64,000 nt of DNA from Acidobacteria bacterium Ga0077534 (lineage in GTDB: Bacteria; Acidobacteriota; Blastocatellia; Pyrinomonadales; Pyrinomonadaceae). The notes beneath the pieces were generated by a model. That model was given only the letters and a program-made list of their open reading frames with translations, had not been told where the DNA came from and made no database searches. Below, one piece after another: positions 1-64,000 of the stretch (position 1 is its first letter; each line of letters opens with the position of its first letter). A program made the position numbers and the translations under genes. The stretch is taken from contig LNEI01000018.1 of NCBI GenBank assembly GCA_001464455.1, positions 124,001 through 188,000 on the forward strand, written 5' to 3'.

Positions 1-47
1 CTTAATGCAAACTGGATCGCCTTCTCCAATGCGATACTCTTAGCCAT
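1..47 (-). CDS. 5' end of an unidentified gene, cut by the window edge
   Basis: An ATG at position 47 (read on the minus strand) follows a purine-rich ribosome binding sequence (AGAAGGA) and opens a reading frame that runs off the window after about 15 codons (MAKSIALEKAIQF...). It is the next gene downstream of the microcompartment genes and on the same strand, so it is probably part of that operon. The first residues are vaguely like the start of four-helix-bundle (S23-type) proteins, but 15 residues cannot decide this. The spacer between it and the EutN gene at 157 is about 110 bases long and contains short repeats of the AACTGACAACTA type. Confidence 0.45.
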   Translation of the reverse strand, partial: MAKSIALEKAIQFAL

Positions 48-156
48 TTCCTTCTCACTTGGATCCTAACAGTTTATAGTTTTTGAGTTTATAGTTAAAA
101 GTTGTATCTGTTAACTGACAACTACCTAACTAACAACTGTTAGGCCCTATCAGCTT

Positions 157-441
157 CTAGCTATCAATTTTCAGCAAGTCAACATAATCTACGACCCCGA
201 CTATCGCCGAATCGATCGCGGCACCTGGCTTTCCCGTCGCGGCCGTTGAGGCTGACCAGCCTTCCTGAGCAATTATCACGATATCGCCTTCGCCGGAGTT
301 TACGGAATCTAGTGCGATGCAGGTATAGTCCATGTCATCGCCTTCAGGCGTGATCTGTCGGCAAAGCATCGCACGGGTGCCCTCGTAACGCTGGTTCTTC
401 TGCGTTGCTACGATATTGCCGATGACTCTCGCCAGTAACAT
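157..441 (-). CDS. EutN/CcmL-type microcompartment vertex (pentamer) protein
   Basis: A 94-residue protein with the full pattern of the EutN/CcmL family (BMC-P): N-terminal MLLARVIGNIVAT strand, a central GEGDIVIIAQEG segment and the C-terminal AIVGVVD strand near residues 78-87. In this family five subunits form a truncated pyramid that closes the vertices of a protein-shelled microcompartment. It is the last of three BMC-P genes in the operon, with only three bases between it and the upstream EutN gene at 445-723, so the two are probably co-translated. Three different BMC-P genes alongside one hexamer gene is the layout known from the planctomycete and acidobacterial aldolase-type compartments. 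The family assignment is secure; which vertex role each paralogue has cannot be read from sequence. Confidence 0.9.
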   Translation of the reverse strand: MLLARVIGNIVATQKNQRYEGTRAMLCRQITPEGDDMDYTCIALDSVNSGEGDIVIIAQEGWSASTAATGKPGAAIDSAIVGVVDYVDLLKIDS

Positions 442-444
442 GTG

Positions 445-723
445 CTATTTACCCTGAAAAACGTGGGCGTCGGAATCAATGATCCCGACGATCGTACAAT
501 CGGTAGGGGTTTCGTCACGTTTGAACGGAAAGGACGCCTCTTTACCTCGACACCAGAAAACGAGCTCCCCCTCGCCGGCACCGACCGCATCGAGAGCTAT
601 CATTGGCTTGCCTTTTGGTTTGAGGTCAGCGTCAAGTGTCTGGACGATGAGAAACTTTCGCCCATGGAGGGTTTCGTTCTTGACCGTCGAAACGACGTTG
701 CCGATGACGCGTGCGATCTGCAT
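445..723 (-). CDS. EutN/CcmL-type microcompartment vertex (pentamer) protein
   Basis: A 92-residue second BMC-P paralogue. It shows the family landmarks MQIARVIGNVVST at the N-terminus, GAGEGELVFWCRG in the middle and CTIVGIID near residues 76-83. The protein is diverged from its neighbours at 157 and 1141, so the copies are old duplicates rather than a recent tandem amplification. Its start lies two bases after the end of the DoxX gene at 726-1139 in the direction of transcription, so translation is likely coupled. Expected role: capping of icosahedral vertices of the shell. Confidence 0.9.
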   Translation of the reverse strand: MQIARVIGNVVSTVKNETLHGRKFLIVQTLDADLKPKGKPMIALDAVGAGEGELVFWCRGKEASFPFKRDETPTDCTIVGIIDSDAHVFQGK

Positions 724-725
724 TA

Positions 726-1139
726 CTACCTTCCGTAACGTCTATAGCTCCGTGGACGTTCGTAACTCGCAAACGCTATCGCGAGAAACGAGGCGACGAG
801 CAGAACGCTGTATTCGATCCCGTTCCGGCCGGCACCGACGACAAACCAGCCCTCCTGCCAGTGAACCAGCACAATTCCAATTGAAAGATGAGCGGCAAAA
901 ATGAGTGCGATGACCCAGGTGTAGAAACCCGCCGCGAGCAAAACGCTGCCGACGAGTTCAAAGATCGTGATCGCCCATGCAAGATAGAACCCTAAAGGTA
1001 AGCCCTGCATACCAAGAAACTCGCCAAATCCACCGACCGTTCCGTTGCCTATCCGGGCCGCTCCGTGGATGAACATCAAGATCGCCAGCACCATGCGGAT
1101 AAATACTATTACTTGTGCTTTACGATCAGAATGTTGCAT
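726..1139 (-). CDS. DoxX-family membrane protein inside the microcompartment operon
   Basis: A 137-residue protein with four hydrophobic segments, roughly residues 9-29, 48-70, 73-93 and 105-125, and the DoxX-type N-terminal pattern RxVLAILMFIHGAARI with a basic C-terminal tail. DoxX relatives are small inner-membrane proteins tied to quinone or thiosulfate redox chemistry and oxidative stress; the exact role here is unknown. The gene is sandwiched between two BMC-P genes with gaps of one and two bases, so it is transcribed and translated with shell genes. A membrane protein is not part of a shell, so it may supply a redox or stress function needed by the aldehyde-producing pathway, or may simply be a hitch-hiker. 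Confidence 0.8.
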   Translation of the reverse strand: MQHSDRKAQVIVFIRMVLAILMFIHGAARIGNGTVGGFGEFLGMQGLPLGFYLAWAITIFELVGSVLLAAGFYTWVIALIFAAHLSIGIVLVHWQEGWFVVGAGRNGIEYSVLLVASFLAIAFASYERPRSYRRYGR

Positions 1140-1140
1140 C

Positions 1141-1413
1141 TTAGGCCTGCGAAAAGTCGATCTCGTCGATAACGCCGATTATCGCCGAATCGACTGGGCA
1201 GTCCTTATTTCCTTCAGCCATACGCGCCGATGAACCGCTGACGACGATCACCTTTTCGTGAAAGCCCGCCCCGACCGTGTCAACAGAAACAATATAGCCG
1301 CTCTGGTCAGTACCGTCTAAATTGATGGGTCTGACGATGAGCAGCTTTTTGCCCTTGAGACGTTCGTCCTTATGGGTGGACACCACAGTGCCCAGGATGC
1401 GTGCGATTATCAT
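1141..1413 (-). CDS. EutN/CcmL-type microcompartment vertex (pentamer) protein
   Basis: A 90-residue third BMC-P paralogue, with MIIARILGTVVSTHKDE at the start, a central GAGFHEKVIVVSGSSAR segment and SAIIGVIDEID at the C-terminus. The basic stretch after the first strand (KDERLKGKKLL) is typical for the family. It follows the hexamer gene at 1489-1767 after a 75-base spacer that contains imperfect GGTCAGTGGTCAG repeats in both orientations (about 1425-1490). It is one base from the DoxX gene. Family assignment is firm. Confidence 0.9.
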   Translation of the reverse strand: MIIARILGTVVSTHKDERLKGKKLLIVRPINLDGTDQSGYIVSVDTVGAGFHEKVIVVSGSSARMAEGNKDCPVDSAIIGVIDEIDFSQA

Positions 1414-1488
1414 TTGCAGTTGTCAGTGATAGGTGGTCAGTGGTCAGCAGCAGAGAGCATCTGGCTACTGACCACTGACCACCGGCCA

Positions 1489-1767
1489 CTATTTTCTAAC
1501 TACCGGCAGCGTCTCGTCGACGCTCGAGTGCGGGCGTGGAATAACATGAACACTAACCAGCTCGCCGACCCTTCGGGCTGCAGCTGCTCCGGCGTCGGTA
1601 GCGGCTTTTACCGCAGCAACGTCTCCACGAACGATAGCGGTAACAAAACCGGCACCGATCTTTTCGTAGCTGACCAATTCAACGTTAGCCGCCTTGACCA
1701 TCGCGTCGGCCGCTTCGATAACGGCGACGAGGCCTTTGGTTTCGACCATTCCTAATGCTTCCTGCAT
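1489..1767 (-). CDS. BMC-domain hexameric shell protein (EutM/PduA/CcmK type)
   Basis: A 92-residue single BMC-domain protein (BMC-H). The N-terminus [23 protein letters not shown] is the classic start of this fold, and the conserved lysine of the hexamer edge lies in [10 protein letters not shown]. The pore-loop region after [17 protein letters not shown] and the ending VHVIPRPH (near residue 80) also fit the family. Hexamers tile the facets of the shell. A strong ribosome binding site (AAGGAGAAAC) precedes the ATG at 1767. It is the only hexamer gene visible here; others may lie outside the window. It sits between the class II aldolase and the vertex genes. Confidence 0.93.
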
Positions 1768-1871
1768 TTAGTTTCTCCTTACTATCCTGATAGTTTACCC
1801 CGAAATGACTCCGTTGCAGAAACCCGCACAAAGTAAGGGCTCTCGCAAATGACTCATGCCGAAAAATGCCT

Positions 1872-2687
1872 TTAGTGCGTGCGGCCTTCTTCAAGTCCGG
1901 CAGCTTGACTTAAGAGCTCGATAAGTTCCTCTCGTGTGAACGATATCTTCTGCTCGCTGTGACCATTAGACCCGGGATAACTGACGTCGAGATCGCACAC
2001 GATGCCGGCGTCGTGGAGATATCCACACGCCTGGCAGCGGGCGTTCGATTTGAGAAATCCAGCTTTCTCCCTGATCTCGATCAGCTTGGATATGGAGTCT
2101 GCGGGCAGTTCGTTTGCTCCGCCAAGCGTCTTGGCGAGCGTCGCTATCTTAGCGGTGTGCTCCAGTGTTTCGAGCCGATCATAAGCCTGCCAGATGTCTT
2201 CGCCGTAAGCAACAGCTCCGTGATTAGCCATCAGTAGAGCGTTGTGATGCGGAACGAAAGGCTTCATCGCCTCGGTCAGTTCGTTTGTCGACGGAGTTCC
2301 GTATGCAGTTAGCGGCACGCAGCCCAGGGTCAGTACAACTTCCGACAGTATCGGCTTGTCGATCGCCAATCCCGCCACGGCGAAAGCCGTTCCATACGGC
2401 GGATGAGCGTGACAGACCGCTCTAATATCGGGCCGCATCTTATATATCAGCAGATGCATCGCAAGCTCGGACGACGCCTTTTTATCGTTCAGGGCTCTGC
2501 CGTCGATATCCGTAAGAGCGAGACATTCCTCGGTCATGCGGCCTTTCGACGTCATCGTCGGCGTCGCCAAAACCGCATTTTCGTCTAGACGAATACTTAC
2601 ATTACCGTCGTACGCCACAACATAACTACGGTCGTACAACAACGTGCCGACCTCAACGATCAGCTTCCTTGCTTGCGATTCATCCAT
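1872..2687 (-). CDS. class II aldolase (L-fuculose/rhamnulose-1-phosphate aldolase type)
   Basis: A 271-residue class II aldolase/adducin-family enzyme. The zinc ligands line up with those of L-fuculose-1-phosphate aldolase: Glu74 (ASSELAMH), His93 and His95 (VCHAHPPYG) and His156 (MANHGAV). These enzymes split a deoxyketose 1-phosphate into dihydroxyacetone phosphate and an aldehyde, in this family usually L-lactaldehyde. Shell genes follow directly, which fits the planctomycete-type fucose/rhamnose compartments where the aldolase is encapsulated. The core ends near residue 215. It is followed by a cysteine-bearing linker (CQACG) and a C-terminal amphipathic helix (FTREELIELLSQAAGL) that could be an encapsulation peptide. 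Substrate choice between fuculose- and rhamnulose-phosphate cannot be read from sequence. Confidence 0.85.
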   Translation of the reverse strand: MDESQARKLIVEVGTLLYDRSYVVAYDGNVSIRLDENAVLATPTMTSKGRMTEECLALTDIDGRALNDKKASSELAMHLLIYKMRPDIRAVCHAHPPYGTAFAVAGLAIDKPILSEVVLTLGCVPLTAYGTPSTNELTEAMKPFVPHHNALLMANHGAVAYGEDIWQAYDRLETLEHTAKIATLAKTLGGANELPADSISKLIEIREKAGFLKSNARCQACGYLHDAGIVCDLDVSYPGSNGHSEQKISFTREELIELLSQAAGLEEGRTH

Positions 2688-2693
2688 CTAAAA

Positions 2694-3149
2694 CTAGTTC
2701 AGCGAAAAGTCGTATTCGATCATCTTCGTCGAATCGACTGCAACGCCGTCAACGACGGCCGGACGGAACCTGATCTTGCTCGCGGCTTCGATCGCCTGCG
2801 TTGTAAGCCCGTGCGGCAATTCAGACAAAGGCTTGACATTGCCGACCGTACCATCCCGAAGGAACTCGACCTTAAGTTTCACAACGCCTTCGGTACCGGA
2901 ACGCCGGGCTGAATCCGTATAGGCCGCCCGTGGCTTGGATTCGATAGCGAGCGGGGTTTCGGCCGAATTTCGGTAAGCCTTAAATTTACTTCGTCCAGTG
3001 TTGCAGTACGTTTTACCGGATCTAAGCCCGTTCTCAACTACGACTGGCGACACATCCGCGAGCGGCGAAAAGATAAACGTCGGAATGATCCCGACAACAA
3101 GGCCAAGCAAAAACGGAATTGCTCGTTTTGCGACTGCCAAAAGCTCCAT
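2694..3149 (-). CDS. membrane-anchored TonB C-terminal-domain protein
   Basis: A 151-residue protein with one N-terminal membrane segment (about residues 10-30) and a TonB-type C-terminal domain. The latter is shown by AAYTDSARRSGTEGVVKLKVEFLRDG, followed by KIRFRPAVVDGVAV and a terminal YDFSLN. Such stand-alone TonB-C proteins are frequent in Acidobacteriota and do not always serve TonB-dependent transport. The ATG at 3149 has an excellent ribosome binding site (AGGAGGTTTTT). It ends six bases before the aldolase gene, so it is probably the first gene of the microcompartment operon, a hairpin at 3175-3217 separating it from the gene behind. Whether it works with the compartment is unknown. 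Confidence 0.75.
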   Translation of the reverse strand: MELLAVAKRAIPFLLGLVVGIIPTFIFSPLADVSPVVVENGLRSGKTYCNTGRSKFKAYRNSAETPLAIESKPRAAYTDSARRSGTEGVVKLKVEFLRDGTVGNVKPLSELPHGLTTQAIEAASKIRFRPAVVDGVAVDSTKMIEYDFSLN

Positions 3150-3174
3150 AAAAACCTCCTATATGAAACAAGAA

Positions 3175-3217
3175 ACCACAGATTAACACATCGCTTGTCG
3201 GCGCGTTAACCTGTGGT
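3175..3217 (-). terminator. probable terminator hairpin of the 107-residue gene
   Basis: An inverted repeat with arms CCACAGATTAAC and GTTAACCTGTGG (one unpaired base each) brackets a 15-base loop. Read on the minus strand it follows the stop codon at 3237 and is followed by TTTCTTGTTT, so it could end that transcript before the TonB-C gene. Confidence 0.5.
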
Positions 3218-3236
3218 CTGGGTTATCGGAAAAAAA

Positions 3237-3560
3237 TTATTTTGCCTGTCTCGCCGGTGCGGGAGGCAGCGGGGGCATTTCTACCGGAAACTCAGGACCG
3301 ACGCCGCGAGGCTTTTCGTGAGAGACTCCGGGGATCTCAGATAGATCGCGTGTTTCTAATTCCTGACGAAGACGAAAATTCTCCCTTTCGAGCCGCTTGT
3401 TTTCGTGTTTCAGGCGTTTACATTCAGCTTTTCGTGATTTCCAACTGTTTGAGCGGCTAAAATTCGGCGCCACATTCACAAAAAAGCTGGCGATAAAAAG
3501 ACCGATGGCGAATGTCGCCAGAAATGGCAGAAGCCTACGTAAAATTCCCTTGTTTCCCAT
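3237..3560 (-). CDS. small membrane protein with coiled coil, function unknown
   Basis: A 107-residue protein with one membrane segment near residues 10-30 (LLPFLATFAIGLFIASFFV). A strongly charged heptad-like helix follows (residues about 42-70, KRLKHENKRLERENFRLRQ), then a proline-rich tail ending PPLPPAPARQAK. I do not recognise a family. The layout resembles its neighbour at 2694-3149 in having a short N-terminal anchor (PFL..xxxIGLF) and a periplasmic domain; both anchors are similar enough to suggest a common origin of the N-terminal module. Confidence 0.55.
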   Translation of the reverse strand: MGNKGILRRLLPFLATFAIGLFIASFFVNVAPNFSRSNSWKSRKAECKRLKHENKRLERENFRLRQELETRDLSEIPGVSHEKPRGVGPEFPVEMPPLPPAPARQAK

Positions 3561-3759
3561 TAAATAATACCTCTTGAGATGTCAATTATGATTACGCCTG
3601 AATGAGACTTTCAGTTTCAGCCTCAAACAATATTTTATACTTCTTGAGCGGCGCCGCAAAGCAAAATCTTTTGCTCATGAACTATTTCGTTGCAAATCGC
3701 CCGCGAGCCGTTGCCCTAGAGATGAACTTGAACTAAAATTGTCGTTTCATTAGTGAAAC

Positions 3760-4368
3760 ATGATCGCCTTTCTGTCAGGAAAACTGCTTGAAAAGCAAGC
3801 AAACACGGCCATCGTCGATGTTGGCGGCGTCGGGTACGAGGTTTCAATACCGTTGACGACCTTCTACGAACTCGGCGAGGTCGGTTCGGACGTCGAGTTG
3901 CGGATATACACGCATGTTCGCGAGGACGCGATCCAGCTTTTTGGTTTCAAGACGCTCCGCGAACGCGACCTCTATCTGAAGCTTATCGCCGTCCAGGGAA
4001 TCGGCCCGAAATCCGGCATCGCGATGCTTTCCGGCATGAGTGCCGACGAGATCATCGCCGCCCTTCGGTCAAACAATCTCGCCCGGCTGACGACGATTCC
4101 CGGTGTCGGGCGAAAAACGGCCGAGCGAATGGTCATCGAGCTCCGCGATAAGGTCGGCGATATCGCCCCCGGATCCGCATCGACCGACGTTGGATCAGGT
4201 TCTTCGCTCCCGGCTGACTCCGTGTTCGACGACGCCCTTTCCGCTCTCGTCAACCTCGGTTATCAAAAGAACGCCGCCGAAAAAGCCCTCGATCAGGCCG
4301 CAAAGGAAGGCACCGATCTCACCGTACAGAAATTGCTACGTCGGGCTCTGCAACTTCTGGCAAAATAA
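3760..4368 (+). CDS. ruvA: Holliday junction branch migration protein RuvA
   Basis: A 202-residue RuvA of normal length. Domain I is the OB fold (MIAFLSGKLLEK..., residues 1-64). Domain II carries the two helix-hairpin-helix motifs, LIAVQGIGPKSGIAML (about 74-90) and LTTIPGVGRKTAERMV (about 110-125). Domain III (about 155-202) is the small RuvB-contacting domain, after a flexible Gly/Ser-rich linker. RuvA tetramers bind four-way junctions and load RuvB. The ATG at 3760 gives the conserved MI start. ruvB lies 1.5 kb downstream on the same strand with two unrelated genes between; no ruvC is seen. Confidence 0.97.
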   Translation: MIAFLSGKLLEKQANTAIVDVGGVGYEVSIPLTTFYELGEVGSDVELRIYTHVREDAIQLFGFKTLRERDLYLKLIAVQGIGPKSGIAMLSGMSADEIIAALRSNNLARLTTIPGVGRKTAERMVIELRDKVGDIAPGSASTDVGSGSSLPADSVFDDALSALVNLGYQKNAAEKALDQAAKEGTDLTVQKLLRRALQLLAK

Positions 4369-4569
4369 CATATGAGTTATCTCTAATTATCTGTGTTGTT
4401 TACGCTAAAAGTACGCACCTTAGGTCAAAATCAGCATTTTGCGTCGATTTGTGCATAATAGGCCAATTCACGCGATTTGGCATTCATTTTTCTATCGAAA
4501 TAAGGTTCAATCGTTCAGGCGTGGATTACGTTCCGCGGTTTTGTCTCCAACAGCGACCAAGAATTAAGA

Positions 4570-5331
4570 ATGCTCTCGATGATCCGACAATTCCGCCACG
4601 ACATTTCCCCGCTAGACTCGCGTGCGATGTTTGCTCTTGTCTACGCGGCGGTCGGGCTGACATGTATTGCTTACCTTAAAGACGCCACCTACCTGCGAGT
4701 ATTGCTTGCAAATACACCGTGGGTCTCGGCCGGAGTAGAAGCCGCCGAACCTACGACCAATAATCTGTATGCGCTCGTTTGGTGGGTTTTCGTTTCGGTG
4801 TTTTTCTATTTCGTCATTCCAGCCATCTGGGTGCGTTTTGTCCAACGACGCGCTCTGAGCGAGATCGGATTAAAGCTCACGATCGAAGAAGGTTTTTGGA
4901 AGCTGCTCGCGGTGTGCGTCGCAGTTATGCTGCCGATCGTTTATGCGATGTCCCTGACCGCGAGCTTTGCGGAAAAGTATCCGTTTTTAAGATTCTACAG
5001 CTCCGACGCGCCCATGGGAACGGCGCTTTTGATCTGGGAACTGATCTATTTCCTGCAGTTTTTTGGACTCGAATTCTTCTTCCGCGGCTTCCTGGTCCAC
5101 AGCCTGAAACCGTCGCTCGGCATCTATTCGATCTTCGTGATGACCGTGCCGTACACGATGATCCATTTCCAAAAACCCATGCCCGAAACCTTCGCCGCCA
5201 TCTTCGCGGGAATCTTCCTCGGCTGGCTAAGCTACCGCAACGGCTCCATCTGGCTGGGACTGATATTGCACTGCGTCGTAGCTTTCTCGATGGACATTTT
5301 GGCTTTGTATCAAAAGGGATTGCTGTTTTGA
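4570..5331 (+). CDS. CPBP/CAAX-protease-like membrane protein (Abi family)
   Basis: A 253-residue polytopic membrane protein, with about six to seven hydrophobic segments. The C-terminal half has the CPBP (type II CAAX protease, Abi) layout: GLEFFFRGFLVHSL near residue 168, then PYTMIHFQKP near 198, then LILHCVVAFSMD near 235. The usual first motif EExxxR appears as LExxxR, so one of the two catalytic-region glutamates is missing, while the Arg and both histidines remain. CPBP proteins include intramembrane metalloproteases, bacteriocin-maturation and immunity proteins, and inactive relatives. It lies between ruvA and ruvB on the same strand. Confidence 0.8.
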   Translation: MLSMIRQFRHDISPLDSRAMFALVYAAVGLTCIAYLKDATYLRVLLANTPWVSAGVEAAEPTTNNLYALVWWVFVSVFFYFVIPAIWVRFVQRRALSEIGLKLTIEEGFWKLLAVCVAVMLPIVYAMSLTASFAEKYPFLRFYSSDAPMGTALLIWELIYFLQFFGLEFFFRGFLVHSLKPSLGIYSIFVMTVPYTMIHFQKPMPETFAAIFAGIFLGWLSYRNGSIWLGLILHCVVAFSMDILALYQKGLLF

Positions 5332-5420
5332 TACGTGTGATAAAATTTGGCGTTTCAGGCCAAAGGTTGGCAGTGGGAGATTGCGATATGGAAAGTTATA
5401 TAGATTGTAGGAGGAAAGGA

Positions 5421-5927
5421 GTGAAAATCTTTTTGTGTGTGGCCGTCGTTTTAGCATCACTATTAGGGGTTCAATCGTTCGAAGCATCAAAAGCGAAGAC
5501 TGTAGATCTAGAAAAGGTAATAGTTCGAGCTCATGGCTTTGCTCGAACCAAAGACCGACCGGAAGAGTCTGCACTTTTCCAGCTAACTAGTGAAAATCGT
5601 TCGTCATCTGCTATGACGACTGTTCCGAAGGGGAAAAAATTGATCGTGACCGATTTTCTTTTCGACGCGCGACATATGAAGGAGGACGTTGTAATCAATT
5701 TAAATCAAAGGATTGAAGACAAAACATCACCGAGCTACAAGAAGACGCAGCCTTTGCAACAGGTCGCCCTAAAGGCTGGTGAGTCGAGGGAAATCAGTTT
5801 GTGTACAGGTTATGTTATTCACGCCGGAAATGGAATTGTTGGATGGACTAACGCAGGTCTTATGCCTGACCAAGGTGTCCAGATGAATTTTACCGGCTAC
5901 TTGATCGATGAGGATAAAAATCTCTAA
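5421..5927 (+). CDS. secreted hypothetical protein
   Basis: Reading from the GTG at 5421 gives a 168-residue protein with a signal peptide ([19 protein letters not shown]). This start has a good Shine-Dalgarno sequence (GGAGG, six bases away). An ATG at 5388 in the same frame would add eleven residues and has no such site, so I prefer the GTG. The mature part has no motif I know and is polar, with a possible beta-sandwich pattern. Its stop codon overlaps the start of ruvB (TAATG), so the two are translationally coupled. Its link to recombination, if any, is unclear. Confidence 0.65.
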
Positions 5928-6967
5928 TGTCGAACGCTGCCGCCATCAACATTCGAGACGAAGACCTTTCCCCCGACGAAACCCGGTTCGAGGCGACCTT
6001 GCGCCCGGCACAGTTATCTGAGTACATCGGGCAGGCGAAGGTTAAGGAGAATCTTCGTGTTTTTATGAAAGCGGCGCTGAAGCGGCGTGAGGCTTTAGAT
6101 CATATTCTGCTGACCGGCCCGCCGGGTTTGGGGAAGACGACGCTTTCTAACATCGTGGCAAACGAAATGGGCGCGTCGTTGAAATCGACTTCGGGGCCGG
6201 TTATCGAAAAGGCGGGTGATTTGGCAGCGATCCTCACGGGTCTCGAAGAAGGCGATGTGCTGTTTATCGACGAGATCCATCGGCTCAATCCGGCGATCGA
6301 GGAAATTCTTTATCCGGCGATGGAAGATTACAGCCTCGACATCATGATCGGCCAGGGCACGGCGGCGAGGTCGATCAAGCTGGAACTGCCAAAATTCACC
6401 CTCGTCGGAGCAACGACGCGCCCCGGAATGCTGACCGCTCCGCTGCGGGCGAGATTTAATATTGTCTTCAATCTCGATTTCTATTCCGTCACCGACTTGC
6501 AAACGATCGTAAACCGTTCGGCAAAAATACTCGGCGTCGGGATCGACGAATCCGGTTCACACGAGATAGCCCGCCGCGGCCGTGGGACGCCGCGAATCGT
6601 CAACCGGCTCTTGCGGCGAGTGAGAGATTTTGCCGAGGTCGATCACGAAGGCCACATCGACGAGCACGTTGCCAACGACGCGCTCAATCGGATGGAGGTT
6701 GACAATTTCGGCCTCGACGAAACCGATGCCAAGATGCTGAAATGCATCATCGAAAAATTCGACGGCGGCCCGGTCGGTCTTGGGACGCTTTCCGCCGCGA
6801 TCCACGAGGAGAAAGAATCGATCGAAGAAATGATCGAACCATATCTGCTCCAGATAGGATTCCTAAACAGAACTCCCCGTGGACGTATGGCCACCCGCCT
6901 CGCCTACCAGCACTTCGGCCTCGAAGCACTAATGCGCCGCGACGATAATCCGACATTGTTCGGGTAG
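5927..6967 (+). CDS. ruvB: Holliday junction branch migration helicase RuvB
   Basis: A 346-residue AAA+ ATPase with all RuvB landmarks: Walker [10 protein letters not shown] at residues 64-72, Walker [10 protein letters not shown] near 113, sensor [16 protein letters not shown] near 165, and the C-terminal winged-helix domain (about 260-335) including [12 protein letters not shown] and [15 protein letters not shown]. Two hexamers drive branch migration at RuvA-bound junctions. Its ATG overlaps the stop of the upstream secreted-protein gene. After the stop there is a 400-base non-coding stretch full of a short interspersed repeat. Confidence 0.97.
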
Positions 6968-7374
6968 TGGGTTACGAAAATCTAGGGACGCAAAAAATGT
7001 CAGTACCACCTTCGGTAGCGGGTGGGGTTTTCGAAGCAGCGGATCGAAAAAGTTGGGACGCAACGCGCGTCAGAACCGCGAGCGGTAGCGACCGGGTCAA
7101 CACACACACGAGGCTACGCGACGGGAACGAAGAATTTTTACACAGATAAACACGGATGAAACGGATGAACACTGATTATTATGGGGCCGCATCGAACCTC
7201 CTGTCAGTACCGGGAACGATAGTGACCGGGGGCCTTGAACGCCATCCACTATGAATCTATCGGCAACCGCAAAACTGCGACTTCGAAAGCCCGTCCACTC
7301 CGTTCCTGGTACTGACAACAATTTTGGGACGCATACCGCGGAATAAAAGTAACGAGAACCGACATAACTAAGTC
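6968..7374. repeat. non-coding stretch with four copies of an interspersed repeat
   Basis: No convincing gene lies here. The stretch holds repeat units around 6999-7027, 7070-7097 and 7203-7234 with the form GTCAGTACCxxCxxCGGTAGCG followed by GGTGG or ACCGGG, and a reverse-strand partial copy at about 7302-7317 (GGTACTGAC). Most units are preceded by TTGGGACGCA or AGGGACGCA (6984, 7055, 7324). The same repeat occurs as a perfect inverted pair inside the glycosylase gene at 16199-16310. This looks like a REP-type or other short palindromic element family spread by an unknown transposase. Confidence 0.75.
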
Positions 7375-8019
7375 ATGACTAAAAAACTACTCTACATCAT
7401 CGCACTTGTAACCGCCGTTGCACTTTGGGACGCAACTGCAAATGCCCAATCCACAACCATCATTTCCGCCGAAGACGCTGCCAAAAACGCCTTGAACGTC
7501 GGTGCCAAGGCTCCTGCTTTCGAGCTAAAAGACAGCACGGGCAAGCTGGTCAGCAGTAAAGACCTGCTCAAACAAGGCAGTATGGTACTGACATTCTATC
7601 GCGGCGCGTGGTGCCCGTTTTGCAACACTTACCTGCGAAAGCTCGGCCAGCGCACTGCCGACATCAAAGCCGCCGGCGGCCATCTGGTCGCGATCTCGGT
7701 CGAAAACCCCGACTCCTCGATGGCAGTTGCAAAAAAGAACGAAGTTCTGTTCCCGGTTCTCAGCGATCCTAATCTCGACCTCGCAAGAAAATTCGGCATC
7801 GTTTTCCAACTGCCTCCTGACACAGCCGAAACGTACAAAAGCCGGGGCCTCGACCTTGCAAAACGCAACTCAATGGAAAAACCCGAGCTGCCGCTCGGCG
7901 CGACCTACATCATCGACAAAACAGGAAAGATCACCTACGCCTTCATCGACGCCGACTACCGCAAACGCGCCGAACCGGACGTGATAATTGAGAACTTGAA
8001 AATGAAGGCGAAAATGTAG
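7375..8019 (+). CDS. secreted peroxiredoxin-like protein (AhpC/TSA family)
   Basis: A 214-residue protein with an N-terminal signal peptide (residues 1-25, ending TANAQ) and a thioredoxin-fold peroxiredoxin domain from about residue 43. The active-site region reads FYRGAWCPFCNTYLRKL (near 77-93), which places Cys in a CPFC motif as in the PrxQ/AhpC-TSA-2 type; PGAxxxxD-type features are replaced by LPLGATYIIDKTGKI near the C-terminus. The protein would reduce peroxides or act as a thiol-disulfide protein in the periplasm. Single gene between a repeat-rich gap and the convergent gyrA. Confidence 0.85.
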   Translation: MTKKLLYIIALVTAVALWDATANAQSTTIISAEDAAKNALNVGAKAPAFELKDSTGKLVSSKDLLKQGSMVLTFYRGAWCPFCNTYLRKLGQRTADIKAAGGHLVAISVENPDSSMAVAKKNEVLFPVLSDPNLDLARKFGIVFQLPPDTAETYKSRGLDLAKRNSMEKPELPLGATYIIDKTGKITYAFIDADYRKRAEPDVIIENLKMKAKM

Positions 8020-8107
8020 CTGCGAGGTTTTATTCGGTGTGGTTTCGTGGTTATTCCCAAGAATTTATACCCGAATATTGCGGAAAATTTCCGTAGCGGC
8101 CATAAAA

Positions 8108-8135
8108 GTAGCTGTCAGCCTTGGCTGACAGCTAC
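8108..8135 (-). terminator. probable gyrA terminator, possibly bidirectional
   Basis: A 13-base perfect stem (GTAGCTGTCAGCC with GGCTGACAGCTAC) with a two-base loop lies between the convergent peroxiredoxin and gyrA genes. On the minus strand it is followed by TTTTAT, and it starts 28 bases after the gyrA stop. Confidence 0.7.
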
Positions 8136-8162
8136 CAGTTCTTTGAAAATTAGAAAACGTTT

Positions 8163-10706
8163 CTAGTCGTCCTCTTCATCCATCGCCAGCAGCGACGCGC
8201 TTGTGACGAGGTCGTCTTCGCCGCATTTGATCAAGGTTACGCCTTGAGCTGACCGGCCGGTTTCGCGGATCTTGTCGACGCCGAGGCGGATGAGTTTCGC
8301 CTGCTGCGTGATGATCATGATCTCGCTGTCGTCCTCGACCGGAAACGCCGCGACGACCTTGCCGGTTTTTTCGGTGGTCTTCATATTGATGACCCCGATG
8401 CCGCCGCGTTTGGTCAGGCGATAGCTGTCGACAGTGGTCTGCTTGCCAAAGCCCTTTTCTGAGACGGAAAGGATCTTTTCGGTTCCTTCGGGCGAAACGG
8501 CACAGACCGAGACAACGAAATCGCCCGGCCGCAGGTTCACTCCGCGAACACCGCGAGCGACTCGACCCATCGGCCGAACGTCTGACTCGTTGAACTTAAC
8601 GGCCATTCCGTCATGCGTTGCGACAAATATCTGCCGCTTGCCGTCGGTGCGGATAATATCGAGCAGCTCGTCACCTTCGTCGATATTTATGGCGTTGATG
8701 CCTGATGCACGAATGTTCTGATAGTCAGCGAGCGACGATTTTTTGATAACGCCCTGCTTGGTGACCATCGTCAAATAGATCTCCTCGGCAAAATCGCGAA
8801 CGGGCATGACCGCTACGAGCTTACGTTCGCCTGAAAGCTGAACGAGATTCACCACGGCTTTGCCGCGAGCCGACGTATCGCCCTCAGGTATCTCGTGCAC
8901 CTTCATCTTGAAGACCTGACCGTCGTCGGTAAAGATCATCAAATAAGCGTGTGTCGAGGCGATAAACAGATGCTCGACAAAATCGTCATTCTTCGCCTTC
9001 GCCCCCAAGCGACCTTTGCCGCCGCGGCCCTGTCGGGTGTAGGCGGTAACCGGTGTGCGTTTGATGTAGCCGGCGTTCGTGACCGTTATCGCTACATCTT
9101 CGTCGGGGATCAGGTCTTCGATATTGAACTCGGCATCGGCATCGACTATGACCGTGCGGCGAGGATCGCCGAATTGGCGTTTGACCTCGGTCAGTTCATC
9201 GACGATAACCTGACGCAGAACGCCCTCGTTCTGGAGGATGTTTTCGAGTTCGGTGATGTATTTTATGATCTCGGCGTACTCGTCGAGGATCTTCTGGCGT
9301 TCGAGAGCCGACAGCCTGCGTAACTGCAGATCGAGGATCGCCTGAGCCTGAATATCGGAGAAATCCAGATCTTTGACAACTTTAGAGAGCTCTTTTTCGA
9401 ACTGTGCTTTCGACTTATCGCCGGTAACACCACGCCACGCAGCGATGTCGCTCGTGGTCGCAAGATTAGACGTCAGCCACTGTCTCGCTTCATCGACAGA
9501 ACGCGAGGTTCGGATCAGCGGGATGATGTAATCGAGAGCGTCGATGGCTTTGTTCAAGCCCTCTAATATATGAGCACGAGCCTGAGCTTTGCGAAGGTCA
9601 AATTCCGTCCTGCGGCGAATAACCTCGCGGCGAAACTCGACAAACGCCTCGAGCATGTCCTTGAGCGTCAGCAACTTAGGCTGGCCGTCAACAATGGCGA
9701 TGCTGATAATGCCGAACGATGACTGCATCGGCGTCAGCTTGTAAAGCTTGTTAAGCACGACCTGCGGCACGGCATCGCGTTTGAGTTCGATGACGATCCG
9801 CATACCTTCGCGGTTCGATTCGTCACGGATCTCTGAGATACCGTCGAGGCGTTTTTCATGAACAAGTTCCGCTATCTTTTCGATCAAACGGGCCTTGTTT
9901 ACCTGATAAGGAAGCTCGGTGATAACGACCGCATCCTTGACGCGGTCACCGCGGCCGATCTCATCAACAACGGCACGGGCACGAACTTGGATGATCCCGC
10001 GACCGGTGCGATACGCACGATGAATTTCCTCACGCCCGTAGATAAATCCAGCTGTTGGAAAATCAGGACCCGGAATGTGTTGGATCAACTCGTCGACAGT
10101 GATCGCGGGGTTGTGGATCAAGGCGATGGTTCCGTCCAGGATCTCGGTCAGGTTATGCGGCGGTATCTTGGTCGCCATCCCGACGGCGATGCCTTCAGAT
10201 CCGTTGACCAGCAAAAGCGGAACTTTTGTCGGCAGGACCTTTGGTTCCGAAAGCGACTCGTCATAGTTTGGCTGAAAATCAACGGTTTCCTTCTCGATAT
10301 CATCGAGAACCTCGTTGGTGATCTTCGCCATGCGGACCTCGGTATATCGCATCGCGGCCGGATTGTCGCCGTCGATCGAACCGAAATTACCCTGGCCATC
10401 CACGAGCATGTACCGCATCGAAAAGTCCTGCGCCATGCGCACGACCGTGTCGTAGACAGCAGTGTCGCCGTGCGGATGATACTTACCGATCGTATCGCCG
10501 ACCACACGAGCCGATTTCTTGTACGGCTTGTTGAACGTGTTACCAAGCTCGCTCATCGCCCACAGCACACGACGGTGAACTGGCTTGAGTCCGTCACGCA
10601 CATCCGGCAAGGCGCGTCCGATGATGACGGACATTGCGTAGTCGAGATACGACCGGCGCATCTCGTCTTCGATGTTGATCTGATTACGGTCTAAGAGTGA
10701 ATCCAT
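8163..10706 (-). CDS. gyrA: DNA gyrase subunit A
   Basis: An 847-residue GyrA. The breakage-reunion domain includes [14 protein letters not shown] near residue 80 and the catalytic tyrosine in AAMRYTEVR (about Tyr121). The C-terminal DNA-wrapping beta-pinwheel begins after residue 500 and contains the GyrA box in the form QGRGGKG, a glycine replacing the first arginine of the usual QRRGGKG. The position equivalent to Ser83 of E. coli is Thr, and the Asp87 equivalent is kept, so nothing points to acquired quinolone resistance. The acidic tail (LAMDEEDD) is typical. It is transcribed alone from the minus strand; gyrB is not in the window. Confidence 0.97.
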
Positions 10707-10874
10707 GAGTTATTTCGAATTTGAAGTTTCGGAAAAGATGTTCGCGGCGTGGTTCCACTTTCTGGAATAATGCGCGTCTTACTTATTTCTTAATTTTACA
10801 GGCAAAAAGCCTGGTTAGCAACTGACCGAAACTCCCGTTTCACGAAGGCGAAATCCTGATATTCACGGAGCCGA

Positions 10875-11681
10875 ATGCTTACTTCGACCATAACTCAAAC
10901 TTCCTCGATCGAACAGGCAGCACCGCCGCCATCGAACGTAAAGGAAAACCGGCGCACGCAGCGTATATCGTTGCCGCTGCCGGTCAGGGTGGAGTTTCGC
11001 ATCGACGCCGAAACCTCCCTGAATGAGATCACCCGTCTGAGCGACGTATCGGCGTTCGGAGCCGGCTTCGTTCTCAAAAAGCCCCTGAAACGAGGCCGTT
11101 TGATCCTCTTGACGATCCCTATGCCAAGACAGCTGCGGTCGTACGATTTTGGAGAGAACCAGTACCGCATATGGGGCGTAGTTCGACGTTGCATATCGAT
11201 AGGAAGATCTGTCGATAAACCAGAGTACTCAGTCGGAGTAGGGTTTATAGGCAAGAAACCACCTGACGCATATTTTGCCAACCCCTCGATGCTGTACGAC
11301 ATCACCCAACGAGAGGAAAATGGGAATGGCTTCTGGCACCTCGCACCGGCCGACCTCCACGCGGACGACAGTTCGCTGCCAGTTGACATTAGAAAGCAGA
11401 CCCGCTTCTCGATCCCTGAGAGCCTTAAGATCGAACGCACGGACCACGCCGGCAACATAATCGAATCCGAAATAACGGTTACGGAAAACATCTCGCTTGG
11501 CGGAGCAGCGGTCTTCACAACGATGAACGCCGAACCCGGAACATTTTTGCGTGTCTCGAGTGAGCGGTTTAGTGTTACAATACTGTCGGTGGTGCGAGGA
11601 TCCCGCATCGGTCAGGACGGTATTACACGGCTGCATCTCGAATTTATCGACCGTCTTTTCCCGCTCGAAGGTATCGGCTGA
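10875..11681 (+). CDS. tandem PilZ-domain protein (c-di-GMP receptor candidate)
   Basis: A 268-residue soluble protein made of two PilZ-like halves. Each half has an RxxxR motif (RRTQR near residue 26 and RKQTR near 177) followed by a D/NxSxxG motif (DVSAFGAG near 55, NISLGGA near 212). These two motifs bind cyclic di-GMP in PilZ domains, so both halves could bind the nucleotide. The insertion between halves includes the GVGFIGKKPPDAYF segment shared with the next gene. The start at 10875 is the only good ATG ahead of the first motif. Paralogue of 11729-12502 and probably co-transcribed with it (47-base gap). Confidence 0.8.
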   Translation: MLTSTITQTSSIEQAAPPPSNVKENRRTQRISLPLPVRVEFRIDAETSLNEITRLSDVSAFGAGFVLKKPLKRGRLILLTIPMPRQLRSYDFGENQYRIWGVVRRCISIGRSVDKPEYSVGVGFIGKKPPDAYFANPSMLYDITQREENGNGFWHLAPADLHADDSSLPVDIRKQTRFSIPESLKIERTDHAGNIIESEITVTENISLGGAAVFTTMNAEPGTFLRVSSERFSVTILSVVRGSRIGQDGITRLHLEFIDRLFPLEGIG

Positions 11682-11728
11682 GCTGATTCTTCGCTCCTTT
11701 CTTTCACGCCCGCCTACTTGCTCATCTC

Positions 11729-12502
11729 ATGAGTCCTGATAAAATTCAAGAAAAACGCGCGCCGGAGAATATTCGGGTGGATAAAGTTGATTCGGATCTA
11801 AAAACAATAGTTCAGGTAAAGGAAGCCAACGGCGAGATCTGGAAAGAGGTCACCAAGGTAACGACTGTCTCGCGCAATGGTGCGGGGTTTAGTTTGCCGA
11901 AACCTGTAACTGTCGGGCGACTGCTGACACTTGTAATGCCGCTCGACCCTGAACTAAGGGCCTATGACACGGATAAAGAGGTTTATCCTGTCCTTGGGCT
12001 AGTGCAGTATTGCAATCAAGGTAAGATTGACGGGCAGACGGTATATCACGTCGGCGTAGGGTTTGTTGGCAAAAACGTGCCCGAGAGCTTCAAGACCGAC
12101 CCGACCCAGAGTTATCGTATTAGCGGTATGCGGAAAGACGGGCTTTGGGAGATAACCGAAGCCGAATCCCAGTTCAAGAACCGCAAAACACCCCGGTACT
12201 GGATATCGCTACCCGTCACTATCTCGCTTCTGCAGAAATCTGAGCAATCAGTAACCCGTGAAGATACCTTTACTCAAAACATTAGCGGCGGCGGCGTTTC
12301 TGTTGCTTGTTCCCTTCTGGCAGCGGTCGGAGATAAGGTAAAGTTCGCCTGTAAAGAAATAGATTTCTACGCAGTTGCTTTGGTCCGCAACCGCAAACTA
12401 GTTAACAATGAAAGCCCTACGCTACATCTTCAGTTCGTCGACGCCGAGCTCCCTGTCGAGAAAGTGATCGCATCGCGAACAGTGGGTGCTTCGGATAATT
12501 GA
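11729..12502 (+). CDS. tandem PilZ-like protein, paralogue of the preceding gene
   Basis: A 257-residue paralogue of the gene at 10875. The C-terminal half keeps both c-di-GMP motifs (RKTPR near residue 151 and NISGGG near 188). The N-terminal half has lost the RxxxR motif and has SRNGAGF in place of the DxSxxG motif, so it is probably a non-binding or degenerate PilZ domain. Shared landmarks are GRLLTLVMPLDPELRAYD and HVGVGFVGKNVPESF. Its stop overlaps a TTG start of the acyltransferase gene by three bases, suggesting coupling of c-di-GMP sensing and envelope lipid functions. Confidence 0.75.
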   Translation: MSPDKIQEKRAPENIRVDKVDSDLKTIVQVKEANGEIWKEVTKVTTVSRNGAGFSLPKPVTVGRLLTLVMPLDPELRAYDTDKEVYPVLGLVQYCNQGKIDGQTVYHVGVGFVGKNVPESFKTDPTQSYRISGMRKDGLWEITEAESQFKNRKTPRYWISLPVTISLLQKSEQSVTREDTFTQNISGGGVSVACSLLAAVGDKVKFACKEIDFYAVALVRNRKLVNNESPTLHLQFVDAELPVEKVIASRTVGASDN

Positions 12503-13200
12503 GAGACACGTCATTTGCGGTGAAAGGTGCTTCAGATCTTAGATATCCATCGCAATTCGTGATGGATATCTTGCGCCTGATCGGCTACTCGATCAGCAAA
12601 ACCGTCTGGTTTATCCGGTACGTTGACCAGACCAATATCCCGCCAAATGACTCGCCGCCCTTCCTAATAGTCGCCAACCATCAGACTTACGTCGACCCTG
12701 TCTGGATCTGTTTGCCGCTCCGGCGAAAGATCCGCTACATGGCCATCGGAGATGCGTTTTCGTGGCCGCTGATCGGTAAACTGATCCGATATATCGGGGC
12801 TTTTCCTGTTTCGACAACTCGTTCGGGAGCGATAAGTGCGATGAAGGAGTCGCTGAAAACCCTCCGCGACGGCGCCGTGCTCGTAGTCTTTCCGGAAGGT
12901 GCCCGTGAATTTGATGACGGCGAGCTGCTCGAGTTCAAAACCGGAGCGGTCAAGATAGCCCTTCAGGCAAAGGTTCCGATCCTACCCGTCACGATCAGCG
13001 GAGGAAACCGCATCTGGCCGCAGAAGCAAAGGTATCCGAAGCTATTTCGTCGAGTGACCATTACTTATCATCCGCTGATCGACCCCGCTGAAATGTATCC
13101 AGCCCCATCTGACGAGGAGATCTCTGAAATGACCGGCCAGCTAAAAGCCATCATCGCAGGCGAGCCCAGAAGTATCAGTTCTTCGTCTGCGGCGGAGTAG
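12499..13200 (+). CDS. 1-acyl-sn-glycerol-3-phosphate acyltransferase-like protein (PlsC family)
   Basis: A membrane-associated acyltransferase of up to 233 residues. It has the four PlsC blocks: NHQTYVDP (motif I, HX4D-like) near residue 64, GAFPVSTTR near 103, FPEGAREFDDGEL near 137 (motif III) and LPVTISGG near 165. The family acylates lysophosphatidate or related lysolipids. The start is uncertain: TTG at 12499 overlaps the previous stop, whereas ATG at 12562 would give a 212-residue protein that still holds all motifs. The 3' end overlaps the convergent kinase gene by 26 bases. Confidence 0.85.
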   Translation: MRDTSFAVKGASDLRYPSQFVMDILRLIGYSISKTVWFIRYVDQTNIPPNDSPPFLIVANHQTYVDPVWICLPLRRKIRYMAIGDAFSWPLIGKLIRYIGAFPVSTTRSGAISAMKESLKTLRDGAVLVVFPEGAREFDDGELLEFKTGAVKIALQAKVPILPVTISGGNRIWPQKQRYPKLFRRVTITYHPLIDPAEMYPAPSDEEISEMTGQLKAIIAGEPRSISSSSAAE

Positions 13201-14875
13201 GCTGCGGCGGCGGGCGCAGCTGAGGATTATTTCGCAGGATCCGCATGACCTTCTGCCGCTGGGCTGGCGTCAGTTTACTAAGGTCAACACCAGGCGGGAG
13301 TACCGGCACAGGGCGGCCGTCCATCGGCGGGCGATATCCTCCCGGAGGCGGCTTAGGCGTTACCCTGATCGTGCGAACCTGACCGTCTTCGTCGCGTTCG
13401 GTGAAGGTCACCCCGCCACGCGGGATCTCCGGATCGTCCACGGTAATTTCAGTCACCGCGCCGTCACTGTTATTCTTCTTTACATCCGTTGTTGCGGTGG
13501 TCGACTTTGTAACGTCTTTCGACGGCGGGGCCGCCCGATCCGGTTCCGTTTCCTTTACTGCATCGGCTCGAACCGAGGCAGAATTGGACGGCACATCCGA
13601 TACGGGCTCAGCCGCCGCAACCGGCGCGTTAGCGACAGCGTTGTTTGATTGCGGAGCAGAGGCGTTCGCCGTAGTAGCGGCGGAAGCCGGAGTCTCTGGC
13701 GATTTCTGAGGCTCGGCAGCAACGCCAAAAACAGAAGGACGCACAAAATATATACCCGCCACCGCCGCAACTCCCAGAAGTAGCATCATGGCCGCACCGG
13801 CTGCGACACTTGACGCTCGACGCGAAGGCGGAGCCTCAGTGGTGCTCGAAGATGCCACGGTATCGCCGCCCGATGATGTCCGGACAGAAGTCAACTCTGA
13901 CGCGTTGGTCGGCATGACCTCGGTTTTCGCGTTGGTATCGCTGAAAGCCGGCCTCGTGGCTTCGGGCATCAGCCTGGTCGGTTGGGCAAAGATCCTAGCG
14001 TCCGCGACATTTGTCGCGATCGTGGCACCTTCAGCCAGATAGGAATATCTTTCACTCTCGGCGAGCATCTGCCGCATCTCGGCAGCAGAAGCAGGCCTTT
14101 CTCCAGCGTTTAGGTCCATTGCCTTTTGCAAAACACCGGCTACGCCCCGCGGAACTTCCGGATTTATCGAGCTGGCCGGAACTAGCGGATCCGGTTTCTG
14201 GCTCAGAACGCTCATCGCACGTGTCAAAGCGTCCTCCGGCGGAACTCGCGTCAACAGGTGATAGAGCGTAGCTGCGAGCGAATAGAGATCGCTTCGCGGG
14301 TCGGTACCGGTTCCCTGTATCTGCTCAAGCGAGGCGTAGCTGCGCGAATAGCCGAAGATGCTCTTGGCGGCTGTTTGATGGCTCGCGTCGGTCGGATTCC
14401 CTTTTGCGAGGCCGAAATCCAGCAGTATCATCTCGCCGCGAGAGTTGAGCTTTAGGTTCTGCGGCTTGATATCGCGGTGGATGACGGGCAATTCCTGGTT
14501 ATGAAGATAATCGAGAGCGTCGAGCAGTTGATCGGCCCACTTCATCACCTGATCGACCGTGAATTTGATGCTCGTATTCTCGAGCATCGCGGCAACATCG
14601 TCACCCGGAATGTACTCCATGACGAGGAACATCCCGTCGTTCTCCTCGAAATGGTCGCTGACTCGCGGCAGGGCTGCGTGTTTTAAGCTGTTCAGCAGGC
14701 GTGCTTCGCGTTCGATGGCTTTGCGGAAGTTGTCGTCCATGCAAAGCGTTTCCTTGATCGCGACCGTCGAGCCGAAACGCGAATCTGTCGCAACATATAC
14801 CGCGCCCATTCCGCCTTGCCCGATCTGCTTATCGATCTTGTAACGCTGCTGAAGTGTTGTTCCGGTTTCGATCAT
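13175..14875 (-). CDS. PASTA-less transmembrane Ser/Thr protein kinase
   Basis: A 566-residue Hanks-type kinase. The catalytic domain spans about residues 12-275 with the glycine loop IGQGGMGAVY (18-27), VAIKE (Lys41), the catalytic loop HRDIKPQN (133-140) and DFGLAKG (153-159). A single membrane segment lies at 358-378, leaving an external or periplasmic region of about 185 residues, rich in Ala, Thr and Pro, with a C-terminal segment (TPAQRQKVMRIL..., then NPQLRPPPQP). No known sensor domain is visible outside. It probably phosphorylates cytosolic targets in response to an unknown envelope signal. Confidence 0.92.
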   Translation of the reverse strand: MIETGTTLQQRYKIDKQIGQGGMGAVYVATDSRFGSTVAIKETLCMDDNFRKAIEREARLLNSLKHAALPRVSDHFEENDGMFLVMEYIPGDDVAAMLENTSIKFTVDQVMKWADQLLDALDYLHNQELPVIHRDIKPQNLKLNSRGEMILLDFGLAKGNPTDASHQTAAKSIFGYSRSYASLEQIQGTGTDPRSDLYSLAATLYHLLTRVPPEDALTRAMSVLSQKPDPLVPASSINPEVPRGVAGVLQKAMDLNAGERPASAAEMRQMLAESERYSYLAEGATIATNVADARIFAQPTRLMPEATRPAFSDTNAKTEVMPTNASELTSVRTSSGGDTVASSSTTEAPPSRRASSVAAGAAMMLLLGVAAVAGIYFVRPSVFGVAAEPQKSPETPASAATTANASAPQSNNAVANAPVAAAEPVSDVPSNSASVRADAVKETEPDRAAPPSKDVTKSTTATTDVKKNNSDGAVTEITVDDPEIPRGGVTFTERDEDGQVRTIRVTPKPPPGGYRPPMDGRPVPVLPPGVDLSKLTPAQRQKVMRILRNNPQLRPPPQPTPPQTKN

Positions 14876-15178
14876 CGTTTTGCCCTCGCCGCGCTTCGCG
14901 AAATCAGCCCTATACTACTACAAAATCGCGGCGATATCAGCTATAAGACGCCCCATCTGGCCGTCAGGTCACGGCTAAATCTGATCCTTTTTGTTTCACC
15001 CCTGTTTCACTCCCGACTGAAACAAATAAGTCCTTTTTGTATATATAGTTAGAGCTTTTCTTGGCGTTCGTTTCACTGTTCTCGAAAAAAACTTTTTAAC
15101 CTTCGCTCAAAAACCCCAAAAGGCGGACTCGCCCTCCGAGCCCGCCTTATATGTTACGTGGATGCGTACTTTTTGTTC
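14876..15178. other. intergenic region upstream of the kinase
   Basis: About 300 bases without a supported gene. It contains the 5' leader of the kinase (minus strand) and, at its right end, the terminator hairpin of the next minus-strand gene. A GTTTCACCCCTGTTTCACTCCCGACTGAAAC stretch (about 14994-15024, written here in part) has three GTTTCA-like repeats in both orientations that may be a regulator site; this is only a pattern. Confidence 0.3.
15121..15147 (-). terminator. terminator of the 161-residue secreted-protein gene
   Basis: GGCGGACTC and GAGCCCGCC form a stem with one mismatch around a seven-base loop. Read on the minus strand the hairpin lies 32 bases past the stop codon and is followed by TTTTGGGGTTTTT. 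Confidence 0.65.
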
Positions 15179-15664
15179 TCAGTTGTAAGCAGATGCACCC
15201 ACACGAGGTAAATTGTAAACGTCAGCGAGGCTGTTCAGTTCGAACCGCACGCGTGCCCAGTTGGCCTCTGCTGCCGCACCGAACTTATAGTTCCGCATGT
15301 TGCGGTCGATGTCGCTCGCGATGTTCAGGCATTTCCTGACCTCGTCCTTATTCTCGATCCATGCATCGCGGCGGTCAAATTCCCTTCTGAGTTCATCGGT
15401 CGCCTTTTCCAGATCTTTCGCCCGCCGATTGAGCCAATCCTCACGGCTCGAACCGTCAAGACGGCTGCGGTCAAGAGCCTTGTCGTAATTCCTTACAAAA
15501 TTATCGACCCGATCCTCGACCCGAACGATTATCGCCTTCACCTGAGCCTTGGTCAACGCCCGCCCCCGAACCTCTCGCCGCTGAGCACTGGCTGAATCCG
15601 CCGCCACAAGCAGCATCACGACCGCCGAAACACCAACGAAAAATCTTAAAATATTGCTACGCAT
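15179..15664 (-). CDS. secreted hypothetical protein
   Basis: A 161-residue protein with a clear signal peptide (residues 1-28, ending ADSASAQ). The mature part is largely helical, rich in Arg, Asp and Asn: RVEDRVDNFVRNYDKALD, SREDWLNRRAKDLEKATDEL and similar. No catalytic motif or known domain is apparent. Proteins with this composition recur in Acidobacteriota as small periplasmic helical proteins without assigned function. It has its own terminator and lies behind the glycosylase gene, which also has its own terminator, so it is probably monocistronic. Confidence 0.65.
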   Translation of the reverse strand: MRSNILRFFVGVSAVVMLLVAADSASAQRREVRGRALTKAQVKAIIVRVEDRVDNFVRNYDKALDRSRLDGSSREDWLNRRAKDLEKATDELRREFDRRDAWIENKDEVRKCLNIASDIDRNMRNYKFGAAAEANWARVRFELNSLADVYNLPRVGASAYN

Positions 15665-15699
15665 AAAATTGATCTCTCCCTGCTCAAAAATAAATAAAA

Positions 15700-15726
15700 C
15701 CTCACGAGCGATTACGGCTCGTGAGG
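15700..15726 (-). terminator. terminator of the DNA glycosylase gene
   Basis: A perfect ten-base stem (CCTCACGAGC with GCTCGTGAGG) and seven-base loop. Read on the minus strand it is followed by TTTTATTTATTTTT, a textbook intrinsic terminator 58 bases after the stop. Confidence 0.85.
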
Positions 15727-15784
15727 CTTCAGACGAAGAGGGGTGAAGAAAAGTCGAGAAAAGTATAATCCCGATGCCGCGCTC

Positions 15785-16783
15785 CTACGACCCCACGATC
15801 CACTTCTCCGTCATGTCGCACCAGATGACTAGGCCGCGCCACTCGCCGAATTTTTTGTAGTGTTTTTCGATCTTCTTGTCGTCGCATTTCTTTTCGCCGT
15901 TGTGATTCTTGTAGAACTGCGAACGCAGCCAGGAATCGAGGGCGAGGCCGTCGTAGCGGCCGACTAGTTTTAGGAGGTTTTCGGCGGCGTAATCGCCGAC
16001 GCCTTTGACCCGTTTCATTTCTCTTTTGAGTTCGGGTGTCGGGAGATCGCTGGTGAGCCACGATTCGGGGTCGAGTTCGCCCGAAGCGACGCGTTCGGCA
16101 AGCTCGATGAAGTAGGGCGAGCGATAGCCGGCACGGATCTCGTTGCGGTAAAAATCCTCGGGCATCGCAGCCATCGCGGCGGCGGTTGGGAATGATCTGT
16201 CAGTACCGCCTGCGTTAGCGGGCGGCATTGAGGCCGCGCGTTGATTGCCCTCGTTCGCAAGGTTCGACTTCCCCACATTCGCGCCGCCCGCTAACGCAGG
16301 CGGTACTGACCCTGGCCGCGACTCGCCGAGTTTCTCGACCAGGTTGTTCACCATTATCTTCGTTAACGCCCAGGAACAGTTTGTGGTACAGATTGTCTTT
16401 ACGAGGTCTTCCCAGACGGTTGGTGAGCGCAGCAGGCGACCGGCTTTTTTTTCGTTAACCCAAGTGAGGCGTTCGTGGCCTTCGACAGCGTTGTAGAACC
16501 CCGCGAGATCGTCATCGAGCCGGAGGATATGGCGCGTTTCGCGGACGATCCTTTCCCGGTCAAAACCGCCGACGGCAAGCTCGATCTGGACTTTGCCGGA
16601 ATTCTCCAAGATCACTGCGGGGACCGCTCCGATCTTTCCGTCAAAAAAAACATAGCTCAGCCGCCACTGATCGATGTCGAGAGCGAAGGGAGCAAGCTCG
16701 GACCAGCCGTGAGAATACACTGTCGAGCGAAAATTGAAATCCGCCGGAATATCGATAAACACTGTATTTGGCATAGTTTGCAA
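15785..16783 (-). CDS. HhH-GPD DNA glycosylase (AlkA/OGG-like) with an internal repeat insertion
   Basis: A 332-residue protein of the HhH-GPD superfamily. The N-terminal half (residues 1-110) resembles the beta domain of AlkA/OGG1-type glycosylases. The helix-hairpin-helix is MKRVKGVGDYAAENLLKL near residue 255, followed by the catalytic aspartate in LALDSW near 278. The lysine used by bifunctional OGG1 enzymes is Tyr here, so a monofunctional base-removing activity is more likely. Residues about 158-195 are encoded by a perfect 28-base inverted pair of the interspersed repeat plus its spacer (16199-16310). The insertion keeps the frame and adds PPALAGG- and PPANAGG-type peptide segments, presumably a surface loop. 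Confidence 0.8.
   Translation of the reverse strand: MQTMPNTVFIDIPADFNFRSTVYSHGWSELAPFALDIDQWRLSYVFFDGKIGAVPAVILENSGKVQIELAVGGFDRERIVRETRHILRLDDDLAGFYNAVEGHERLTWVNEKKAGRLLRSPTVWEDLVKTICTTNCSWALTKIMVNNLVEKLGESRPGSVPPALAGGANVGKSNLANEGNQRAASMPPANAGGTDRSFPTAAAMAAMPEDFYRNEIRAGYRSPYFIELAERVASGELDPESWLTSDLPTPELKREMKRVKGVGDYAAENLLKLVGRYDGLALDSWLRSQFYKNHNGEKKCDDKKIEKHYKKFGEWRGLVIWCDMTEKWIVGS
16199..16310. repeat. inverted pair of interspersed repeats inside a coding sequence
   Basis: Arms 16199-16226 and 16283-16310 are perfect 28-base reverse complements beginning GTCAGTACCGCCTGC; the spacer is 56 bases. The same element family lies in the gap at 6999-7317. The open frame of the glycosylase runs through both arms and the spacer without a stop. 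Confidence 0.9.
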
Positions 16784-17020
16784 GCGGCAGGAAAAGCGCG
16801 GCCTGACGTTTCTTTACTTTTGTTCGACCAACCGATTATATTGTACGTCTAAGTAGTCGGGAATATAGTTAGCGGGTATTTTTTGCGGCAGAATAATGTG
16901 TTGAATTCCGTCTGCAATTGTAGTAGCTTATGTGTGTAAAACATTTTTATACGGACACAATTCCCGCGTGTTCTTCGGACATCTCAGTTCAGTTTATTGC
17001 AGGTTTCTCAGGAGGGTAAT

Positions 17021-19426
17021 ATGGGTAGCAGTATATCGCGACGGTTCTGGCGAAGTATGGCTTTAATAGCCTTGGTCTCGCTAGCTTCGATCGCTGTCAT
17101 CGCACAGGATCCTGATCCAAATTCGCCGACGCCGGTGCTTTTGAGCGAGCGTGATTCGACGCGGGCTCTGGCAGCGGCCGCGGGTGATGTTCGCGGCGGG
17201 AAGGATCTTTCGCAAACGGCGTCGCGAGCGTTTTCGCTTGGCGACACGGTCGACATCTTTGTCACCAATCTCGACCTGATGGACGGCGAAGGTGCAAATG
17301 CTTTTCGCGTCTATGCGATAGATAAGGCCGGGCATATGTTCCGCTTTCCGGTCGTTGGGCTGGAAAAGATGGACAACGCCGACGGAGTCTATCGTGCGAC
17401 ACTATTGCTCAAGGACGAGATCGGCTATTGGAGCTCGATCGAAGGCGATGGCGATATAATTATATACCTGACTTGGCGGGGCCTTTCGAGCAACCGGGTA
17501 AAACTCGGCCTCGGCAGGATCGGCGGCGAGATCAAGGAAGATCCTTCGGCCCGACCGACTCCGTACGGAACCAAGATCGAACGCTCAGCAAATCGTGCCG
17601 ACGAGATGAACGCCATCAGCTACCGCTGGACCGGTGACCGCCACAGATTTGCACAACAAGCCACCTTCGGCCCGAACCTGGCTCTCGATAACAAACTTCG
17701 ACGCATCGGCGTGCGGGCTTGGATAAACGAGCAGTTTTCGCTGCCGTATCCGGCTGCGACAAACCCCTATCCAAGTAACATTCTTCAGCCGGTCAACGCC
17801 CCCGCTCTTTGCGACGGCGGTGCCGACGACAGTCCCGCGAACTGCTTTCGCGATACCTACACTCAGTACCAGCCTCAAACGTGGTTCTTTAGGGAAGCAT
17901 TTTATGGTGATGCTCAGCTGAAGCATAGAGTCACATGGGCTCTTGGACAGATCTGGGTCACCTCGGGTAACGACATCCAACAGGGCCGGCACATGGTCGA
18001 ATGGCACAAGGTGCTTTCGAAGCATGCTTTCGGCAACTATCGTGACCTGATGAAGGAAATGACGCTCAATCCGACGATGGGCGAGTATCTGAACATGCGT
18101 GAAAGCACCCGGACAGCACCGAATGAAAATTATCCGCGAGAAATAGCCCAGCTATTTTCGATCGGCCTTTTCATGCTGAATCAGGATGGGACGCTTCAAA
18201 GAGACGGACAGAACAATCCGATCCCAACTTACTCGCAGGATGAGATCAATGCCTTGACCAGGGTAATGACTGGATGGTCATTTTGCTCTGTGCCGGCTAA
18301 CTGCCCGAATATTGTCGCCGGAACGGTCAATTTCATCGACCCGATGTTGCTCAACCCCGGTATTACAAATGCCGTTCAGAACCGACACGACATAGGTGCG
18401 AAGACGCTTTTCACCTATCCGGGATCAGCGGCCACCCAAACTGTCGCGGCCTGCCCTCCAACCGGTACTGGCGGCTGCGGCATCACTTGTCCGACATCCG
18501 GCACCGGAAACTGTACGCTCCAATCGGGTTTTACTAGTGCCCAAGCATTGGCGGCAACCCAGACATATGCGAACAATTCACTCGAACGGGCGCTCGATAA
18601 TTTGTTCTATCACCCGAACGTTGGACCATTCGTCGGTAAGATCCTGATCCAGCACATGGTCACCAGCGACCCTTCGCCGGCTTATGTTTCCCGCGTTGCG
18701 GCTGCGTTTAACAACAACGGCCAGGGCGTTCGCGGCGATATGAAGGCTGTGATCCGGGCGATCCTGCTCGACCCCGAAGCACGTGGCGACGTTAAAACCG
18801 ACCCAATCTACGGCAAACTTCGCGAACCAGTTCAGTTGATGACCAATTTCGCCCGCACGTTTGGCGTTCGCTCGGCAAACGGAACGGGCCTCAGCGACGG
18901 CAGTGTTGCCGGCGATAGAACGTGTGGAAGAGGTCAATTTAACGGCATGGCTCAGATCCCGTTCAGGTCGCCCACGGTTTTCAACTTCTATCCACCCGAT
19001 TACGGGATCCCGGGAACGACGCTGATCGGGCCGGAGTTTGCGATCATGACCACGGGTACGGCGGTCGCAAGAGCAAGCTTTATTAACCAGCTGACTTTCG
19101 CGACGAACGGCGGAACTGCCCCGACGACTACCCCTACGGCGGCCTACGCTGTACCGATCCCGGTAAGCGGCGTCGATTGCCCGAATGGAACATCGTTCAA
19201 TTTCGCCGATCTCGTCGCTCTTTCGCAGGCTGACATGACCGGTGGACAGATGGTTGACGAACTCAATCGCCGAATGCTCGGTGGATCGATGTCGCCGACA
19301 ATGAGATCGACCATCCTCGCGACGCTCCCGTCCTACGCCGGCACGACCGCACTCACTCATGAGAGCCGCGTTCGTCAGGCAATTTATCTGGTGGCTTCGT
19401 CATCGCAATATCAAGTCCAGAGGTGA
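17021..19426 (+). CDS. secreted DUF1800 family protein
   Basis: An 801-residue protein from the ATG at 17021, which has an AGGAGGG site eight bases upstream; an upstream TTG at 16997 is in frame but less likely. A signal peptide covers residues about 1-32 (ending VIAQ). The DUF1800 domain starts near RHRFAQQATFGPN (about residue 210) and includes WFREAFYGDAQLKHRVTWALGQIWV. The function of DUF1800 proteins is not established; they are exported and nearly always encoded next to a DUF1501 protein, as here, where the stop overlaps the next start. A cysteine-rich insertion near CPPTGTGGCGITCPTSGTGNC (split across about residues 488-510) may bind metal or form disulfides. Confidence 0.88.
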   Translation: MGSSISRRFWRSMALIALVSLASIAVIAQDPDPNSPTPVLLSERDSTRALAAAAGDVRGGKDLSQTASRAFSLGDTVDIFVTNLDLMDGEGANAFRVYAIDKAGHMFRFPVVGLEKMDNADGVYRATLLLKDEIGYWSSIEGDGDIIIYLTWRGLSSNRVKLGLGRIGGEIKEDPSARPTPYGTKIERSANRADEMNAISYRWTGDRHRFAQQATFGPNLALDNKLRRIGVRAWINEQFSLPYPAATNPYPSNILQPVNAPALCDGGADDSPANCFRDTYTQYQPQTWFFREAFYGDAQLKHRVTWALGQIWVTSGNDIQQGRHMVEWHKVLSKHAFGNYRDLMKEMTLNPTMGEYLNMRESTRTAPNENYPREIAQLFSIGLFMLNQDGTLQRDGQNNPIPTYSQDEINALTRVMTGWSFCSVPANCPNIVAGTVNFIDPMLLNPGITNAVQNRHDIGAKTLFTYPGSAATQTVAACPPTGTGGCGITCPTSGTGNCTLQSGFTSAQALAATQTYANNSLERALDNLFYHPNVGPFVGKILIQHMVTSDPSPAYVSRVAAAFNNNGQGVRGDMKAVIRAILLDPEARGDVKTDPIYGKLREPVQLMTNFARTFGVRSANGTGLSDGSVAGDRTCGRGQFNGMAQIPFRSPTVFNFYPPDYGIPGTTLIGPEFAIMTTGTAVARASFINQLTFATNGGTAPTTTPTAAYAVPIPVSGVDCPNGTSFNFADLVALSQADMTGGQMVDELNRRMLGGSMSPTMRSTILATLPSYAGTTALTHESRVRQAIYLVASSSQYQVQR

Positions 19427-20952
19427 AGACAATGAATGAATCAAGAAGAGATTTTTTGAAAAACTCGTGCTGCGGAGCTCTCGGCATGGCGGCGATGGCA
19501 ACGCAGATGCGTCACTTCGGGGCTGTTTCGGCTCATACGCAAAAAGCGATCGACGACGGCCCGCTCGGCGGCCAGAACTACAAGGCGTTGGTGATGCTGT
19601 ATTTTGACGGCGGGAATGACTCGAACAACATGTTCATCCCCGTCCATAACGACTCGCAGATCAGCAACTACGCTGCTTATGACGCCGCGAGAGGTGGGGC
19701 GTTTGGACTAGCTTTGTCACAAGCACAGCTGCAGAACACCAACTTTACGGTTCCCCGTCTGGGCAATCTGACCTACGCCATGCATCCGGCTCTCGGGCCT
19801 GCAGCAACAGGTGCGATAAACCCCGGCATCTATGAGCTTTATGCCCAGCAAAAGCTGGCGATCGTCGCAAACGTCGGAACGCTGGTTCGTCCGCTCTCAA
19901 AAGGGACAACCTATAACTCGACGCCAAAACCCTACCAGATCGGTTCGCATTCCGACCAGAAGACGCAGTTCCAGACGAGCATTTCGCACACTCAGTCATT
20001 CACCGGCTGGGGTGGACGCGTGTCCGATAGGATGACTGCCAGTCAGAATCCGAGCGGGTTGGTTCCAATGATCACCTCGATCGCCGGGGCACAGCTATTC
20101 ACCGCCGGCCAGACGACGCTGCCGCTAGCGATCGGCGACTCGAACACGGCACTTAACTCGGTTTTGAACCCCGCCGGATTCGGAACAACTCCGACCGGGG
20201 CAAACTTAGCTCGTCGTAATGCCTTTAACGCATTACGAACTCAGGACCTGTCGAACCATTACATAGAGGCGGCAAGTCACGTGACCGACCTCGCGATGAC
20301 CGCTAACAACGCACTGCAGGTCACTCAGGACGTAACCGTTACTTTCCCGAACACCGGGATCGGCCGCCAGCTCCGTCAGGTTGCTCGCCTGATCAAGGAA
20401 CGAGACGACCTAAACGTCAACAGGCAGATCTTCTACGTTCAGATCGGCGGTTTTGACACGCATACCGGAGAACTGAATCAGCACACAAACCTGTTTAGCC
20501 AACTAAGTCAGGCAATGCGTTCTTTCTACGACGAGATGATCGTTCAGGGTGTTTCGAACGACGTGACGCTCTTTACGATGTCCGAGTTCGGCCGCACCTT
20601 CAACCCCGCCGGAACTGGCGCGAATGTCGGCTCCGACCACGGCTGGGGCAGCCACATGATGGTCATGGGCGGCGCGGTCAACGGCGGCAACATCTACGGC
20701 AGCAAGCGTCCGAACGGAACCGGCGATTACCTCCCGACGCTGCTAATGGGTAACAATCCCGCCGCTCTTGACGATGCCGACACTGGCTCAAACGGACGCG
20801 GACGCTGGATCCCGACAACATCGGTCGAGCAATATTCGGCTCAGCTTGCAAGATGGTTTGGACTGCCGCAGGACCCGGCAACGCTGTCTGCGGTTTTCCC
20901 GAACCTGCAGTTCTTCCCCGGAACTCATGCACAGCTCGATTTTCTTCCCTAG
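19423..20952 (+). CDS. DUF1501 family Tat-exported protein
   Basis: A 509-residue protein (506 if the ATG at 19432 is used instead of the GTG at 19423). The N-terminus has a twin-arginine export signal (ESRRDFLKNSCCGALG), so it is exported folded. The DUF1501 domain belongs to the alkaline-phosphatase/sulfatase-like fold; motifs visible are MLYFDGGNDSNNMF near residue 58, QIGGFDTHTGEL near 345 and SEFGRTFNPAG near 388 followed by SDHGWGSHMM. Metal-binding Asp and His residues seem present. It is paired with the DUF1800 gene by an overlapping GTGA. Substrate unknown. Confidence 0.88.
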   Translation: MKTMNESRRDFLKNSCCGALGMAAMATQMRHFGAVSAHTQKAIDDGPLGGQNYKALVMLYFDGGNDSNNMFIPVHNDSQISNYAAYDAARGGAFGLALSQAQLQNTNFTVPRLGNLTYAMHPALGPAATGAINPGIYELYAQQKLAIVANVGTLVRPLSKGTTYNSTPKPYQIGSHSDQKTQFQTSISHTQSFTGWGGRVSDRMTASQNPSGLVPMITSIAGAQLFTAGQTTLPLAIGDSNTALNSVLNPAGFGTTPTGANLARRNAFNALRTQDLSNHYIEAASHVTDLAMTANNALQVTQDVTVTFPNTGIGRQLRQVARLIKERDDLNVNRQIFYVQIGGFDTHTGELNQHTNLFSQLSQAMRSFYDEMIVQGVSNDVTLFTMSEFGRTFNPAGTGANVGSDHGWGSHMMVMGGAVNGGNIYGSKRPNGTGDYLPTLLMGNNPAALDDADTGSNGRGRWIPTTSVEQYSAQLARWFGLPQDPATLSAVFPNLQFFPGTHAQLDFLP

Positions 20953-20980
20953 GATGCTTTGGGCGGGCATTTAATGGATG

Positions 20981-21006
20981 AGCGGGCTCTCGGGCCCGCT
21001 TTTTTT
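20981..21006 (+). terminator. intrinsic terminator of the DUF1800/DUF1501 operon
   Basis: AGCGGGC and GCCCGCT arms around TCTCGG, followed by seven T residues, 28 bases after the DUF1501 stop. Confidence 0.9.
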
Positions 21007-21070
21007 ATGCCGGTTTTAAGGGCTATTGATTGAACTTTAGAGCCATAGCTCATAAACTTTAACCAACGCC

Positions 21071-21775
21071 GTGAACCTTCCGAATTACATCACACTTGGC
21101 CGAATAGTTTTCGTACCGCTGCTAGTGGTCGTGCTTTTGACGCCGATCGCCGACTACTGGTTTGGGCTGAATGCCTACGCCCTGGCGATCGTGATCTTTC
21201 TGATCGCAGCCATCAGCGATATTTTCGACGGCCATCTCGCCCGCCGACGTAAGCAGGTCTCAACTCTCGGTAAATTTCTCGACCCGATCGCCGACAAGCT
21301 ATTGATCTCGGCCGCTCTCATAGTCCTCGTCGAGAAGAACCTCGCTCCGTCGTGGGCCGTCGTTGTCATCATCGGCCGCGAGTTCATCATCACCGGACTC
21401 CGCAGTGTCGCGGCGAGCGAAGGCGTCATCATGCAGGCCCAGTCGATGGGTAAGCTTAAAATGTGGGCTCAATGCGTCGCGATCGTCGCCCTGCTAGTAT
21501 GTGCGGCTAACGGTACACCGCCGGTTTCGAACTTCGGCCTGGATTACCCGGCGGCTTTCTGGGAAGTCCCCGAGGTCCGCACCGCTTTCTCAAATCTCGC
21601 GACGCTTACCATCACTTCCAATGACTGGAAGGTCTTCGGCTACCTCGTCGGCCGCGGAGCTCTATGGGTGGCTGTCATCACCGCTATTTGGTCAATGTAC
21701 GGGTACTTTACATACTTCTTGCGCGAGCGTTCGAAAACCGACAGCACCGAAAAGGAAAAGGGCCCCGCCGAATAG
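21071..21775 (+). CDS. pgsA: CDP-diacylglycerol-glycerol-3-phosphate 3-phosphatidyltransferase
   Basis: A 234-residue polytopic membrane enzyme starting at a GTG (MNLPNYITLGRI, the usual family start). The CDP-alcohol phosphotransferase signature D-x2-DG-x2-AR-x8-G-x3-D-x3-D is intact in DIFDGHLAR...GKFLDPIAD (residues about 52-78). The enzyme makes phosphatidylglycerol phosphate from CDP-diacylglycerol and glycerol 3-phosphate, the committed step to phosphatidylglycerol and cardiolipin. An insertion of about 40 residues (roughly 145-185) before the last membrane helix makes it longer than the E. coli enzyme (182 residues). Convergent with the next gene. Confidence 0.93.
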   Translation: MNLPNYITLGRIVFVPLLVVVLLTPIADYWFGLNAYALAIVIFLIAAISDIFDGHLARRRKQVSTLGKFLDPIADKLLISAALIVLVEKNLAPSWAVVVIIGREFIITGLRSVAASEGVIMQAQSMGKLKMWAQCVAIVALLVCAANGTPPVSNFGLDYPAAFWEVPEVRTAFSNLATLTITSNDWKVFGYLVGRGALWVAVITAIWSMYGYFTYFLRERSKTDSTEKEKGPAE

Positions 21776-21798
21776 CGATCGCTTTCGGCAAGGCCCCG
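21760..21798. terminator. bidirectional terminator between pgsA and the convergent gene
   Basis: GGGCC and GCCGAA pair with TTTCGGC and GGCCCC around the pgsA stop codon; T-rich tracts follow on the plus strand (GTTTCATTTTCC) and A-rich sequence precedes it (GGAAAA), giving TTTTCC on the minus strand. Confidence 0.65.
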
Positions 21799-21821
21799 TT
21801 TCATTTTCCTTAGGTCTTAAA

Positions 21822-22823
21822 CTACTGTATTTCGACCCAGTCGCCCGTATGTACTTCCTGAGCGGTCCGAGTGATAACGACCGTCGCGGTTCTTTCCTTA
21901 ACGTTCAGAACAACAGCCTCAGCTACGACCTTGCGAAGGGTGTTTGGTCTTTCCTTCCGAACGTCGAGCGTCCTTACCTCACGCCCTTGAGCTTTATCGC
22001 CGGTTTTTCGCGAGGACTGGTTCGAGAATTTCCCGCCCTTGTAAACCTCGCTTGAAAACCCGTAGTCCCGCGAACTGACTGATTCACGATCCGGGTGAAG
22101 GAAAAGATTTCCCTTCTCGATCGGCCGAAAGACCGTGAGACGGTCACCGATCTTAACATTGTCATCCGCACCAAGGTCGACATAAGCGATCTGGTCGCGA
22201 GTCATCATTTCGTGGTTGTCGCGACCAAGAACAACGCGGCCCATCGCCTTTCCACTCGGATCCGAGAAGCGATTCAAAGGCTTACTGAAATCTTCCGCGA
22301 CCGGGCTCCTGCGAAGCGGAACAAGCTCGACGAGATCGCCGAGAAGCATCGTGTCACACGACGTCTTGACCTTGACGACCGAAACCTCTCGTTTCACATC
22401 GACGACCTCGACCGCGCCAAGTTCCTGAACATAGAATCCAAGCTGTTTGGCCGACCACTTGCTCTTTAGTTCACCGCGAGGGCGAACGACCGCAAAAACA
22501 TCGCCCACATTCACGCCTTTATCACTGCCCATGTTTATAAAAAGATGGTCATTCTGGGAATACGTAAAACGGTCCGATTCATCTGCACCACCGATTATTT
22601 TGTTGGCGGTACTGATCGCGTTGTATTGGATAAAGCCAGCACAGTAGAGGTTGTTTCGACCAGCGATGGCTTGTGCCGGTTTCGGCTTGTCGCTAAGCGT
22701 AACCTGCAGAACAGGCTCCTGCTGTGCGACCAGCATCATCGAACAGCTGATGGTAAACAAGCTCAACAATAAAAGGCGGGACAAGAACGATGTTTGAAAA
22801 CTCACGATTTTCTCCTTACTCAT
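21822..22823 (-). CDS. secreted protein with repeated FlgT-C-like modules
   Basis: A 333-residue protein with an N-terminal signal or anchor sequence (about residues 10-34, ending VAQQ). Two repeats share a pattern of a hydrophobic strand, then LG or MG, D-K-GVNVGD or DDNVKIGD, then V-RP: FINMGSDKGVNVGDVFAVVRP near 93 and YVDLGADDNVKIGDRLTVFRP near 212. A third, shorter copy ends the protein (VHTGDWVEI). This module resembles the beta-barrel C-terminal domain of FlgT and related LPS/envelope proteins, but I would not name a function. The gene stands alone; tRNA-Thr follows upstream on the opposite strand. Confidence 0.65.
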   Translation of the reverse strand: MSKEKIVSFQTSFLSRLLLLSLFTISCSMMLVAQQEPVLQVTLSDKPKPAQAIAGRNNLYCAGFIQYNAISTANKIIGGADESDRFTYSQNDHLFINMGSDKGVNVGDVFAVVRPRGELKSKWSAKQLGFYVQELGAVEVVDVKREVSVVKVKTSCDTMLLGDLVELVPLRRSPVAEDFSKPLNRFSDPSGKAMGRVVLGRDNHEMMTRDQIAYVDLGADDNVKIGDRLTVFRPIEKGNLFLHPDRESVSSRDYGFSSEVYKGGKFSNQSSRKTGDKAQGREVRTLDVRKERPNTLRKVVAEAVVLNVKERTATVVITRTAQEVHTGDWVEIQ

Positions 22824-22970
22824 TTCGGATGATTTCCGCCGCGAGAAAAATCCGAAAGGACCCGGATATACGCGGCATGCTGAATGCGATGGCTATTTAG
22901 CCTTCATCATTGTACGAAATCCAATCGTCAATGGTCAACATGTTTTTACAATATTTAACACGCTGTTTAT

Positions 22971-23000
22971 TTGCAGTACCCAAACCCGATTTGCTAATAT
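22971..23000 (+). promoter_or_regulatory. sigma70-type promoter of tRNA-Thr
   Basis: TTGCAG (22971-22976) and TAATAT (22995-23000) are 18 bases apart, and the -10 box has a TGC extension just ahead of it. It lies 37 bases before the mature tRNA 5' end. Confidence 0.6.
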
Positions 23001-23037
23001 TTCCGTTCGAGGCCAAACCCCGCACACGCCCAAATAA

Positions 23038-23113
<76 letters not shown>

Positions 23114-23121
23114 GTATTTAA

Positions 23122-23157
23122 GGGCATCTCAGCAGTTTTGCTGAGATGCCCTTTTTG
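23122..23157 (+). terminator. intrinsic terminator after tRNA-Thr
   Basis: A 13-base perfect stem (GGGCATCTCAGCA with TGCTGAGATGCCC) around a four-base loop, followed by TTTTT. It lies just inside the island end, so the island brings its own terminator for the tRNA transcript. Confidence 0.92.
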
Positions 23158-23161
23158 ACAA

Positions 23162-23182
23162 TGTAGCGAGAAATGTAGCGAC
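23162..23182 (+). repeat. paired TGTAGCGA direct repeats, candidate integrase arm sites (left)
   Basis: TGTAGCGA at 23162-23169 and TGTAGCGAC at 23174-23182 have a 12-base period. The same pair with the same period occurs at 50597-50617 near the right end. Confidence 0.6.
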
Positions 23183-23363
23183 TTTACGCGGCAGCTTTCA
23201 AAAAATCATGTTCAGACAGTAATGGGATAGCCTGCCACGCGCGTGGGTAAGATCTCAGACATCGGCCATGACGATCAAGTCGACGCCGTCGGCCTAGCCG
23301 TTAAGATGTTGGAGACTAGGAAAAATCTGGTCTGGGCGTTTTGGGTTGTAAGTTATCGGGGCC

Positions 23364-23421
23364 TGGTGCCTGCGGTACGATTCGAACCATTGTTTCGAAC
23401 ACTCGCGTGTGAAGCGAGTGG
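23364..23421 (-). other. tRNA-Val(CAC)-like 3' half fragment
   Basis: Read on the minus strand, a perfect five-base anticodon stem CTCGC/GCGAG encloses the loop TTCACAC (anticodon CAC), followed by a T-arm-like GGTTCGAATC and a terminal CCA. No D arm or 5' acceptor strand precedes it, so it cannot be a working tRNA. It may be a leftover attachment site of an earlier integration. Confidence 0.55.
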
Positions 23422-23466
23422 TCATATAACGTGTTTTGATATAAAATTTCGAAAATAAATCCCAAC

Positions 23467-25122
23467 ATGCCAAAACAGACGAAAGTCGAAAAAGACGAAC
23501 CTCTTGAGAAGAAGCTTTGGAAAGCTGCGGATAAGCTGCGTAAGAATATGGACGCAGCGGAGTACAAGCATATTGTGCTTGGGCTTATCTTTCTCAAATA
23601 CATCTCGGATGCGTTCGAGGAGCTTTACGAAAAGCTTTCCTCGCCTGAGATGAAGGCCGAGGGCGCTGATCCTGAGGATAAGACCGAGTATTCGGCGGAA
23701 AAGGTTTTCTATGTTCCGCCATCGGCGAGGTGGAAATGGATTCAGGGTCGCGCGACTTTGCCGACGATTGGCAAAGATGTAGACGATGCGATGGAGGCGA
23801 TCGAGAAAGACAATCCATCTTCGCTTCGCGGTGTTTTACCGAAAGTCTTTGCTCAGGAAAAGCTCGACAAAGCTAGTCTCGGCGGATTGATCAATCTGAT
23901 TAGTTCTGCCGTTCTTGGAACCAAGGAAGCTCAGAGTAAAGACCTTCTCGGAAAAGTGTTCGAATACTTCCTTGGCGAGTTTGCCTTGGCCGAAGGAAAG
24001 AAAGGCGGGCAGTTCTATACGCCGGGGAGCGTTGTTCGGCTGCTGGTCGAAATGCTAGAGCCTTACGAAGGCCGTGTTTTTGATCCTTGCTGTGGTTCGG
24101 GCGGGATGTTTGTTCAGTCCGAAAAGTTCATCGAATCTCATCAGGACAGATACAAGAACGGCAACGGCTTGAAAGTAAATCCAAAAGACCGCATCTCGCT
24201 TTACGGGCAGGAGAGCAATCAGACGACGTGGCGGTTGGCGAAGATGAATCTTGCGATTCGCGGCATCGACAGCTCAAACGTCAAATGGAATAACGAAGGC
24301 TCGTTTCTCAATGACGCTCACAAAGATCTGAAAGCTGATTTCGTCATTGCCAATCCGCCATTTAACGACAGCGACTGGAGCGGCGAGCTTCTGCGGGATG
24401 ATGCCCGTTGGAAAGTTACAGGCAAAAACCTGCCGCCGCCGGTAAATGGAGCGAATTACGCGTGGATACAACATTTCCTTTTCCATCTCGCCCCAAACGG
24501 TTTGGCAGGATTCGTCCTTGCCAAAGGCTCGCTTACCTCCAAAACAAATAACGAAGGCGAGATCCGCAAAGCCCTTATCGAAAACGACCTGGTCGATTGC
24601 ATCGTCAATCTTCCGACCAAATTGTTTCTAAACACACAGATTCCCGCGTGCCTCTGGTTCCTGCGAAGAAATAAACAACACCGCAAAGGCCAGATCCTGT
24701 TCATCGACGCCCGCAACCACGGCTTTCTAATAAACCGAAAGAACCGCGACCTTGCCGAAGAAGATATCAAGCAGATCGCCGGAACATATCACAACTGGCG
24801 AATTCCTTCAGGCTCTCCTCCTTACGAAGGAGGAGTGGCAGCCGCTTCGGCTGACGAGGTGGTTCTCTCTTCCGGCGAATACCAAGACATCCCAGCCTTC
24901 TGCAAAAGCGTAACCACAGAAGAAGTTGCAAGATTGGGTTTCGTCCTAACTCCCGGCAGATACGTCGGCCTCGCGGATGATGAAGACGATTTCAATTTCC
25001 CCGAACGCTTTGCTTCTCTAAAAGCCGAACTCGAAAGTCAGATGGCCGAAGAAGAAGAGTTGAACAATCGGATCAAAGCGAATCTTTCCAATATCAAATT
25101 GGAGGTCTTGGCGAATGGCTGA
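23467..25122 (+). CDS. hsdM: type I restriction-modification DNA methyltransferase subunit
   Basis: A 551-residue N6-adenine methyltransferase. The N-terminal HsdM helical domain begins [23 protein letters not shown]-binding motif I is [10 protein letters not shown] near residues 205-214 and catalytic motif IV is NPPF near 296-299. It opens the operon hsdM-hsdS-nuclease-ATPase-hsdR and overlaps hsdS by eight bases. Residues about 448-468 ([18 protein letters not shown]) interrupt the usual C-terminal segment between a YHNWR-like stretch and [12 protein letters not shown]. They are encoded by a two-hairpin palindromic repeat (24813-24868) that keeps the frame. The enzyme methylates the site read by HsdS. 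Confidence 0.95.
24813..24868 (+). repeat. in-frame palindromic element inside hsdM
   Basis: Two consecutive hairpins: CTCCTCCTTACGAAGGAGGAG and CAGCCGCTTCGGCTG, followed by ACGAGGTGGTT. It encodes [18 protein letters not shown] and is absent from the usual HsdM pattern at this place. It differs from the repeat family at 6999 and 16199. Confidence 0.7.
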
Positions 25123-26278
25123 ATGGATTGAAAATCGCCTTGGCGACATCGCAGAGGTTCTAGACAGCCTACATAAAACTCCGCGATACTCCGCGACTGG
25201 ATATCCAATGGTTCGAGTGACTGACATACGCCCGACTTATTTGAAGTTGGAAGAATGTTTGCGGGTTGACGAAAGCACTTATCGAGATTTCTCTCAGAAG
25301 AGAACACCGCAGGTTGGAGACATCGTATTTTCCCGTGTTGGTTCATACGGCGTTTCAGCGATAGTTAAATCGACGAATCCTTTTTGTCTGGGCCAGAACA
25401 CAACCTTCATCATTGCTAAGCAAGATCCGTTTTTTCTGTTTTATTTTTTGAACAGCCCCAACGCATTTAGCCAAATAGATGGATTAGTCGCTGGATCGAC
25501 GCAACCCACAATTAGTCTCAAGAGCATTAAGGAAATTCTTGTTCCGACGCCACCACTTCCCGAACAAAAAGCCATCGCGGAAGTTCTTAGCAGTTTGGAC
25601 GATAAGATCGATCTGCTCCACCGCCAAAACAAAACCCTCGAATCCCTAGCCCAAACCCTCTTCCGCCAATGGTTCATCGAAGAAGCCGATGATAGCTGGG
25701 AAACAAGAACCGTAGGCGACGTTGCTTTGATAAATCGTCTAAGTATTGACAGAGATTACGAGCCTAGAGAGATCGAGTATTTGGATACGGGATCGATCAC
25801 CGACAACGTCGTTTCCGAGTATCAATATCTCTCACTAGAAGAAGCTCCAAGCCGGGCGAAACGAATCGTAAAAAAAAACGACATCATAATTTCAACAGTT
25901 CGACCAATTCATCGTCATTACGGACTTCTAAAATCGGTAGAACCAAACAGTATTGTATCGACGGGATTCTGTGTAGTTTCTTGCACCAAAATCGATCCGC
26001 ATTTCATGTATGTTTTTCTAACGCAAAAGGAAATGACCGAATATTTTGACGTTATCGCCGAAGGCTCGACATCCGCTTATCCGTCGCTAAAGCCGTCCGA
26101 TATTTCAAGCGTCGAATTCAAAATGCCTCCGCCAGATTTGCTCGCGAAGTTTTCCGGCTACGCGGGTAGTGCGTGGCAAAAACTAGAGGTAAACAAAGAA
26201 CAAATCCGGTCGCTGGAGTCTTTACGCGATCAATTGTTACCAAAACTAATGAGCGGCGAGCTACTGGTTAAGGAGTAG
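25115..26278 (+). CDS. hsdS: type I restriction-modification specificity subunit
   Basis: A 387-residue HsdS with two target-recognition domains. The first conserved spacer helix is [21 protein letters not shown] followed by [16 protein letters not shown] near residues 150-187. The second recognition domain runs from about 193 to 345 and ends in the second spacer helix [22 protein letters not shown]. Each recognition domain reads one half of a bipartite DNA site. The two spacer helices look complete, so the protein should be functional. The actual recognition sequence cannot be read from the protein. Confidence 0.93.
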
Positions 26279-26280
26279 GC

Positions 26281-27348
26281 ATGGCAAAAACAAGCGAAAA
26301 TCCTCTTTTTGTGCCTCAGCGCGAAAAAGCGGGTGCCCAGACCTTCAGCAAATATGCGTATCAATATCATTGGGGTCTTTACCGAGTTCTGCAAGAGCAT
26401 AAAGGAAATCGGGAGTATGCCCTATTCGTCGAAGTCCACGAGGACGTTGTACTTGCCGATTCCTTGGACGCCGTGAAAGCCAGGTTCGAGTTTAATCAGG
26501 TGAAGACGAACGCGACGAAATTTACAATACAAGGACTGACAAAACTCAAAAACGGAAGTTCTGTACTCGGCAAACTAGTTAGCAATACGAAAAACGAAAG
26601 ATACGCTAAGAAGTTAAAAAGCCTTAATCTAGTCAACGTCAAAGGATTCAGCCTCCCACTAAAGACTGACGGCCTTAACCTCAAAAAGATTTGCCTGGAT
26701 GATCTCCACGCCGACACGAATAAAGCTCTTTTGGATGCGATTTCACAAGAAATCTCAATCAAGGAACTTCCGAAAACGCTGAATTTCCTGCTACCTGACC
26801 TTTCTGATCAGAACTTTCAGGATTTGATAGTTGCAGAGATTGCCAATACAGTTTCGTCGCTGTTCGTTGGGCATCTGTACGAACCCAAGGAAATCTACAG
26901 AGTGCTTTACGACGATATAACTCGAAAAGGGATGACGACGTTCGACATAAGAAACTGGGAGGAATTCTTAGAGGGAAAAGCTCTTACGTCGGACACGGTG
27001 ACTCGTGTGATCAACGAGTTTACCGATTTAAAGGATGAAGCATCGATTAAGGCAGAGTTTGCAGCTATCGCTACAGAACTTGGCTTGAACGCAATAGCTT
27101 CCAAATCCCTACAACAAAGTTTCAACCGGTATCGACGGGGAAGAATTGCAACGAGAAGCACGTTGCAAATCGACACAACAAGGGAAATATCGACGAAGCT
27201 AAGAGCAGCTGTGGATTCGGGAATCGTCAATATGAATGAACTCCTCGAACACGTTAGTTCGCAATTACCCAAGGGAATCACAAAACAATTTACCACAGAG
27301 GACGAAACGAAGGCCGCGATCATTTACGAGTGGATATGCCTAGAATAA
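26281..27348 (+). CDS. DUF4297-family nuclease (Cap4/LmuA-like defence effector)
   Basis: A 355-residue protein with an N-terminal DUF4297-type PD-(D/E)xK nuclease domain: FSKYAYQYHWGLYRVL near residue 20, VEVHEDVV near 52 and FEFNQVKT near 69-76, which carry the Asp/Glu and the QxK of the active site. The remaining 250 residues are helical and poorly known. DUF4297 nucleases are effectors in Cap4 (CBASS) and Lamassu (LmuA). The gene lies two bases after hsdS and 51 bases before a SMC/Rad50-like ATPase gene, the classic Lamassu pairing, all inside a type I restriction operon. The base composition is visibly richer in A and T than hsdM or hsdR. Confidence 0.75.
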   Translation: MAKTSENPLFVPQREKAGAQTFSKYAYQYHWGLYRVLQEHKGNREYALFVEVHEDVVLADSLDAVKARFEFNQVKTNATKFTIQGLTKLKNGSSVLGKLVSNTKNERYAKKLKSLNLVNVKGFSLPLKTDGLNLKKICLDDLHADTNKALLDAISQEISIKELPKTLNFLLPDLSDQNFQDLIVAEIANTVSSLFVGHLYEPKEIYRVLYDDITRKGMTTFDIRNWEEFLEGKALTSDTVTRVINEFTDLKDEASIKAEFAAIATELGLNAIASKSLQQSFNRYRRGRIATRSTLQIDTTREISTKLRAAVDSGIVNMNELLEHVSSQLPKGITKQFTTEDETKAAIIYEWICLE

Positions 27349-27399
27349 CGAACATAGAAAATTACAAATTGTTGATTAGAAATTTACGGATAAGAAAAC

Positions 27400-29127
27400 A
27401 TGAGAAACTTAAGGTTCAATCGTCTGCTAATTCTAAGCAGTTCCGAAAGGTCGGGAAATGCGTTTCAATTCCAGGACAAGATCAACTTGATAACCGCGAC
27501 AGAGAATAATGTAGGAAAGTCTACTTTAGTTCAATTAATTTTCTGGACACTTGGGTGTGAGTTTCCGTTTGATACGACGTGGACAAATCTCGATTGCAAA
27601 ACCATTGTCGAATTTACGGTAAATCGTGATCAATACAAAGTCCACCGGTATCAGGACCGAGTCCGGCTTATAAAAGGCGACGAAGAAATACAGCGCTTTG
27701 ATAAGATCACAGGCGAATATGCCCGTGTCTTTTCTGAAATCGTGGATTTTAAACTTTTATTGCCAAATCGCCAGGATCGCTTAGAAATTCCTCCGCCAGC
27801 TTACTATTTCCTGCCTTTCTATGTTGATCAAAAGAAGAGTTGGACAAAACCGTGGGATGGATTCGACAAACTTCACCAATACGAAAAATTCAAGCAAACA
27901 TTAGTTGATTATCACACGGGAATTTTGACTCCTGAGCATTTTAGAATCGAAGAAGAACGGCACGTAAAGCAGGCCGAAAAGAAACTAATCGATGAAAGTC
28001 TTGGAAAATTCACTGCGGCTCTTGAAGTCGTTTCGAAGTACATCCCCAAGATAAGCGAAGCCGTAACGACCAATGAAGAATCATTTCAAGCTATGACAGA
28101 CGAGATTCGAAATGTATTGACTTCGTTGGCCAAAAAACAAGAGAAGCTTCTTGATGCCTACGCTACCGATGAGGCTGAAAAGACCTTTTTGACCCATCAA
28201 AAAAGCATTGCCGTTCAAGTTGCAGAACAACTTGAGCTTGACTATAAGTTCTCGGTCGAAAACGTCGAGGGCGACCTCCTCGAATGTCCTCTCTGTGGAA
28301 CAGAACATCGCAACACAGCGGTTGAAAGAGCTTCGATGCTTGCCGACAAACAAAAAGCAAGCAATCAGCTTAAAGATATAGACTCAGCCCTCAAAATTGT
28401 CAGTAATCGCGTAGAAAAGGCGGCTCGAGAATTAACCGCAACTCGCGTCGAGATAAGCCAATTGCACTCGAAATACTTAGTCATAGAAGACGGACAACAA
28501 ACGCAAGACCTTACCTCGATTATTGAGAGTATCGCAGGCCGTTCCATCGAAGATAAAGTCAAAACGGATCAAGAAGCAAAGATGGGTCAAAGCTATTCTA
28601 CGGAACAAGACTTGAAACGACTTCGAAAAGAACAAAGAGAATTACGGCTTAAGGAGAGGACGGAAGAAATACACGCATTTTTCAATAACACGTTCATCCA
28701 ATATGCCCAGATATTAAAAGCTGACGAAGTAAATCTATCCGCGATTCGAAAACCGACCGATTACACAAAGGTTGAAAAGGAGGGCGGTGCAGCGGAAAAT
28801 ACGCGTGTTACCCTTGCGTATTTTCTTGCCATCTACACAGTCGTTGAGAAATACGGAAGCAGCGTTCTTGCCCCGTTGGTGATCGATACGCCAAACCAAC
28901 ACGAGCAATCAGAACCCAATTATGAGAGCATTCTTCATCTCATTTTGAACGGTGTTTCCACTGAAGCTCAGATATTTCTCTGCGCGATGAAGAACCCTCA
29001 TCTCGAACAGTTCTTTCCGAACGCAAATGTTGTCGAATTAGAAGAAACTCGACTTCTGGACAGCGAAAAGTTCGACATCATCAAGCCAGAGTTTGATCTA
29101 TTTGTCCAACAGGAACTCGAACAGTGA
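27400..29127 (+). CDS. Rad50/SMC-like ATPase (LmuB-like)
   Basis: A 575-residue ABC-type ATPase. Walker A is ATENNVGKST at residues 33-42; two long coiled-coil stretches (about 190-290 and 310-440) flank a zinc-hook motif CPLC at 296-299 as in Rad50; the Walker B region is LVIDTPNQ near 493. Lamassu systems pair such an SMC-family sensor with a nuclease effector, here the upstream DUF4297 protein. The protein is short for LmuB, meaning a compact coiled coil. Its stop overlaps the GTG start of hsdR by four bases, so the pair is part of the hsd transcript. Confidence 0.78.
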   Translation: MRNLRFNRLLILSSSERSGNAFQFQDKINLITATENNVGKSTLVQLIFWTLGCEFPFDTTWTNLDCKTIVEFTVNRDQYKVHRYQDRVRLIKGDEEIQRFDKITGEYARVFSEIVDFKLLLPNRQDRLEIPPPAYYFLPFYVDQKKSWTKPWDGFDKLHQYEKFKQTLVDYHTGILTPEHFRIEEERHVKQAEKKLIDESLGKFTAALEVVSKYIPKISEAVTTNEESFQAMTDEIRNVLTSLAKKQEKLLDAYATDEAEKTFLTHQKSIAVQVAEQLELDYKFSVENVEGDLLECPLCGTEHRNTAVERASMLADKQKASNQLKDIDSALKIVSNRVEKAARELTATRVEISQLHSKYLVIEDGQQTQDLTSIIESIAGRSIEDKVKTDQEAKMGQSYSTEQDLKRLRKEQRELRLKERTEEIHAFFNNTFIQYAQILKADEVNLSAIRKPTDYTKVEKEGGAAENTRVTLAYFLAIYTVVEKYGSSVLAPLVIDTPNQHEQSEPNYESILHLILNGVSTEAQIFLCAMKNPHLEQFFPNANVVELEETRLLDSEKFDIIKPEFDLFVQQELEQ

Positions 29128-32100
29128 AACCAATCAACGAAAACCATATCGAACAGTACGCCATAGAAGAATTGCAGGCTCTTGGGTACGATTACGTTTA
29201 TGGGCCGGAGATCGAAAGGGAAGATTTTGGGCAGGTTGTTCTGGTCGAGCGTTTGCGGCGGCAAGTTGCGGTTATCAACCCTGATATTCCCGAAGAGGCG
29301 AGAGAACAGGCGATCCAAAAGGTTTTGCGGATATTCTCGCCGGACCTTTTGGCGAATAACGAGACATTTCACGAGTTCCTGATCGAGAAAGTCAGAATCC
29401 CATATCAAAAAGACGGTTTCGAACGCAGCCATGAGGTTGCACTGATTGATTTTGAGAATCCGGCGAACAATGAATTCCTCGTCGTCAACCAGTTCACGAT
29501 CACCGAAAACAACCAAAACAAACGGCCCGATGTTCTGCTGTTTGTAAACGGCATTCCTTTGGTCGTGATCGAGCTAAAAGGAGCCGCGGACGAAAAGGCA
29601 ACGATCCGTTCGGCGTTCGAGCAGATACAAACTTACAAATCGGTTATCCCAAGCCTCTTTACCTATAACGCGATCTGCGTTATCTCTGACGGACTCGACG
29701 CAAAAGCCGGCAGTTTGTCGGCGGGCTATTCCAGATTTATGAACTGGAAGACCGCAGACGGTAAGAAAGACGCTTCGAAATATATCCCGCAACTCGAAAC
29801 CTTGATAAAAGGAATGCTCAACAAGGAAACGCTTCTCGACCTTGTACGCAATTTTATCGTCTTCGAAAAGTCCGCCGCGAAGGATTTAAAGACAGGCCTC
29901 ACCACCGTAAACACAGTTAAGAAACTCGCAGCTTATCATCAGTATTACGCGGTAAATAAAGCTATCGAATCAACGCTCAGTGCGTCATCGGAAAGCGGAG
30001 ATCGTCGCGGCGGCGTTGTTTGGCATACGCAAGGAAGCGGAAAGTCGCTCTCGATGGTTTTCTATACCGGAAAACTCGTCGTTCGGCTAAATAATCCGAC
30101 CGTTGTCGTCATTACTGACCGTAATGATCTCGACGAACAGTTATTCGACACTTTTTCAGGAGCAAAACAGCTTTTACGACAAGAGCCAGTTCAGGCAAAC
30201 AGCCGCGAACATCTCAAGGAACTTCTAAAAGTCGCCAGCGGCGGGATCGTGTTTACGACGATACAGAAATTTCTTCCGACGGACGGCGGCTCGGTTTACG
30301 AGCAGCTTTCGGACAGATCGAATATTGTCGTCATCGTCGATGAAGCTCATCGAACGCAATATGGATTTGAAGCAAAGGTTCTCGATGAGGTCGATAAAGA
30401 TACAAAGGAAGTTATCGGGCAACGAATAGCTTACGGTTTCGCAAAGTATCTGCGTGATGCGCTGCCGGATGCGACATATATCGGTTTTACCGGAACTCCG
30501 ATAGAAAGCGACGACGTAAACACGCCGCAGGTATTTGGGAATTATGTAGATAAATACGACATTCGCGATGCCGTCGAAGACGGAGCGACCGTAAAGATAA
30601 TCTACGAGAGCCGTTTGGCAAAGGTAACGCTGACGGAAGAAGGAACGCAGCTTCTAAAACAATTCGACGAGGAACTACAGGAAGACGAAGAAGTCAGCGA
30701 CCGCCAAAAAGCTAAATCAAAATGGACCCGGATCGAGGCAATCGTCGGAAACGAAAGTCGCGTAAAGAATCTGGCGGCCGATATCGTTTCGCATTTTGAA
30801 GCAAGACGAGCGGGCAGCGTCGGAAAGGCAATGATCGTCGCCATGAGCCGAAGAATTGCGGTTGACCTTTACGAACAGATAATCGCTCTTCGCCCCGATT
30901 GGCACGACAGCGATAAATCGAAAGGAAAGATAAAGGTTGTAATGACCGCGTCGAGCTCCGACGGCCCGGCGATGGAAAGGCATCATACGAGCAAGACCGA
31001 ACGGCGAGCTTTGGCAGATAGATTTAAGGACGTAGATGATCCGCTACAGATCGTAATTGTTCGCGACATGTGGCTGACAGGTTTTGATGCTCCGTGTTTA
31101 GATACATTATATGTAGACAAGCCAATGCGCGGCCACAGCTTGATGCAGGCGATCGCGCGCGTCAATCGAGTGTTCCGCGACAAGAAAGGCGGACTTGTTG
31201 TCGATTATCTCGGACTCGCAACCGATCTAAAGAAAGCCCTTTCCTTCTATTCAGACGCCGGGGGAAAAGGCGACCCGACAGAAAGCATTGAACAAGCCGT
31301 AAATGCCATGCAAGAAAAGCATGAAGTCGTTCGGCAGATGTTCGCGGAAACAAGCAGATCACAAGAAGACATTCTTGCAGAATCGCCGGACGCTTATCCG
31401 GTCGGGAATGCTTTTAATTACGACCGATTTTTCCGCGCCGACTCTAAAGGCAAGATGGAAATAATCTTGCAGGCGGAAGAACACATTCTCGGACTGTCGG
31501 ACGGAAAAGAAAGATTCGCCCGCGAGGTTGCGCTTCTCGGTCAGGCCTTTGCTTTATCATTGCCTCAGCTCGCTGCGATGAAGATTGCTGAAGATGTCGC
31601 TTTCTTTCAAGCCGTAAGGGCTCGTCTCGTAAAATTCGAAGGCACCGGAACCGGAAGATCTGATGCAGAGATAGAAACCGCGATAAAACAGATCGTCGAT
31701 AGTGCTCTGAGCAGCGACCAGGTAATAGATATCTTCGAAGCAGCCGGAATCGAGAAGCCGGAAATCTCTATTCTTTCCGACGAGTTCCTCTTAGAAGTAA
31801 AAGGAATGAAGCACAAGAATCTTGCTTTGGAACTATTGAAGAAGATTCTTAACGACGAGATCAAAACAAGAGCAAAAACGAACCTCGTAAAAAGCAAGGC
31901 GTTGCTGGAAATGCTCGAAGGTGCGGTAAAGAGATATCAAAACAATCTGCTCTCGACCGCCGAGATCATCGAGGAACTAATAAGAATCGCGAATGAAGTA
32001 AAAGAATCGGACAAACAAGGCGAACAGCTTGGACTGACCTACGACGAAGTAGCTTTCTATAACGCGCTCGAAGTAAACGAAAGCGCGGTGCAAGTTCTCG

Positions 32101-32321
32101 GTGATGAGACCTTAAGAGACATTGCCCGAGAGATCGCGGACAAGGTGAGAAACAATAACTTTATCGACTGGACGATAAGAGAAAGCGCGCGGGCAAATCT
32201 CATGAGATTGGTCAGCCGAACTTTGCGCAAACATGGCTATCCGCCGGATAAACAACAGAAGGCAGTGGATACGATCTTGAGGCAGGCCGAGCTCATTGCA
32301 GACTTAACGTCGGGAAAATGA
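29124..32321 (+). CDS. hsdR: type I restriction endonuclease subunit R
   Basis: A 1065-residue HsdR. The N-terminal nuclease is shown by RPDVLLFVNGIPLVVIELKG (residues about 133-153). The SF2 translocase has Walker A TQGSGKS near 303, DEAH near 406, GFTGTPIE near 453 and motif VI in ARVNRVFRDKKGG near 678. The C-terminal region (about 860-1065) matches the helical domain that docks on the methylase. It starts at a GTG overlapping the ATPase gene stop. All parts needed for ATP-driven translocation and cleavage appear intact. It closes the five-gene operon. Confidence 0.96.
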   Translation: MKPINENHIEQYAIEELQALGYDYVYGPEIEREDFGQVVLVERLRRQVAVINPDIPEEAREQAIQKVLRIFSPDLLANNETFHEFLIEKVRIPYQKDGFERSHEVALIDFENPANNEFLVVNQFTITENNQNKRPDVLLFVNGIPLVVIELKGAADEKATIRSAFEQIQTYKSVIPSLFTYNAICVISDGLDAKAGSLSAGYSRFMNWKTADGKKDASKYIPQLETLIKGMLNKETLLDLVRNFIVFEKSAAKDLKTGLTTVNTVKKLAAYHQYYAVNKAIESTLSASSESGDRRGGVVWHTQGSGKSLSMVFYTGKLVVRLNNPTVVVITDRNDLDEQLFDTFSGAKQLLRQEPVQANSREHLKELLKVASGGIVFTTIQKFLPTDGGSVYEQLSDRSNIVVIVDEAHRTQYGFEAKVLDEVDKDTKEVIGQRIAYGFAKYLRDALPDATYIGFTGTPIESDDVNTPQVFGNYVDKYDIRDAVEDGATVKIIYESRLAKVTLTEEGTQLLKQFDEELQEDEEVSDRQKAKSKWTRIEAIVGNESRVKNLAADIVSHFEARRAGSVGKAMIVAMSRRIAVDLYEQIIALRPDWHDSDKSKGKIKVVMTASSSDGPAMERHHTSKTERRALADRFKDVDDPLQIVIVRDMWLTGFDAPCLDTLYVDKPMRGHSLMQAIARVNRVFRDKKGGLVVDYLGLATDLKKALSFYSDAGGKGDPTESIEQAVNAMQEKHEVVRQMFAETSRSQEDILAESPDAYPVGNAFNYDRFFRADSKGKMEIILQAEEHILGLSDGKERFAREVALLGQAFALSLPQLAAMKIAEDVAFFQAVRARLVKFEGTGTGRSDAEIETAIKQIVDSALSSDQVIDIFEAAGIEKPEISILSDEFLLEVKGMKHKNLALELLKKILNDEIKTRAKTNLVKSKALLEMLEGAVKRYQNNLLSTAEIIEELIRIANEVKESDKQGEQLGLTYDEVAFYNALEVNESAVQVLGDETLRDIAREIADKVRNNNFIDWTIRESARANLMRLVSRTLRKHGYPPDKQQKAVDTILRQAELIADLTSGK

Positions 32322-32687
32322 GTTGCTTAACTGTTTAGCCAAGATGAGACGTATTTATTTGGGCATTGATGCGAGACCCCGGCCTAAAATCGCCCCGGGG
32401 CTCCTGAAGGATTAAACGGGACAACTAAAATATGCCGGTCGGTATCATGTAGCAAATGCACTGAAGAAGCACAGCGAAATCACAGAGGAAACACAGAAAA
32501 CACACACAACGACACAGTGAGAATACAGAGATTTACAGAGATTTTGTTGCGGCAATTTCACGTAAATCTCACGTAAATCTTACGTAGGCCGTGCGGAAAT
32601 CTCACATTCACATATGGAACCGTTATCCAAGTCGGATACGGATAACTGCTTTACACGCAAACCACATCGTGATTCTATTTTCTTTTC
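32322..32687. other. intergenic region between hsdR and the integrase gene
   Basis: No gene is supported in these 366 bases between two convergent genes. Visible are an imperfect hairpin GAGACCCCGG/CCGGGGCTC at about 32369-32402, an ACACAGAAA-rich stretch (32460-32515), and direct repeats ACGTAAATCT at 32560-32569 and 32571-32580 with a third partial copy at 32582. The repeats resemble iterons or recombinase arm sites. Confidence 0.4.
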
Positions 32688-33812
32688 TTAGATCCCTGTA
32701 GCAGCCCTCCGAGCTGGTTCAGAGTCAGATCGTCCGCGCACCTGTTCTTCCATCCGGAGCATCGCCTCAAACTGGTGTTTTTCTGATGGATGGGCATAAC
32801 GGGTAACCATCGATAATGTTGAATGGCCAAGAAGGGCCTGAAGGGTAATCAAATCACCCCCGGACTCAAGAAAACGTGTAGCAAATGTGTGTCGAAGATC
32901 ATATAGTCGGAAATGATCGACGCCGGATCGTCTTAAAGCTCCTGCGTGAGCCGTTTTCAGAGTTGTAAGGGGACTTTCAGTCGCGTCGGATTTGAATAAG
33001 TAATTGCTCGGAACATCGCGAATACGTCGTAGAACTAGATCACGCACGCGCCGCGTCATGGGTATCTTGCGTTTTGCAGCCTTTGTTTTGCCGACAGGAA
33101 CAAGGATGAAATTCTGATCGATGTTCACGTTTCGCCTCTCAATACTCGCCACCTCGTCCGGACGCATTCCTGTATCCGCCATCACAGTAGCAAAATCTTG
33201 AAGTGGCTGGCTCGCGGCCATGAGGTACTTCATTTCCTCCTCAACCGTTATGACCCTCGTGTGAGACTTTTCTTCGGATAGCAATTTAACGCGGCTTACT
33301 GGATTTTTTACAAGGATATCTCGACGGATATAGTAATTGAATAGCATCTTCAGAAGTGCGAGTTCCCTATTTACTGTCGCCGGTTTCAATGGAGTCGGCT
33401 TCCAGTCCGTTTTCGAATGACGCTGCTTTGTTGCCGCACTTCGGGGCTTTGTTCGTTCCGTACTTCGCCAGATTTTAAAGCGTTCTATGTCATCGGCAAA
33501 AATTTCGCTGATTGGGCTATCTCGGAAGAAACGAAGCGGCGCCTGGCTGGAGTTGATGTAAGAGCGAACAGTATTCGGCTTCCCTTTATGTTCGATCGCT
33601 GACCAATCAAGAAACTCGCGGACAGCCTGATCAAAATTGGGCGCTTTACGTTTTTCAGTCAGGCCAACTCCGTCCTTTGCCAGTTGGGTGCGGTAGGCTC
33701 GTTCGTACGCCTCCGCGTCTCTCTTGTTCTTACATCCTGTAGATTTCTGAAAGTGACGATGTTCATGCTGAAAACTCATCCACCAGATCGAACCGCGTTT
33801 ATATAAAGCCAT
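32688..33812 (-). CDS. tyrosine recombinase (integrase) of the island
   Basis: A 374-residue phage-type integrase. The N-terminal part has the Arm/SAM-like layout (MALYKRGSIWWMSF..., core-binding domain about 70-150). Catalytic residues are visible: an Arg in TGMRPDEV, Arg307 and His308 (YDLRHTF), His330 (LGHST) and the nucleophile Tyr339 (VTRY). It is thus likely active and is the best candidate for insertion at tRNA-Thr. It lies 9.6 kb from the left end, between the restriction operon and the replication genes, rather than next to an attachment site. It is preceded by two bases by the zinc-ribbon gene at 33815, so both form one operon. Confidence 0.93.
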   Translation of the reverse strand: MALYKRGSIWWMSFQHEHRHFQKSTGCKNKRDAEAYERAYRTQLAKDGVGLTEKRKAPNFDQAVREFLDWSAIEHKGKPNTVRSYINSSQAPLRFFRDSPISEIFADDIERFKIWRSTERTKPRSAATKQRHSKTDWKPTPLKPATVNRELALLKMLFNYYIRRDILVKNPVSRVKLLSEEKSHTRVITVEEEMKYLMAASQPLQDFATVMADTGMRPDEVASIERRNVNIDQNFILVPVGKTKAAKRKIPMTRRVRDLVLRRIRDVPSNYLFKSDATESPLTTLKTAHAGALRRSGVDHFRLYDLRHTFATRFLESGGDLITLQALLGHSTLSMVTRYAHPSEKHQFEAMLRMEEQVRGRSDSEPARRAATGI

Positions 33813-33814
33813 CT

Positions 33815-34585
33815 TTATTGTTTCCTCCTTTCCTCTTTCAGTTCTTTCAAAGCCCGATTTGCATTGTATTTTGATCGCTGCTCCTCTGTTGTCTTGTCAC
33901 GCCATTTGCGGGTACGAAGAACATTCGCACACGGCCGCGAGCAGCCTTTCTGGTCCTTTCGAGAGAGCCAAAACACCCGCCGACAAGCAGGGCATCGCTT
34001 CATTTTGCTAAGGTCAGCTCCAATTAGTGCATTTGTAAGTTCATCTGGAACTAGTACGAGAGCATTGTCCGCTAATCCGACGTTTGCAGTAAAAATGTCC
34101 GGTACCGGAATTAAGACTTTGATGTCGTCCGGGACGCCCTCTCGTTGTTCAAGATAGTCAAGCAACTTATAGATCCGGTGGTAATGGCTCCGAAACCGTT
34201 CATATCGGTCTGCAGATTCAAGAATCGACCGCCTCGCCCACTGTAGGAAAAAATCTTGATTAGTGTTCAACTCAGCGGAAAAAGACTCGAGTGATAGCGG
34301 GTCGGGACTGAAGGTCGCGACAGCGATGTAATCCTCAAATATTCGTTCGACGCTAAGGTCTAATCCTATTTCTTTAGCAATCGCGGAGGGCAGAACCGCA
34401 AGACTCTTTTCCAACCGTTCAAGAACCTTAGCGGTGTAGTCCTGGCTTCCAGAGATGGTGCTCCAGTCGACCTCATCTGGGCCGACAGACACTGAATGTA
34501 AGCACGTCCCCGGATCCACGAGACTTACGAAGTCTATAAGCTCCCGAACATTCTCCTGCTGTATGGAATTAAGAATATTGCTCAT
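33815..34585 (-). CDS. CGNR-type zinc-ribbon protein, putative regulator
   Basis: A 256-residue protein whose C-terminal 65 residues carry a zinc ribbon: MKRCPACRRVFWLSRKDQ followed by KGCSRPCANVLR and a strongly basic helix (KELKEERRKQ). This is the pattern of CGNR/ABATE-type DNA-binding proteins. The N-terminal 190 residues are helical and acidic without a motif I know. It is transcribed divergently from the excisionase-like gene across a 99-base region with two inverted repeats, and is co-transcribed with the integrase, so a role in controlling integration or replication is reasonable. Confidence 0.65.
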   Translation of the reverse strand: MSNILNSIQQENVRELIDFVSLVDPGTCLHSVSVGPDEVDWSTISGSQDYTAKVLERLEKSLAVLPSAIAKEIGLDLSVERIFEDYIAVATFSPDPLSLESFSAELNTNQDFFLQWARRSILESADRYERFRSHYHRIYKLLDYLEQREGVPDDIKVLIPVPDIFTANVGLADNALVLVPDELTNALIGADLSKMKRCPACRRVFWLSRKDQKGCSRPCANVLRTRKWRDKTTEEQRSKYNANRALKELKEERRKQ

Positions 34586-34598
34586 TATGTGACGCTTT

Positions 34599-34686
34599 GG
34601 ATGTCATTCTGACCTCTAAAGTACGTTGGGATAAAATAATCGCCTTCCCGTCTTTATATGCTATTCTGAATGCCATCCTAGCATAT
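34599..34686. promoter_or_regulatory. divergent control region with two nested inverted repeats
   Basis: GGATGTCATTC (34599-34609) and GAATGCCATCC (34668-34678) are inverted copies with one mismatch; ATATGCTA (34656-34663) and TAGCATAT (34679-34686) form a second perfect pair, the right half overlapping the start codon at 34685. The layout suggests operators controlling both the integrase operon and the excisionase/primase operon. Confidence 0.5.
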
Positions 34687-34927
34687 GGAGCAGTTTATGC
34701 AAGTACTCAAAAGCATCACCAATCAAAAAATGGCATGGAGCCTCGCCGAGATAGCTGAAGCCACCGGACTTAGCCTGAATTTTCTTCGTTATGAGGAGAG
34801 AAGGGGAAATATTAAATCAGTCAGGTTCGGCAGACGCGTGCTCATACTGAACGATGAAATGCGGCGCTATCTTACCGAAGGAAGCGTCGGCGGTCAATCA
34901 CTAGAATCCGGGATTTCTAATGAGTAA
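34685..34927 (+). CDS. excisionase-like winged HTH protein
   Basis: An 80-residue protein with a MerR/excisionase-type helix-turn-helix: WSLAEIAEATGLSLNFLRYEERRGNIKSVRFGRRVLILNDEM. Such small proteins help excision or regulate the control region of integrative elements. It overlaps the primase-helicase gene by eight bases and shares the divergent control region with the integrase operon. An alternative start at the internal ATG five codons downstream cannot be excluded. Confidence 0.75.
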   Translation: MEQFMQVLKSITNQKMAWSLAEIAEATGLSLNFLRYEERRGNIKSVRFGRRVLILNDEMRRYLTEGSVGGQSLESGISNE

Positions 34928-36314
34928 CATCGACAAAGAAATCGAATTAACCGCTATCGAGATTGAGCGATCGAAAGCGATCCCAACCAGCGATCCAGAT
35001 GAGCTAACGGAGGTCGCAAATGCTCGCCGCTTGCTCGAACTTCGTGGCGAAGAGATCGTCTTTGTTCCCGAGGTAGGTGCATGGCATATTTGGGACGGTC
35101 GACGTTGGAGACCCGACGGGTCGGCGGAAGTCTTTCAGATGGCTGTCAACTATGCTGAAAGCCTTTCCTATATTCTACCTGTCAATCGAGACAGCCTGAC
35201 CTTCGTGAGACGCTCAAATAGCAAGTCAGGCCTCAAGGCACTTTTGGATATAGCACAACACCTTCATAGCTCACCGATCACCTCGTTTGATAAAGAGCCT
35301 TACTATTTGAATTTTCTCAACGGAACCCTCGACCTAAGAACGGCTGAATTAAAACCCCATGATCGAGAGGATAAGATCACACGGTTGATAAGCTGCGAAT
35401 ACGATCGTGAGTCAAAATGTAGCTTTTTCAATACCTTTCTTGCAACGATTCTGCCAGACCTCCAGGTGCGGGACTATTTGCAGAGAGTTATCGGGTACTC
35501 ACTCTTGGGCAATGTACGTGAGAGAGCTTTCTTCATCTTCCACGGCTCCGGCAATAACGGTAAATCAGTACTTACAAACCTGTGTCTTGAATTGATGGGG
35601 GAGTATGCATGCGCTGCCGCAAGTGGTTCGATCATGACCGGTAGGCGAGGCTCCTCTCCATCAAATGACATTGCTCGACTTCGTGGCAAGCGTTTAGTTG
35701 TGATACCTGAGACGTCTGAAGACGGCAAGATCGATTCTGCCCTGATAAAATCCCTTTCGGGGGGAGATATCGTAACAGCTCGTCAGCTCTACAAGGAGTT
35801 CTTCGATTTCCAGTTCACGGCAAAGATTTGGATCGTAACCAACCACCTTCCGGCAGTGACAGACAATTCGAATGGGTTTTGGGACCGAGCAAAAGTTATC
35901 TCGTTCAAAGAGGACATTCCGCAAGATAAGATAATCAAATCGGACGAGCTTATGACGCGGTTGCTTGCGGAACGGACAGGCATCATGGCCTGGGCAATTG
36001 AGGGTTGCCGGCAATACTTACTCCACAATGATCTGGGTGTCCCGGACGATGTCGCGAGCGAGATAAATGAATATAGGAATCAGGAAGACGTAGTACAGTC
36101 CTTTCTAAATGACTATTGTGAAATTGATCCTCACTCGTCGGTTTACAAAGGCCCACTCTTTAATGCCTTTTCTCAATACTGCCAAAGACGGGGACGTGGC
36201 GACGCTGTTAATCATTCGAGGCTTACCCGTAAATTGCGCGAAATGGGTTTTCAAGACGATCGCGATCATATCGGAAGAAAGTGGCTTGGTCTGAAGCTTC
36301 CAAGCCTCCCGTAA
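34920..36314 (+). CDS. D5/P4-type phage or plasmid primase-helicase
   Basis: A 464-residue protein with a D5_N-type region (AWHIWDGRRW near residue 50, then YLNFLNGTLDLRTAEL near 130) and an SF3 helicase domain. The latter has Walker A GSGNNGKS near 209-216, a Walker B region RLRGKRLVVIPETSE near 255 and KIWIVTNHLPAV near 300. Such proteins initiate replication of satellite phages, plasmids and integrative elements. A separate primase catalytic domain is not evident, so it may act mainly as the helicase-loader part. A tandem GTGACAGC repeat and direct repeats follow at 36406-36430, a possible origin region. Confidence 0.87.
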   Translation: MSNIDKEIELTAIEIERSKAIPTSDPDELTEVANARRLLELRGEEIVFVPEVGAWHIWDGRRWRPDGSAEVFQMAVNYAESLSYILPVNRDSLTFVRRSNSKSGLKALLDIAQHLHSSPITSFDKEPYYLNFLNGTLDLRTAELKPHDREDKITRLISCEYDRESKCSFFNTFLATILPDLQVRDYLQRVIGYSLLGNVRERAFFIFHGSGNNGKSVLTNLCLELMGEYACAAASGSIMTGRRGSSPSNDIARLRGKRLVVIPETSEDGKIDSALIKSLSGGDIVTARQLYKEFFDFQFTAKIWIVTNHLPAVTDNSNGFWDRAKVISFKEDIPQDKIIKSDELMTRLLAERTGIMAWAIEGCRQYLLHNDLGVPDDVASEINEYRNQEDVVQSFLNDYCEIDPHSSVYKGPLFNAFSQYCQRRGRGDAVNHSRLTRKLREMGFQDDRDHIGRKWLGLKLPSLP

Positions 36315-36403
36315 CCAACTTACAAAGATTCGCTCTCGTTCCGGACAAGCAAACATCTTAATTAACACTCTTAATATCACGAAATAAACCAAAAGCAAGC
36401 CGA

Positions 36404-36431
36404 GTCCGTGACAGCGTGACAGCGTGACAGC
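36404..36431 (+). repeat. tandem GTGACAGC repeats
   Basis: Three and a half copies of an 9-base unit GTGACAGC(G) directly downstream of the primase-helicase gene; further GTCACGAACA copies occur at about 36486 and 36510. They may be binding sites for the replication protein. Confidence 0.4.
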
Positions 36432-36542
36432 AATGATCTAAACCTTATAACTTAGCAGGAATCAAAGAACTTTATAGAATCATCTGTCACGAACACACTA
36501 AGCTCAGGGTCACGAACAGAAAGATGGTGACATTAGGAAACA

Positions 36543-36569
36543 ATTCGGCCCCAGAAGCTGGGGCCGAAT
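36543..36569 (-). terminator. terminator-like hairpin after the CHAP gene
   Basis: A perfect 12-base stem (ATTCGGCCCCAG with CTGGGGCCGAAT) and a three-base loop, 20 bases past the stop of the minus-strand CHAP gene. The following minus-strand tract (TGTTTCCT) is only weakly T-rich. Confidence 0.55.
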
Positions 36570-36588
36570 CCGATTATTTCCAGTAAGA

Positions 36589-37707
36589 TCAGTTTACCCA
36601 AAATGAGGCCAGCTCGGAATACTTACCATTCTCGTTAAAGATCTGAATCTTGTAAGTCCCTCGTGTACTTAGAGTCATGTAAGCAGACAAAATACCATTT
36701 TGAACAGTGCTCAGCTGGGCGTCCTTGAGAGTTGCCCGCCCGCCGCTTGGAAATATTACTACCGCACGCTTACCAGGATTTACATTGGTAACGCGAAACT
36801 GTACCGGCTGATTCGCATTGCGTTTGAAGATGGGCCCGACTGTAGCGAGCGAAACCGTGGGCTTTGGTGCATTGATTGGGCTAAGAACGTAGCCTTTGTT
36901 AAAGCTTGAAACTGATCGCCATTTTTGGGTAATTCCATTTGCCGATGACCCACAGTTTTGCTCGAACACAAGTACCATGTTGTCTGCGATCTCCATTACG
37001 AAAGCAACGTGCCCGTAAGACGAGATCGTACTACTTACTGCGATCGCATAAAGCCCAGGAGTAGTAGAGGTGGGCAAGCCGGACGTTCGCGATTTATCGT
37101 GCCAATGTTTCGCGTCGCTCGCGCCATTTCCGCCCCACGTTGGCATCGAGTATCCCCAAAAATGTCTAGCCGCATGCCAAGCGTAAAATGTGCAATTTCC
37201 CTTATTCGTATTACAGCACGGATATGGATTGCCAGGGCTCGCAACCCCAGCACAGGTTGGAACCGCGGCAGCTATCAAGAAATCCGGATTCGCTTCAATA
37301 CTGGCTTCCCGCGTCCCTCCTTCGGCCGGCAATTCCTGATCGACCGTTTCCACCTTCCATTTGGAAGGAAATGTATCCGTATGCAGTGAAAGTGAGTCGC
37401 CATTATCTACTAAAAGGGACTCTGTTGTCCGGTCGCCCTCTGTAAAACTGAAGGTTACGGCGGGCTTCCCGCTGGCGAAAGTCTCAGTAATCGAACCAAG
37501 GTCGATCTTACTGGCAAAGTGGATTTCAACAAATTCTCGGAGGCTTGTCATATTTTCGGGCCGCTCAACCTCAACCTGGCGTTGCGTTGATTCCGAATCC
37601 ACCTTTCTGTTTTCATCTGTTGGTGGAGACTGCGCCAAAACACCTGCGGCGGCGATAGCGATGACGACCATGGCAACTAGATTCTTAATAACTTTTTCCG
37701 TTTTCAT
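36589..37707 (-). CDS. secreted CHAP-domain protein (amidase/peptidase-like)
   Basis: From the ATG at 37707 a 372-residue protein with a signal peptide (about residues 1-26, ending VLAQ). The central CHAP domain has the catalytic cysteine in GNCTFYAWHAA and the histidine in SYGHVAFVMEI, with WGGNGASDAKHW between, as in NlpC/P60-like amidases that cut peptidoglycan or glutathionylspermidine. A C-terminal Ig-like beta domain follows (about 275-372). A longer frame to 37785 exists but lacks a signal sequence at its start. An ECF-type promoter site at 37772-37795 lies 65 bases upstream of the ATG and matches three other sites in the island. Confidence 0.82.
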   Translation of the reverse strand: MKTEKVIKNLVAMVVIAIAAAGVLAQSPPTDENRKVDSESTQRQVEVERPENMTSLREFVEIHFASKIDLGSITETFASGKPAVTFSFTEGDRTTESLLVDNGDSLSLHTDTFPSKWKVETVDQELPAEGGTREASIEANPDFLIAAAVPTCAGVASPGNPYPCCNTNKGNCTFYAWHAARHFWGYSMPTWGGNGASDAKHWHDKSRTSGLPTSTTPGLYAIAVSSTISSYGHVAFVMEIADNMVLVFEQNCGSSANGITQKWRSVSSFNKGYVLSPINAPKPTVSLATVGPIFKRNANQPVQFRVTNVNPGKRAVVIFPSGGRATLKDAQLSTVQNGILSAYMTLSTRGTYKIQIFNENGKYSELASFWVN

Positions 37708-37771
37708 TTCGGTTTTTCCTCTGCGGATACTTATCCCGACGAAGAGCTTATATCGGGCTTGTCCAATAGGA

Positions 37772-37795
37772 ATGATGAAAATCAAGAAACACTAC
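37772..37795 (-). promoter_or_regulatory. ECF-type promoter, site A (CHAP gene)
   Basis: On the minus strand GTAGTGTTT begins at 37795, and TCAT lies exactly 20 bases after the first G (37775-37772). The same spacing and sequence occur at sites 40537-40560, 40654-40677 and 45894-45917. Confidence 0.7.
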
Positions 37796-37886
37796 ACAAA
37801 AATGTCAATTGATGGAGAGCTCATTCTGCAACCATGTTTCACAAACGGTCTATCGCATCTACACGAACTACCTCGCGGGCTTAGTT

Positions 37887-38764
37887 TCAACAAATAAGTG
37901 CAACAAAACAGTTATAGAAGACCTCGTTAGGAGTCCGGAAGTTAAGGACTTTGCGAGGGCGGTTGTTAAGACGGTCGGCGACGAGCTGAACGTCCGCCAT
38001 GACGAATAAGGGTCGGCAAAGAAGAAGTCGGCATCGAGAGACTTGGCGATCGCCTGGTGACACCTGAACTCAATGCCGTTATCGGAAGTGATCGTTAGAA
38101 CCTGGTCTTTGACCGGAAATAGCGATGAGCAAATAGCTTCGGCGACCGTTTGTGCCGATTTTGTCGGCACCTTTTTAAGAACGCAATAACGTGAGCGTCT
38201 CTCGACCAGCGAGACTATTCCGCCATTCCGCTCGCGGCCGATGACCGTATCCGCTTCCCAATCGCCGATCCGGGATCTTTCGTCGACGACGCCCGGCCGC
38301 TCGCTGATCGGCCTGCGTGTGTCCCAGCCTTTTCGGCTGCGATACTTATGATTACGCTTGCGGTATTTATGTCGCCGACGCAAAAAACGATACAGCCCTC
38401 CCCCATCCTGTTCATTCTCAGCGATATATCGATATATCGTCTCGTGTGAAACCGCTCCGAGACCCTCGAGATTAAGACGTTAAGATATCTGCTACGGGCT
38501 CCAACCGCGAAAAAGCAGCTGATCGACTTTTCCTAGCGTCTCCCGGTCGCCCCCTCGCTTCTTCTTCCTCTGGTGCCGCTCTCTCGTTAAGCGGATCGCA
38601 TGACTGGGATTATATCTGTGCGGCGTACTGTTGCGCTTTATCTCACGCCAGAGTGTTGAGCGGGCGACATTTATCTCCTTCGCGATAACGCTCTTTTTCA
38701 TCCCCATTTTCAACCCCGCTCCAATCTGATACCTTTGCTCCTGGGTAAGTTGTCGATAGCCCAT
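37887..38764 (-). pseudogene. broken IS30-family transposase
   Basis: The N-terminal HTH part (MGYRQLTQEQRYQIGAGL..., 38492-38764) and the DDE part (GDWEADTVIG, then TSDNGIEF) are in one frame but separated by two stop codons, TAG at 38492-38494 and TAA at 38480-38482. After YSSW (near 37997) the next recognisable sequence is VADRLNNRPRK in another frame, so a short internal deletion removed the segment with the catalytic glutamate (normally GTNEN-like). The enzyme cannot be active. Confidence 0.88.
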
Positions 38765-38851
38765 CTGATGCTCCCTTTGATTGCAGTTAGAAGATGCGTC
38801 AAATCTACTTCAACTTACCCCTCTTCTGCATTTCCAAAAGTTGCACTTATT
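37893..38851 (-). mobile_element. dead IS30-family insertion sequence
   Basis: AATAAGTGCAAC at 37893-37904 and its exact reverse complement GTTGCACTTATT at 38840-38851 are probable terminal inverted repeats around the broken transposase; the 959-base length is a little below normal for the family, in keeping with the internal deletion. No clear target duplication is seen. Confidence 0.7.
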
Positions 38852-39063
38852 GTATGAATTCAAGGGGAGCATCAATCACAAAACAAGATTCGTTCCAGAT
38901 CCCGGGGCCCGATGGTTATTGTCGAGGTCAATACCCGACGGTCCAGCAATCGCTCATCCGCCTCGCCCTGCTGCAGGCCCGCCGCCCATGGCTATTGGGA
39001 GCGGACAATTCGCTTGAATCGGCAAAGGGTCGGAGCGGTTCAATCACATTTACCCCGTAAGGT

Positions 39064-39712
39064 TCATGGACGAAAGGTGAAGGGTATCTTTCTTTCAGCA
39101 GCCCGCCGGTTCAATTCGTCAATCTGTTTCTTGCCTTCGGCGATTCTCTTTTCCGCCGCCAGATCAGTAATGGTAAGAGCCACCGAAGTAATCGGGGAGA
39201 CGCGGGAGCCCCCGGAGATTGAGTGCTGGACTCTGAAACCTGAACAAACTAAAGAGTAAAGCCCCTGCCCCTCTTCAATGCGCCTCCAGGTTCCATTCAA
39301 ACGTAATGACTTTCTCACCGAGGTTTCAGCCTTTTCGTAATCATCTGCGGTTTGCAAGATAGCTCTGGAAAAAACCCGACCATTGATTTCGAAAAGCCGT
39401 CCTTCGAAAAAAGCAAGTTGAAACGCAGCGTCAGTACCGAGACCACCTTTCGACCCGGGGAACGAGTTAGAATGCACGTATGGACACATACCGGATCCGC
39501 GTGTTTACTTGTCGAACAATTCTCCTGGAGATGAAACCCATCTTTTTTTTAACAACCCAGCTTCTTCAAATATTGGAGCGACCTGTTGCGGCGTCATACC
39601 CAGCCGAAGACCACGCAGAGCGGGTGCCTGTGAGACCGGCGTAGTCCGCCAAGGATCGGGTCCCGATGAGGGTCATCATTACGACTAGAGCTGTTGTTAG
39701 ACTTTCTTTCAT
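39064..39712 (-). pseudogene. frameshifted paralogue of the secreted protein at 39794-40489
   Basis: The start (MKESLTTALVVMMTLIG, ATG at 39712) gives a signal peptide. Then, in a second frame, come PALRGLRLGMTPQQVAPIFEEAGL (split here across about 39565-39640), and in a third frame (39064-39489) FFEGRLFEINGRVF... to ITDLAAEKRIAEG and the ending FTFRP. The same blocks occur in order in the intact neighbour, so at least two frameshifts have broken this copy. It reads in the same direction as the intact gene, directly downstream of it. Confidence 0.8.
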
Positions 39713-39793
39713 TTTCTGTTCCTCCCTAGATATGGTATCCCCCAACCGGAGCCCCAAAGTATCATTTGCCTTCCATGACGCCCGTCTAAATGA

Positions 39794-40489
39794 TCACGGT
39801 CTGAATACCCCAATCTTTTCGGCCGCCTTTTTGCCCTTACGGTCCAAGGCGCTTCGCCTGCTTAGAGCGATTTCCGTTTCGGCCGCTAGATCCTTAACGC
39901 TCACACTACCGAAACGGTTTAACATAAAGCGCGAGTTAGAGGTTCGGGCTTCAAAGCCATTGCAACTAAGCGTTCCATTTTGCCAGTCGCCCGGCAGTGC
40001 CAGTGAGTTAATGATCAGTTTTTGGTAGTACTCGGGGATCCCAGATGCGTTCAGGGGGCGATTCGCGGCAACGTATTCCTCGGTCACGCTGGCGAGCATA
40101 TAGTTTGTTTCGATCCTAGAGGCCCTTGTTCCCCAAAACTGGATCTGAATATCCACGATGTCCTTAAGTGGGCCGCTCTTTACGTTTGGCGGAAAGGCAG
40201 AACTGCTTATGCTCAGCCTGCTGTTGCACCTTCCCGATGCATCGTCCCAACAATCCTTGTAGATCCCAAACGACTTCGATCCTGCGGGAAGTCCGGCGGC
40301 TTGGAATACCGCATCAACCTGCTGCGGTGTCATGCCCAGCCGAAAGCCGCGTAAAGCCGGGGCCTGCGAAATGTGCGTTGAGCACGTCGACTGCGCGGCT
40401 GTTGGTGACATCGAAACGCCAACCACTAACAAACCCATTCCGAAATAAACGATCGCTCCTGCGATTGATCTGACTAAACGTTTCTTCAT
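39794..40489 (-). CDS. secreted protein with an RGFRLGMT motif, function unknown
   Basis: A 231-residue protein with a signal peptide (residues about 1-33, ending TAAQ). The N-terminal half has APALRGFRLGMTPQQVDAVF, a pattern found in small periplasmic domains that sense or bind unknown ligands; two cysteine pairs are possible (CSTH, KDCWDD, GRCNSR and LSCNGF). I do not recognise a named family. A broken paralogue lies downstream. An ECF-type promoter at 40537-40560 is 48 bases ahead of its ATG and divergent from the matching promoter of the TonB-C gene. Confidence 0.65.
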   Translation of the reverse strand: MKKRLVRSIAGAIVYFGMGLLVVGVSMSPTAAQSTCSTHISQAPALRGFRLGMTPQQVDAVFQAAGLPAGSKSFGIYKDCWDDASGRCNSRLSISSSAFPPNVKSGPLKDIVDIQIQFWGTRASRIETNYMLASVTEEYVAANRPLNASGIPEYYQKLIINSLALPGDWQNGTLSCNGFEARTSNSRFMLNRFGSVSVKDLAAETEIALSRRSALDRKGKKAAEKIGVFRP

Positions 40490-40536
40490 ATTTCACACTC
40501 ATCGTTTTAGTGGGGTTATCTGCCCTTCAGCGATAA

Positions 40537-40560
40537 ATGGCGAATCTGCAGAAACACTAC
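40537..40560 (-). promoter_or_regulatory. ECF-type promoter, site B
   Basis: GTAGTGTTT begins at 40560 (minus strand) and CCAT lies at 40540-40537, the same 20-base offset as at the other sites. It drives the gene at 39794-40489. Confidence 0.7.
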
Positions 40561-40653
40561 ACACCTTTGTTCATTGGACGGTCGGAATCGGCGCTCAGCC
40601 TTACTCCGACCAAACTATTGCGGGCGCCAATTCGAACGAATCAGGGGCTGGAC

Positions 40654-40677
40654 GTAGTGTTTTTAAGTTTCCGTCAT
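40654..40677 (+). promoter_or_regulatory. ECF-type promoter, site C
   Basis: GTAGTGTTT at 40654-40662 and GTCAT ending at 40677, divergent from site B with 93 bases between. The ATG of the TonB-C gene is 59 bases downstream. Confidence 0.7.
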
Positions 40678-40735
40678 ACCAGTGTGAATGGCCTTGGTAC
40701 TAAGCAGGCCCGATCAACAAAAAGGAGAAAATACA

Positions 40736-42013
40736 ATGAATAAGAGAGTCCCCATATCTATCCTTGGATTCGCGATAGCAATAGCGACATTCGCAATCAA
40801 CTCTGCCGCGCAGCTGCCAACACCCACTCCGTTCAACTCGGGCAAGCCGCAATCGATCAACGAGCTTTTCGATTTCGGGATTACAGGTCCAAGCGGTGCT
40901 CAATCGTCGCCGGTGCCAACGGTTCAACAACCGCTGCCCGGCCACGTTAGGGCAAAGCGACCCGGAGCGATTCGCGTAGGGCTGGTAAGCAAGGATTCGA
41001 AGGCACCGGCCGACCAGGTCAGGGCTTCGTTATCAAGAATGAGCGAAATGCTGTCGGGAGGTGACGCCTCGGGAGGGTACGATTCGGTCCTCTTAGACCA
41101 AAAGCTTGACAGGAATATATTAGAGGAGGCTCGTTCAAAGCAGTGCGATTACATCCTCGTCTTGGATACGGTAAGCACTCTTAAGGGCATGGACGAATCA
41201 AAAAAAAGCGGTGGATTCTTGAGCGGTATCGTCAAGGACATCATCGAGGTAGCCAAGGACCTTCCCGGCGTTAAGAGCGGAACCGTTTCAAAAACAGCCG
41301 GGGCAGCAAGTTCTGCGTCCGCCTCAGTGGATCGCGTCGAAGGACTCTTGTCCAAAATTTCGCAGGCTACAAAAAGAGGAGATAGGGTCACGATCTCGTA
41401 CTCGCTTGAGTCCGTCGGTGGAGCAATGGTTTTACCCAAGACTTCCGAAAAGATCACCGCGAACCAAAACGGAGAACCCATTCTGGACAGCATCCTTGTC
41501 AGCATCGGAAACAAGATCCTAAACGCGATCCCTGAACCGACGATGAGGACGGTGACGGTTGCGGAGCCTGTCGTCGGGCAGCCGGCCATCGTACGGCCGC
41601 CGTCAAGTGTGCCACCATCGTCTGGCAGCGGGGCAACGAACGGCAGTATGGTCAATGCACCAGGTAGCATCGTAAGTTCAGCGGCACAAAGTGGCCGAAA
41701 TTACGTTACTGGCAACCTCAAAGAAGAGGGCGGCCATGCCTATGTAACCGGGGGTGATCTAACGAGCAGGGCGCGACACACGGTAAAGCCCCAACTCCCT
41801 GCTTCCTTAACAAAAGCTGTATATACCTCTACCGTACAAATCACGGTTGATGAATCGGGTAATGTAATTGCCGCGGCTCCACTGGACGGAAATGGGTCTT
41901 TTCGGGCGTCTGCTGCGCAAGCGGCGCGACAGTGGAAATTTGCGCCGTTTCTCGCCTCCGGTGTTCCGGTAAGGGTTCGTGGAACAATTACAATTGTCTA
42001 CGCTCCATACTAG
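40736..42013 (+). CDS. secreted protein with a C-terminal TonB domain
   Basis: A 425-residue protein from the ATG at 40736, which has an AAGGAGAAA site; an earlier in-frame ATG at 40688 has none. A signal peptide covers about residues 1-26 (ending NSAAQ). The middle region (residues about 70-230) has the pattern of a curli-assembly/CsgG-like or lipoprotein domain (IRVGLVSKDSKAPADQ, CDYILVLDTVS). The C-terminal 90 residues are a TonB-C domain (AVYTSTVQITVDESGNV, ARQWKFAPFLASGVPV). The promoter at 40654 is of the island ECF type. It could be a periplasmic link between envelope and outer-membrane functions. Confidence 0.75.
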   Translation: MNKRVPISILGFAIAIATFAINSAAQLPTPTPFNSGKPQSINELFDFGITGPSGAQSSPVPTVQQPLPGHVRAKRPGAIRVGLVSKDSKAPADQVRASLSRMSEMLSGGDASGGYDSVLLDQKLDRNILEEARSKQCDYILVLDTVSTLKGMDESKKSGGFLSGIVKDIIEVAKDLPGVKSGTVSKTAGAASSASASVDRVEGLLSKISQATKRGDRVTISYSLESVGGAMVLPKTSEKITANQNGEPILDSILVSIGNKILNAIPEPTMRTVTVAEPVVGQPAIVRPPSSVPPSSGSGATNGSMVNAPGSIVSSAAQSGRNYVTGNLKEEGGHAYVTGGDLTSRARHTVKPQLPASLTKAVYTSTVQITVDESGNVIAAAPLDGNGSFRASAAQAARQWKFAPFLASGVPVRVRGTITIVYAPY

Positions 42014-42112
42014 ATTGTCGCAGAGCTGATCACAGGAACGATTTACCAGTAATGTGAGATCCGACGCGTACGAGGATTCCCCCAATAATTTGACCTAATT
42101 TCGGAGAACTCC

Positions 42113-44974
42113 ATGAAAAGCCTCCATTTAACCAGTATTTTCATCGTCATTCTTCTCGTTCTGACTTCCTCCGGATTTTCACAAGCCGGAGTTGATCGGG
42201 AACCGCCTGAAATCAACATCCTCTCCCCCAAGAGCGGCGGCAGACACAGCTATTTTCCTGCGATATCGGCGAAGGTTATTGACCGATCCTATACGGGAAT
42301 TTATGGCGAACAGGTCCATGCATCCGGCGTCGGTTCGGTTAAGTTCGCAATTTGGGCGGACGGCATGGCCTGGAACGGTTCGGGTTGGTTTCCAGTCACC
42401 AACCCCAAACAAGGCTATGTGCTAACACCACAAGCATCGGGAGAGAACTGGGAATTGAAGTCTGGTCTCCCTTCCTCTTTTAAGAAAAGCAGGACTGACC
42501 CGAAGCAACCAGTAACTTCGTACACAGTCTACGTTCTTGCCCGCGATAATGCCGGCAACGAAAGGCATGACAGTGTGTGGATCGGGATCAAGCCTTTGGA
42601 GATAGCTTTTGTTGATGCCAATAGGGAGTTCTCCGGGGTTGACCTGTCGGATTCGGATACCCGACGGCCATTGAGCGAGAGCGAACTCGTCTCACTGACG
42701 CGTATGGTGTCCTGGGGCGGTGCTGGGCAGTCGTATGTGTCGGGAACAGTTGACCCGCAGGCCATGGCAGCTTCGTACACCCAGATGATGAACTCTATTC
42801 GCCAGAGGATCGCGGCCCTGCGAATCGGTGCTGTTGCCGATGGCACAACAAAGATCCTGGTCATTGCGAAGGGCCATGATCCGGGTCTCGTTACCTTCCG
42901 TAGCTCTGCGGAGGCAAAGCACCCCGAAAAGTGTACGACAATAACAAAGCATGGAACTGCTCCGGTCCTTCCTGTTTCAGATTCAACATTTGAGTTTCTC
43001 GGAAATGTTAAGGAGATGAGGGCTGCGCTGGACGCGGCTCAAAGACGGCTGTATGGCTTTCGCGTTTGTGCAACCGGTCCCTTGAGTGGTGACAAACTGA
43101 CCGAGATAAACTCAAACGCCGCTGCAGACAATGTTCAAGCTATCAAGGTCGGCGATAGCGAATACTATTGGTTCGCTCTCTATACGGTGCCGGAAGCGAT
43201 CGATCCAACTGTTGACAACTCATTTCTCGGGCAGCAGATCTCTTTTGAGACGTCGATCATCCCTAATGCAGGAGCGGGGCGAAACTTCTCCACCAATGAT
43301 GGCTTTGTAAATTCAATGGCGTTTTACCTTAAACGGCCCCCCGTACTTCTAGTCCACGGGATGAACGACTATCCGACGTCATGGCAGACAAACACAGTGC
43401 TCGAAGACGCGCATTTCGATGTTCGCTATGTTGACTATGGTTCGACGAATAATCGCTCATTCAAGGTAAACCAGTATGCCATTCTGCGTAACAGCTTGCC
43501 GAGTCCCGTACCAGCCCCGATACCGTTCCAGATCCAGCCAGATATTCAGGGAACAACAATTCTGGCAACACTTAAAGGGTATCGGCATCCACTTGGTTAT
43601 GCTATTTCAAAGGTCGATGTAGTAGGGCATAGTATGGGCGGGATTCTCGCCCGCCTTACAACACAACTGCCGGGCTACGAAACGGACGATAATCTCGGGA
43701 AGGGATACATTCGACGCCTCATAACAATCGGCACTCCACATCTGGGTTCAAACATCTCAAATGTCCTTGTCGCAAAGCGGGCAGAATACAAATGCGCAGA
43801 TCTCGCCTATAACGCAGGAGGTCCCGAATCGATCCGAGACCTTATGATCGGCGGGGACGGGGTTCGAATGCTTCGCTCCAAGGCTGTACCGTCCCACGCG
43901 ATTATTTCAACAGCAAAGAATGTCAAAGGAGCCTATTACCTTAGATTTCTGCTAGCGAAGACTTGCAATAACGCCACATTCCTATCGCCATCCGTATTTG
44001 ACACCCGCACAACAGAGAGTTTCAAGGACAGCCTCCTTGCAGGCGAAGCGGGTGACCTGACTGTCTCGGACAAGAGCCAAATGGGGGGCCTGTTTCCACC
44101 CTTTGTAACTGTCTTTGGTGAGTCCGACGACATCGACCACGGAGAAGAGATCGGAAGCCAGAAAATCAGAGAAAAAGTACTCGAACTTCTGAAGGGCTCA
44201 AAGGACGCATTCGATCCGAACGGCTTCCCTGATCCGATGACTGTCAAGCCTCAACCACGCATAGGCGACGGCACTTCCAATATAGAGACCACACCACCCT
44301 GCCCACCGAATCGGCCATGTCCTGTCCCTGCACCAGCCCCTACTGCGGGATCCAGCTGGCGGCTAAAAAACTCTAAAGATCCCGTAAGACGATCTATTAA
44401 CCCGAGCAGGGCAACCGGCTCGTGGCCTGGATCACAACAACCGGCTAGGCCTGCCTTCAACGGACCGCAGACTCCTACGCTAGTATCAATCGATCAGGCT
44501 GCGACCGGGTCGACCGCACTCTGTCCCTTCGAGGCCGGGGTTCCTTTCAAGGTCAACGTGCCCACGAACTGGACTTCAAACGTCAATAGCCCCTTATCCG
44601 TATACTTCGCGCCGGATCAGGCCGGAGCTAATAATCCGTTGCATGCTGGGGTCTTTGTGGAAGCAACGGCGATTGAGTGGCAATCGCTAGAATCCGCGGT
44701 CGAACGGCTTCGCGATGTCGTCACCTCGACTAGGCCCTACTTACGGCTGATTGGAAGATCGGAAGGGTCCCTCTCAGGTTCGCGTTCGATCGGACTGAGA
44801 TTCGCCGGAATAAACCCCGCCTCTGGAAATGAAGAGGAGTTTACATGCTTCAGCATTCTCCTAGCCGATCGACGCCTGCTTTACCTAGCCACTGTTCTTC
44901 CGTCGGGTAGCCCGGAATCGACGCGAAATGCGATGACAACACTGATCACGTCGTTCGCTATAGATACGAAGTAG
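42113..44974 (+). CDS. secreted alpha/beta-hydrolase (lipase-like) with extra domains
   Basis: A 953-residue protein with a signal peptide (residues 1-24). The N-terminal part (about 25-160) looks like Ig/cadherin-type beta structure. The hydrolase domain includes the oxyanion region PPVLLVHGMNDYPTSW near residue 410, the nucleophile elbow VVGHSMGGILARL near 505 and GTPHLGS near 543, as in triacylglycerol lipases and PGAP1-like hydrolases. A proline-rich linker (about 715-745, CPPNRPCPVPAPAP) leads to a C-terminal domain of about 170 residues. Predicted to be an exported lipase or esterase. No ECF-type motif is seen ahead of it, although its neighbours have one. Confidence 0.8.
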   Translation: MKSLHLTSIFIVILLVLTSSGFSQAGVDREPPEINILSPKSGGRHSYFPAISAKVIDRSYTGIYGEQVHASGVGSVKFAIWADGMAWNGSGWFPVTNPKQGYVLTPQASGENWELKSGLPSSFKKSRTDPKQPVTSYTVYVLARDNAGNERHDSVWIGIKPLEIAFVDANREFSGVDLSDSDTRRPLSESELVSLTRMVSWGGAGQSYVSGTVDPQAMAASYTQMMNSIRQRIAALRIGAVADGTTKILVIAKGHDPGLVTFRSSAEAKHPEKCTTITKHGTAPVLPVSDSTFEFLGNVKEMRAALDAAQRRLYGFRVCATGPLSGDKLTEINSNAAADNVQAIKVGDSEYYWFALYTVPEAIDPTVDNSFLGQQISFETSIIPNAGAGRNFSTNDGFVNSMAFYLKRPPVLLVHGMNDYPTSWQTNTVLEDAHFDVRYVDYGSTNNRSFKVNQYAILRNSLPSPVPAPIPFQIQPDIQGTTILATLKGYRHPLGYAISKVDVVGHSMGGILARLTTQLPGYETDDNLGKGYIRRLITIGTPHLGSNISNVLVAKRAEYKCADLAYNAGGPESIRDLMIGGDGVRMLRSKAVPSHAIISTAKNVKGAYYLRFLLAKTCNNATFLSPSVFDTRTTESFKDSLLAGEAGDLTVSDKSQMGGLFPPFVTVFGESDDIDHGEEIGSQKIREKVLELLKGSKDAFDPNGFPDPMTVKPQPRIGDGTSNIETTPPCPPNRPCPVPAPAPTAGSSWRLKNSKDPVRRSINPSRATGSWPGSQQPARPAFNGPQTPTLVSIDQAATGSTALCPFEAGVPFKVNVPTNWTSNVNSPLSVYFAPDQAGANNPLHAGVFVEATAIEWQSLESAVERLRDVVTSTRPYLRLIGRSEGSLSGSRSIGLRFAGINPASGNEEEFTCFSILLADRRLLYLATVLPSGSPESTRNAMTTLITSFAIDTK

Positions 44975-45209
44975 ATATCACCCTAGAACATCATACTAGG
45001 GAATTGGGAGGGTTTAATAGGACGACTTTGGGACACGGAGGCTCTCCTATCATGGTTATGAAGGAGATTCAGGTTTGAACGGGGATTGGAATTTCGATCG
45101 AGCTGGTCACGATTGGACGATTCAGCTTTGAGACATGGGCGCGCAAGCAGAATTACCAAAACACTCTGCCATCAACACTCATTTATCGTAACAATGAAAA
45201 AGGCGTGGT

Positions 45210-45239
45210 TTGATTGCTACCTTCAAACTCTGATACGAT
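45210..45239 (+). promoter_or_regulatory. possible housekeeping promoter of the sigma-factor gene
   Basis: TTGATT (45210-45215) and TACGAT (45234-45239) with an 18-base spacer, 25 bases before the ATG. Confidence 0.35.
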
Positions 45240-45264
45240 TTGGCGACTCCGTAATATCCACTGA

Positions 45265-45897
45265 ATGAACGAAGCCGTATCTTCAATTCATAGCTCCGAC
45301 CTTCGTCGCGGGTTCGAACTTCTTCTGGAGGCTGTTAAGAAGCCCAATCGAGATGCCGTAGAGGATTATCAACGAATAAGGACAAAGCTGTGTCGATTTT
45401 TTGGGGCCTACTCTGTGGTAGATCCGGACGAGTTAGCTGACGAGTCGATCGATCGAGTCGCTCGTAAGCTCGGTTCCGGTACCGTGCTAGATCTTTCTAG
45501 CGACAGCTATTTCTTGACTGTAGCAAGATTCGTTCTCCTGGAACATCGCCGCGGCCGTCTAAACAGAGCCGTCTCGCTGGATGATGAGGAATCCCATTTT
45601 GAACCAAGTTATGATCCAACCGAGGAGGTAGAACTTATCAGTGAACGCCTCAAGAAAGAGATTGGCCTTGATGCGATAGCGGAATGTCGACGCAAACTTT
45701 CGAGCAAGGAACAGGAGATACTTGGCACCTACAATGGTGGCGCCGGACGAGAAAAGATAGAGCGAAGAAATGCGTTAGCTCTGAAGCTCGCTATGAGTAA
45801 GGAAGCCCTTGTCGTCGCGGTGTCACGTATAAATTCGAAACTAAAAAACTGTGTCAGGCAAAAATTGGCAAATCAGCCGCTGTTTGCCGGAGCGTAG
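45265..45897 (+). CDS. ECF-type RNA polymerase sigma factor (island-borne)
   Basis: A 210-residue sigma-70 family protein. Region 2 is seen around LCRFFGAYSVVDPDELADESIDRVARKL (residues about 47-75) and the following FLTVARFVLLEHRRGR. Region 4 is near KLSSKEQEILGTYN and KLAMSKEALVVAVSRINSKLKNCV (about 150-200). It is followed at 45952 by a membrane anti-sigma candidate. Four promoter-like sites of one type in the island, one overlapping the stop codon of this gene and preceding the anti-sigma gene, make it the likely regulator of the CHAP, TonB-C and secreted-protein genes. The start at 45265 is the first ATG after the putative promoter. Confidence 0.85.
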   Translation: MNEAVSSIHSSDLRRGFELLLEAVKKPNRDAVEDYQRIRTKLCRFFGAYSVVDPDELADESIDRVARKLGSGTVLDLSSDSYFLTVARFVLLEHRRGRLNRAVSLDDEESHFEPSYDPTEEVELISERLKKEIGLDAIAECRRKLSSKEQEILGTYNGGAGREKIERRNALALKLAMSKEALVVAVSRINSKLKNCVRQKLANQPLFAGA

Positions 45898-45917
45898 TGT
45901 TTTTAAAGATCGCTCAT
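45894..45917 (+). promoter_or_regulatory. ECF-type promoter, site D (anti-sigma gene)
   Basis: GTAGTGTTT at 45894-45902 overlaps the sigma stop codon; CTCAT ends at 45917. The anti-sigma ATG is 35 bases downstream. This is the expected feedback arrangement of an ECF sigma/anti-sigma pair. Confidence 0.7.
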
Positions 45918-45951
45918 CTACATTTGGGATGGTGTAGCTTAGAACGAAGTA

Positions 45952-46899
45952 ATGACAGACGAAAAACTTGTCCAAATGAGAAGCTACTGGCTTGGAAGCC
46001 AATCGGAGGACGAACGTGCCGCGCTGGAAGATCTCTGGTTTGAAAGCGACTCAGATGTCGAACTCCTTTCAGCGGTTCGCGACGACCTCATTGAGGACTA
46101 TCTGTCCAACGATCTGACGGCCGAAGAAAATTCTAAGTTCAAATCATTTTTCATCGGCGAACTTGGAATGGCTACGGAAGTAGGAATTTCGGCAGCAATC
46201 AGGGAAGCCGTATTTTCGCCGATTGTTAAGAACCTGTCGGAAGAACGCGCTGAAAGTCTTTTTTCATGGCTCTCGACTAATCTTCGCGGATCCTTTCTTT
46301 GGGGGCCGCTACCCGCTGCGGTTGGAGCCTGTTTGATTTTCTTCGTGATCGGGGCCTTTTGGTTTTGGAGCTTTCTTTCGCCAACTATCGACGTTGCCGG
46401 CGTTCAGGTTGCTGACAAGGAAACTCCCCAGCCAATAAATGTAAATTCCGGGGATGCCCCGCAGGATCCCCCAAAAACCCCCGACCGACCTGATTTAAGA
46501 CCGCCCTCATCGCCTCTACCTTCGCCTAAAGCTCAGGATCCGCGTTCAACTTTATCAGGTCCTGTAACACTAGTTCTAGGAGCAGCTGTCCGTGGCGAGG
46601 GGAAAATAACGGAAGCGTCGATTCCGAAAAACGCCGCTGAAGTTCGTCTCCTCTTCCCAATGCCTGGGCTTCGTGAAAATTACGATAAGTATCTGGTCCG
46701 GGTAGTATCTGATAGCTCCGGCAAGGTTGTAAAACAAATTTTGCTGGAGGACCTTTCGACGAAAAGGATTGGCGAAGATGTCTTGGTAGTCATTGATCGT
46801 CCGAGATTTGCAGTAGGAGAATACAAACTAGTTTTGCTCGGTATAGTCGATTCTAGGACGGAGAGCTTACTTGAACGAGGCTTTCGGGTCAAACCGTAA
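45952..46899 (+). CDS. membrane anti-sigma factor candidate
   Basis: A 315-residue protein. The N-terminal 100 residues match the cytoplasmic anti-sigma pattern without zinc ligands (VRDDLIEDYLSNDLTAEENSKFKSFFI). One membrane segment lies near residues 118-140 (PAAVGACLIFFVIGAFWFW). A proline-rich linker leads to a periplasmic beta-rich domain (about 200-315) with VTLVLGAAVRGEGK and VRLLFPMPGLRENY. The position right after the sigma gene and its own ECF-type promoter fit a sensor that holds the sigma factor until a periplasmic signal arrives. The gene converges with 46901. Confidence 0.75.
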   Translation: MTDEKLVQMRSYWLGSQSEDERAALEDLWFESDSDVELLSAVRDDLIEDYLSNDLTAEENSKFKSFFIGELGMATEVGISAAIREAVFSPIVKNLSEERAESLFSWLSTNLRGSFLWGPLPAAVGACLIFFVIGAFWFWSFLSPTIDVAGVQVADKETPQPINVNSGDAPQDPPKTPDRPDLRPPSSPLPSPKAQDPRSTLSGPVTLVLGAAVRGEGKITEASIPKNAAEVRLLFPMPGLRENYDKYLVRVVSDSSGKVVKQILLEDLSTKRIGEDVLVVIDRPRFAVGEYKLVLLGIVDSRTESLLERGFRVKP

Positions 46900-46900
46900 A

Positions 46901-48427
46901 CTACGTGCCGCGAGCGAGAATGCGCACCTCAATCTCAGTAAGCCCTCTAAAAGGAGAGACTTTCGATTTCGTCCTTTCCAGTGCACGCGAAGTTACGCGC
47001 CGCGAAACTCTCGCCTCACCGATACCAAATTCCAGGGATTTTTCCGTAAGTAAAGCCGCCCTCGCTTCTGCAAGCGCGCGAATCTGGGATTCGTCTCCGA
47101 TATCCTCAACGTCGATAATGATGACGATCTCAAAATCATTTTTTTCAGAGAGCTTTGAAAATAGCGGTGTGAGCCGATTGAAATTGCTTTCAGCCACCAT
47201 AGCGGACCGAGCTGACCAAATATCAGCAGGAAGAGTTAAAACAAGGCTCCCGCGATCCTCACGTACTTTACCGAATTCAGCAAAAAACCCGCGGTATAGC
47301 GAAAAGTCCGCAAGAATGTCGAGTCGTCGGGACAACGCGGTTTTCTCCGCGGTTACGTCGGCGACTCTTTTTTTTAGCTCTTCATTCTCCAGCTTGAGCC
47401 GAATGCTCTCCTTGTTCGCGTCGTCCAGTTTAATCTCCGTGTCCTGAATTCGCTGCTCCATCGATAGTCGCCGACCTTCTTCTCTTTGGAGCTGAGAAGT
47501 AAGTTCATCTGTACGCTCCTTGAAAAAGGCCAGACTATCTTCATTCTCTTTCCGCTCATTTTGACGCCTGGTTTCAAGTTGTGTCTCGCGCCGAAGTTGA
47601 CGGAGTTTTTCAGCCTCTTCCTCGGCATTGGAGGCGAGGATCTCAACCTCAAGTGCAGACTGTTCGATCTCGGTCGACGATGCCTTCTTTTTGATCCTTT
47701 CGTTAAGATTAGTAAACTTCTCCCTTGCTACCTTATATTTTTCCGAGGCATACAGCTCGGCATTTGCGTACCGAGCCAAGCTCAGCGCCCGTTCAGCTCT
47801 AAGCACTGGCAAAGGTATCTTTCGGTAGGCTTTCTCTCCGCTACCAACCACCTGTTCGTTACTAAAGTAATCGCTGTTGTTGACAGTGTAGGCGACACTG
47901 GTTGTTGTAATTGAATACCTTATCTTAGAGCTAGAATAGTCGTTCTCAAGCATAACAAAACGGCTCGGAACCCGAACCTGAGTGTGCGGTTCAGCTGTTA
48001 CAACTATCGCAAACGCTTGTAATGGAGTTGTCGCCTTGGCCTCTCGATCCCCGGCCCCTTGAACCTTGCTATCAATTATCGCAACGTTAGATGTCTTCCC
48101 GTTCGGCTCGATCGTCCAGGCAATATAAGTCGTGTAAAGCCCGCCAAGATCAAGAACGGCTGGTAGATTCTTGATCTTGATCTCAACTTTTGTGCCTTCG
48201 CGCTCGGTACGCTCTACCTTTAACGTCCCACTTAACTTAGGAAACCGTTTGTTCCCGGCCAACATGATCTCAACGTTTTGTTTCGGAGGATAAGTAAGCA
48301 CCGTCGCGTCCCTTATCGTTGAGTTGTCGTTTTGCCCTAAAACTAACTGCGCTAAACACCAAATTATCGCCGTTGCACAGCAAAGGCGCATGGAGAAAAA
48401 ATGGTGATGGGTTCGGCTTAATTCCAT
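46901..48427 (-). CDS. secreted coiled-coil protein with an OmpA-like C-terminus
   Basis: A protein of up to 508 residues; the ATG at 48391 (MRLCCATAIIWCLAQLVLGQ) would begin directly with the signal peptide and is perhaps the true start. An N-terminal beta domain (about 35-190) is followed by a long charged coiled coil (about 220-370), then a C-terminal domain of about 130 residues with FEIVIIIDVEDIGDE and ALAEARAALLTEKSLEFGIGEARVS, which has the layout of OmpA/MotB peptidoglycan-binding domains although the usual NxxLSxxRA is only partly kept (LAEARA). It ends two bases from the convergent anti-sigma gene and lies 14 bases after the caspase gene. Confidence 0.65.
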   Translation of the reverse strand: MELSRTHHHFFSMRLCCATAIIWCLAQLVLGQNDNSTIRDATVLTYPPKQNVEIMLAGNKRFPKLSGTLKVERTEREGTKVEIKIKNLPAVLDLGGLYTTYIAWTIEPNGKTSNVAIIDSKVQGAGDREAKATTPLQAFAIVVTAEPHTQVRVPSRFVMLENDYSSSKIRYSITTTSVAYTVNNSDYFSNEQVVGSGEKAYRKIPLPVLRAERALSLARYANAELYASEKYKVAREKFTNLNERIKKKASSTEIEQSALEVEILASNAEEEAEKLRQLRRETQLETRRQNERKENEDSLAFFKERTDELTSQLQREEGRRLSMEQRIQDTEIKLDDANKESIRLKLENEELKKRVADVTAEKTALSRRLDILADFSLYRGFFAEFGKVREDRGSLVLTLPADIWSARSAMVAESNFNRLTPLFSKLSEKNDFEIVIIIDVEDIGDESQIRALAEARAALLTEKSLEFGIGEARVSRRVTSRALERTKSKVSPFRGLTEIEVRILARGT

Positions 48428-48441
48428 CTGATATTTCAGTT

Positions 48442-50340
48442 TTATAGACCTCTAACCACTATCCGAAAGCCAATGTCTGGAAATGTTTCATCATGAGGGG
48501 CTTGACCTCGGTAGCCGGTTCTAACATCGGTAGCCAATGATTTGTATGATCCGCCACGAATCACTCTTCGCTTGGATTCAGTGAGTCTTGGACTAGCATC
48601 GGACGGGGCTCCGATATAGTTACTATGCCATGTGTCGAGACACCACTCAGCAACATTCCCGTGAACATCAAAAAGGCCAAATCCATTGGCTACCTTCAAA
48701 CTGCCTACTGGAATAGTGCCTCCGCGGCTTATCCCCCCCTGGCTAAGGGTAACCGATGACAGCCGGTTACTCGCATCGTAATTTGCGATCTGCCCAGTTA
48801 ATTTTGCACCAAAAGCGAAAGGCCCACTTGAACCTCCCCCCGCCATGTATTCCCATTCTGCCTCGCTGGGCAAATCATATTTCTTTCCGGTTAGTTTGCT
48901 TAACCGCAAACAAAACTCTTTTGCCTCTTCCCACGAAATATTCTCAACAGGCAGCGAATCTCCCCTGTTTGAGGACGGATCCGCAAACAATGTCATGTTT
49001 ACTTTGGGCAACTTCGAAACGAACCTCCATTGTTTCTGAGTAATTTCATAGGCAGACGCAAAGAAGGAGTAGACTGGCACCTCTCGAACCGGCTTTTCTT
49101 CGTTGTTGTCGGCCGAGCCCATCTTGAAACGACCGGCAGGAATCTCTACCATCGTAAGAAAATCCCCGTCGCCCACAGGCTCAGCAAAGAACTTTGCAAC
49201 CTTAGATGACCGCGCTTCGGCGCCTCGCGAATCGATAGATACCGTAGCGTAGTCATATGTACGAAAACTCAATGGAGCAGGCGCAACCTCGACGGGTGTT
49301 GCCGCACGCGTAGCCTGGTTGGGCGAGGAGAGTTTTTTCAGCAACCCTCTTGCTTCTTCCGCTTGTGGAGAGCCCGGGTAGTTGGCAATGAACCGCTTCA
49401 GTTCGTCGGGATCATTCATAACTACCGAGCGCCAGGCTTGTTCTGCACGAAGCGCGTTCTTGGCACGAAACTCCGCCGGAACCCTAAAGATCATGTCTCC
49501 CTGATTAAGTCTGAGATCATTTATCGCGCCGTACAATGGAGTTTGGGACCTCCTGGTATAGTTAGTGACTCTCTCCTTTAAGAAATACGCAAGCTCTGTA
49601 GCCGTGATGAATCCGTCAAAATTCTTATCTGCTTCGCCACCTAAGCCCTCGACAAACACCCTTCGGAAATAGCTATCGTCGCTTACTTTTTGGTTGGCTG
49701 AACCGGAGGTCAAAAATTGCCTCGCTGGTTTGCTCAAATACTCTTCAATTACTGGCGGTAAACTTAGATCGGAACGAGTGAGAAGCGTTCCGGAAAAACA
49801 ACTGTCAAAAACAAAAAGCGCATGCTTGGTGTCCATTCGGCGGGCCCAGTTCTCAACGTTCGTGAGACTGATTGCTTTTTGCTTGAAACCTCTCTCATTC
49901 TGGGAAAACTTCGGAGCATCAACCGGAATAATATACCCAACCTCTCGGCCATCGCTTAACCGTTGAGTATCACCATGACCCGCGAAATATATGATCAGGC
50001 GGCTGTCGTCGATGTAACCATATTCATTAATGAACTTGGATACTCTCTTTTCAAGGGCCTCACTCTCGAGATTGAGAGCCGTTTCAACAAGAAACCCCTG
50101 GCTTTTCAAGGAGCGATCGATCTCAAGAATGTCCGTCTCTACACCAACCAACTTGTCCCAATATTGGTAATTGCTGTTTCCAAGCAAAAGCGCATAGCTG
50201 CCGCCTTTATACAGCTCAAGATTCTGGCCGTCTTTACGAGAAATGACTACTTTCTCGACGCCCGAGCGAACCGATTCCTGCGAGAAAACCGATGAGGCAA
50301 GTGCAATGCCGCATAATAAGCGTGCTAATAATCTCATCAT
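48442..50340 (-). CDS. secreted caspase-like (C14) protease fused to an FGE/SUMF1 domain
   Basis: From the ATG at 50340 a 632-residue protein with a signal peptide (about residues 1-20, ending SVFSQ). The caspase-like domain (about 45-300) holds the catalytic dyad His122 (YFAGHGD) and Cys181 (FDSCFSG). A short TPR-like linker (about 305-340) leads to a formylglycine-generating-enzyme-type domain (about 388-632): MVEIPAGRFKMGS, LPSEAEWEYMAGG, DVHGNVAEWCLD and RRVIRGGSYKS. FGE-type domains in such fusions often bind partners rather than modify sulfatases. It lies next to an ECF sigma/anti-sigma pair and may respond to envelope or invader signals. A longer frame to 50448 lacks a signal at its start. 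Confidence 0.85.
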   Translation of the reverse strand: MMRLLARLLCGIALASSVFSQESVRSGVEKVVISRKDGQNLELYKGGSYALLLGNSNYQYWDKLVGVETDILEIDRSLKSQGFLVETALNLESEALEKRVSKFINEYGYIDDSRLIIYFAGHGDTQRLSDGREVGYIIPVDAPKFSQNERGFKQKAISLTNVENWARRMDTKHALFVFDSCFSGTLLTRSDLSLPPVIEEYLSKPARQFLTSGSANQKVSDDSYFRRVFVEGLGGEADKNFDGFITATELAYFLKERVTNYTRRSQTPLYGAINDLRLNQGDMIFRVPAEFRAKNALRAEQAWRSVVMNDPDELKRFIANYPGSPQAEEARGLLKKLSSPNQATRAATPVEVAPAPLSFRTYDYATVSIDSRGAEARSSKVAKFFAEPVGDGDFLTMVEIPAGRFKMGSADNNEEKPVREVPVYSFFASAYEITQKQWRFVSKLPKVNMTLFADPSSNRGDSLPVENISWEEAKEFCLRLSKLTGKKYDLPSEAEWEYMAGGGSSGPFAFGAKLTGQIANYDASNRLSSVTLSQGGISRGGTIPVGSLKVANGFGLFDVHGNVAEWCLDTWHSNYIGAPSDASPRLTESKRRVIRGGSYKSLATDVRTGYRGQAPHDETFPDIGFRIVVRGL

Positions 50341-50596
50341 GATTCGTCCACCGATCAGGGAAGCATCCCTGTCTTCAAAAAAACCGTACTTAGAAAGCCA
50401 AATGTGATGGGCTGTATAATACCCGCAAATGCGAGAAATTCCAAACAAATCGGGCCCAATTGATTTTGCGGCGTGGATTATGGGGCTAATATAAAATCGA
50501 GTTCAACCGACATGAAATTGACAAGCCCGAAAAATCGCGTCGAAATCACCTTCTGCTTCGATTTGAGGATTCCTCATTAGTTTTTTTCGAAGGAAC

Positions 50597-50617
50597 TGTA
50601 GCGAAAACTGTAGCGAC
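50597..50617 (+). repeat. paired TGTAGCGA direct repeats, candidate integrase arm sites (right)
   Basis: TGTAGCGA at 50597-50604 and TGTAGCGAC at 50609-50617, 12-base period, matching 23162-23182. It lies about 105 bases inside the right end. Confidence 0.6.
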
Positions 50618-50722
50618 CAGTTGCACACCCTGAGTATCACCCAGTGGAAAAGGCTCGTCATAAGCCCAGTAAATATGGGCTTATGAAGCTAAGTGGTAGT
50701 CAGTGGATTTGGAGGAAATTGA

Positions 50723-50768
50723 ATTTGTAATCATCAGGTCGTAAGTTCGAGTCTTATCACCGGCTCCA
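50723..50768 (+). repeat. right attachment site (attR), copy of the 3' part of tRNA-Thr
   Basis: 46 bases identical to 23068-23113 from the anticodon arm to CCA. There is no D arm or 5' acceptor strand, so it is not a tRNA gene. Confidence 0.92.
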
Positions 50769-50917
50769 TATATTTTTTATCGGCACTATCAGTAATACGC
50801 TCTGACGGGGCAGTGGAAGTTCTCGCTTGTTGGGGGTAGTGTGCCTACGGTTTACCAAAGTTGAGCAGGGTTTCCCTCTATGTACGATCTGGGACGGCGG
50901 GGCTGTTTTGGGCGGGG

Positions 50918-53740
50918 TTACCGCCCTGTAGCGAAGAAGGGCGCCCAAAAGAATGGATGTGGTTTGGAGCGGAGCAAGTGCCGCTGTGCTTTGCAGAGAG
51001 ATCTTGCGGGAGAATGCCCGTCACGGAGCCCTAAGTAGAAATCCCGCATCAGGTCAACGGTTGTTGCGTCGTGAACATTCCAGAGGCTCATGACGAGCGA
51101 GGTCGCTCCGGTTGAAAGAAATCCTCGAGCCAAGCCAAGCAACTCGTCACCGGGGGCGATCCGGTTAATGCCTGTTTCACACGCACTTAACACGACCAGA
51201 TCGACCTCCAGATTCATCGAGTACAGATCCCGAACGGTTAGCCATCCATCAGCAAGCTTTAGGGAAGAAAACAGCGGATTTTCCGCTCGGAATTGTCCGT
51301 GGCAAGCGAGATGAAGCACGTCCTTGTTTCTGCAAACGTCGATGAGACTGTCAGCTCGTGCATGATCGCCGAGGAGCGTTTCTCCCTCGAAGATAGAGAC
51401 GATCTCGTTTATTTCTGTATTTACGTGAGGAATCCGTTCGTCCGAAAGACCCGCGAACGCACCTGATTTCAGTCGGCGGCGAGTTTTTGCCAGGGACTGT
51501 CCAAGGAAAGTCGCCGATGGCGTGTAGCTAACGTCCCGTTCTTCAACCAGATACCCAAATCCGTCAAACAAGGCATGAAACGGGATGTAGTTTAGACTGC
51601 GATAAGGGGCAACGATGAGATGTCGATTCCCGACAAATTTAGTAAGTGGAAGAATAAGAGCATCGTACAGTTGACCGAGAATCTTTCTTGTTCGTAAGGT
51701 CAGTTCGTAGAGATGCCGGTCAAAAGCGGAAAGATCCGACCTTAGGGCATCGATCTGAAAATACAGTCTTTGGACCATATCGTTTGCCGCCGACTCCGTG
51801 CAAAGATCAGAAACGACCTTGATCGAATCATTGGTGACGACGAAGGCGATGAGGTTCCCATTCAGCTCGGTGTATTCGACCAGGGCGGCTTCGTCACCCA
51901 GCACTTTTTGGAGACCCGGAAGATCGAGGTCCGACGTGGCGGAGGCATCTGATGTTAGGTCTTTGATCTGGCGCTGGGCAAAGATCTCTCCAAGTTCGAC
52001 CTCGCGTTCTAAAGCGTCCCGATGAAGATTTTCGATACTTGGACCATCGTTCGCGGCATTTCTAGGTCCGGGTTGATTGATCTGATTGTAGAGCCAATTT
52101 AACTCGACACGCAGCTGACTCGCCTTTTTCTCCATTAGGTCTGCCGGCATATCCGAGATCTCTCGATCATTTCGATTCGTCAGTTCTATGAGGCTTCTCG
52201 ACCTCGCCCTCTCGAGAAAATCGAAAGCCTCCTCGATTCGGTCCTGACTTTGAAGGCAGAGCCTCATCATTTCTCGATAGGGCAGGACCTTGTCTACGAA
52301 GAAGGAAGCCCGAAAATCCTCGGAAGGCAAGGGGGAGCGAAGATTCTCGGTTGTTTCGACTGCCTTAATTAGATACCGCTCGGCGATCACAGTATCTCCA
52401 AGTGCTTCGGCTGTAAGGCCCAGAGCGGTCAATGATCGCGATGCGAGCAGTGGTAGGTGGTATTGATCCGCTTCGCTGAGCACCTCTTCGAGCAGGGTAC
52501 GTGCCTCGGCGAGTTGTCCGGTCATTCTTAGACATTCGGCTCGAAGAAGATCCGCATCCAACTCCGAACCTTTTATCCGAGAGGTGGTGAGCGGAATCTC
52601 TGCTTCTCCCAAAGTCGCGAGAGCCTTTCTATAGTCCTGCTGACTGAACCAGAACTGGGCAAGGCTAATAAGAACATTCGCCTCGCCTGCTGAACTTTTA
52701 CAGGAGACAAATTTTTGTCTTGCTTCGGTCAGCAGTAGTTGGGCTGATCGCGTCTCGCCCTCGGCGAAACTGATCCTGGCAAGATTCGCAAGACTCCTTG
52801 CGTGTTCGATCGACATGCCTGTTTCAGCAAAGATCTTTGCTGTTTTCTTGTACAAGGACGCCGCCTCTGCATGGAGGTTTAGCTCAAGGTAAGCATCCGC
52901 CATTTCAAGTTCTGCTTTCGCACTCTGATGGAACATTCCGAGAAGCTCATAACTTGAGCGAGCCTTACCCAGAAATTCAAGTGCACGGTCGTACCGTGCC
53001 TGAAAAAGTGAGAAATAACCTATGTTTGACTCGATCTCGGCCTTGGTAACCACTAGGCCGACTCGATCTGCCAAGCTGTATGCCTCTGCGTACAACTCAT
53101 CGGCCTCCACGAACTTGTAACGGTTAGAAAGTACAAACGCTAGTGAATTTGTCACCTGAGCAAGTGTCCTCAGATCGTCTGAATTCAGCAGCCGTTCGCG
53201 CGCTGACCGAAGCATTTCCTCGGCCTCTTTATATCTCTCGCTTAACTGGAGGATGTTACCCAAATTGTGTTCGATCCGAACAATGGCTGAGTGATCGGAG
53301 AACCGCACGAAGATCTCTCGGGCCCAAAGCCCGTCCGCGATCGCTTCATCGTAGCGTCCAAGCATTGCCAGCGGATAGAGTTTGGCGATCTGGGTAGAGG
53401 CAGCCGTGTGCAGGTCGTCTAGGTGCTCGAAACTCGCGCGCGACTTGCTGAGCCGTGTAACTGCTCGCCGCAGTTCGCCGCCGATCATCGCGGCGATGCC
53501 GTCAGCCCAGTCAGCGTAGGCTATCATCTCGCCCTTGGGGAATATCTGGGAAAGAAGTCGTAGGGCTTTCGAGGCCGACAGGGACCTGTTGGGCTCCGCT
53601 GCCCAGGAATTCAGACAAATGTCGAGCAAAAGTCGTGCGAGGCCCTTATCAATAAGCGTGGTACGGCTCTCGATCAGTTCCCTGCGTTCGAGATCCGAGT
53701 CTGCCTCGATCAGGGCGTGAGCAAGTTCTTCCGGAGTCAT
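50918..53740 (-). CDS. TPR-CHAT protease
   Basis: A 940-residue protein. Residues about 90-500 are tandem TPR-like helical repeats (for example LARYDRALEFLGKA, LYAEAYSLADRVG, RALATL-type units). A CHAT domain, a caspase-family protease fold, fills about 640-940 with the catalytic histidine in HLACHGQF (about 812) and cysteine in LSACETGI (about 852). There is no signal peptide, so it is cytosolic. It is the last of three genes sigma, anti-sigma and TPR-CHAT on the minus strand, 21 bases after the anti-sigma gene. TPR-CHAT proteins include Csx29 of Craspase and other regulated proteases; here no CRISPR partner is present. Confidence 0.9.
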   Translation of the reverse strand: MTPEELAHALIEADSDLERRELIESRTTLIDKGLARLLLDICLNSWAAEPNRSLSASKALRLLSQIFPKGEMIAYADWADGIAAMIGGELRRAVTRLSKSRASFEHLDDLHTAASTQIAKLYPLAMLGRYDEAIADGLWAREIFVRFSDHSAIVRIEHNLGNILQLSERYKEAEEMLRSARERLLNSDDLRTLAQVTNSLAFVLSNRYKFVEADELYAEAYSLADRVGLVVTKAEIESNIGYFSLFQARYDRALEFLGKARSSYELLGMFHQSAKAELEMADAYLELNLHAEAASLYKKTAKIFAETGMSIEHARSLANLARISFAEGETRSAQLLLTEARQKFVSCKSSAGEANVLISLAQFWFSQQDYRKALATLGEAEIPLTTSRIKGSELDADLLRAECLRMTGQLAEARTLLEEVLSEADQYHLPLLASRSLTALGLTAEALGDTVIAERYLIKAVETTENLRSPLPSEDFRASFFVDKVLPYREMMRLCLQSQDRIEEAFDFLERARSRSLIELTNRNDREISDMPADLMEKKASQLRVELNWLYNQINQPGPRNAANDGPSIENLHRDALEREVELGEIFAQRQIKDLTSDASATSDLDLPGLQKVLGDEAALVEYTELNGNLIAFVVTNDSIKVVSDLCTESAANDMVQRLYFQIDALRSDLSAFDRHLYELTLRTRKILGQLYDALILPLTKFVGNRHLIVAPYRSLNYIPFHALFDGFGYLVEERDVSYTPSATFLGQSLAKTRRRLKSGAFAGLSDERIPHVNTEINEIVSIFEGETLLGDHARADSLIDVCRNKDVLHLACHGQFRAENPLFSSLKLADGWLTVRDLYSMNLEVDLVVLSACETGINRIAPGDELLGLARGFLSTGATSLVMSLWNVHDATTVDLMRDFYLGLRDGHSPARSLCKAQRHLLRSKPHPFFWAPFFATGR

Positions 53741-53761
53741 ATGGACATCGCTCTCCGTGTA

Positions 53762-54361
53762 CTAGCTGATATCAAGCTCCGCAAACTCGGCCGTAATACT
53801 CTCCGAGTGAAAGATAAAGCGATATACGCCCTCGGGCACCGCATCGAATTTGAACTCTCCATCAAGCCCGACCGAGGCCGATCGGGTATCGGTCGAACTT
53901 TCGAGCGAGATGTTGCCGTGCTCTACATCGCCGAGAATTTGTCCGTGAAGGTCGAATCCAGCCGAAACACGCTTCAAGCGAAGGTCAAAGGTAATGTCGC
54001 CCGCCGACAAGAGAATCTGACGTCCCGCTGAAGCGTGACCCGATCGGAAGCCATGCGCCGGGCCGAGCTTGGCACTATCAAATCGAAGGGCGGCGGAGAT
54101 CTTTTCAACCAGCGTCGGTTTGGGATCGGCAGCCTGCACGGGCCTTTCGTCAAAGGCTCTCAATATCGAAGCTAGGGCGTAAGCAGGTGCGTCCTCGGTA
54201 CGGTCCTGACGCATCGTGGTAACTATTTGCTCAACCGCGTCTTTCTCGAACGAACAGCGTGAGCAGGTGCGAAGGTGCTCCACGAGCGTAGAGTTATATG
54301 CGTGATCGATAACCATGTCGGCGATCTCTTCAAAACTTAAATGGGGAGCGAACTCGTTCAT
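53762..54361 (-). CDS. soluble zinc-finger anti-sigma candidate with a C-terminal beta domain
   Basis: A 199-residue protein. The N-terminus has the anti-sigma zinc pattern HxxxCxxC in VEHLRTCSRCSFE (about residues 28-40) with an upstream helix ISFEEIADMVI-like (LSFEEIADMV). No membrane segment is visible. The C-terminal half (about 110-199) is beta-rich, with GRQILLSAGDITFDLRL and a carboxypeptidase-regulatory-like ending (SVGLDGEFKFDAVPEGVYRF). It lies 92 bases after the sigma gene and 21 bases before TPR-CHAT. A cytosolic anti-sigma next to a cytosolic protease suggests that the protease may cleave or read it. Confidence 0.72.
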   Translation of the reverse strand: MNEFAPHLSFEEIADMVIDHAYNSTLVEHLRTCSRCSFEKDAVEQIVTTMRQDRTEDAPAYALASILRAFDERPVQAADPKPTLVEKISAALRFDSAKLGPAHGFRSGHASAGRQILLSAGDITFDLRLKRVSAGFDLHGQILGDVEHGNISLESSTDTRSASVGLDGEFKFDAVPEGVYRFIFHSESITAEFAELDIS

Positions 54362-54453
54362 TATTATTTACTCCGATTGGGGCTGATCAAGTAACTTCAT
54401 TTAACAGAGACGTTCGGCCGCCCAAAAATACAAGCCATAAAAAGTTAAGTGCC

Positions 54454-55068
54454 TTATCCGCGTTCCTTCAATGTTCGTTTAAGTTTTTCAAGGCATCTCG
54501 CACGATTCGGACCAATGCTTCCTTCGCTTATTCCCAGGGTTTTCGAGATCTCGGCATATGCGATCTGGTCATTCTGATAAAAGAGCAACAGAATCAACTG
54601 CCTGCATCGTTCATCGAGATTTCCAACTGCCGTCCTAACTAGATGCTGTCGTTCTAGTTCCATCAAAGCTTCGTCTGCGAGAGGCTGCTTTGCTTCGATA
54701 TCGAAGCCGAGATTCTCGTCGTCACCCTCTATGGAAATCTCCTTTTTTCCACCGCGAAGAATATAAAGGGTCTGACGCCTGGCAGTCGTTACAAGCCAGG
54801 CGTGTATCTGAGAGGGCTGCTTGATCTTGGTTATATTCTCGAGGAGCTTCAGAAAGGTATGTTGGAGTACATCCGCCGCGATGTCCTCATCCAGTCCCGC
54901 ACGACGAGGTATCGAATATATCAGCCGCTGATACCGCGCAACCAAAGCGGCCCAGGCATCACTATCGCCCTGGCCGCACGCATTCACCAACTCTTCGTCA
55001 CTTATCTCTGCCAAATTAAAAGGAGTGGTCAACCACAATAAAGTCCTAACATTGCTATTGAAGCACAA
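54454..55068 (-). CDS. ECF-type RNA polymerase sigma factor (second cluster)
   Basis: A 204-residue ECF sigma factor. Region 2 includes LVARYQRLIYSIPRRAGLDEDIAADVLQHTFLKL (residues about 42-75, quoted in part) and region 4 LDERCRQLILLLFYQNDQIAYAEISKTLGISEGSIGPNRARCLEKLK (about 150-195, quoted in part). The N-terminal 15 residues before FNLAEISDEELV are not conserved in the family, so a later start is possible. It heads the minus-strand cluster with the anti-sigma candidate and the TPR-CHAT protease. No copy of the island ECF-type promoter motif is seen here, so it has a different specificity. Confidence 0.88.
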   Translation of the reverse strand: MCFNSNVRTLLWLTTPFNLAEISDEELVNACGQGDSDAWAALVARYQRLIYSIPRRAGLDEDIAADVLQHTFLKLLENITKIKQPSQIHAWLVTTARRQTLYILRGGKKEISIEGDDENLGFDIEAKQPLADEALMELERQHLVRTAVGNLDERCRQLILLLFYQNDQIAYAEISKTLGISEGSIGPNRARCLEKLKRTLKERG

Positions 55069-55190
55069 TTTGCGGCGGCACCAAATTTGGATGTGTACGG
55101 CCTGACTGATTTCAGACGATCCGAATGATGTATTTTTTATTCGCTCATCGCATCTGTTGATCAGGGCAACCTGCCCGTAAATGGAGATCT

Positions 55191-55556
55191 ATGTCCAAAC
55201 TGCGCTTCGAGCCTGGTTCCGAGTACCTATATGCCTACATCGAGAGCGATGTAGATTCCTATGAGATCGCGTTGGGGCACTGGCAAGAGATCGCGGCTGA
55301 ACTTTTCGAGCGGGGGCTCAAACGCGTATTAGTTCATGAAAATATTGTAAGTGAACTTTCGGACGTTGAGACGTTTCGGCTTGCGTCTGAGCTGAGGGCG
55401 ATCGGGTTTGCCGGCGTAAAGATCGCGATCCTTGATGTGCACCCGACGCATCAATGTTCTACGGAGTTTAGTGTTCTTGTTGGAACGAATAGAGGGCTGC
55501 AGGTCCAAGCGTTTGGAACAGCTGACGAAGCCGAGCAGTGGCTTCTGACCGGATAA
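55191..55556 (+). CDS. SpoIIAA/STAS-like small protein
   Basis: A 121-residue soluble protein divergent from the sigma operon. The pattern (strand YLYAYIESDVDS, helix HWQEIAAELFERG, strand LKRVLVHENIV, helix ASELRAIG, strand VKIAILDV, and a C-terminal DEAEQWLL helix) fits the SpoIIAA-like STAS fold, as in small bacterial proteins of the anti-anti-sigma type. The phosphorylatable serine of classic SpoIIAA is not obvious. A partner-switch role with the neighbouring sigma system is possible but unproven. The ATG at 55191 follows a GGAGAT site. Confidence 0.6.
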   Translation: MSKLRFEPGSEYLYAYIESDVDSYEIALGHWQEIAAELFERGLKRVLVHENIVSELSDVETFRLASELRAIGFAGVKIAILDVHPTHQCSTEFSVLVGTNRGLQVQAFGTADEAEQWLLTG

Positions 55557-55795
55557 AGGCGTCAATAGTATCGTTAAAGAGAGGGCTCCGCAGCCCTCCG
55601 GCAAAGTGCGTCTAAACGTCTGAAAACACGTGCGTTAGCCCAAAAATAATATTTTTTTTGAATGTATTTTCTTCTTCGTGAGAGGCTCTGTTCATCGGAA
55701 TCAAAGTTCACGCAGTCGACACGGCCTAAACGCGGCAAATTGACCGAAGCGTGATGAATTCCAGATCAAAGATTGGAATACAAGGGAGAATAATA

Positions 55796-56875
55796 ATGAT
55801 CAACAGAATAATCGGAATCACTGCATCTGCTCTTTTCATCTTCGTCATGGGTGCGACGGCGCAGACTATGACGACAACACTTGAACTAAAACGGGCCTGC
55901 GAAACCAGCCCAAACAACATTGTAAACCTCAACGTAAACACCCAGATCTCATCCGGCCCGCAAACGCCGCTTACCGAGTTCGTCAACACCAAGTGCACGC
56001 TCGTTATCAGCCCACTAGTCACTTTTGAAGCGTCGCAAGTATCAATGACATTTAACGGCCCATTTCGTGTTCAAGCCGGAAACGAGGGACATGTGCTTTT
56101 TATTGAAAGCGCCTTTACTGCTCCGGCGATCTCGATCACTCAGATCAGCAAAAGCAAGCTGGAAGTAGAACGATCACTTCTCCGCGCACTAGCGGGCAGC
56201 ATCGTGATCAACTCAGGTACTGAGGGCAGCGTTGACGTGAAAGGCCCTCTTGTTGGTGGGAACCTTGTTGCAACCGGTGCGATAAGCATTAATGGCGGCA
56301 CGAAGTTTTTTGGCAGCTTCGCAGACGCAGGTGCAAGTGCGGGCACCGGCATCTCGGTCAACATGACGGGTGCTGAGGCGCAGTTTATCGCGGTAACTTC
56401 CACGCTTGCGGCGAACAACGGTGCAATAAATGTCCAATCGTCGGGAGATAAGAGCTATGCTGAGTTCAAGCTCGGCTCAGTGGTCTCGTCACCCCGCGGA
56501 GTTAGTGTTCGCTTGAACGGGAATGAATCAGAGATCGTTGCGAGCCAGTTCACGCTCGACGGCGGTACGGGGATCATCCTTCGCACAGGTGGGAACAAAG
56601 GTAAGGTGACGATGGCGGATGGCTCCGCGATAGCCGATGCGGCAATTCTGGTTCAATCCTCGACAACTGGGCGGGACGGCGTGGTTGTGGCTCAGAACGC
56701 TACATTCAACTCTGGAACAGCTACACGTTTTGAAACCGGGAGCTTCGGCAATACTGAGGTGCTTGACAGCGGGCTCACCGCTGGAACTTTGGTTCGTATC
56801 GCTACCGGTCTTGGTGGAACTTGTAAGTCGCAAAACAACATAATCTCAGCTGCTTCGCAGCAGATTTGCCAGTGA
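55796..56875 (+). CDS. secreted right-handed beta-helix-like repeat protein
   Basis: From the ATG at 55796 (AAGGGAG site) a 359-residue protein with a signal peptide (about residues 1-23, ending TAQ). The rest is built of short Gly- and Asn-rich strands of the form ISINGGTKFFG, INVQSSGDK, VRLNGNESEIV, GGTGIILRTGGNKGKV, the usual sign of a parallel beta helix. No active-site motif is apparent. It may be a surface or extracellular-matrix protein. A terminator follows at 56908. Confidence 0.6.
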   Translation: MINRIIGITASALFIFVMGATAQTMTTTLELKRACETSPNNIVNLNVNTQISSGPQTPLTEFVNTKCTLVISPLVTFEASQVSMTFNGPFRVQAGNEGHVLFIESAFTAPAISITQISKSKLEVERSLLRALAGSIVINSGTEGSVDVKGPLVGGNLVATGAISINGGTKFFGSFADAGASAGTGISVNMTGAEAQFIAVTSTLAANNGAINVQSSGDKSYAEFKLGSVVSSPRGVSVRLNGNESEIVASQFTLDGGTGIILRTGGNKGKVTMADGSAIADAAILVQSSTTGRDGVVVAQNATFNSGTATRFETGSFGNTEVLDSGLTAGTLVRIATGLGGTCKSQNNIISAASQQICQ

Positions 56876-56907
56876 CCCAGCTGTTTCCTCGGCATCGAAT
56901 GGATCAG

Positions 56908-56930
56908 ACGACCGGCCCTAAGCCGGTCGT
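56908..56930 (+). terminator. intrinsic terminator after the beta-helix gene
   Basis: ACGACCGGC and GCCGGTCGT form a nine-base perfect stem around a five-base loop, followed by CCTTTTG. Confidence 0.7.
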
Positions 56931-57002
56931 CCTTTTGCTGCTTAAGGAAAATTTTTAGAAATATTCAAAACATTTGTATTTTTTTAGCGGGGATGTTCTC
57001 TG

Positions 57003-57030
57003 TTTGCTAAAGTACTCGCATAAATAAAAT
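57003..57030 (+). promoter_or_regulatory. possible promoter of the subtilisin gene
   Basis: TTTGCT (57003-57008) and TAAAAT (57025-57030) with a 16-base spacer in an AT-rich stretch, 25 bases before the ATG. Confidence 0.4.
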
Positions 57031-57054
57031 ATAAATGTACAAGGAAGGTCTAAG

Positions 57055-58353
57055 ATGAAGCTGTCTCGCATACTATTCGCACTGGCAATTCTGTTTTTTT
57101 TCATATCGTTTGGGAATGCAGCTTTCGGCCAAAGTGAGAATGAATACGTACCGAATGAGATCGTCGTAAAGCTAAAGAGTTCGTCCGACCTCGTTTCGAT
57201 CGCTTCACTCTATGATCTTGACCTGCAACCGATCGATCAGTTCGGGTCACGGCCGATCTATCGGCTCCGAATACTGGACGGGTCGCTGCCACCTGACCTC
57301 GCAGAGCGATTACTCAACGATCCGGACGGTCGGATCATCTACGCAGAACCTAACTTTCTGGGCCAAACGCCCGAGGGAAACGGCCAATCCTGGTCCGTTG
57401 GACAGTCCTGGAGCGTCGGGCAGTCCTGGAGCGTCGGCCAATCATGGAGCGTCGGTGCGACCGGAGGAGTCGCGAATCTTTGGTTCAGGGATCGAATTCG
57501 TCTGCGTGAGGCTCACCGAATAACCCGCGGCGAGGGAATAACGGTTGCGGTGCTCGACACAGGAGTTGACCGCACGCATTCGGTTTTGGCTCCGCAACTT
57601 GTCGGCGGCTTTGATTTCGTTGATTTCGATGATGATCCGAGCGAGGTTGGCGTCCATGGAATAGATGCGGGATATGGACATGGAACGCACGTCACAGGTC
57701 TGATCGCTGCCGTTGCTCCGAGGGCCAAGATCGTGCCGATCCGAGTGCTCGATCAAAACGGGATCGGTAACATTTGGGTGCTTGCTGAGGCGTTGAAGTA
57801 TGCCGCGACCGTGGATCCTGACGGCGATCCAAGTACGGACGATAAGGTTCAGGTCATTAATATGAGCTTTGCGACGCGAAGACCAACTAACCTGCTCAGC
57901 GATGTAATATCAATGATCACCTGCGAGGGCGACGACGACAATGACGGCGAAGCCTGCTACGCGGAAGATCGAAATGGAATTGCCGTCATCGCCGCTGCCG
58001 GAAATAGCGGGATTTCGGTGCCTGAGTATCCGGCGGCCGAAAGAGTTTCCGGATCCCTAGCGATCGCGGCTACGAATCAGCAAGATCGCAGAGCGTGGTT
58101 CTCGACTTATGGTGACTGGGTCGAAGTTGGGGCTCCTGGCGTAAATATTCGCAGCACCGTACCTGGCGATCGTTTTGGAGCTTGGAGCGGAAGCTCGATG
58201 GCCGCTCCCTTGGTAGCCGGAAAAGCCGCGTTGATCAGGTCACGCCACCGCGAATTCAAAGCGGCTGACGTTACTAACTTTATCGTCTCAAAATCGGACT
58301 CCATCACGGGTGATGTTCAAAAGCGGATCAACTTGTACGAGGCCGTCAAATAA
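57055..58353 (+). CDS. secreted subtilisin-like (S8) protease with a QSWSVG repeat linker
   Basis: A 432-residue secreted protease with a signal peptide (about residues 1-25), an I9/fervidolysin-type propeptide (about 30-108, VPNEIVVKLKSS to IIYAEPNFLG) and a catalytic S8 domain (about 140-430). The triad is Asp168 (VLDTGVD), His near 209 (GHGTHVTGL) and Ser near 380 (GSSMAAPLVAG). Between propeptide and catalytic domain lie four exact repeats of QSWSVG (57384-57455), probably a surface linker or autocleavage region. It probably acts on envelope or extracellular proteins. The ATG has an AAGGAAGG site. Confidence 0.9.
   Translation: MKLSRILFALAILFFFISFGNAAFGQSENEYVPNEIVVKLKSSSDLVSIASLYDLDLQPIDQFGSRPIYRLRILDGSLPPDLAERLLNDPDGRIIYAEPNFLGQTPEGNGQSWSVGQSWSVGQSWSVGQSWSVGATGGVANLWFRDRIRLREAHRITRGEGITVAVLDTGVDRTHSVLAPQLVGGFDFVDFDDDPSEVGVHGIDAGYGHGTHVTGLIAAVAPRAKIVPIRVLDQNGIGNIWVLAEALKYAATVDPDGDPSTDDKVQVINMSFATRRPTNLLSDVISMITCEGDDDNDGEACYAEDRNGIAVIAAAGNSGISVPEYPAAERVSGSLAIAATNQQDRRAWFSTYGDWVEVGAPGVNIRSTVPGDRFGAWSGSSMAAPLVAGKAALIRSRHREFKAADVTNFIVSKSDSITGDVQKRINLYEAVK
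57384..57455 (+). repeat. four tandem 18-base repeats encoding QSWSVG
   Basis: Each 18-base unit encodes Gln-Ser-Trp-Ser-Val-Gly; codon variants (CAA/CAG, TCC/TCA, AGC/TCC) show they are not a very recent duplication throughout. Confidence 0.95.
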
Positions 58354-58383
58354 ATAAGACCACCGACGATCGATCAAACATTC

Positions 58384-58417
58384 AAGGCCCTGGAAGCTCA
58401 ATCTTCCGGGGTCTTTT
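58384..58417 (+). terminator. intrinsic terminator of the subtilisin gene
   Basis: GGCCCTGGAAG and CTTCCGGGGTC pair with two G-T wobbles around CTCAAT, followed by TTTTT. Confidence 0.75.
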
Positions 58418-58472
58418 TGTGATCAATTGTATTTCGGCTCGTCAAGGACCAGAATTAGGGTCAGACGATAAT

Positions 58473-59564
58473 ATGTTTATCACTAAAATTAAAGAGATCC
58501 TTGAACTGCAGGACAGCGTCAACCCGATTAAGTATGGCAGAACGCGAAATTTCCTGGATGGTGCGGTCACCAGGCTTTCGCCGTACATAAGCCGGGGTGT
58601 TATTTCGACTAAACAGGTTATGGAAAGCGTTTTAGCGAAAAATTATAAGCCTCACGAGATCGAGAAGTTTCTGATGGAGCTCGCTTGGCGCGATTATTTC
58701 CAAAATGTTTGGCTGACGCGAGGCATTCATACCGACATCAAACAGCCCCAGCCGGATGTGAGCAATACATCGATGCCGAAGGCCGTCATCGAGGCACGCA
58801 CCAGTATAGAGGCCATCGATAGAGGGATAACTGATCTTTACGAGACAGGATATGTACACAATCACCTTCGGATGTACATCGCCTCGGTCACGTGCAATAT
58901 TGCCAAAAGCCACTGGAAGGCGCCTGCAAAATGGTTTTACTATCACCTGCTTGACGCAGATTGGGCCAGCAACGCGTGCAGTTGGCAATGGACCTGCGCG
59001 GCCTTCAGCAATAAAAAATATTACGCAAATCAGGAAAATATCAACAAATATTGCGGCTCCGATCAGCATGGTACTTTCCTCGATATTGACTATTCGGAGT
59101 TTTCCGGATTACCCGTACCCGAAGTTTTGCAGGAACTGGAAACGCCGGTTTTGCGCACCGATCTCCCGAAAATGGCCTCGATCGACATTGACAGCTCGCT
59201 GCCGACTTTTGTCTACAATTTCTACAATCTCGATCCTTACTGGAGAACCGATCTAAAAGCGAATCGCGTTCTCCTGCTCGAGCCCTCGCACTTTGAAAAG
59301 TATCCCGTTTCTGAGAGATCTATAGATTTCGCTTTAAATCTGGCTGGGAACATCGAACGAATTCAGGTGTTTGTTGGCGAGTTTGCGGAACTGAGATCAC
59401 AGCATGCTATTGACGACATCTACTTCAAAGAGCATCCGACCGCCACGCACTATGAAGGAACTCAGGAAGAACGCGATTGGATGTGTCCTGAGGTCCGTGG
59501 ATTTTATCCATCTTTTTTCAGCTACTGGAAAAAGTGCGAAAAGGCGATCAAATGCAGAACATAA
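58473..59564 (+). CDS. photolyase/cryptochrome-type FAD-binding domain protein
   Basis: From the ATG at 58473 a 363-residue protein that matches only the C-terminal, helical FAD-binding half of DNA photolyases: RLSPYISRGVIS near 31, FLMELAWRDYF near 72, YVHNHLRMYIAS near 127 and LDADWASNACSWQWTCAAF near 165. The N-terminal antenna-binding Rossmann domain of normal photolyases is missing, and the C-terminal 130 residues are a separate alpha/beta region (VLLLEPSHFEKYPVS). A longer frame begins with a GTG at 58419. It overlaps the flavin-reductase gene by 13 bases. It may be a light sensor or an unusual repair enzyme. Confidence 0.82.
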   Translation: MFITKIKEILELQDSVNPIKYGRTRNFLDGAVTRLSPYISRGVISTKQVMESVLAKNYKPHEIEKFLMELAWRDYFQNVWLTRGIHTDIKQPQPDVSNTSMPKAVIEARTSIEAIDRGITDLYETGYVHNHLRMYIASVTCNIAKSHWKAPAKWFYYHLLDADWASNACSWQWTCAAFSNKKYYANQENINKYCGSDQHGTFLDIDYSEFSGLPVPEVLQELETPVLRTDLPKMASIDIDSSLPTFVYNFYNLDPYWRTDLKANRVLLLEPSHFEKYPVSERSIDFALNLAGNIERIQVFVGEFAELRSQHAIDDIYFKEHPTATHYEGTQEERDWMCPEVRGFYPSFFSYWKKCEKAIKCRT

Positions 59565-60199
59565 AGAACTTTAATGCAGGAAGCATCGGTGAAATGGATC
59601 GGCGTTTTCGTGCAAATCTAATAAATTCGGTCAGCGGTTACAAGCCTGCTAATTTGGTTGGGACGCTTTCAGAGGACGGCATCACGAATCTGGCTATCTT
59701 CAGTTCGGTTGTGCATCTGGGGTCAGATCCCGCCCTTTTGGGCCTTATCGTGCGTCCTGCTGGCGAAGTTCCGAGACATACTTACGAAAACATCCGAACG
59801 ACCGGCGTTTACACGATCAACCATGTTCACGAACACCTTGTCGAAAGGGCTCACTGGACCTCGGCGAAGTTTGGGCGAACCGTTTCCGAGTTTGAAAAAT
59901 GCGGCTTAACCGAAGAATTTATCGATGGCTTCCGGGCGCCCTTTGTCGGGGAAAGTGAGATCAAGATCGGCCTCCAGCTCGTCGAAGAGATCCCGATAAA
60001 CCTGAACAAAACGATCCTGATCATAGGCGAGGTCAAACACATCATTATTCCGGAGGCGATCTTGCTCGACAATGGAAGTGTTGATCTGAACGGGGTCAAA
60101 GACGCGGCCATCTCAGGACTTGATACCTATCACCGAGTCGAGAAAATCAATACATTTCCATACGCAAAGCCGATCGATCTGCCCGAGTTCACCACATAG
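59552..60199 (+). CDS. flavin reductase-like FMN-binding split-barrel protein
   Basis: A 215-residue protein of the flavin reductase-like superfamily, with FRANLINSVSGYKPANLVGT near the N-terminus, FSSVVHLGSDPALLGLIVRP near 52 and HTYENIRTTGVYTINHV near 80, the usual FMN-binding strands. The start ATG at 59552 overlaps the photolyase-like gene; an upstream in-frame ATG at 59534 is less likely. It is expected to hold FMN and may supply reduced flavin to the neighbouring FAD proteins. Confidence 0.82.
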   Translation: MQNIKNFNAGSIGEMDRRFRANLINSVSGYKPANLVGTLSEDGITNLAIFSSVVHLGSDPALLGLIVRPAGEVPRHTYENIRTTGVYTINHVHEHLVERAHWTSAKFGRTVSEFEKCGLTEEFIDGFRAPFVGESEIKIGLQLVEEIPINLNKTILIIGEVKHIIIPEAILLDNGSVDLNGVKDAAISGLDTYHRVEKINTFPYAKPIDLPEFTT

Positions 60200-60266
60200 T
60201 GACTCGTCCGCGGGCCCGTAAAGACGAAATTAGAAAAAGTAAACAGGACAAAAAGGCGTTAAAAAC

Positions 60267-60989
60267 ATGAATTTCGAAACTAAAACCGCTGTAGTGGTGG
60301 GTGCGAGTAGAGGTATCGGGCGTGCAGTTGCTGAACGGTTCGCCCGAGCCGGTGCGAACGTTGTCGTCGTATCGCGAACACAGTCCGAGTTGCTGGAACT
60401 CGAATATCAACTAAACACCGAGGGATACACAAACGTTTTGGCTCTCGTGGCGGATGCCGAATCGGAAAGCGACATGCAGACTGTCGCAGCCGAGGCTCAA
60501 CAGCGATTTGGCTCGATCGACTACTTGATCCACAGTGCAGGTGCCGGTATCTTGAAACCGTTCAATGAACTAAACTTGGCCGATCTCGATCTACTTTTGG
60601 GCGCCAATCTTCGGACGGCTTTCAATGTATTTCAGGCGGTGTTGCCGGTAATGCAGGAGCAGAAAGCTGGGCGAGTCGTGGCGTTCCCTGGCATCCTGGG
60701 GAAGGCTCCGATGGCTCAGGCGAGTATCTATTGTGCAGCAAAATATGGACTTAGCGGGATGGTCAAGTGTCTCGCACAGGAGTATAAACGATATGGCGTG
60801 CGCTTTACTCTGATGCACCTGGGTGGAGTCGATTCTGATTTTTGGAATGACATTACAATGCGGGTCCAGCGCGATAAAATGCTTACTGTGGACGCCGCTG
60901 CCGATGCAGCGTTCTTCGCAGCGACCCAAGAGGGCGAAGGCGTCATGGCAGAAATAGTGCTGATGCCGGAAAACCACCAGCTTATTTGA
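60267..60989 (+). CDS. short-chain dehydrogenase/reductase
   Basis: A 240-residue classical SDR. The cofactor motif is GASRGIGRAVAERF near residue 13 and HSAGAGI near 90; YxxxK is present as YCAAK near 155. The catalytic serine that normally lies 13 residues before the tyrosine is Gly (PGILGKAP), so catalysis may be altered. It follows the flavin reductase gene after a 67-base gap and is 17 bases before the FAD oxidoreductase gene. Substrate unknown; the gene order suggests a role in a light- or redox-linked pathway. Confidence 0.85.
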   Translation: MNFETKTAVVVGASRGIGRAVAERFARAGANVVVVSRTQSELLELEYQLNTEGYTNVLALVADAESESDMQTVAAEAQQRFGSIDYLIHSAGAGILKPFNELNLADLDLLLGANLRTAFNVFQAVLPVMQEQKAGRVVAFPGILGKAPMAQASIYCAAKYGLSGMVKCLAQEYKRYGVRFTLMHLGGVDSDFWNDITMRVQRDKMLTVDAAADAAFFAATQEGEGVMAEIVLMPENHQLI

Positions 60990-61006
60990 TTCCTTGGGGA
61001 AATTAA

Positions 61007-62206
61007 ATGATAACGATCATTGGAGCAGGGATCGCAGGTTTGACCTGTGCGAAATACCTAAAAGACAAGGGTGTAGAGGCTTTGGTCCTCGAGGCTTCTG
61101 ATGCCGTCGGCGGACGAGTGCGAACGGATATTGTCGACGGATTCAAGCTAGACCGCGGCTTCCAGGTTCTTCTAACCTCATATCCCGAAGCTCAAAGGCT
61201 ATTGGATTACGATGCCTTGCACTTAAAACACATTCCATCGGGAGCCAGAGTTCGGATCGGCAGTGAGTTTTTCGTGATGCCGAATCCGCTCAAAAACCTT
61301 GTTTCCGCTCCGCAAGCTCTGCTTTCACCCGTCGGCGGCATAGTTGATAAATTCAAGGTCCTGCATCTGAATTGGGCAACTCAAAACGCCGCTGAGCCGA
61401 CGTCGAGATCGAACGAGACCACCCTTTCATTTTTGGAAGATTTCGGGTACTCGAAGACTATGATGGACCGTTTTTTCATCCCCTTCTTTCGCGGGGTTTT
61501 TCTCGAAGAGGAAATGCAAACCGACTCGGCCTTCTTCAAGTTCCTGTACTCGCAGTTCGCAAAGGGCGATGTTGTTATCCCCGAGGCCGGGATGCAAGCG
61601 ATCCCGGAACAGATAAAAGAACTGCTGTCTCCCGAGCAAGTTCGGCTGAGCACAAAAGTCAAACAGATCGACGGCACCACTATATATTTGGAAAACGGAG
61701 AGACTATCGCGGCTGACAAGATAGTATTGGCCACTGATGCAGCAGCATCGGCAAAGCTTCTCGGTGAAGATCCGAAGATCGAATTTAACGGTACAACCTG
61801 TTTCTATTTTGAAAGCGATGACCCGCTGGCCCTAGTCGGAGAACCGTTCTTGATCATCAATGCGAACAAGGACGAGCTGATCGACCATGTTTTCCCGGTG
61901 TCAGATGTTATCCCATCCTTTGCCCCAAAAGGGAAAACATTGATCTCGGTTAACATCGTTGGCAACAAAGCCGTGACAGAACAGGAGGTTCTGGCCGAAC
62001 TAGCTACCTGGTTTGGCACTGGTAAAACATGGACACACCTCAAAACCTATGAGATCCCCGATGCTCTGCCTCAGTTTCTGCCCGATTCGCCGGACACCAG
62101 TGCTCTGAAGATCAGTGACATTTTGTACCGTTGTGGCGATTACACGGCCTATCCATCGCTCAACGGCGCTATGCGATCAGGACGCTTGGTAGCAGATCTG
62201 ATCTAA
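61007..62206 (+). CDS. FAD-dependent amine oxidase/phytoene desaturase-like oxidoreductase
   Basis: A 399-residue flavoprotein with the N-terminal dinucleotide-binding motif IIGAGIAGLTCAKYL followed by VLEASDAVGGRVRTD, and the C-terminal FAD-contact segment RCGDYTAYPSLNGAMRSGRLVADLI. The middle region (about 130-300) is the substrate domain and has no family-specific motif I can name. It resembles the NAD(P)/FAD oxidoreductases found next to photolyase-like genes. It is the last gene of the four-gene cluster. Clean ATG with a GGGGA site. Confidence 0.85.
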   Translation: MITIIGAGIAGLTCAKYLKDKGVEALVLEASDAVGGRVRTDIVDGFKLDRGFQVLLTSYPEAQRLLDYDALHLKHIPSGARVRIGSEFFVMPNPLKNLVSAPQALLSPVGGIVDKFKVLHLNWATQNAAEPTSRSNETTLSFLEDFGYSKTMMDRFFIPFFRGVFLEEEMQTDSAFFKFLYSQFAKGDVVIPEAGMQAIPEQIKELLSPEQVRLSTKVKQIDGTTIYLENGETIAADKIVLATDAAASAKLLGEDPKIEFNGTTCFYFESDDPLALVGEPFLIINANKDELIDHVFPVSDVIPSFAPKGKTLISVNIVGNKAVTEQEVLAELATWFGTGKTWTHLKTYEIPDALPQFLPDSPDTSALKISDILYRCGDYTAYPSLNGAMRSGRLVADLI

Positions 62207-62506
62207 CAGGATCACTATCTTGGTGCAACCGCTATATCGGCCTCGACCTTCCTAAGGCGCTTAAGGCATCGATCGCGGTTCACCATCCTTTAGATTCCTG
62301 GCAGGCAATATCTGCAGTGTTTACAACAATCTGCGACATAAATATTCATTTACAACATTAGAAACTTTCTGTATCATCGGGAAAGGTTTTGCTTAAGGGT
62401 TTAGCAATTCTTGCAACTCGATAGATCTAAGATTCATCAATCTCGCACTTGCTGAGTGGGCTTCCCTGCTCGCGAGTCGTTTGATCGCACAGAAAATGGA
62501 GGCATT
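62207..62506. other. intergenic region with a promoter
   Basis: No gene is supported in these 300 bases; they hold the sigma70-type promoter at 62349-62377 and a 130-base leader for the next gene. Confidence 0.5.
62349..62377 (+). promoter_or_regulatory. sigma70-type promoter of the secreted-protein gene
   Basis: TTTACA (62349-62354) and TATCAT (62372-62377) with a 17-base spacer. Confidence 0.55.
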
Positions 62507-63238
62507 ATGTTTCGCACTTCCAGGCATTTGAGGCTTTTCGCATCGGTCCTTTTGATACTCGGTGTTTCGAACTTTGTGATGGCGGACACGCTCCGTCTGA
62601 AGGACGGCAGTATCATCAAGGGCAAGATCACGAGTTTCGGCAACGGTAAATTCACCGTAACGATGGGTGATGGGTCCCGAAAGAGGCAGATGACGTTCGG
62701 TGCAAATGAGATCGAGTCTATCGTTTTCGACGCAGCGACTCCTGCGGAGTCGGCTAACGCGTCATACAAGGCTCCGGTAACTCAGCCTCCTATCGTTCAA
62801 GCAAAGGTTATCAAAACCGATGACGACATCATCCGCCAAACCCCGAATCGTTCAACCGAATCGATGAAGCCCATTGAGTGGAAGGTGAAGGTTCTCGCCG
62901 ACAATACAGCAAATGGCTGGACAAACTCCGGCTGGGTCGTGAGAAAGGGCCAGCGGATCCGAATATCGGGTGACGGAAAAGTGAGTTTGGGAAGAGGAAA
63001 TTCATCGACCGCTTCAGGTTTGCCAGATCTTAAAGATGATCAGAAATTACTTAAGAACGTCGCCACGGGAGCTCTGATCGCGGTCATTGGCGATGACAAC
63101 AATGACTTTATCTACGTCGGTTCTGAGCGTGAGTTCGTCGCGAGCCGCGACGGAGCCTTGTTCCTCGGCATCAATGAGGGTTACCTCGAGGACAACTCAG
63201 GTTCGTTTAATGTCAAGATCGAGATCATCCCGGAATAA
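62507..63238 (+). CDS. secreted protein of unknown function
   Basis: From the ATG at 62507 (ATGGAGGC site) a 243-residue protein with a signal peptide (about residues 1-24, ending FVMA). The segment DTLRLKDGSIIKGKITSFGNGKFTVTMGDG is an Sm-like/DUF-type beta module found in many secreted proteins of Acidobacteriota and Planctomycetes. A second domain (about 135-243) has the NGWTNSGWVVRKGQRIRISGDGKVSLG pattern with DNNDFIYVGSEREF and GALFLGINEGYLEDNSGSF, which is the PA-IL/LecA-like galactose-binding fold. Lectin-type sugar binding is therefore possible. Confidence 0.68.
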   Translation: MFRTSRHLRLFASVLLILGVSNFVMADTLRLKDGSIIKGKITSFGNGKFTVTMGDGSRKRQMTFGANEIESIVFDAATPAESANASYKAPVTQPPIVQAKVIKTDDDIIRQTPNRSTESMKPIEWKVKVLADNTANGWTNSGWVVRKGQRIRISGDGKVSLGRGNSSTASGLPDLKDDQKLLKNVATGALIAVIGDDNNDFIYVGSEREFVASRDGALFLGINEGYLEDNSGSFNVKIEIIPE

Positions 63239-63263
63239 ACCGGTCCAGTAGTATCTTAACAAC

Positions 63264-63293
63264 AGCCCCGCGAAGACGTCGGGGCTTTTTTAT
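63264..63293. terminator. terminator between convergent genes
   Basis: AGCCCCG and CGGGGCT arms around a nine-base loop, followed by six T residues on the plus strand; it lies one base from the end of the minus-strand gene. Confidence 0.8.
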
Positions 63294-63294
63294 T

Positions 63295-64000
63295 TCACTC
63301 AAGGCCTGTAAAGTCGACATTTCCGAGATTGCCGTTCACCGTTAGCGACTGTGGGCTAAAACGGTAGCGCTTAGAACTTACGCCGAAGATGTAGTTGAAA
63401 CCGGTCGGAATGTTGGTAAAGGTATAGATGCCGAACGAGCTCGTCGTCGCCGTCCGGCGAATGCCTTGCGGGTCCGTGATCGCGACAATGGCGTTTCTGA
63501 GGCCCTGCCCGGTCGGCGTCGTAACGCGGCCGGAGACCGATGCTATCGGCGGCGGGGGTTCGGATTGGAGTTCGTAAGAACCGATATCCGCACCGTCGCC
63601 GTCTGCGGCATTTGCGGCTGTGAGGTCGACTATTCGAGGGAAGCCGCTGCCGCGTTGATCAGTTGCCGTAGCAAAACTCTTTCCCGCATCGATCGCGGCG
63701 CTTTCCGCGAGAAGTCGGTGGGTTTGGGTGATCCCGCCGTTATTCGCTAACGGGGCGAGGCCGGCCTCAGCGTTCAAGCGGTCGGAGGTTTGGCTCAAGA
63801 ATCCATTCCCCGAAGAGGTCGTGAGATTGAACCCCTGAGACGAGATCGTCGACGACGCACCGCTGGTGGCAAATGATTGCATTGCCGGTTCCGAATTACT
63901 TGCTAGCAGACTATTTCGCAGGATCACAGTGACCGCAGCACCGGAATTTGAACGGGCGACCGCGAGTATCGCTCCTACCTCGTTCGGCGTGGCAACGTTA
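63295..64000 (-). CDS. C-terminal part of a large surface protein with a carboxypeptidase-regulatory-like domain
   Basis: The frame is open to the window edge at 64000, so only the last 235 or so residues are seen. The visible part has a parallel beta-helix-like region with SxxISSQGFNL and LANNGGITQTHRLLAESAAIDAG, the choice-of-anchor ending of large extracellular proteins, and a C-terminal CarboxypepD_reg-like domain (VSGRVTTPTGQGLRNAIVAITD, quoted in part). A GTG at 63927 is not a real start, because coding potential continues upstream of it. Extracellular adhesin- or matrix-like proteins of this kind are common in this group. Confidence 0.75.
   Translation of the reverse strand, partial: NVATPNEVGAILAVARSNSGAAVTVILRNSLLASNSEPAMQSFATSGASSTISSQGFNLTTSSGNGFLSQTSDRLNAEAGLAPLANNGGITQTHRLLAESAAIDAGKSFATATDQRGSGFPRIVDLTAANAADGDGADIGSYELQSEPPPPIASVSGRVTTPTGQGLRNAIVAITDPQGIRRTATTSSFGIYTFTNIPTGFNYIFGVSSKRYRFSPQSLTVNGNLGNVDFTGLE

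Follow-up and report, generated by a model that had tools for sequence, protein, structure and literature searches.

A four-gene unit of Acidobacteriota combining an ECF sigma factor, an anti-sigma candidate, a TPR-CHAT protease and an apparently secreted subtilase resembles a protease-operated gene switch

Results

Gene content of the locus

The 64,000-nucleotide stretch of acidobacterial DNA analyzed here (the window) carries three open reading frames named in a first-pass annotation, all of them present on the minus strand, which encode an ECF sigma factor (SIG), a small middle protein (AS) and a TPR-CHAT protease (CHAT). SIG (54454-55068; 204 aa) has a TTG start, the true start being uncertain, and contains sigma-70 regions 2 and 4 according to Pfam; it matched the NCBIfam sigma70-ECF model TIGR02937 (E=8.9e-25), and its best solved match was the SigW chain 5wuq_A (E=1.8e-8). 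No shared ECF promoter motif was recognized upstream of SIG, the signals there being weak and some of them like ordinary sigma-70 boxes, and a promoter pattern scan of the region returned 4 promoter-like sites versus a mean of 6.0 in shuffled sequence. AS (53762-54361; 199 aa) appears, from profile matches, to be a soluble protein with an N-terminal zinc anti-sigma domain, a linker and a C-terminal beta-sandwich. CHAT (50918-53740; 940 aa) matched the Pfam families CHAT (E=9.8e-59) and TPR_12 (E=1.7e-21). Its TPR array (residues about 110-470; 52331-53413, minus strand) was modeled as helical pairs with mostly high pLDDT, and a Foldseek search with it recovered the arrays of LGN, Rap and NprR, with LGN ranking above Rap and NprR. 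The CHAT domain (residues 686-939; 50924-51685, minus strand) gave a poor model, built from 2 sequences (mean pLDDT, 54.8), and the solved chains nearest to it carry the entry names CHAT domain protein, TPR-CHAT or Csx29. The catalytic residues His814 (51299-51301) and Cys854 (51179-51181), described as intact in the annotation, indeed occur in all 82 relatives that reach them, out of 92 aligned.

The annotation had also drawn the module from CHAT at 50918 to a divergent STAS-like gene at 55191, a boundary that proved wrong, since a subtilase gene (SUBT; 57055-58353, plus strand), here divergent and displaced, is the fourth member and the STAS-like gene lies outside. SUBT contains a Peptidase_S8 domain (E=2.2e-39) and a Fervidolysin propeptide (E=9e-7) according to Pfam, and a hydrophobic N-terminus in 61 of the 72 module subtilases makes the protein look secreted. 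Neither Pfam nor NCBIfam gave a match to the STAS-like gene (55191-55556) at E<=0.01, and the gene was rejected as a member, as it was not among the open reading frames matched at loci L035-L087; another gene (55751-56875) was likewise rejected, being matched among these loci at L042 only.

Conservation of the gene set

AS was traced through Acidobacteriota, and 100 AS proteins among the matches listed, the window protein included, served as the sample. Weak or partial matches of AS search A1, mostly beta-domain matches in long frames, were left out; L087 is without an intact AS, L004 duplicates L105, and L088 and L089 are other CHATs of the window genome. Open reading frame ends were set mechanically, and a few (L039, L143, L147 and L150) overlap their neighbours. 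Neighbours were counted within 4.5 kb of AS at the 61 well-covered loci, where the contig extends for 5 kb or more to either side; SUBT matches were subject to a floor of 150 bits in both the linkage and the gene-order counts. CHAT was found near AS at 59 of these loci, SIG and CHAT together at 56, and SIG, CHAT and SUBT all together at 53, so that the conserved linkage in other genomes on which the annotated module had been made to depend was borne out. The order SIG>AS>CHAT>SUBT occurred at 55 of the 100 AS loci and the rotated order CHAT>SUBT>SIG>AS at 7 (gene-order counts with the SUBT floor: 55, 7 and 3); the set thus survives rearrangement, because the rotated order is seen beside the main one. 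Typical intergenic gaps in the main order were 40-70 bases, and the median one-strand gaps were 71 (SIG-AS), 37 (AS-CHAT) and 48 bases (CHAT-SUBT). In the reverse test, module-type CHATs (E<=1e-100) were present in 46 of 118 family genomes, and 44 of these 46 were among the 46 of 119 family genomes holding AS.

A scan of the genome contigs with the window AS returned one relative. On plasmids, tblastn of a related AS gave two weak partial matches only, AS search A1, run without a positive control, had no match in 6 plasmid records, and the plasmid CHAT neighbourhoods looked at contained no such module. Linkage far above chance, at 53 of 61 loci, in two main gene orders and in several families of one phylum, together with the lack of any AS, SIG or SUBT match in the surroundings of other CHAT genes at 7 plasmid loci, refutes a chance or passive neighbourhood without common function, to which we give almost no credence.

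The small protein as an anti-sigma candidate

Profile searches with 38 AS proteins matched the N-terminal half to RsiW (5wuq_C, E=3.7e-7), DdvA (8rlz, E=3.6e-5) and ChrR (E=2.7e-4), and this half searched alone gave DdvA at 9.5e-7, RsiW at 1.1e-6 and ChrR at 5.1e-4. RsiW and SigW, matched by AS and SIG respectively, are the partners of one solved complex (5wuq). A hydrophobic stretch was absent from the window AS; among the 100 AS proteins, none had one at the N-terminus and 1 had one anywhere. AS is very probably the anti-sigma factor of SIG, given the homology of its N-terminal part to RsiW, DdvA and ChrR, the position of SigW as the best solved match of SIG, and the lack of a membrane anchor. 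The zinc motif H29-x3-C33-x2-C36 (HLRTCSRC, residues 29-36; 54254-54277, minus strand) is invariant in the 38-sequence set (alignment A5), and Hx3-4Cx2C occurs in 70 of the 100 relatives. The annotated cytosolic zinc-finger anti-sigma candidate is supported by its RsiW homology, its Hx3Cx2C motif and its missing membrane anchor; its zinc finger is inconstant, being absent in 30 of 100. Pfam zf-HC2 was matched in 14 of the 38 proteins, a set that is mostly zinc-bearing, and had no match in the window AS itself. With a profile built from 23 zinc-less members, the matches to anti-sigma structures disappeared, so that anti-sigma function is only putative in this branch.

The AlphaFold2 model of AS was confident in the beta-sandwich alone (residues 114-198; 53768-54022, minus strand), with mean pLDDT below 50 for residues 1-112, 65 for residues 111-120 and 77-91 for the later blocks. 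Foldseek and VIA-align matched this part to general Ig-like folds only (best Z, 9.7), and the C-terminal half of the profile matched carboxypeptidase-regulatory-like families, CarboxypepD_reg being found at E<=0.01 in 10 of the 38 AS proteins and not in the window AS. The linker motif R106-S ... R114-Q115 (54017-54046, minus strand) is strongly conserved (R106 in 100/100, R114 in 95/100 and Q115 in 84/100 relatives), and R106 is a candidate for the site at which AS is cut or docks.

Co-variation of the AS halves with SIG and CHAT

Partial correlations across 74 loci coupled the N-terminal half of AS with SIG (0.68) and the C-terminal half with CHAT (0.49), with cross terms of 0.21 and 0.28. 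The two-sided contrast, computed without SUBT, exceeded zero in 400 of 400 bootstraps of these 74 loci; it was weaker in subsets, where the partial contrast fell to zero or below in 31 (zinc-bearing loci), 19 (zinc-less loci) and 7 (loci outside the family) of 400 bootstraps. The linker correlated with SIG at 0.35, with CHAT at 0.16 and with the TPR array at 0.02, a pattern that a contact with the sigma factor would explain no less well than a cleavage site would. The SUBT terms beside these linker values include L043, L044, L047 and L049, where the match has 30-44 bits and is not a subtilase. The gene order SIG-AS-CHAT combined with recombination could be an alternative source of the co-variation pattern.

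Discussion

Proposed switch and alternative explanations

The gene set, its conservation, the domains, the catalytic residues, the invariant arginine and the co-variation of the AS halves with their partners were observed directly, and they resemble the parts of a protease-operated switch. In the model that we put forward, the N-terminal helices of AS, an RsiW-type zinc anti-sigma domain, would clamp SIG and keep it inactive, while the C-terminal beta-sandwich would dock on the TPR-CHAT protease. A signal sensed by the TPR array would activate the CHAT domain, which would then cut AS in the linker between its halves, possibly at R106, so that the clamp would collapse and SIG could drive its target genes. 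The subtilase may be an output under the same control, or it may belong to the signal path. We infer the binding among SIG, AS and CHAT, the cleavage of AS, the cut site, the signal and the targets, and we lean towards the model as a whole, if without strong conviction. With R106 it names one residue at which it could be tested.

The strongest alternative, which we nevertheless consider rather unlikely, makes CHAT an output, with SIG being freed by another signal at the zinc finger of AS and then driving up the expression of CHAT and the subtilase, which would act as effectors in cell death, defence or predation. Soluble ZAS factors are described as commonly responding to oxidative stress in the part of the ECF review considered here (PMC8999054), CHAT and SUBT are the downstream genes of what appears to be one operon, and the subtilase, with its usual hydrophobic N-terminus, looks like an output at least. 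However, the module persists in the 30 of 100 members that have lost the zinc ligands, and a mere output would not explain why the C-terminal half of AS co-varies with CHAT. More doubtful still is the degradation of the sigma factor itself, proposed in print for ECF54 from its carboxypeptidase, subtilase and CHAT context (PMC8999054, in its section on this group), by which the system would be kept off without an anti-sigma factor; the module encodes an anti-sigma candidate, and its subtilase, mostly with a hydrophobic N-terminus, would sit outside the cell. Equally improbable in our estimation is a CHAT that serves as scaffold or co-inhibitor, binding AS and tuning its grip on SIG without cutting, as may occur in fused ZAS-CHAT proteins such as 8rot, where both domains share one chain; the retention of His814 and Cys854 in 82 of 82 relatives argues for catalysis instead.

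Relation to known systems

Contrary to the suggestion of the first-pass annotation, the proteolytic switch proposed here is not a wholly new sensing system, since the CHAT-subtilase-carboxypeptidase context is already in print for ECF54, with a Geodermatophilus example (PMC8999054, in the portion dealing with ECF54), and a DdvA-like zinc domain starts a CHAT chain in the PDB. The likeness to ECF54 is one of gene context alone, the same domain set surrounding an ECF sigma gene at 53 of 61 loci here. That group is said there to lack an anti-sigma factor (PMC8999054), whereas the carboxypeptidase-like protein of our module bears an RsiW/DdvA/ChrR-type domain and is likely, judged by homology, to be one. 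If so, ECF54-like systems would gain a plausible anti-sigma factor where this portion of the review reports none.

In Craspase, Csx30 is a sigma inhibitor that Csx29 cleaves (PMC10028731, as excerpted), and the module shares with it a TPR-CHAT protease, an inhibitor (here a candidate) with an N-terminal sigma-binding part and an ECF sigma factor, the likeness to Csx30 being by description. Csx29 is among the nearest solved relatives of the module CHAT, which scored 61.9 bits against the NCBIfam Csx29 model, below its cut-off of 300. The module differs in its candidate inhibitor, a zinc protein of 199 residues, and in its additional subtilase. The suggestion that CHAT-sigma logic could work without CRISPR agrees with the surroundings of the module, in which no Cas model exceeded its cut-off among 10 neighbouring proteins (NCBIfam) or 6 (PADLOC) and no CRISPR-like repeats were found at 44-62 kb of the window. 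If our model is true, CHAT control of a sigma factor would be a recurrent acidobacterial circuit and not a CRISPR curiosity, with Craspase as a specialized parallel.

A zinc anti-sigma domain joined to CHAT is also seen in the DdvA/CHAT protein (8rlz; 8rot/8rw5), where chain 8rot_B, 991 residues long and named a CHAT domain-containing protein, opens with the residues of DdvA 8rlz; we take these entries to represent DdvS-DdvA of Myxococcus, a pair that controls a CRISPR-Cas locus. There the two form one fused chain, whereas here they are separate open reading frames (53762-54361 and 50918-53740), with a beta-sandwich and a subtilase in addition. SigW-RsiW and the ChrR-type ZAS factors have a homologous anti-sigma domain and sigma factor, and AS shares with soluble ZAS factors the Hx3Cx2C motif, the anti-sigma domain homology, the lack of a membrane anchor and a SIG within 4.5 kb (56/61). 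RsiW, in contrast to AS, is membrane-bound. ChrR has a cupin-like half (PMC8999054) in place of the beta-sandwich. In Anabaena, HetF is able to cut PatU3, a protein that limits HetZ (PMC12288457, in the text available), so that a protease of the family that gave CHAT its name relieves a transcription regulator of its inhibitor, although regulator and inhibitor are different and no sigma factor takes part.

Peptide repeats in the subtilase

The least expected observation is that of repeated peptides in the subtilase. In the window SUBT, the stretch from propeptide to catalytic domain contains four tandem GQSWSV units (57382-57453, plus strand), and many, not all, module subtilases carry such short identical copies (6- or 8-residue units), with a unit that differs from genome to genome. 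RRNPP-type signalling, in which an exported precursor yields a peptide of 5-10 residues for a TPR receptor, was considered against these unit lengths and the Foldseek matches of the TPR array, among which Rap and NprR rank below LGN. SUBT might combine a pheromone precursor and its maturation protease: the units, once freed and imported, would be the signal for the TPR array, whereupon CHAT would cut the anti-sigma factor. Such a self-contained circuit, which we think very unlikely, would add a new kind of output to TPR peptide receptors, the freeing of an ECF sigma factor by proteolysis, and would hide a signal inside a protease. It is weakened because arrays occur in part of the subtilases, because unit sequence co-varies weakly with the TPR array (partial correlation, 0.21) and as much with SIG (0.23), and because two further subtilases of this genome have arrays that are placed elsewhere. 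Synonymous sites between repeat copies were strongly diverged though the peptides are identical, in codon tests of which one picks exact repeats by construction and another needs no identity and omits the degenerate leader unit; with that leader unit kept, neighbouring units agreed at 307 of 384 positions, with a pS of 0.59 and a pN of 0.14.

Conservation of the module

Our genome comparisons demonstrated that SIG (ECF sigma factor, 54454-55068, from sigma family scans), AS (a small soluble protein, ORF at 53762-54361), and CHAT (TPR-CHAT protease, 50918-53740, from family scans for TPR-CHAT), all on the minus strand as the first-pass annotation had placed them, belong to a real and conserved module, whose fourth gene encodes a secreted subtilase (SUBT). 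With the window AS as the only query, 54 matches, including the window, were found in 46 of 119 family genomes. A profile built from 52 AS members (A1) matched 105 of 162 class genomes and 61 of 297 phylum genomes at E ≤ 1e-4, counts that exaggerate the spread because many are weak beta-domain matches inside long unrelated frames. Surroundings were fetched for the 53 other family matches and for 47 non-family matches (E from 4.7e-63 to 1.9e-7, in 46 stretches), and their ORFs were assigned by profiles; the resulting set comprised 100 AS proteins, the window counted in.

The first-pass annotation had called for a search for conserved co-occurrence in other genomes, and such co-occurrence was evident: among the 61 of 100 loci flanked on each side by 5 kb or more of contig, SIG, CHAT, and SUBT all lay within 4.5 kb of AS in 53, SIG and CHAT in 56, CHAT in 59, and none of the three in one. 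The order SIG>AS>CHAT>SUBT was found at 55 of the 100 loci, SIG>AS>CHAT with no subtilase in view at 14, CHAT>SUBT>SIG>AS at seven, and a divergent SUBT upstream of SIG at three, including the window; the remaining 21 were rarer orders or fragments at contig ends. Median gaps were 71, 37, and 48 bases (SIG-AS, AS-CHAT, and CHAT-SUBT, respectively), and any further neighbor family reached at most 23 loci in clustering, with some apparently antisense frames. In the reverse search, 46 of 118 family genomes gave a match to module-type CHAT (counting several contig-end fragments and one remote relative, G096:C194, 345 bits), and 44 of these genomes were among the 46 AS genomes. Around seven loci with other CHAT genes on plasmids, no AS, SIG, or SUBT matches were found at E ≤ 0.1. 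Three loci of family f16 (L140, L141, and L142) had deviating orders, either SIG>CHAT>AS>SUBT or AS>SUBT with no CHAT nearby; these orders may reveal which module genes are separable. A protein at 55751-56875, with no Pfam match over the cut-off, adjoined CHAT and a subtilase elsewhere at a single locus (L042).

AS as a putative anti-sigma factor

Profile comparisons indicated that AS is likely the anti-sigma factor of SIG. The N-terminal half of a profile of 38 AS proteins, mostly zinc-bearing members, matched RsiW (5wuq_C, 3.7e-7), DdvA (8rlz, 3.6e-5), and ChrR (2.7e-4), and this half on its own (21 sequences) matched DdvA (9.5e-7), RsiW (1.1e-6), and 8rot_B (5.5e-5). The best solved match of SIG was SigW (5wuq_A, 1.8e-8); thus, the window pair matches both partners of one complex (5wuq). 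DdvA is presumably a member of the Myxococcus DdvS-DdvA pair, and the aligned N-terminal residues of 8rot_B, which is named "CHAT domain-containing protein," were identical to those of DdvA in the printed alignments, so an anti-sigma domain and a CHAT protein also occur as a single chain. A beta-sandwich forms the C-terminal half, and it weakly matches carboxypeptidase-regulatory-like domains (CarboxypepD_reg in 10 of 38 AS; NOMO2 also matched).

The earlier description of AS as a soluble zinc-finger anti-sigma candidate was supported by the lack of a hydrophobic N-terminus in all 100 proteins and by the RsiW, DdvA, and ChrR matches, but the zinc motif was not constant, Hx3-4Cx2C being missing from 30 of the 100. 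Four changes of the zinc label were needed on the CHAT tree (FastTree, 83 proteins), in which one large clade of family f1 was almost wholly zinc-less, and both AS types occurred side by side in several genomes (e.g., G009, G042, G074, and G076). A zinc-less profile (23 sequences) found no anti-sigma structures at E ≤ 5; G-E-R-S and R-Q were invariant in all 23.

Co-variation and a possible protease step

Partial correlations of pairwise distances over 74 loci paired the N-terminal half of AS with SIG (0.68) and the C-terminal half with CHAT (0.49), with cross terms of 0.21 and 0.28. The partial contrast exceeded zero in 400 of 400 bootstraps over all loci and again within family f1, in 393 of 400 outside f1, and in 381 and 369 of 400 among zinc-less and zinc-bearing loci, respectively. 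This two-sided pattern is consistent with an adaptor role of AS that links SIG to CHAT, with the caveat of neighboring gene order and recombination. In the linker between the halves, R106 was conserved in 100, R114 in 95, and Q115 in 84 of 100 AS; R106 follows the last helix and precedes the beta-sandwich, in a stretch without predicted secondary structure and with low model confidence. Separase and related enzymes prefer arginine, and the invariant linker arginine would be a fitting target for cleavage by a clan CD protease. Linker co-variation, however, was stronger with SIG than with CHAT, which counts against the linker as the cleavage site.

By analogy with known systems, CHAT-dependent cutting of AS would set SIG free; we consider this the likeliest mode of action, with odds somewhat better than even, and its protease step a good inference. 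Earlier reports describe cutting of the sigma inhibitor Csx30 by Csx29 (PMC10028731), the ability of HetF to cleave PatU3, which limits HetZ (PMC12288457), and the related idea of caspase systems with ECF sigma genes (PMC8195603). The window CHAT scored 61.9 bits against the Csx29 model (cut-off, 300). Among the matches listed, full-text literature on CHAT with sigma or subtilase consisted of Craspase papers and one review passage on the sigma group ECF54, which speaks of proteolytic enzymes (PMC8999054), and no paper found there named AS as an anti-sigma factor. The gene context is already known; compared with this literature on CHAT with sigma or subtilase, the anti-sigma assignment of AS and the subtilase peptides appear to be new.

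Peptide arrays in the subtilases

Among 72 module subtilases, 61 had a hydrophobic N-terminus, and simple patterns found the active-site Asp motif in 72 and the His motif in 70. The window SUBT carries four copies of GQSWSV (57382-57453) between propeptide and catalytic domain. At least two such units were found at this position in 37 of 42 subtilases scoring at least 400 bits (40 from family f1; the other two, L105 and L109, lack a unit). The units were all identical within one protein in 36 of the 37, yet 23 unit types occurred across 40 proteins; swapping copies between loci (2000 shuffles) yielded 2.4 matches on average and never more than 8. Unit copies diverged at synonymous sites (pS, 0.54; pN, 0.03, the latter stemming partly from L040 and Ser codon switches). 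Copy identity thus appears, from these sequences, to be under selection, and recent duplication is insufficient as an explanation. The array may serve as a peptide signal, a repeated self-cleavage site, or a structural spacer. Across 35 loci, unit distance showed a weak tie to TPR (0.21) and SIG (0.23) but none to the subtilase domain (0.08).

In other families, with a QRSLAFID-type unit, DNA copies differed in 10 of 10 arrays, which had been chosen as exact repeats. An exact tandem repeat of any kind preceded the catalytic Asp in 47 of 82 subtilase ORFs, a few being low-complexity and the 82 including a few weak non-subtilase matches. The module subtilase at L140:8576-10477 has 17 QSTGAILD-type units, each distinct in DNA (pS, 0.73; pN, 0.025), one of them past the catalytic Asp motif. 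Seven of the 10 further subtilase loci in the window genome were placeable, and none of these seven had tandem units in the 120 residues preceding the catalytic Asp. Two non-module subtilases of this genome (L160 on C25 and L162 on C8) carry arrays at other positions, with 11 GVLVGD-type and 20 GITLTGAD-type copies, respectively, nearly all identical in protein and every one different in DNA (pS, 0.67 and 0.79), the same signature as in the module arrays.

Other clan CD proteases of the genome

The 4.2-Mb genome around the window was found to hold three CHAT genes and one caspase gene (48442-50448; caspase and FGE domains). Within about 4 kb of the latter, in the region 45265-50448 that also holds the caspase gene, lies a second sigma/anti-sigma-like pair, consisting of SIG2 (45265-45897) and a membrane-type candidate (45952-46899). 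A coiled-coil-like protein with, at most, weak SMC-like matches (46901-48427) adjoins the caspase gene. Three SIG2-type genes were found in the genome, at this caspase and at both other CHAT genes. Each of the four clan CD protease genes found thus has an ECF-type sigma gene no more than about 4 kb away.
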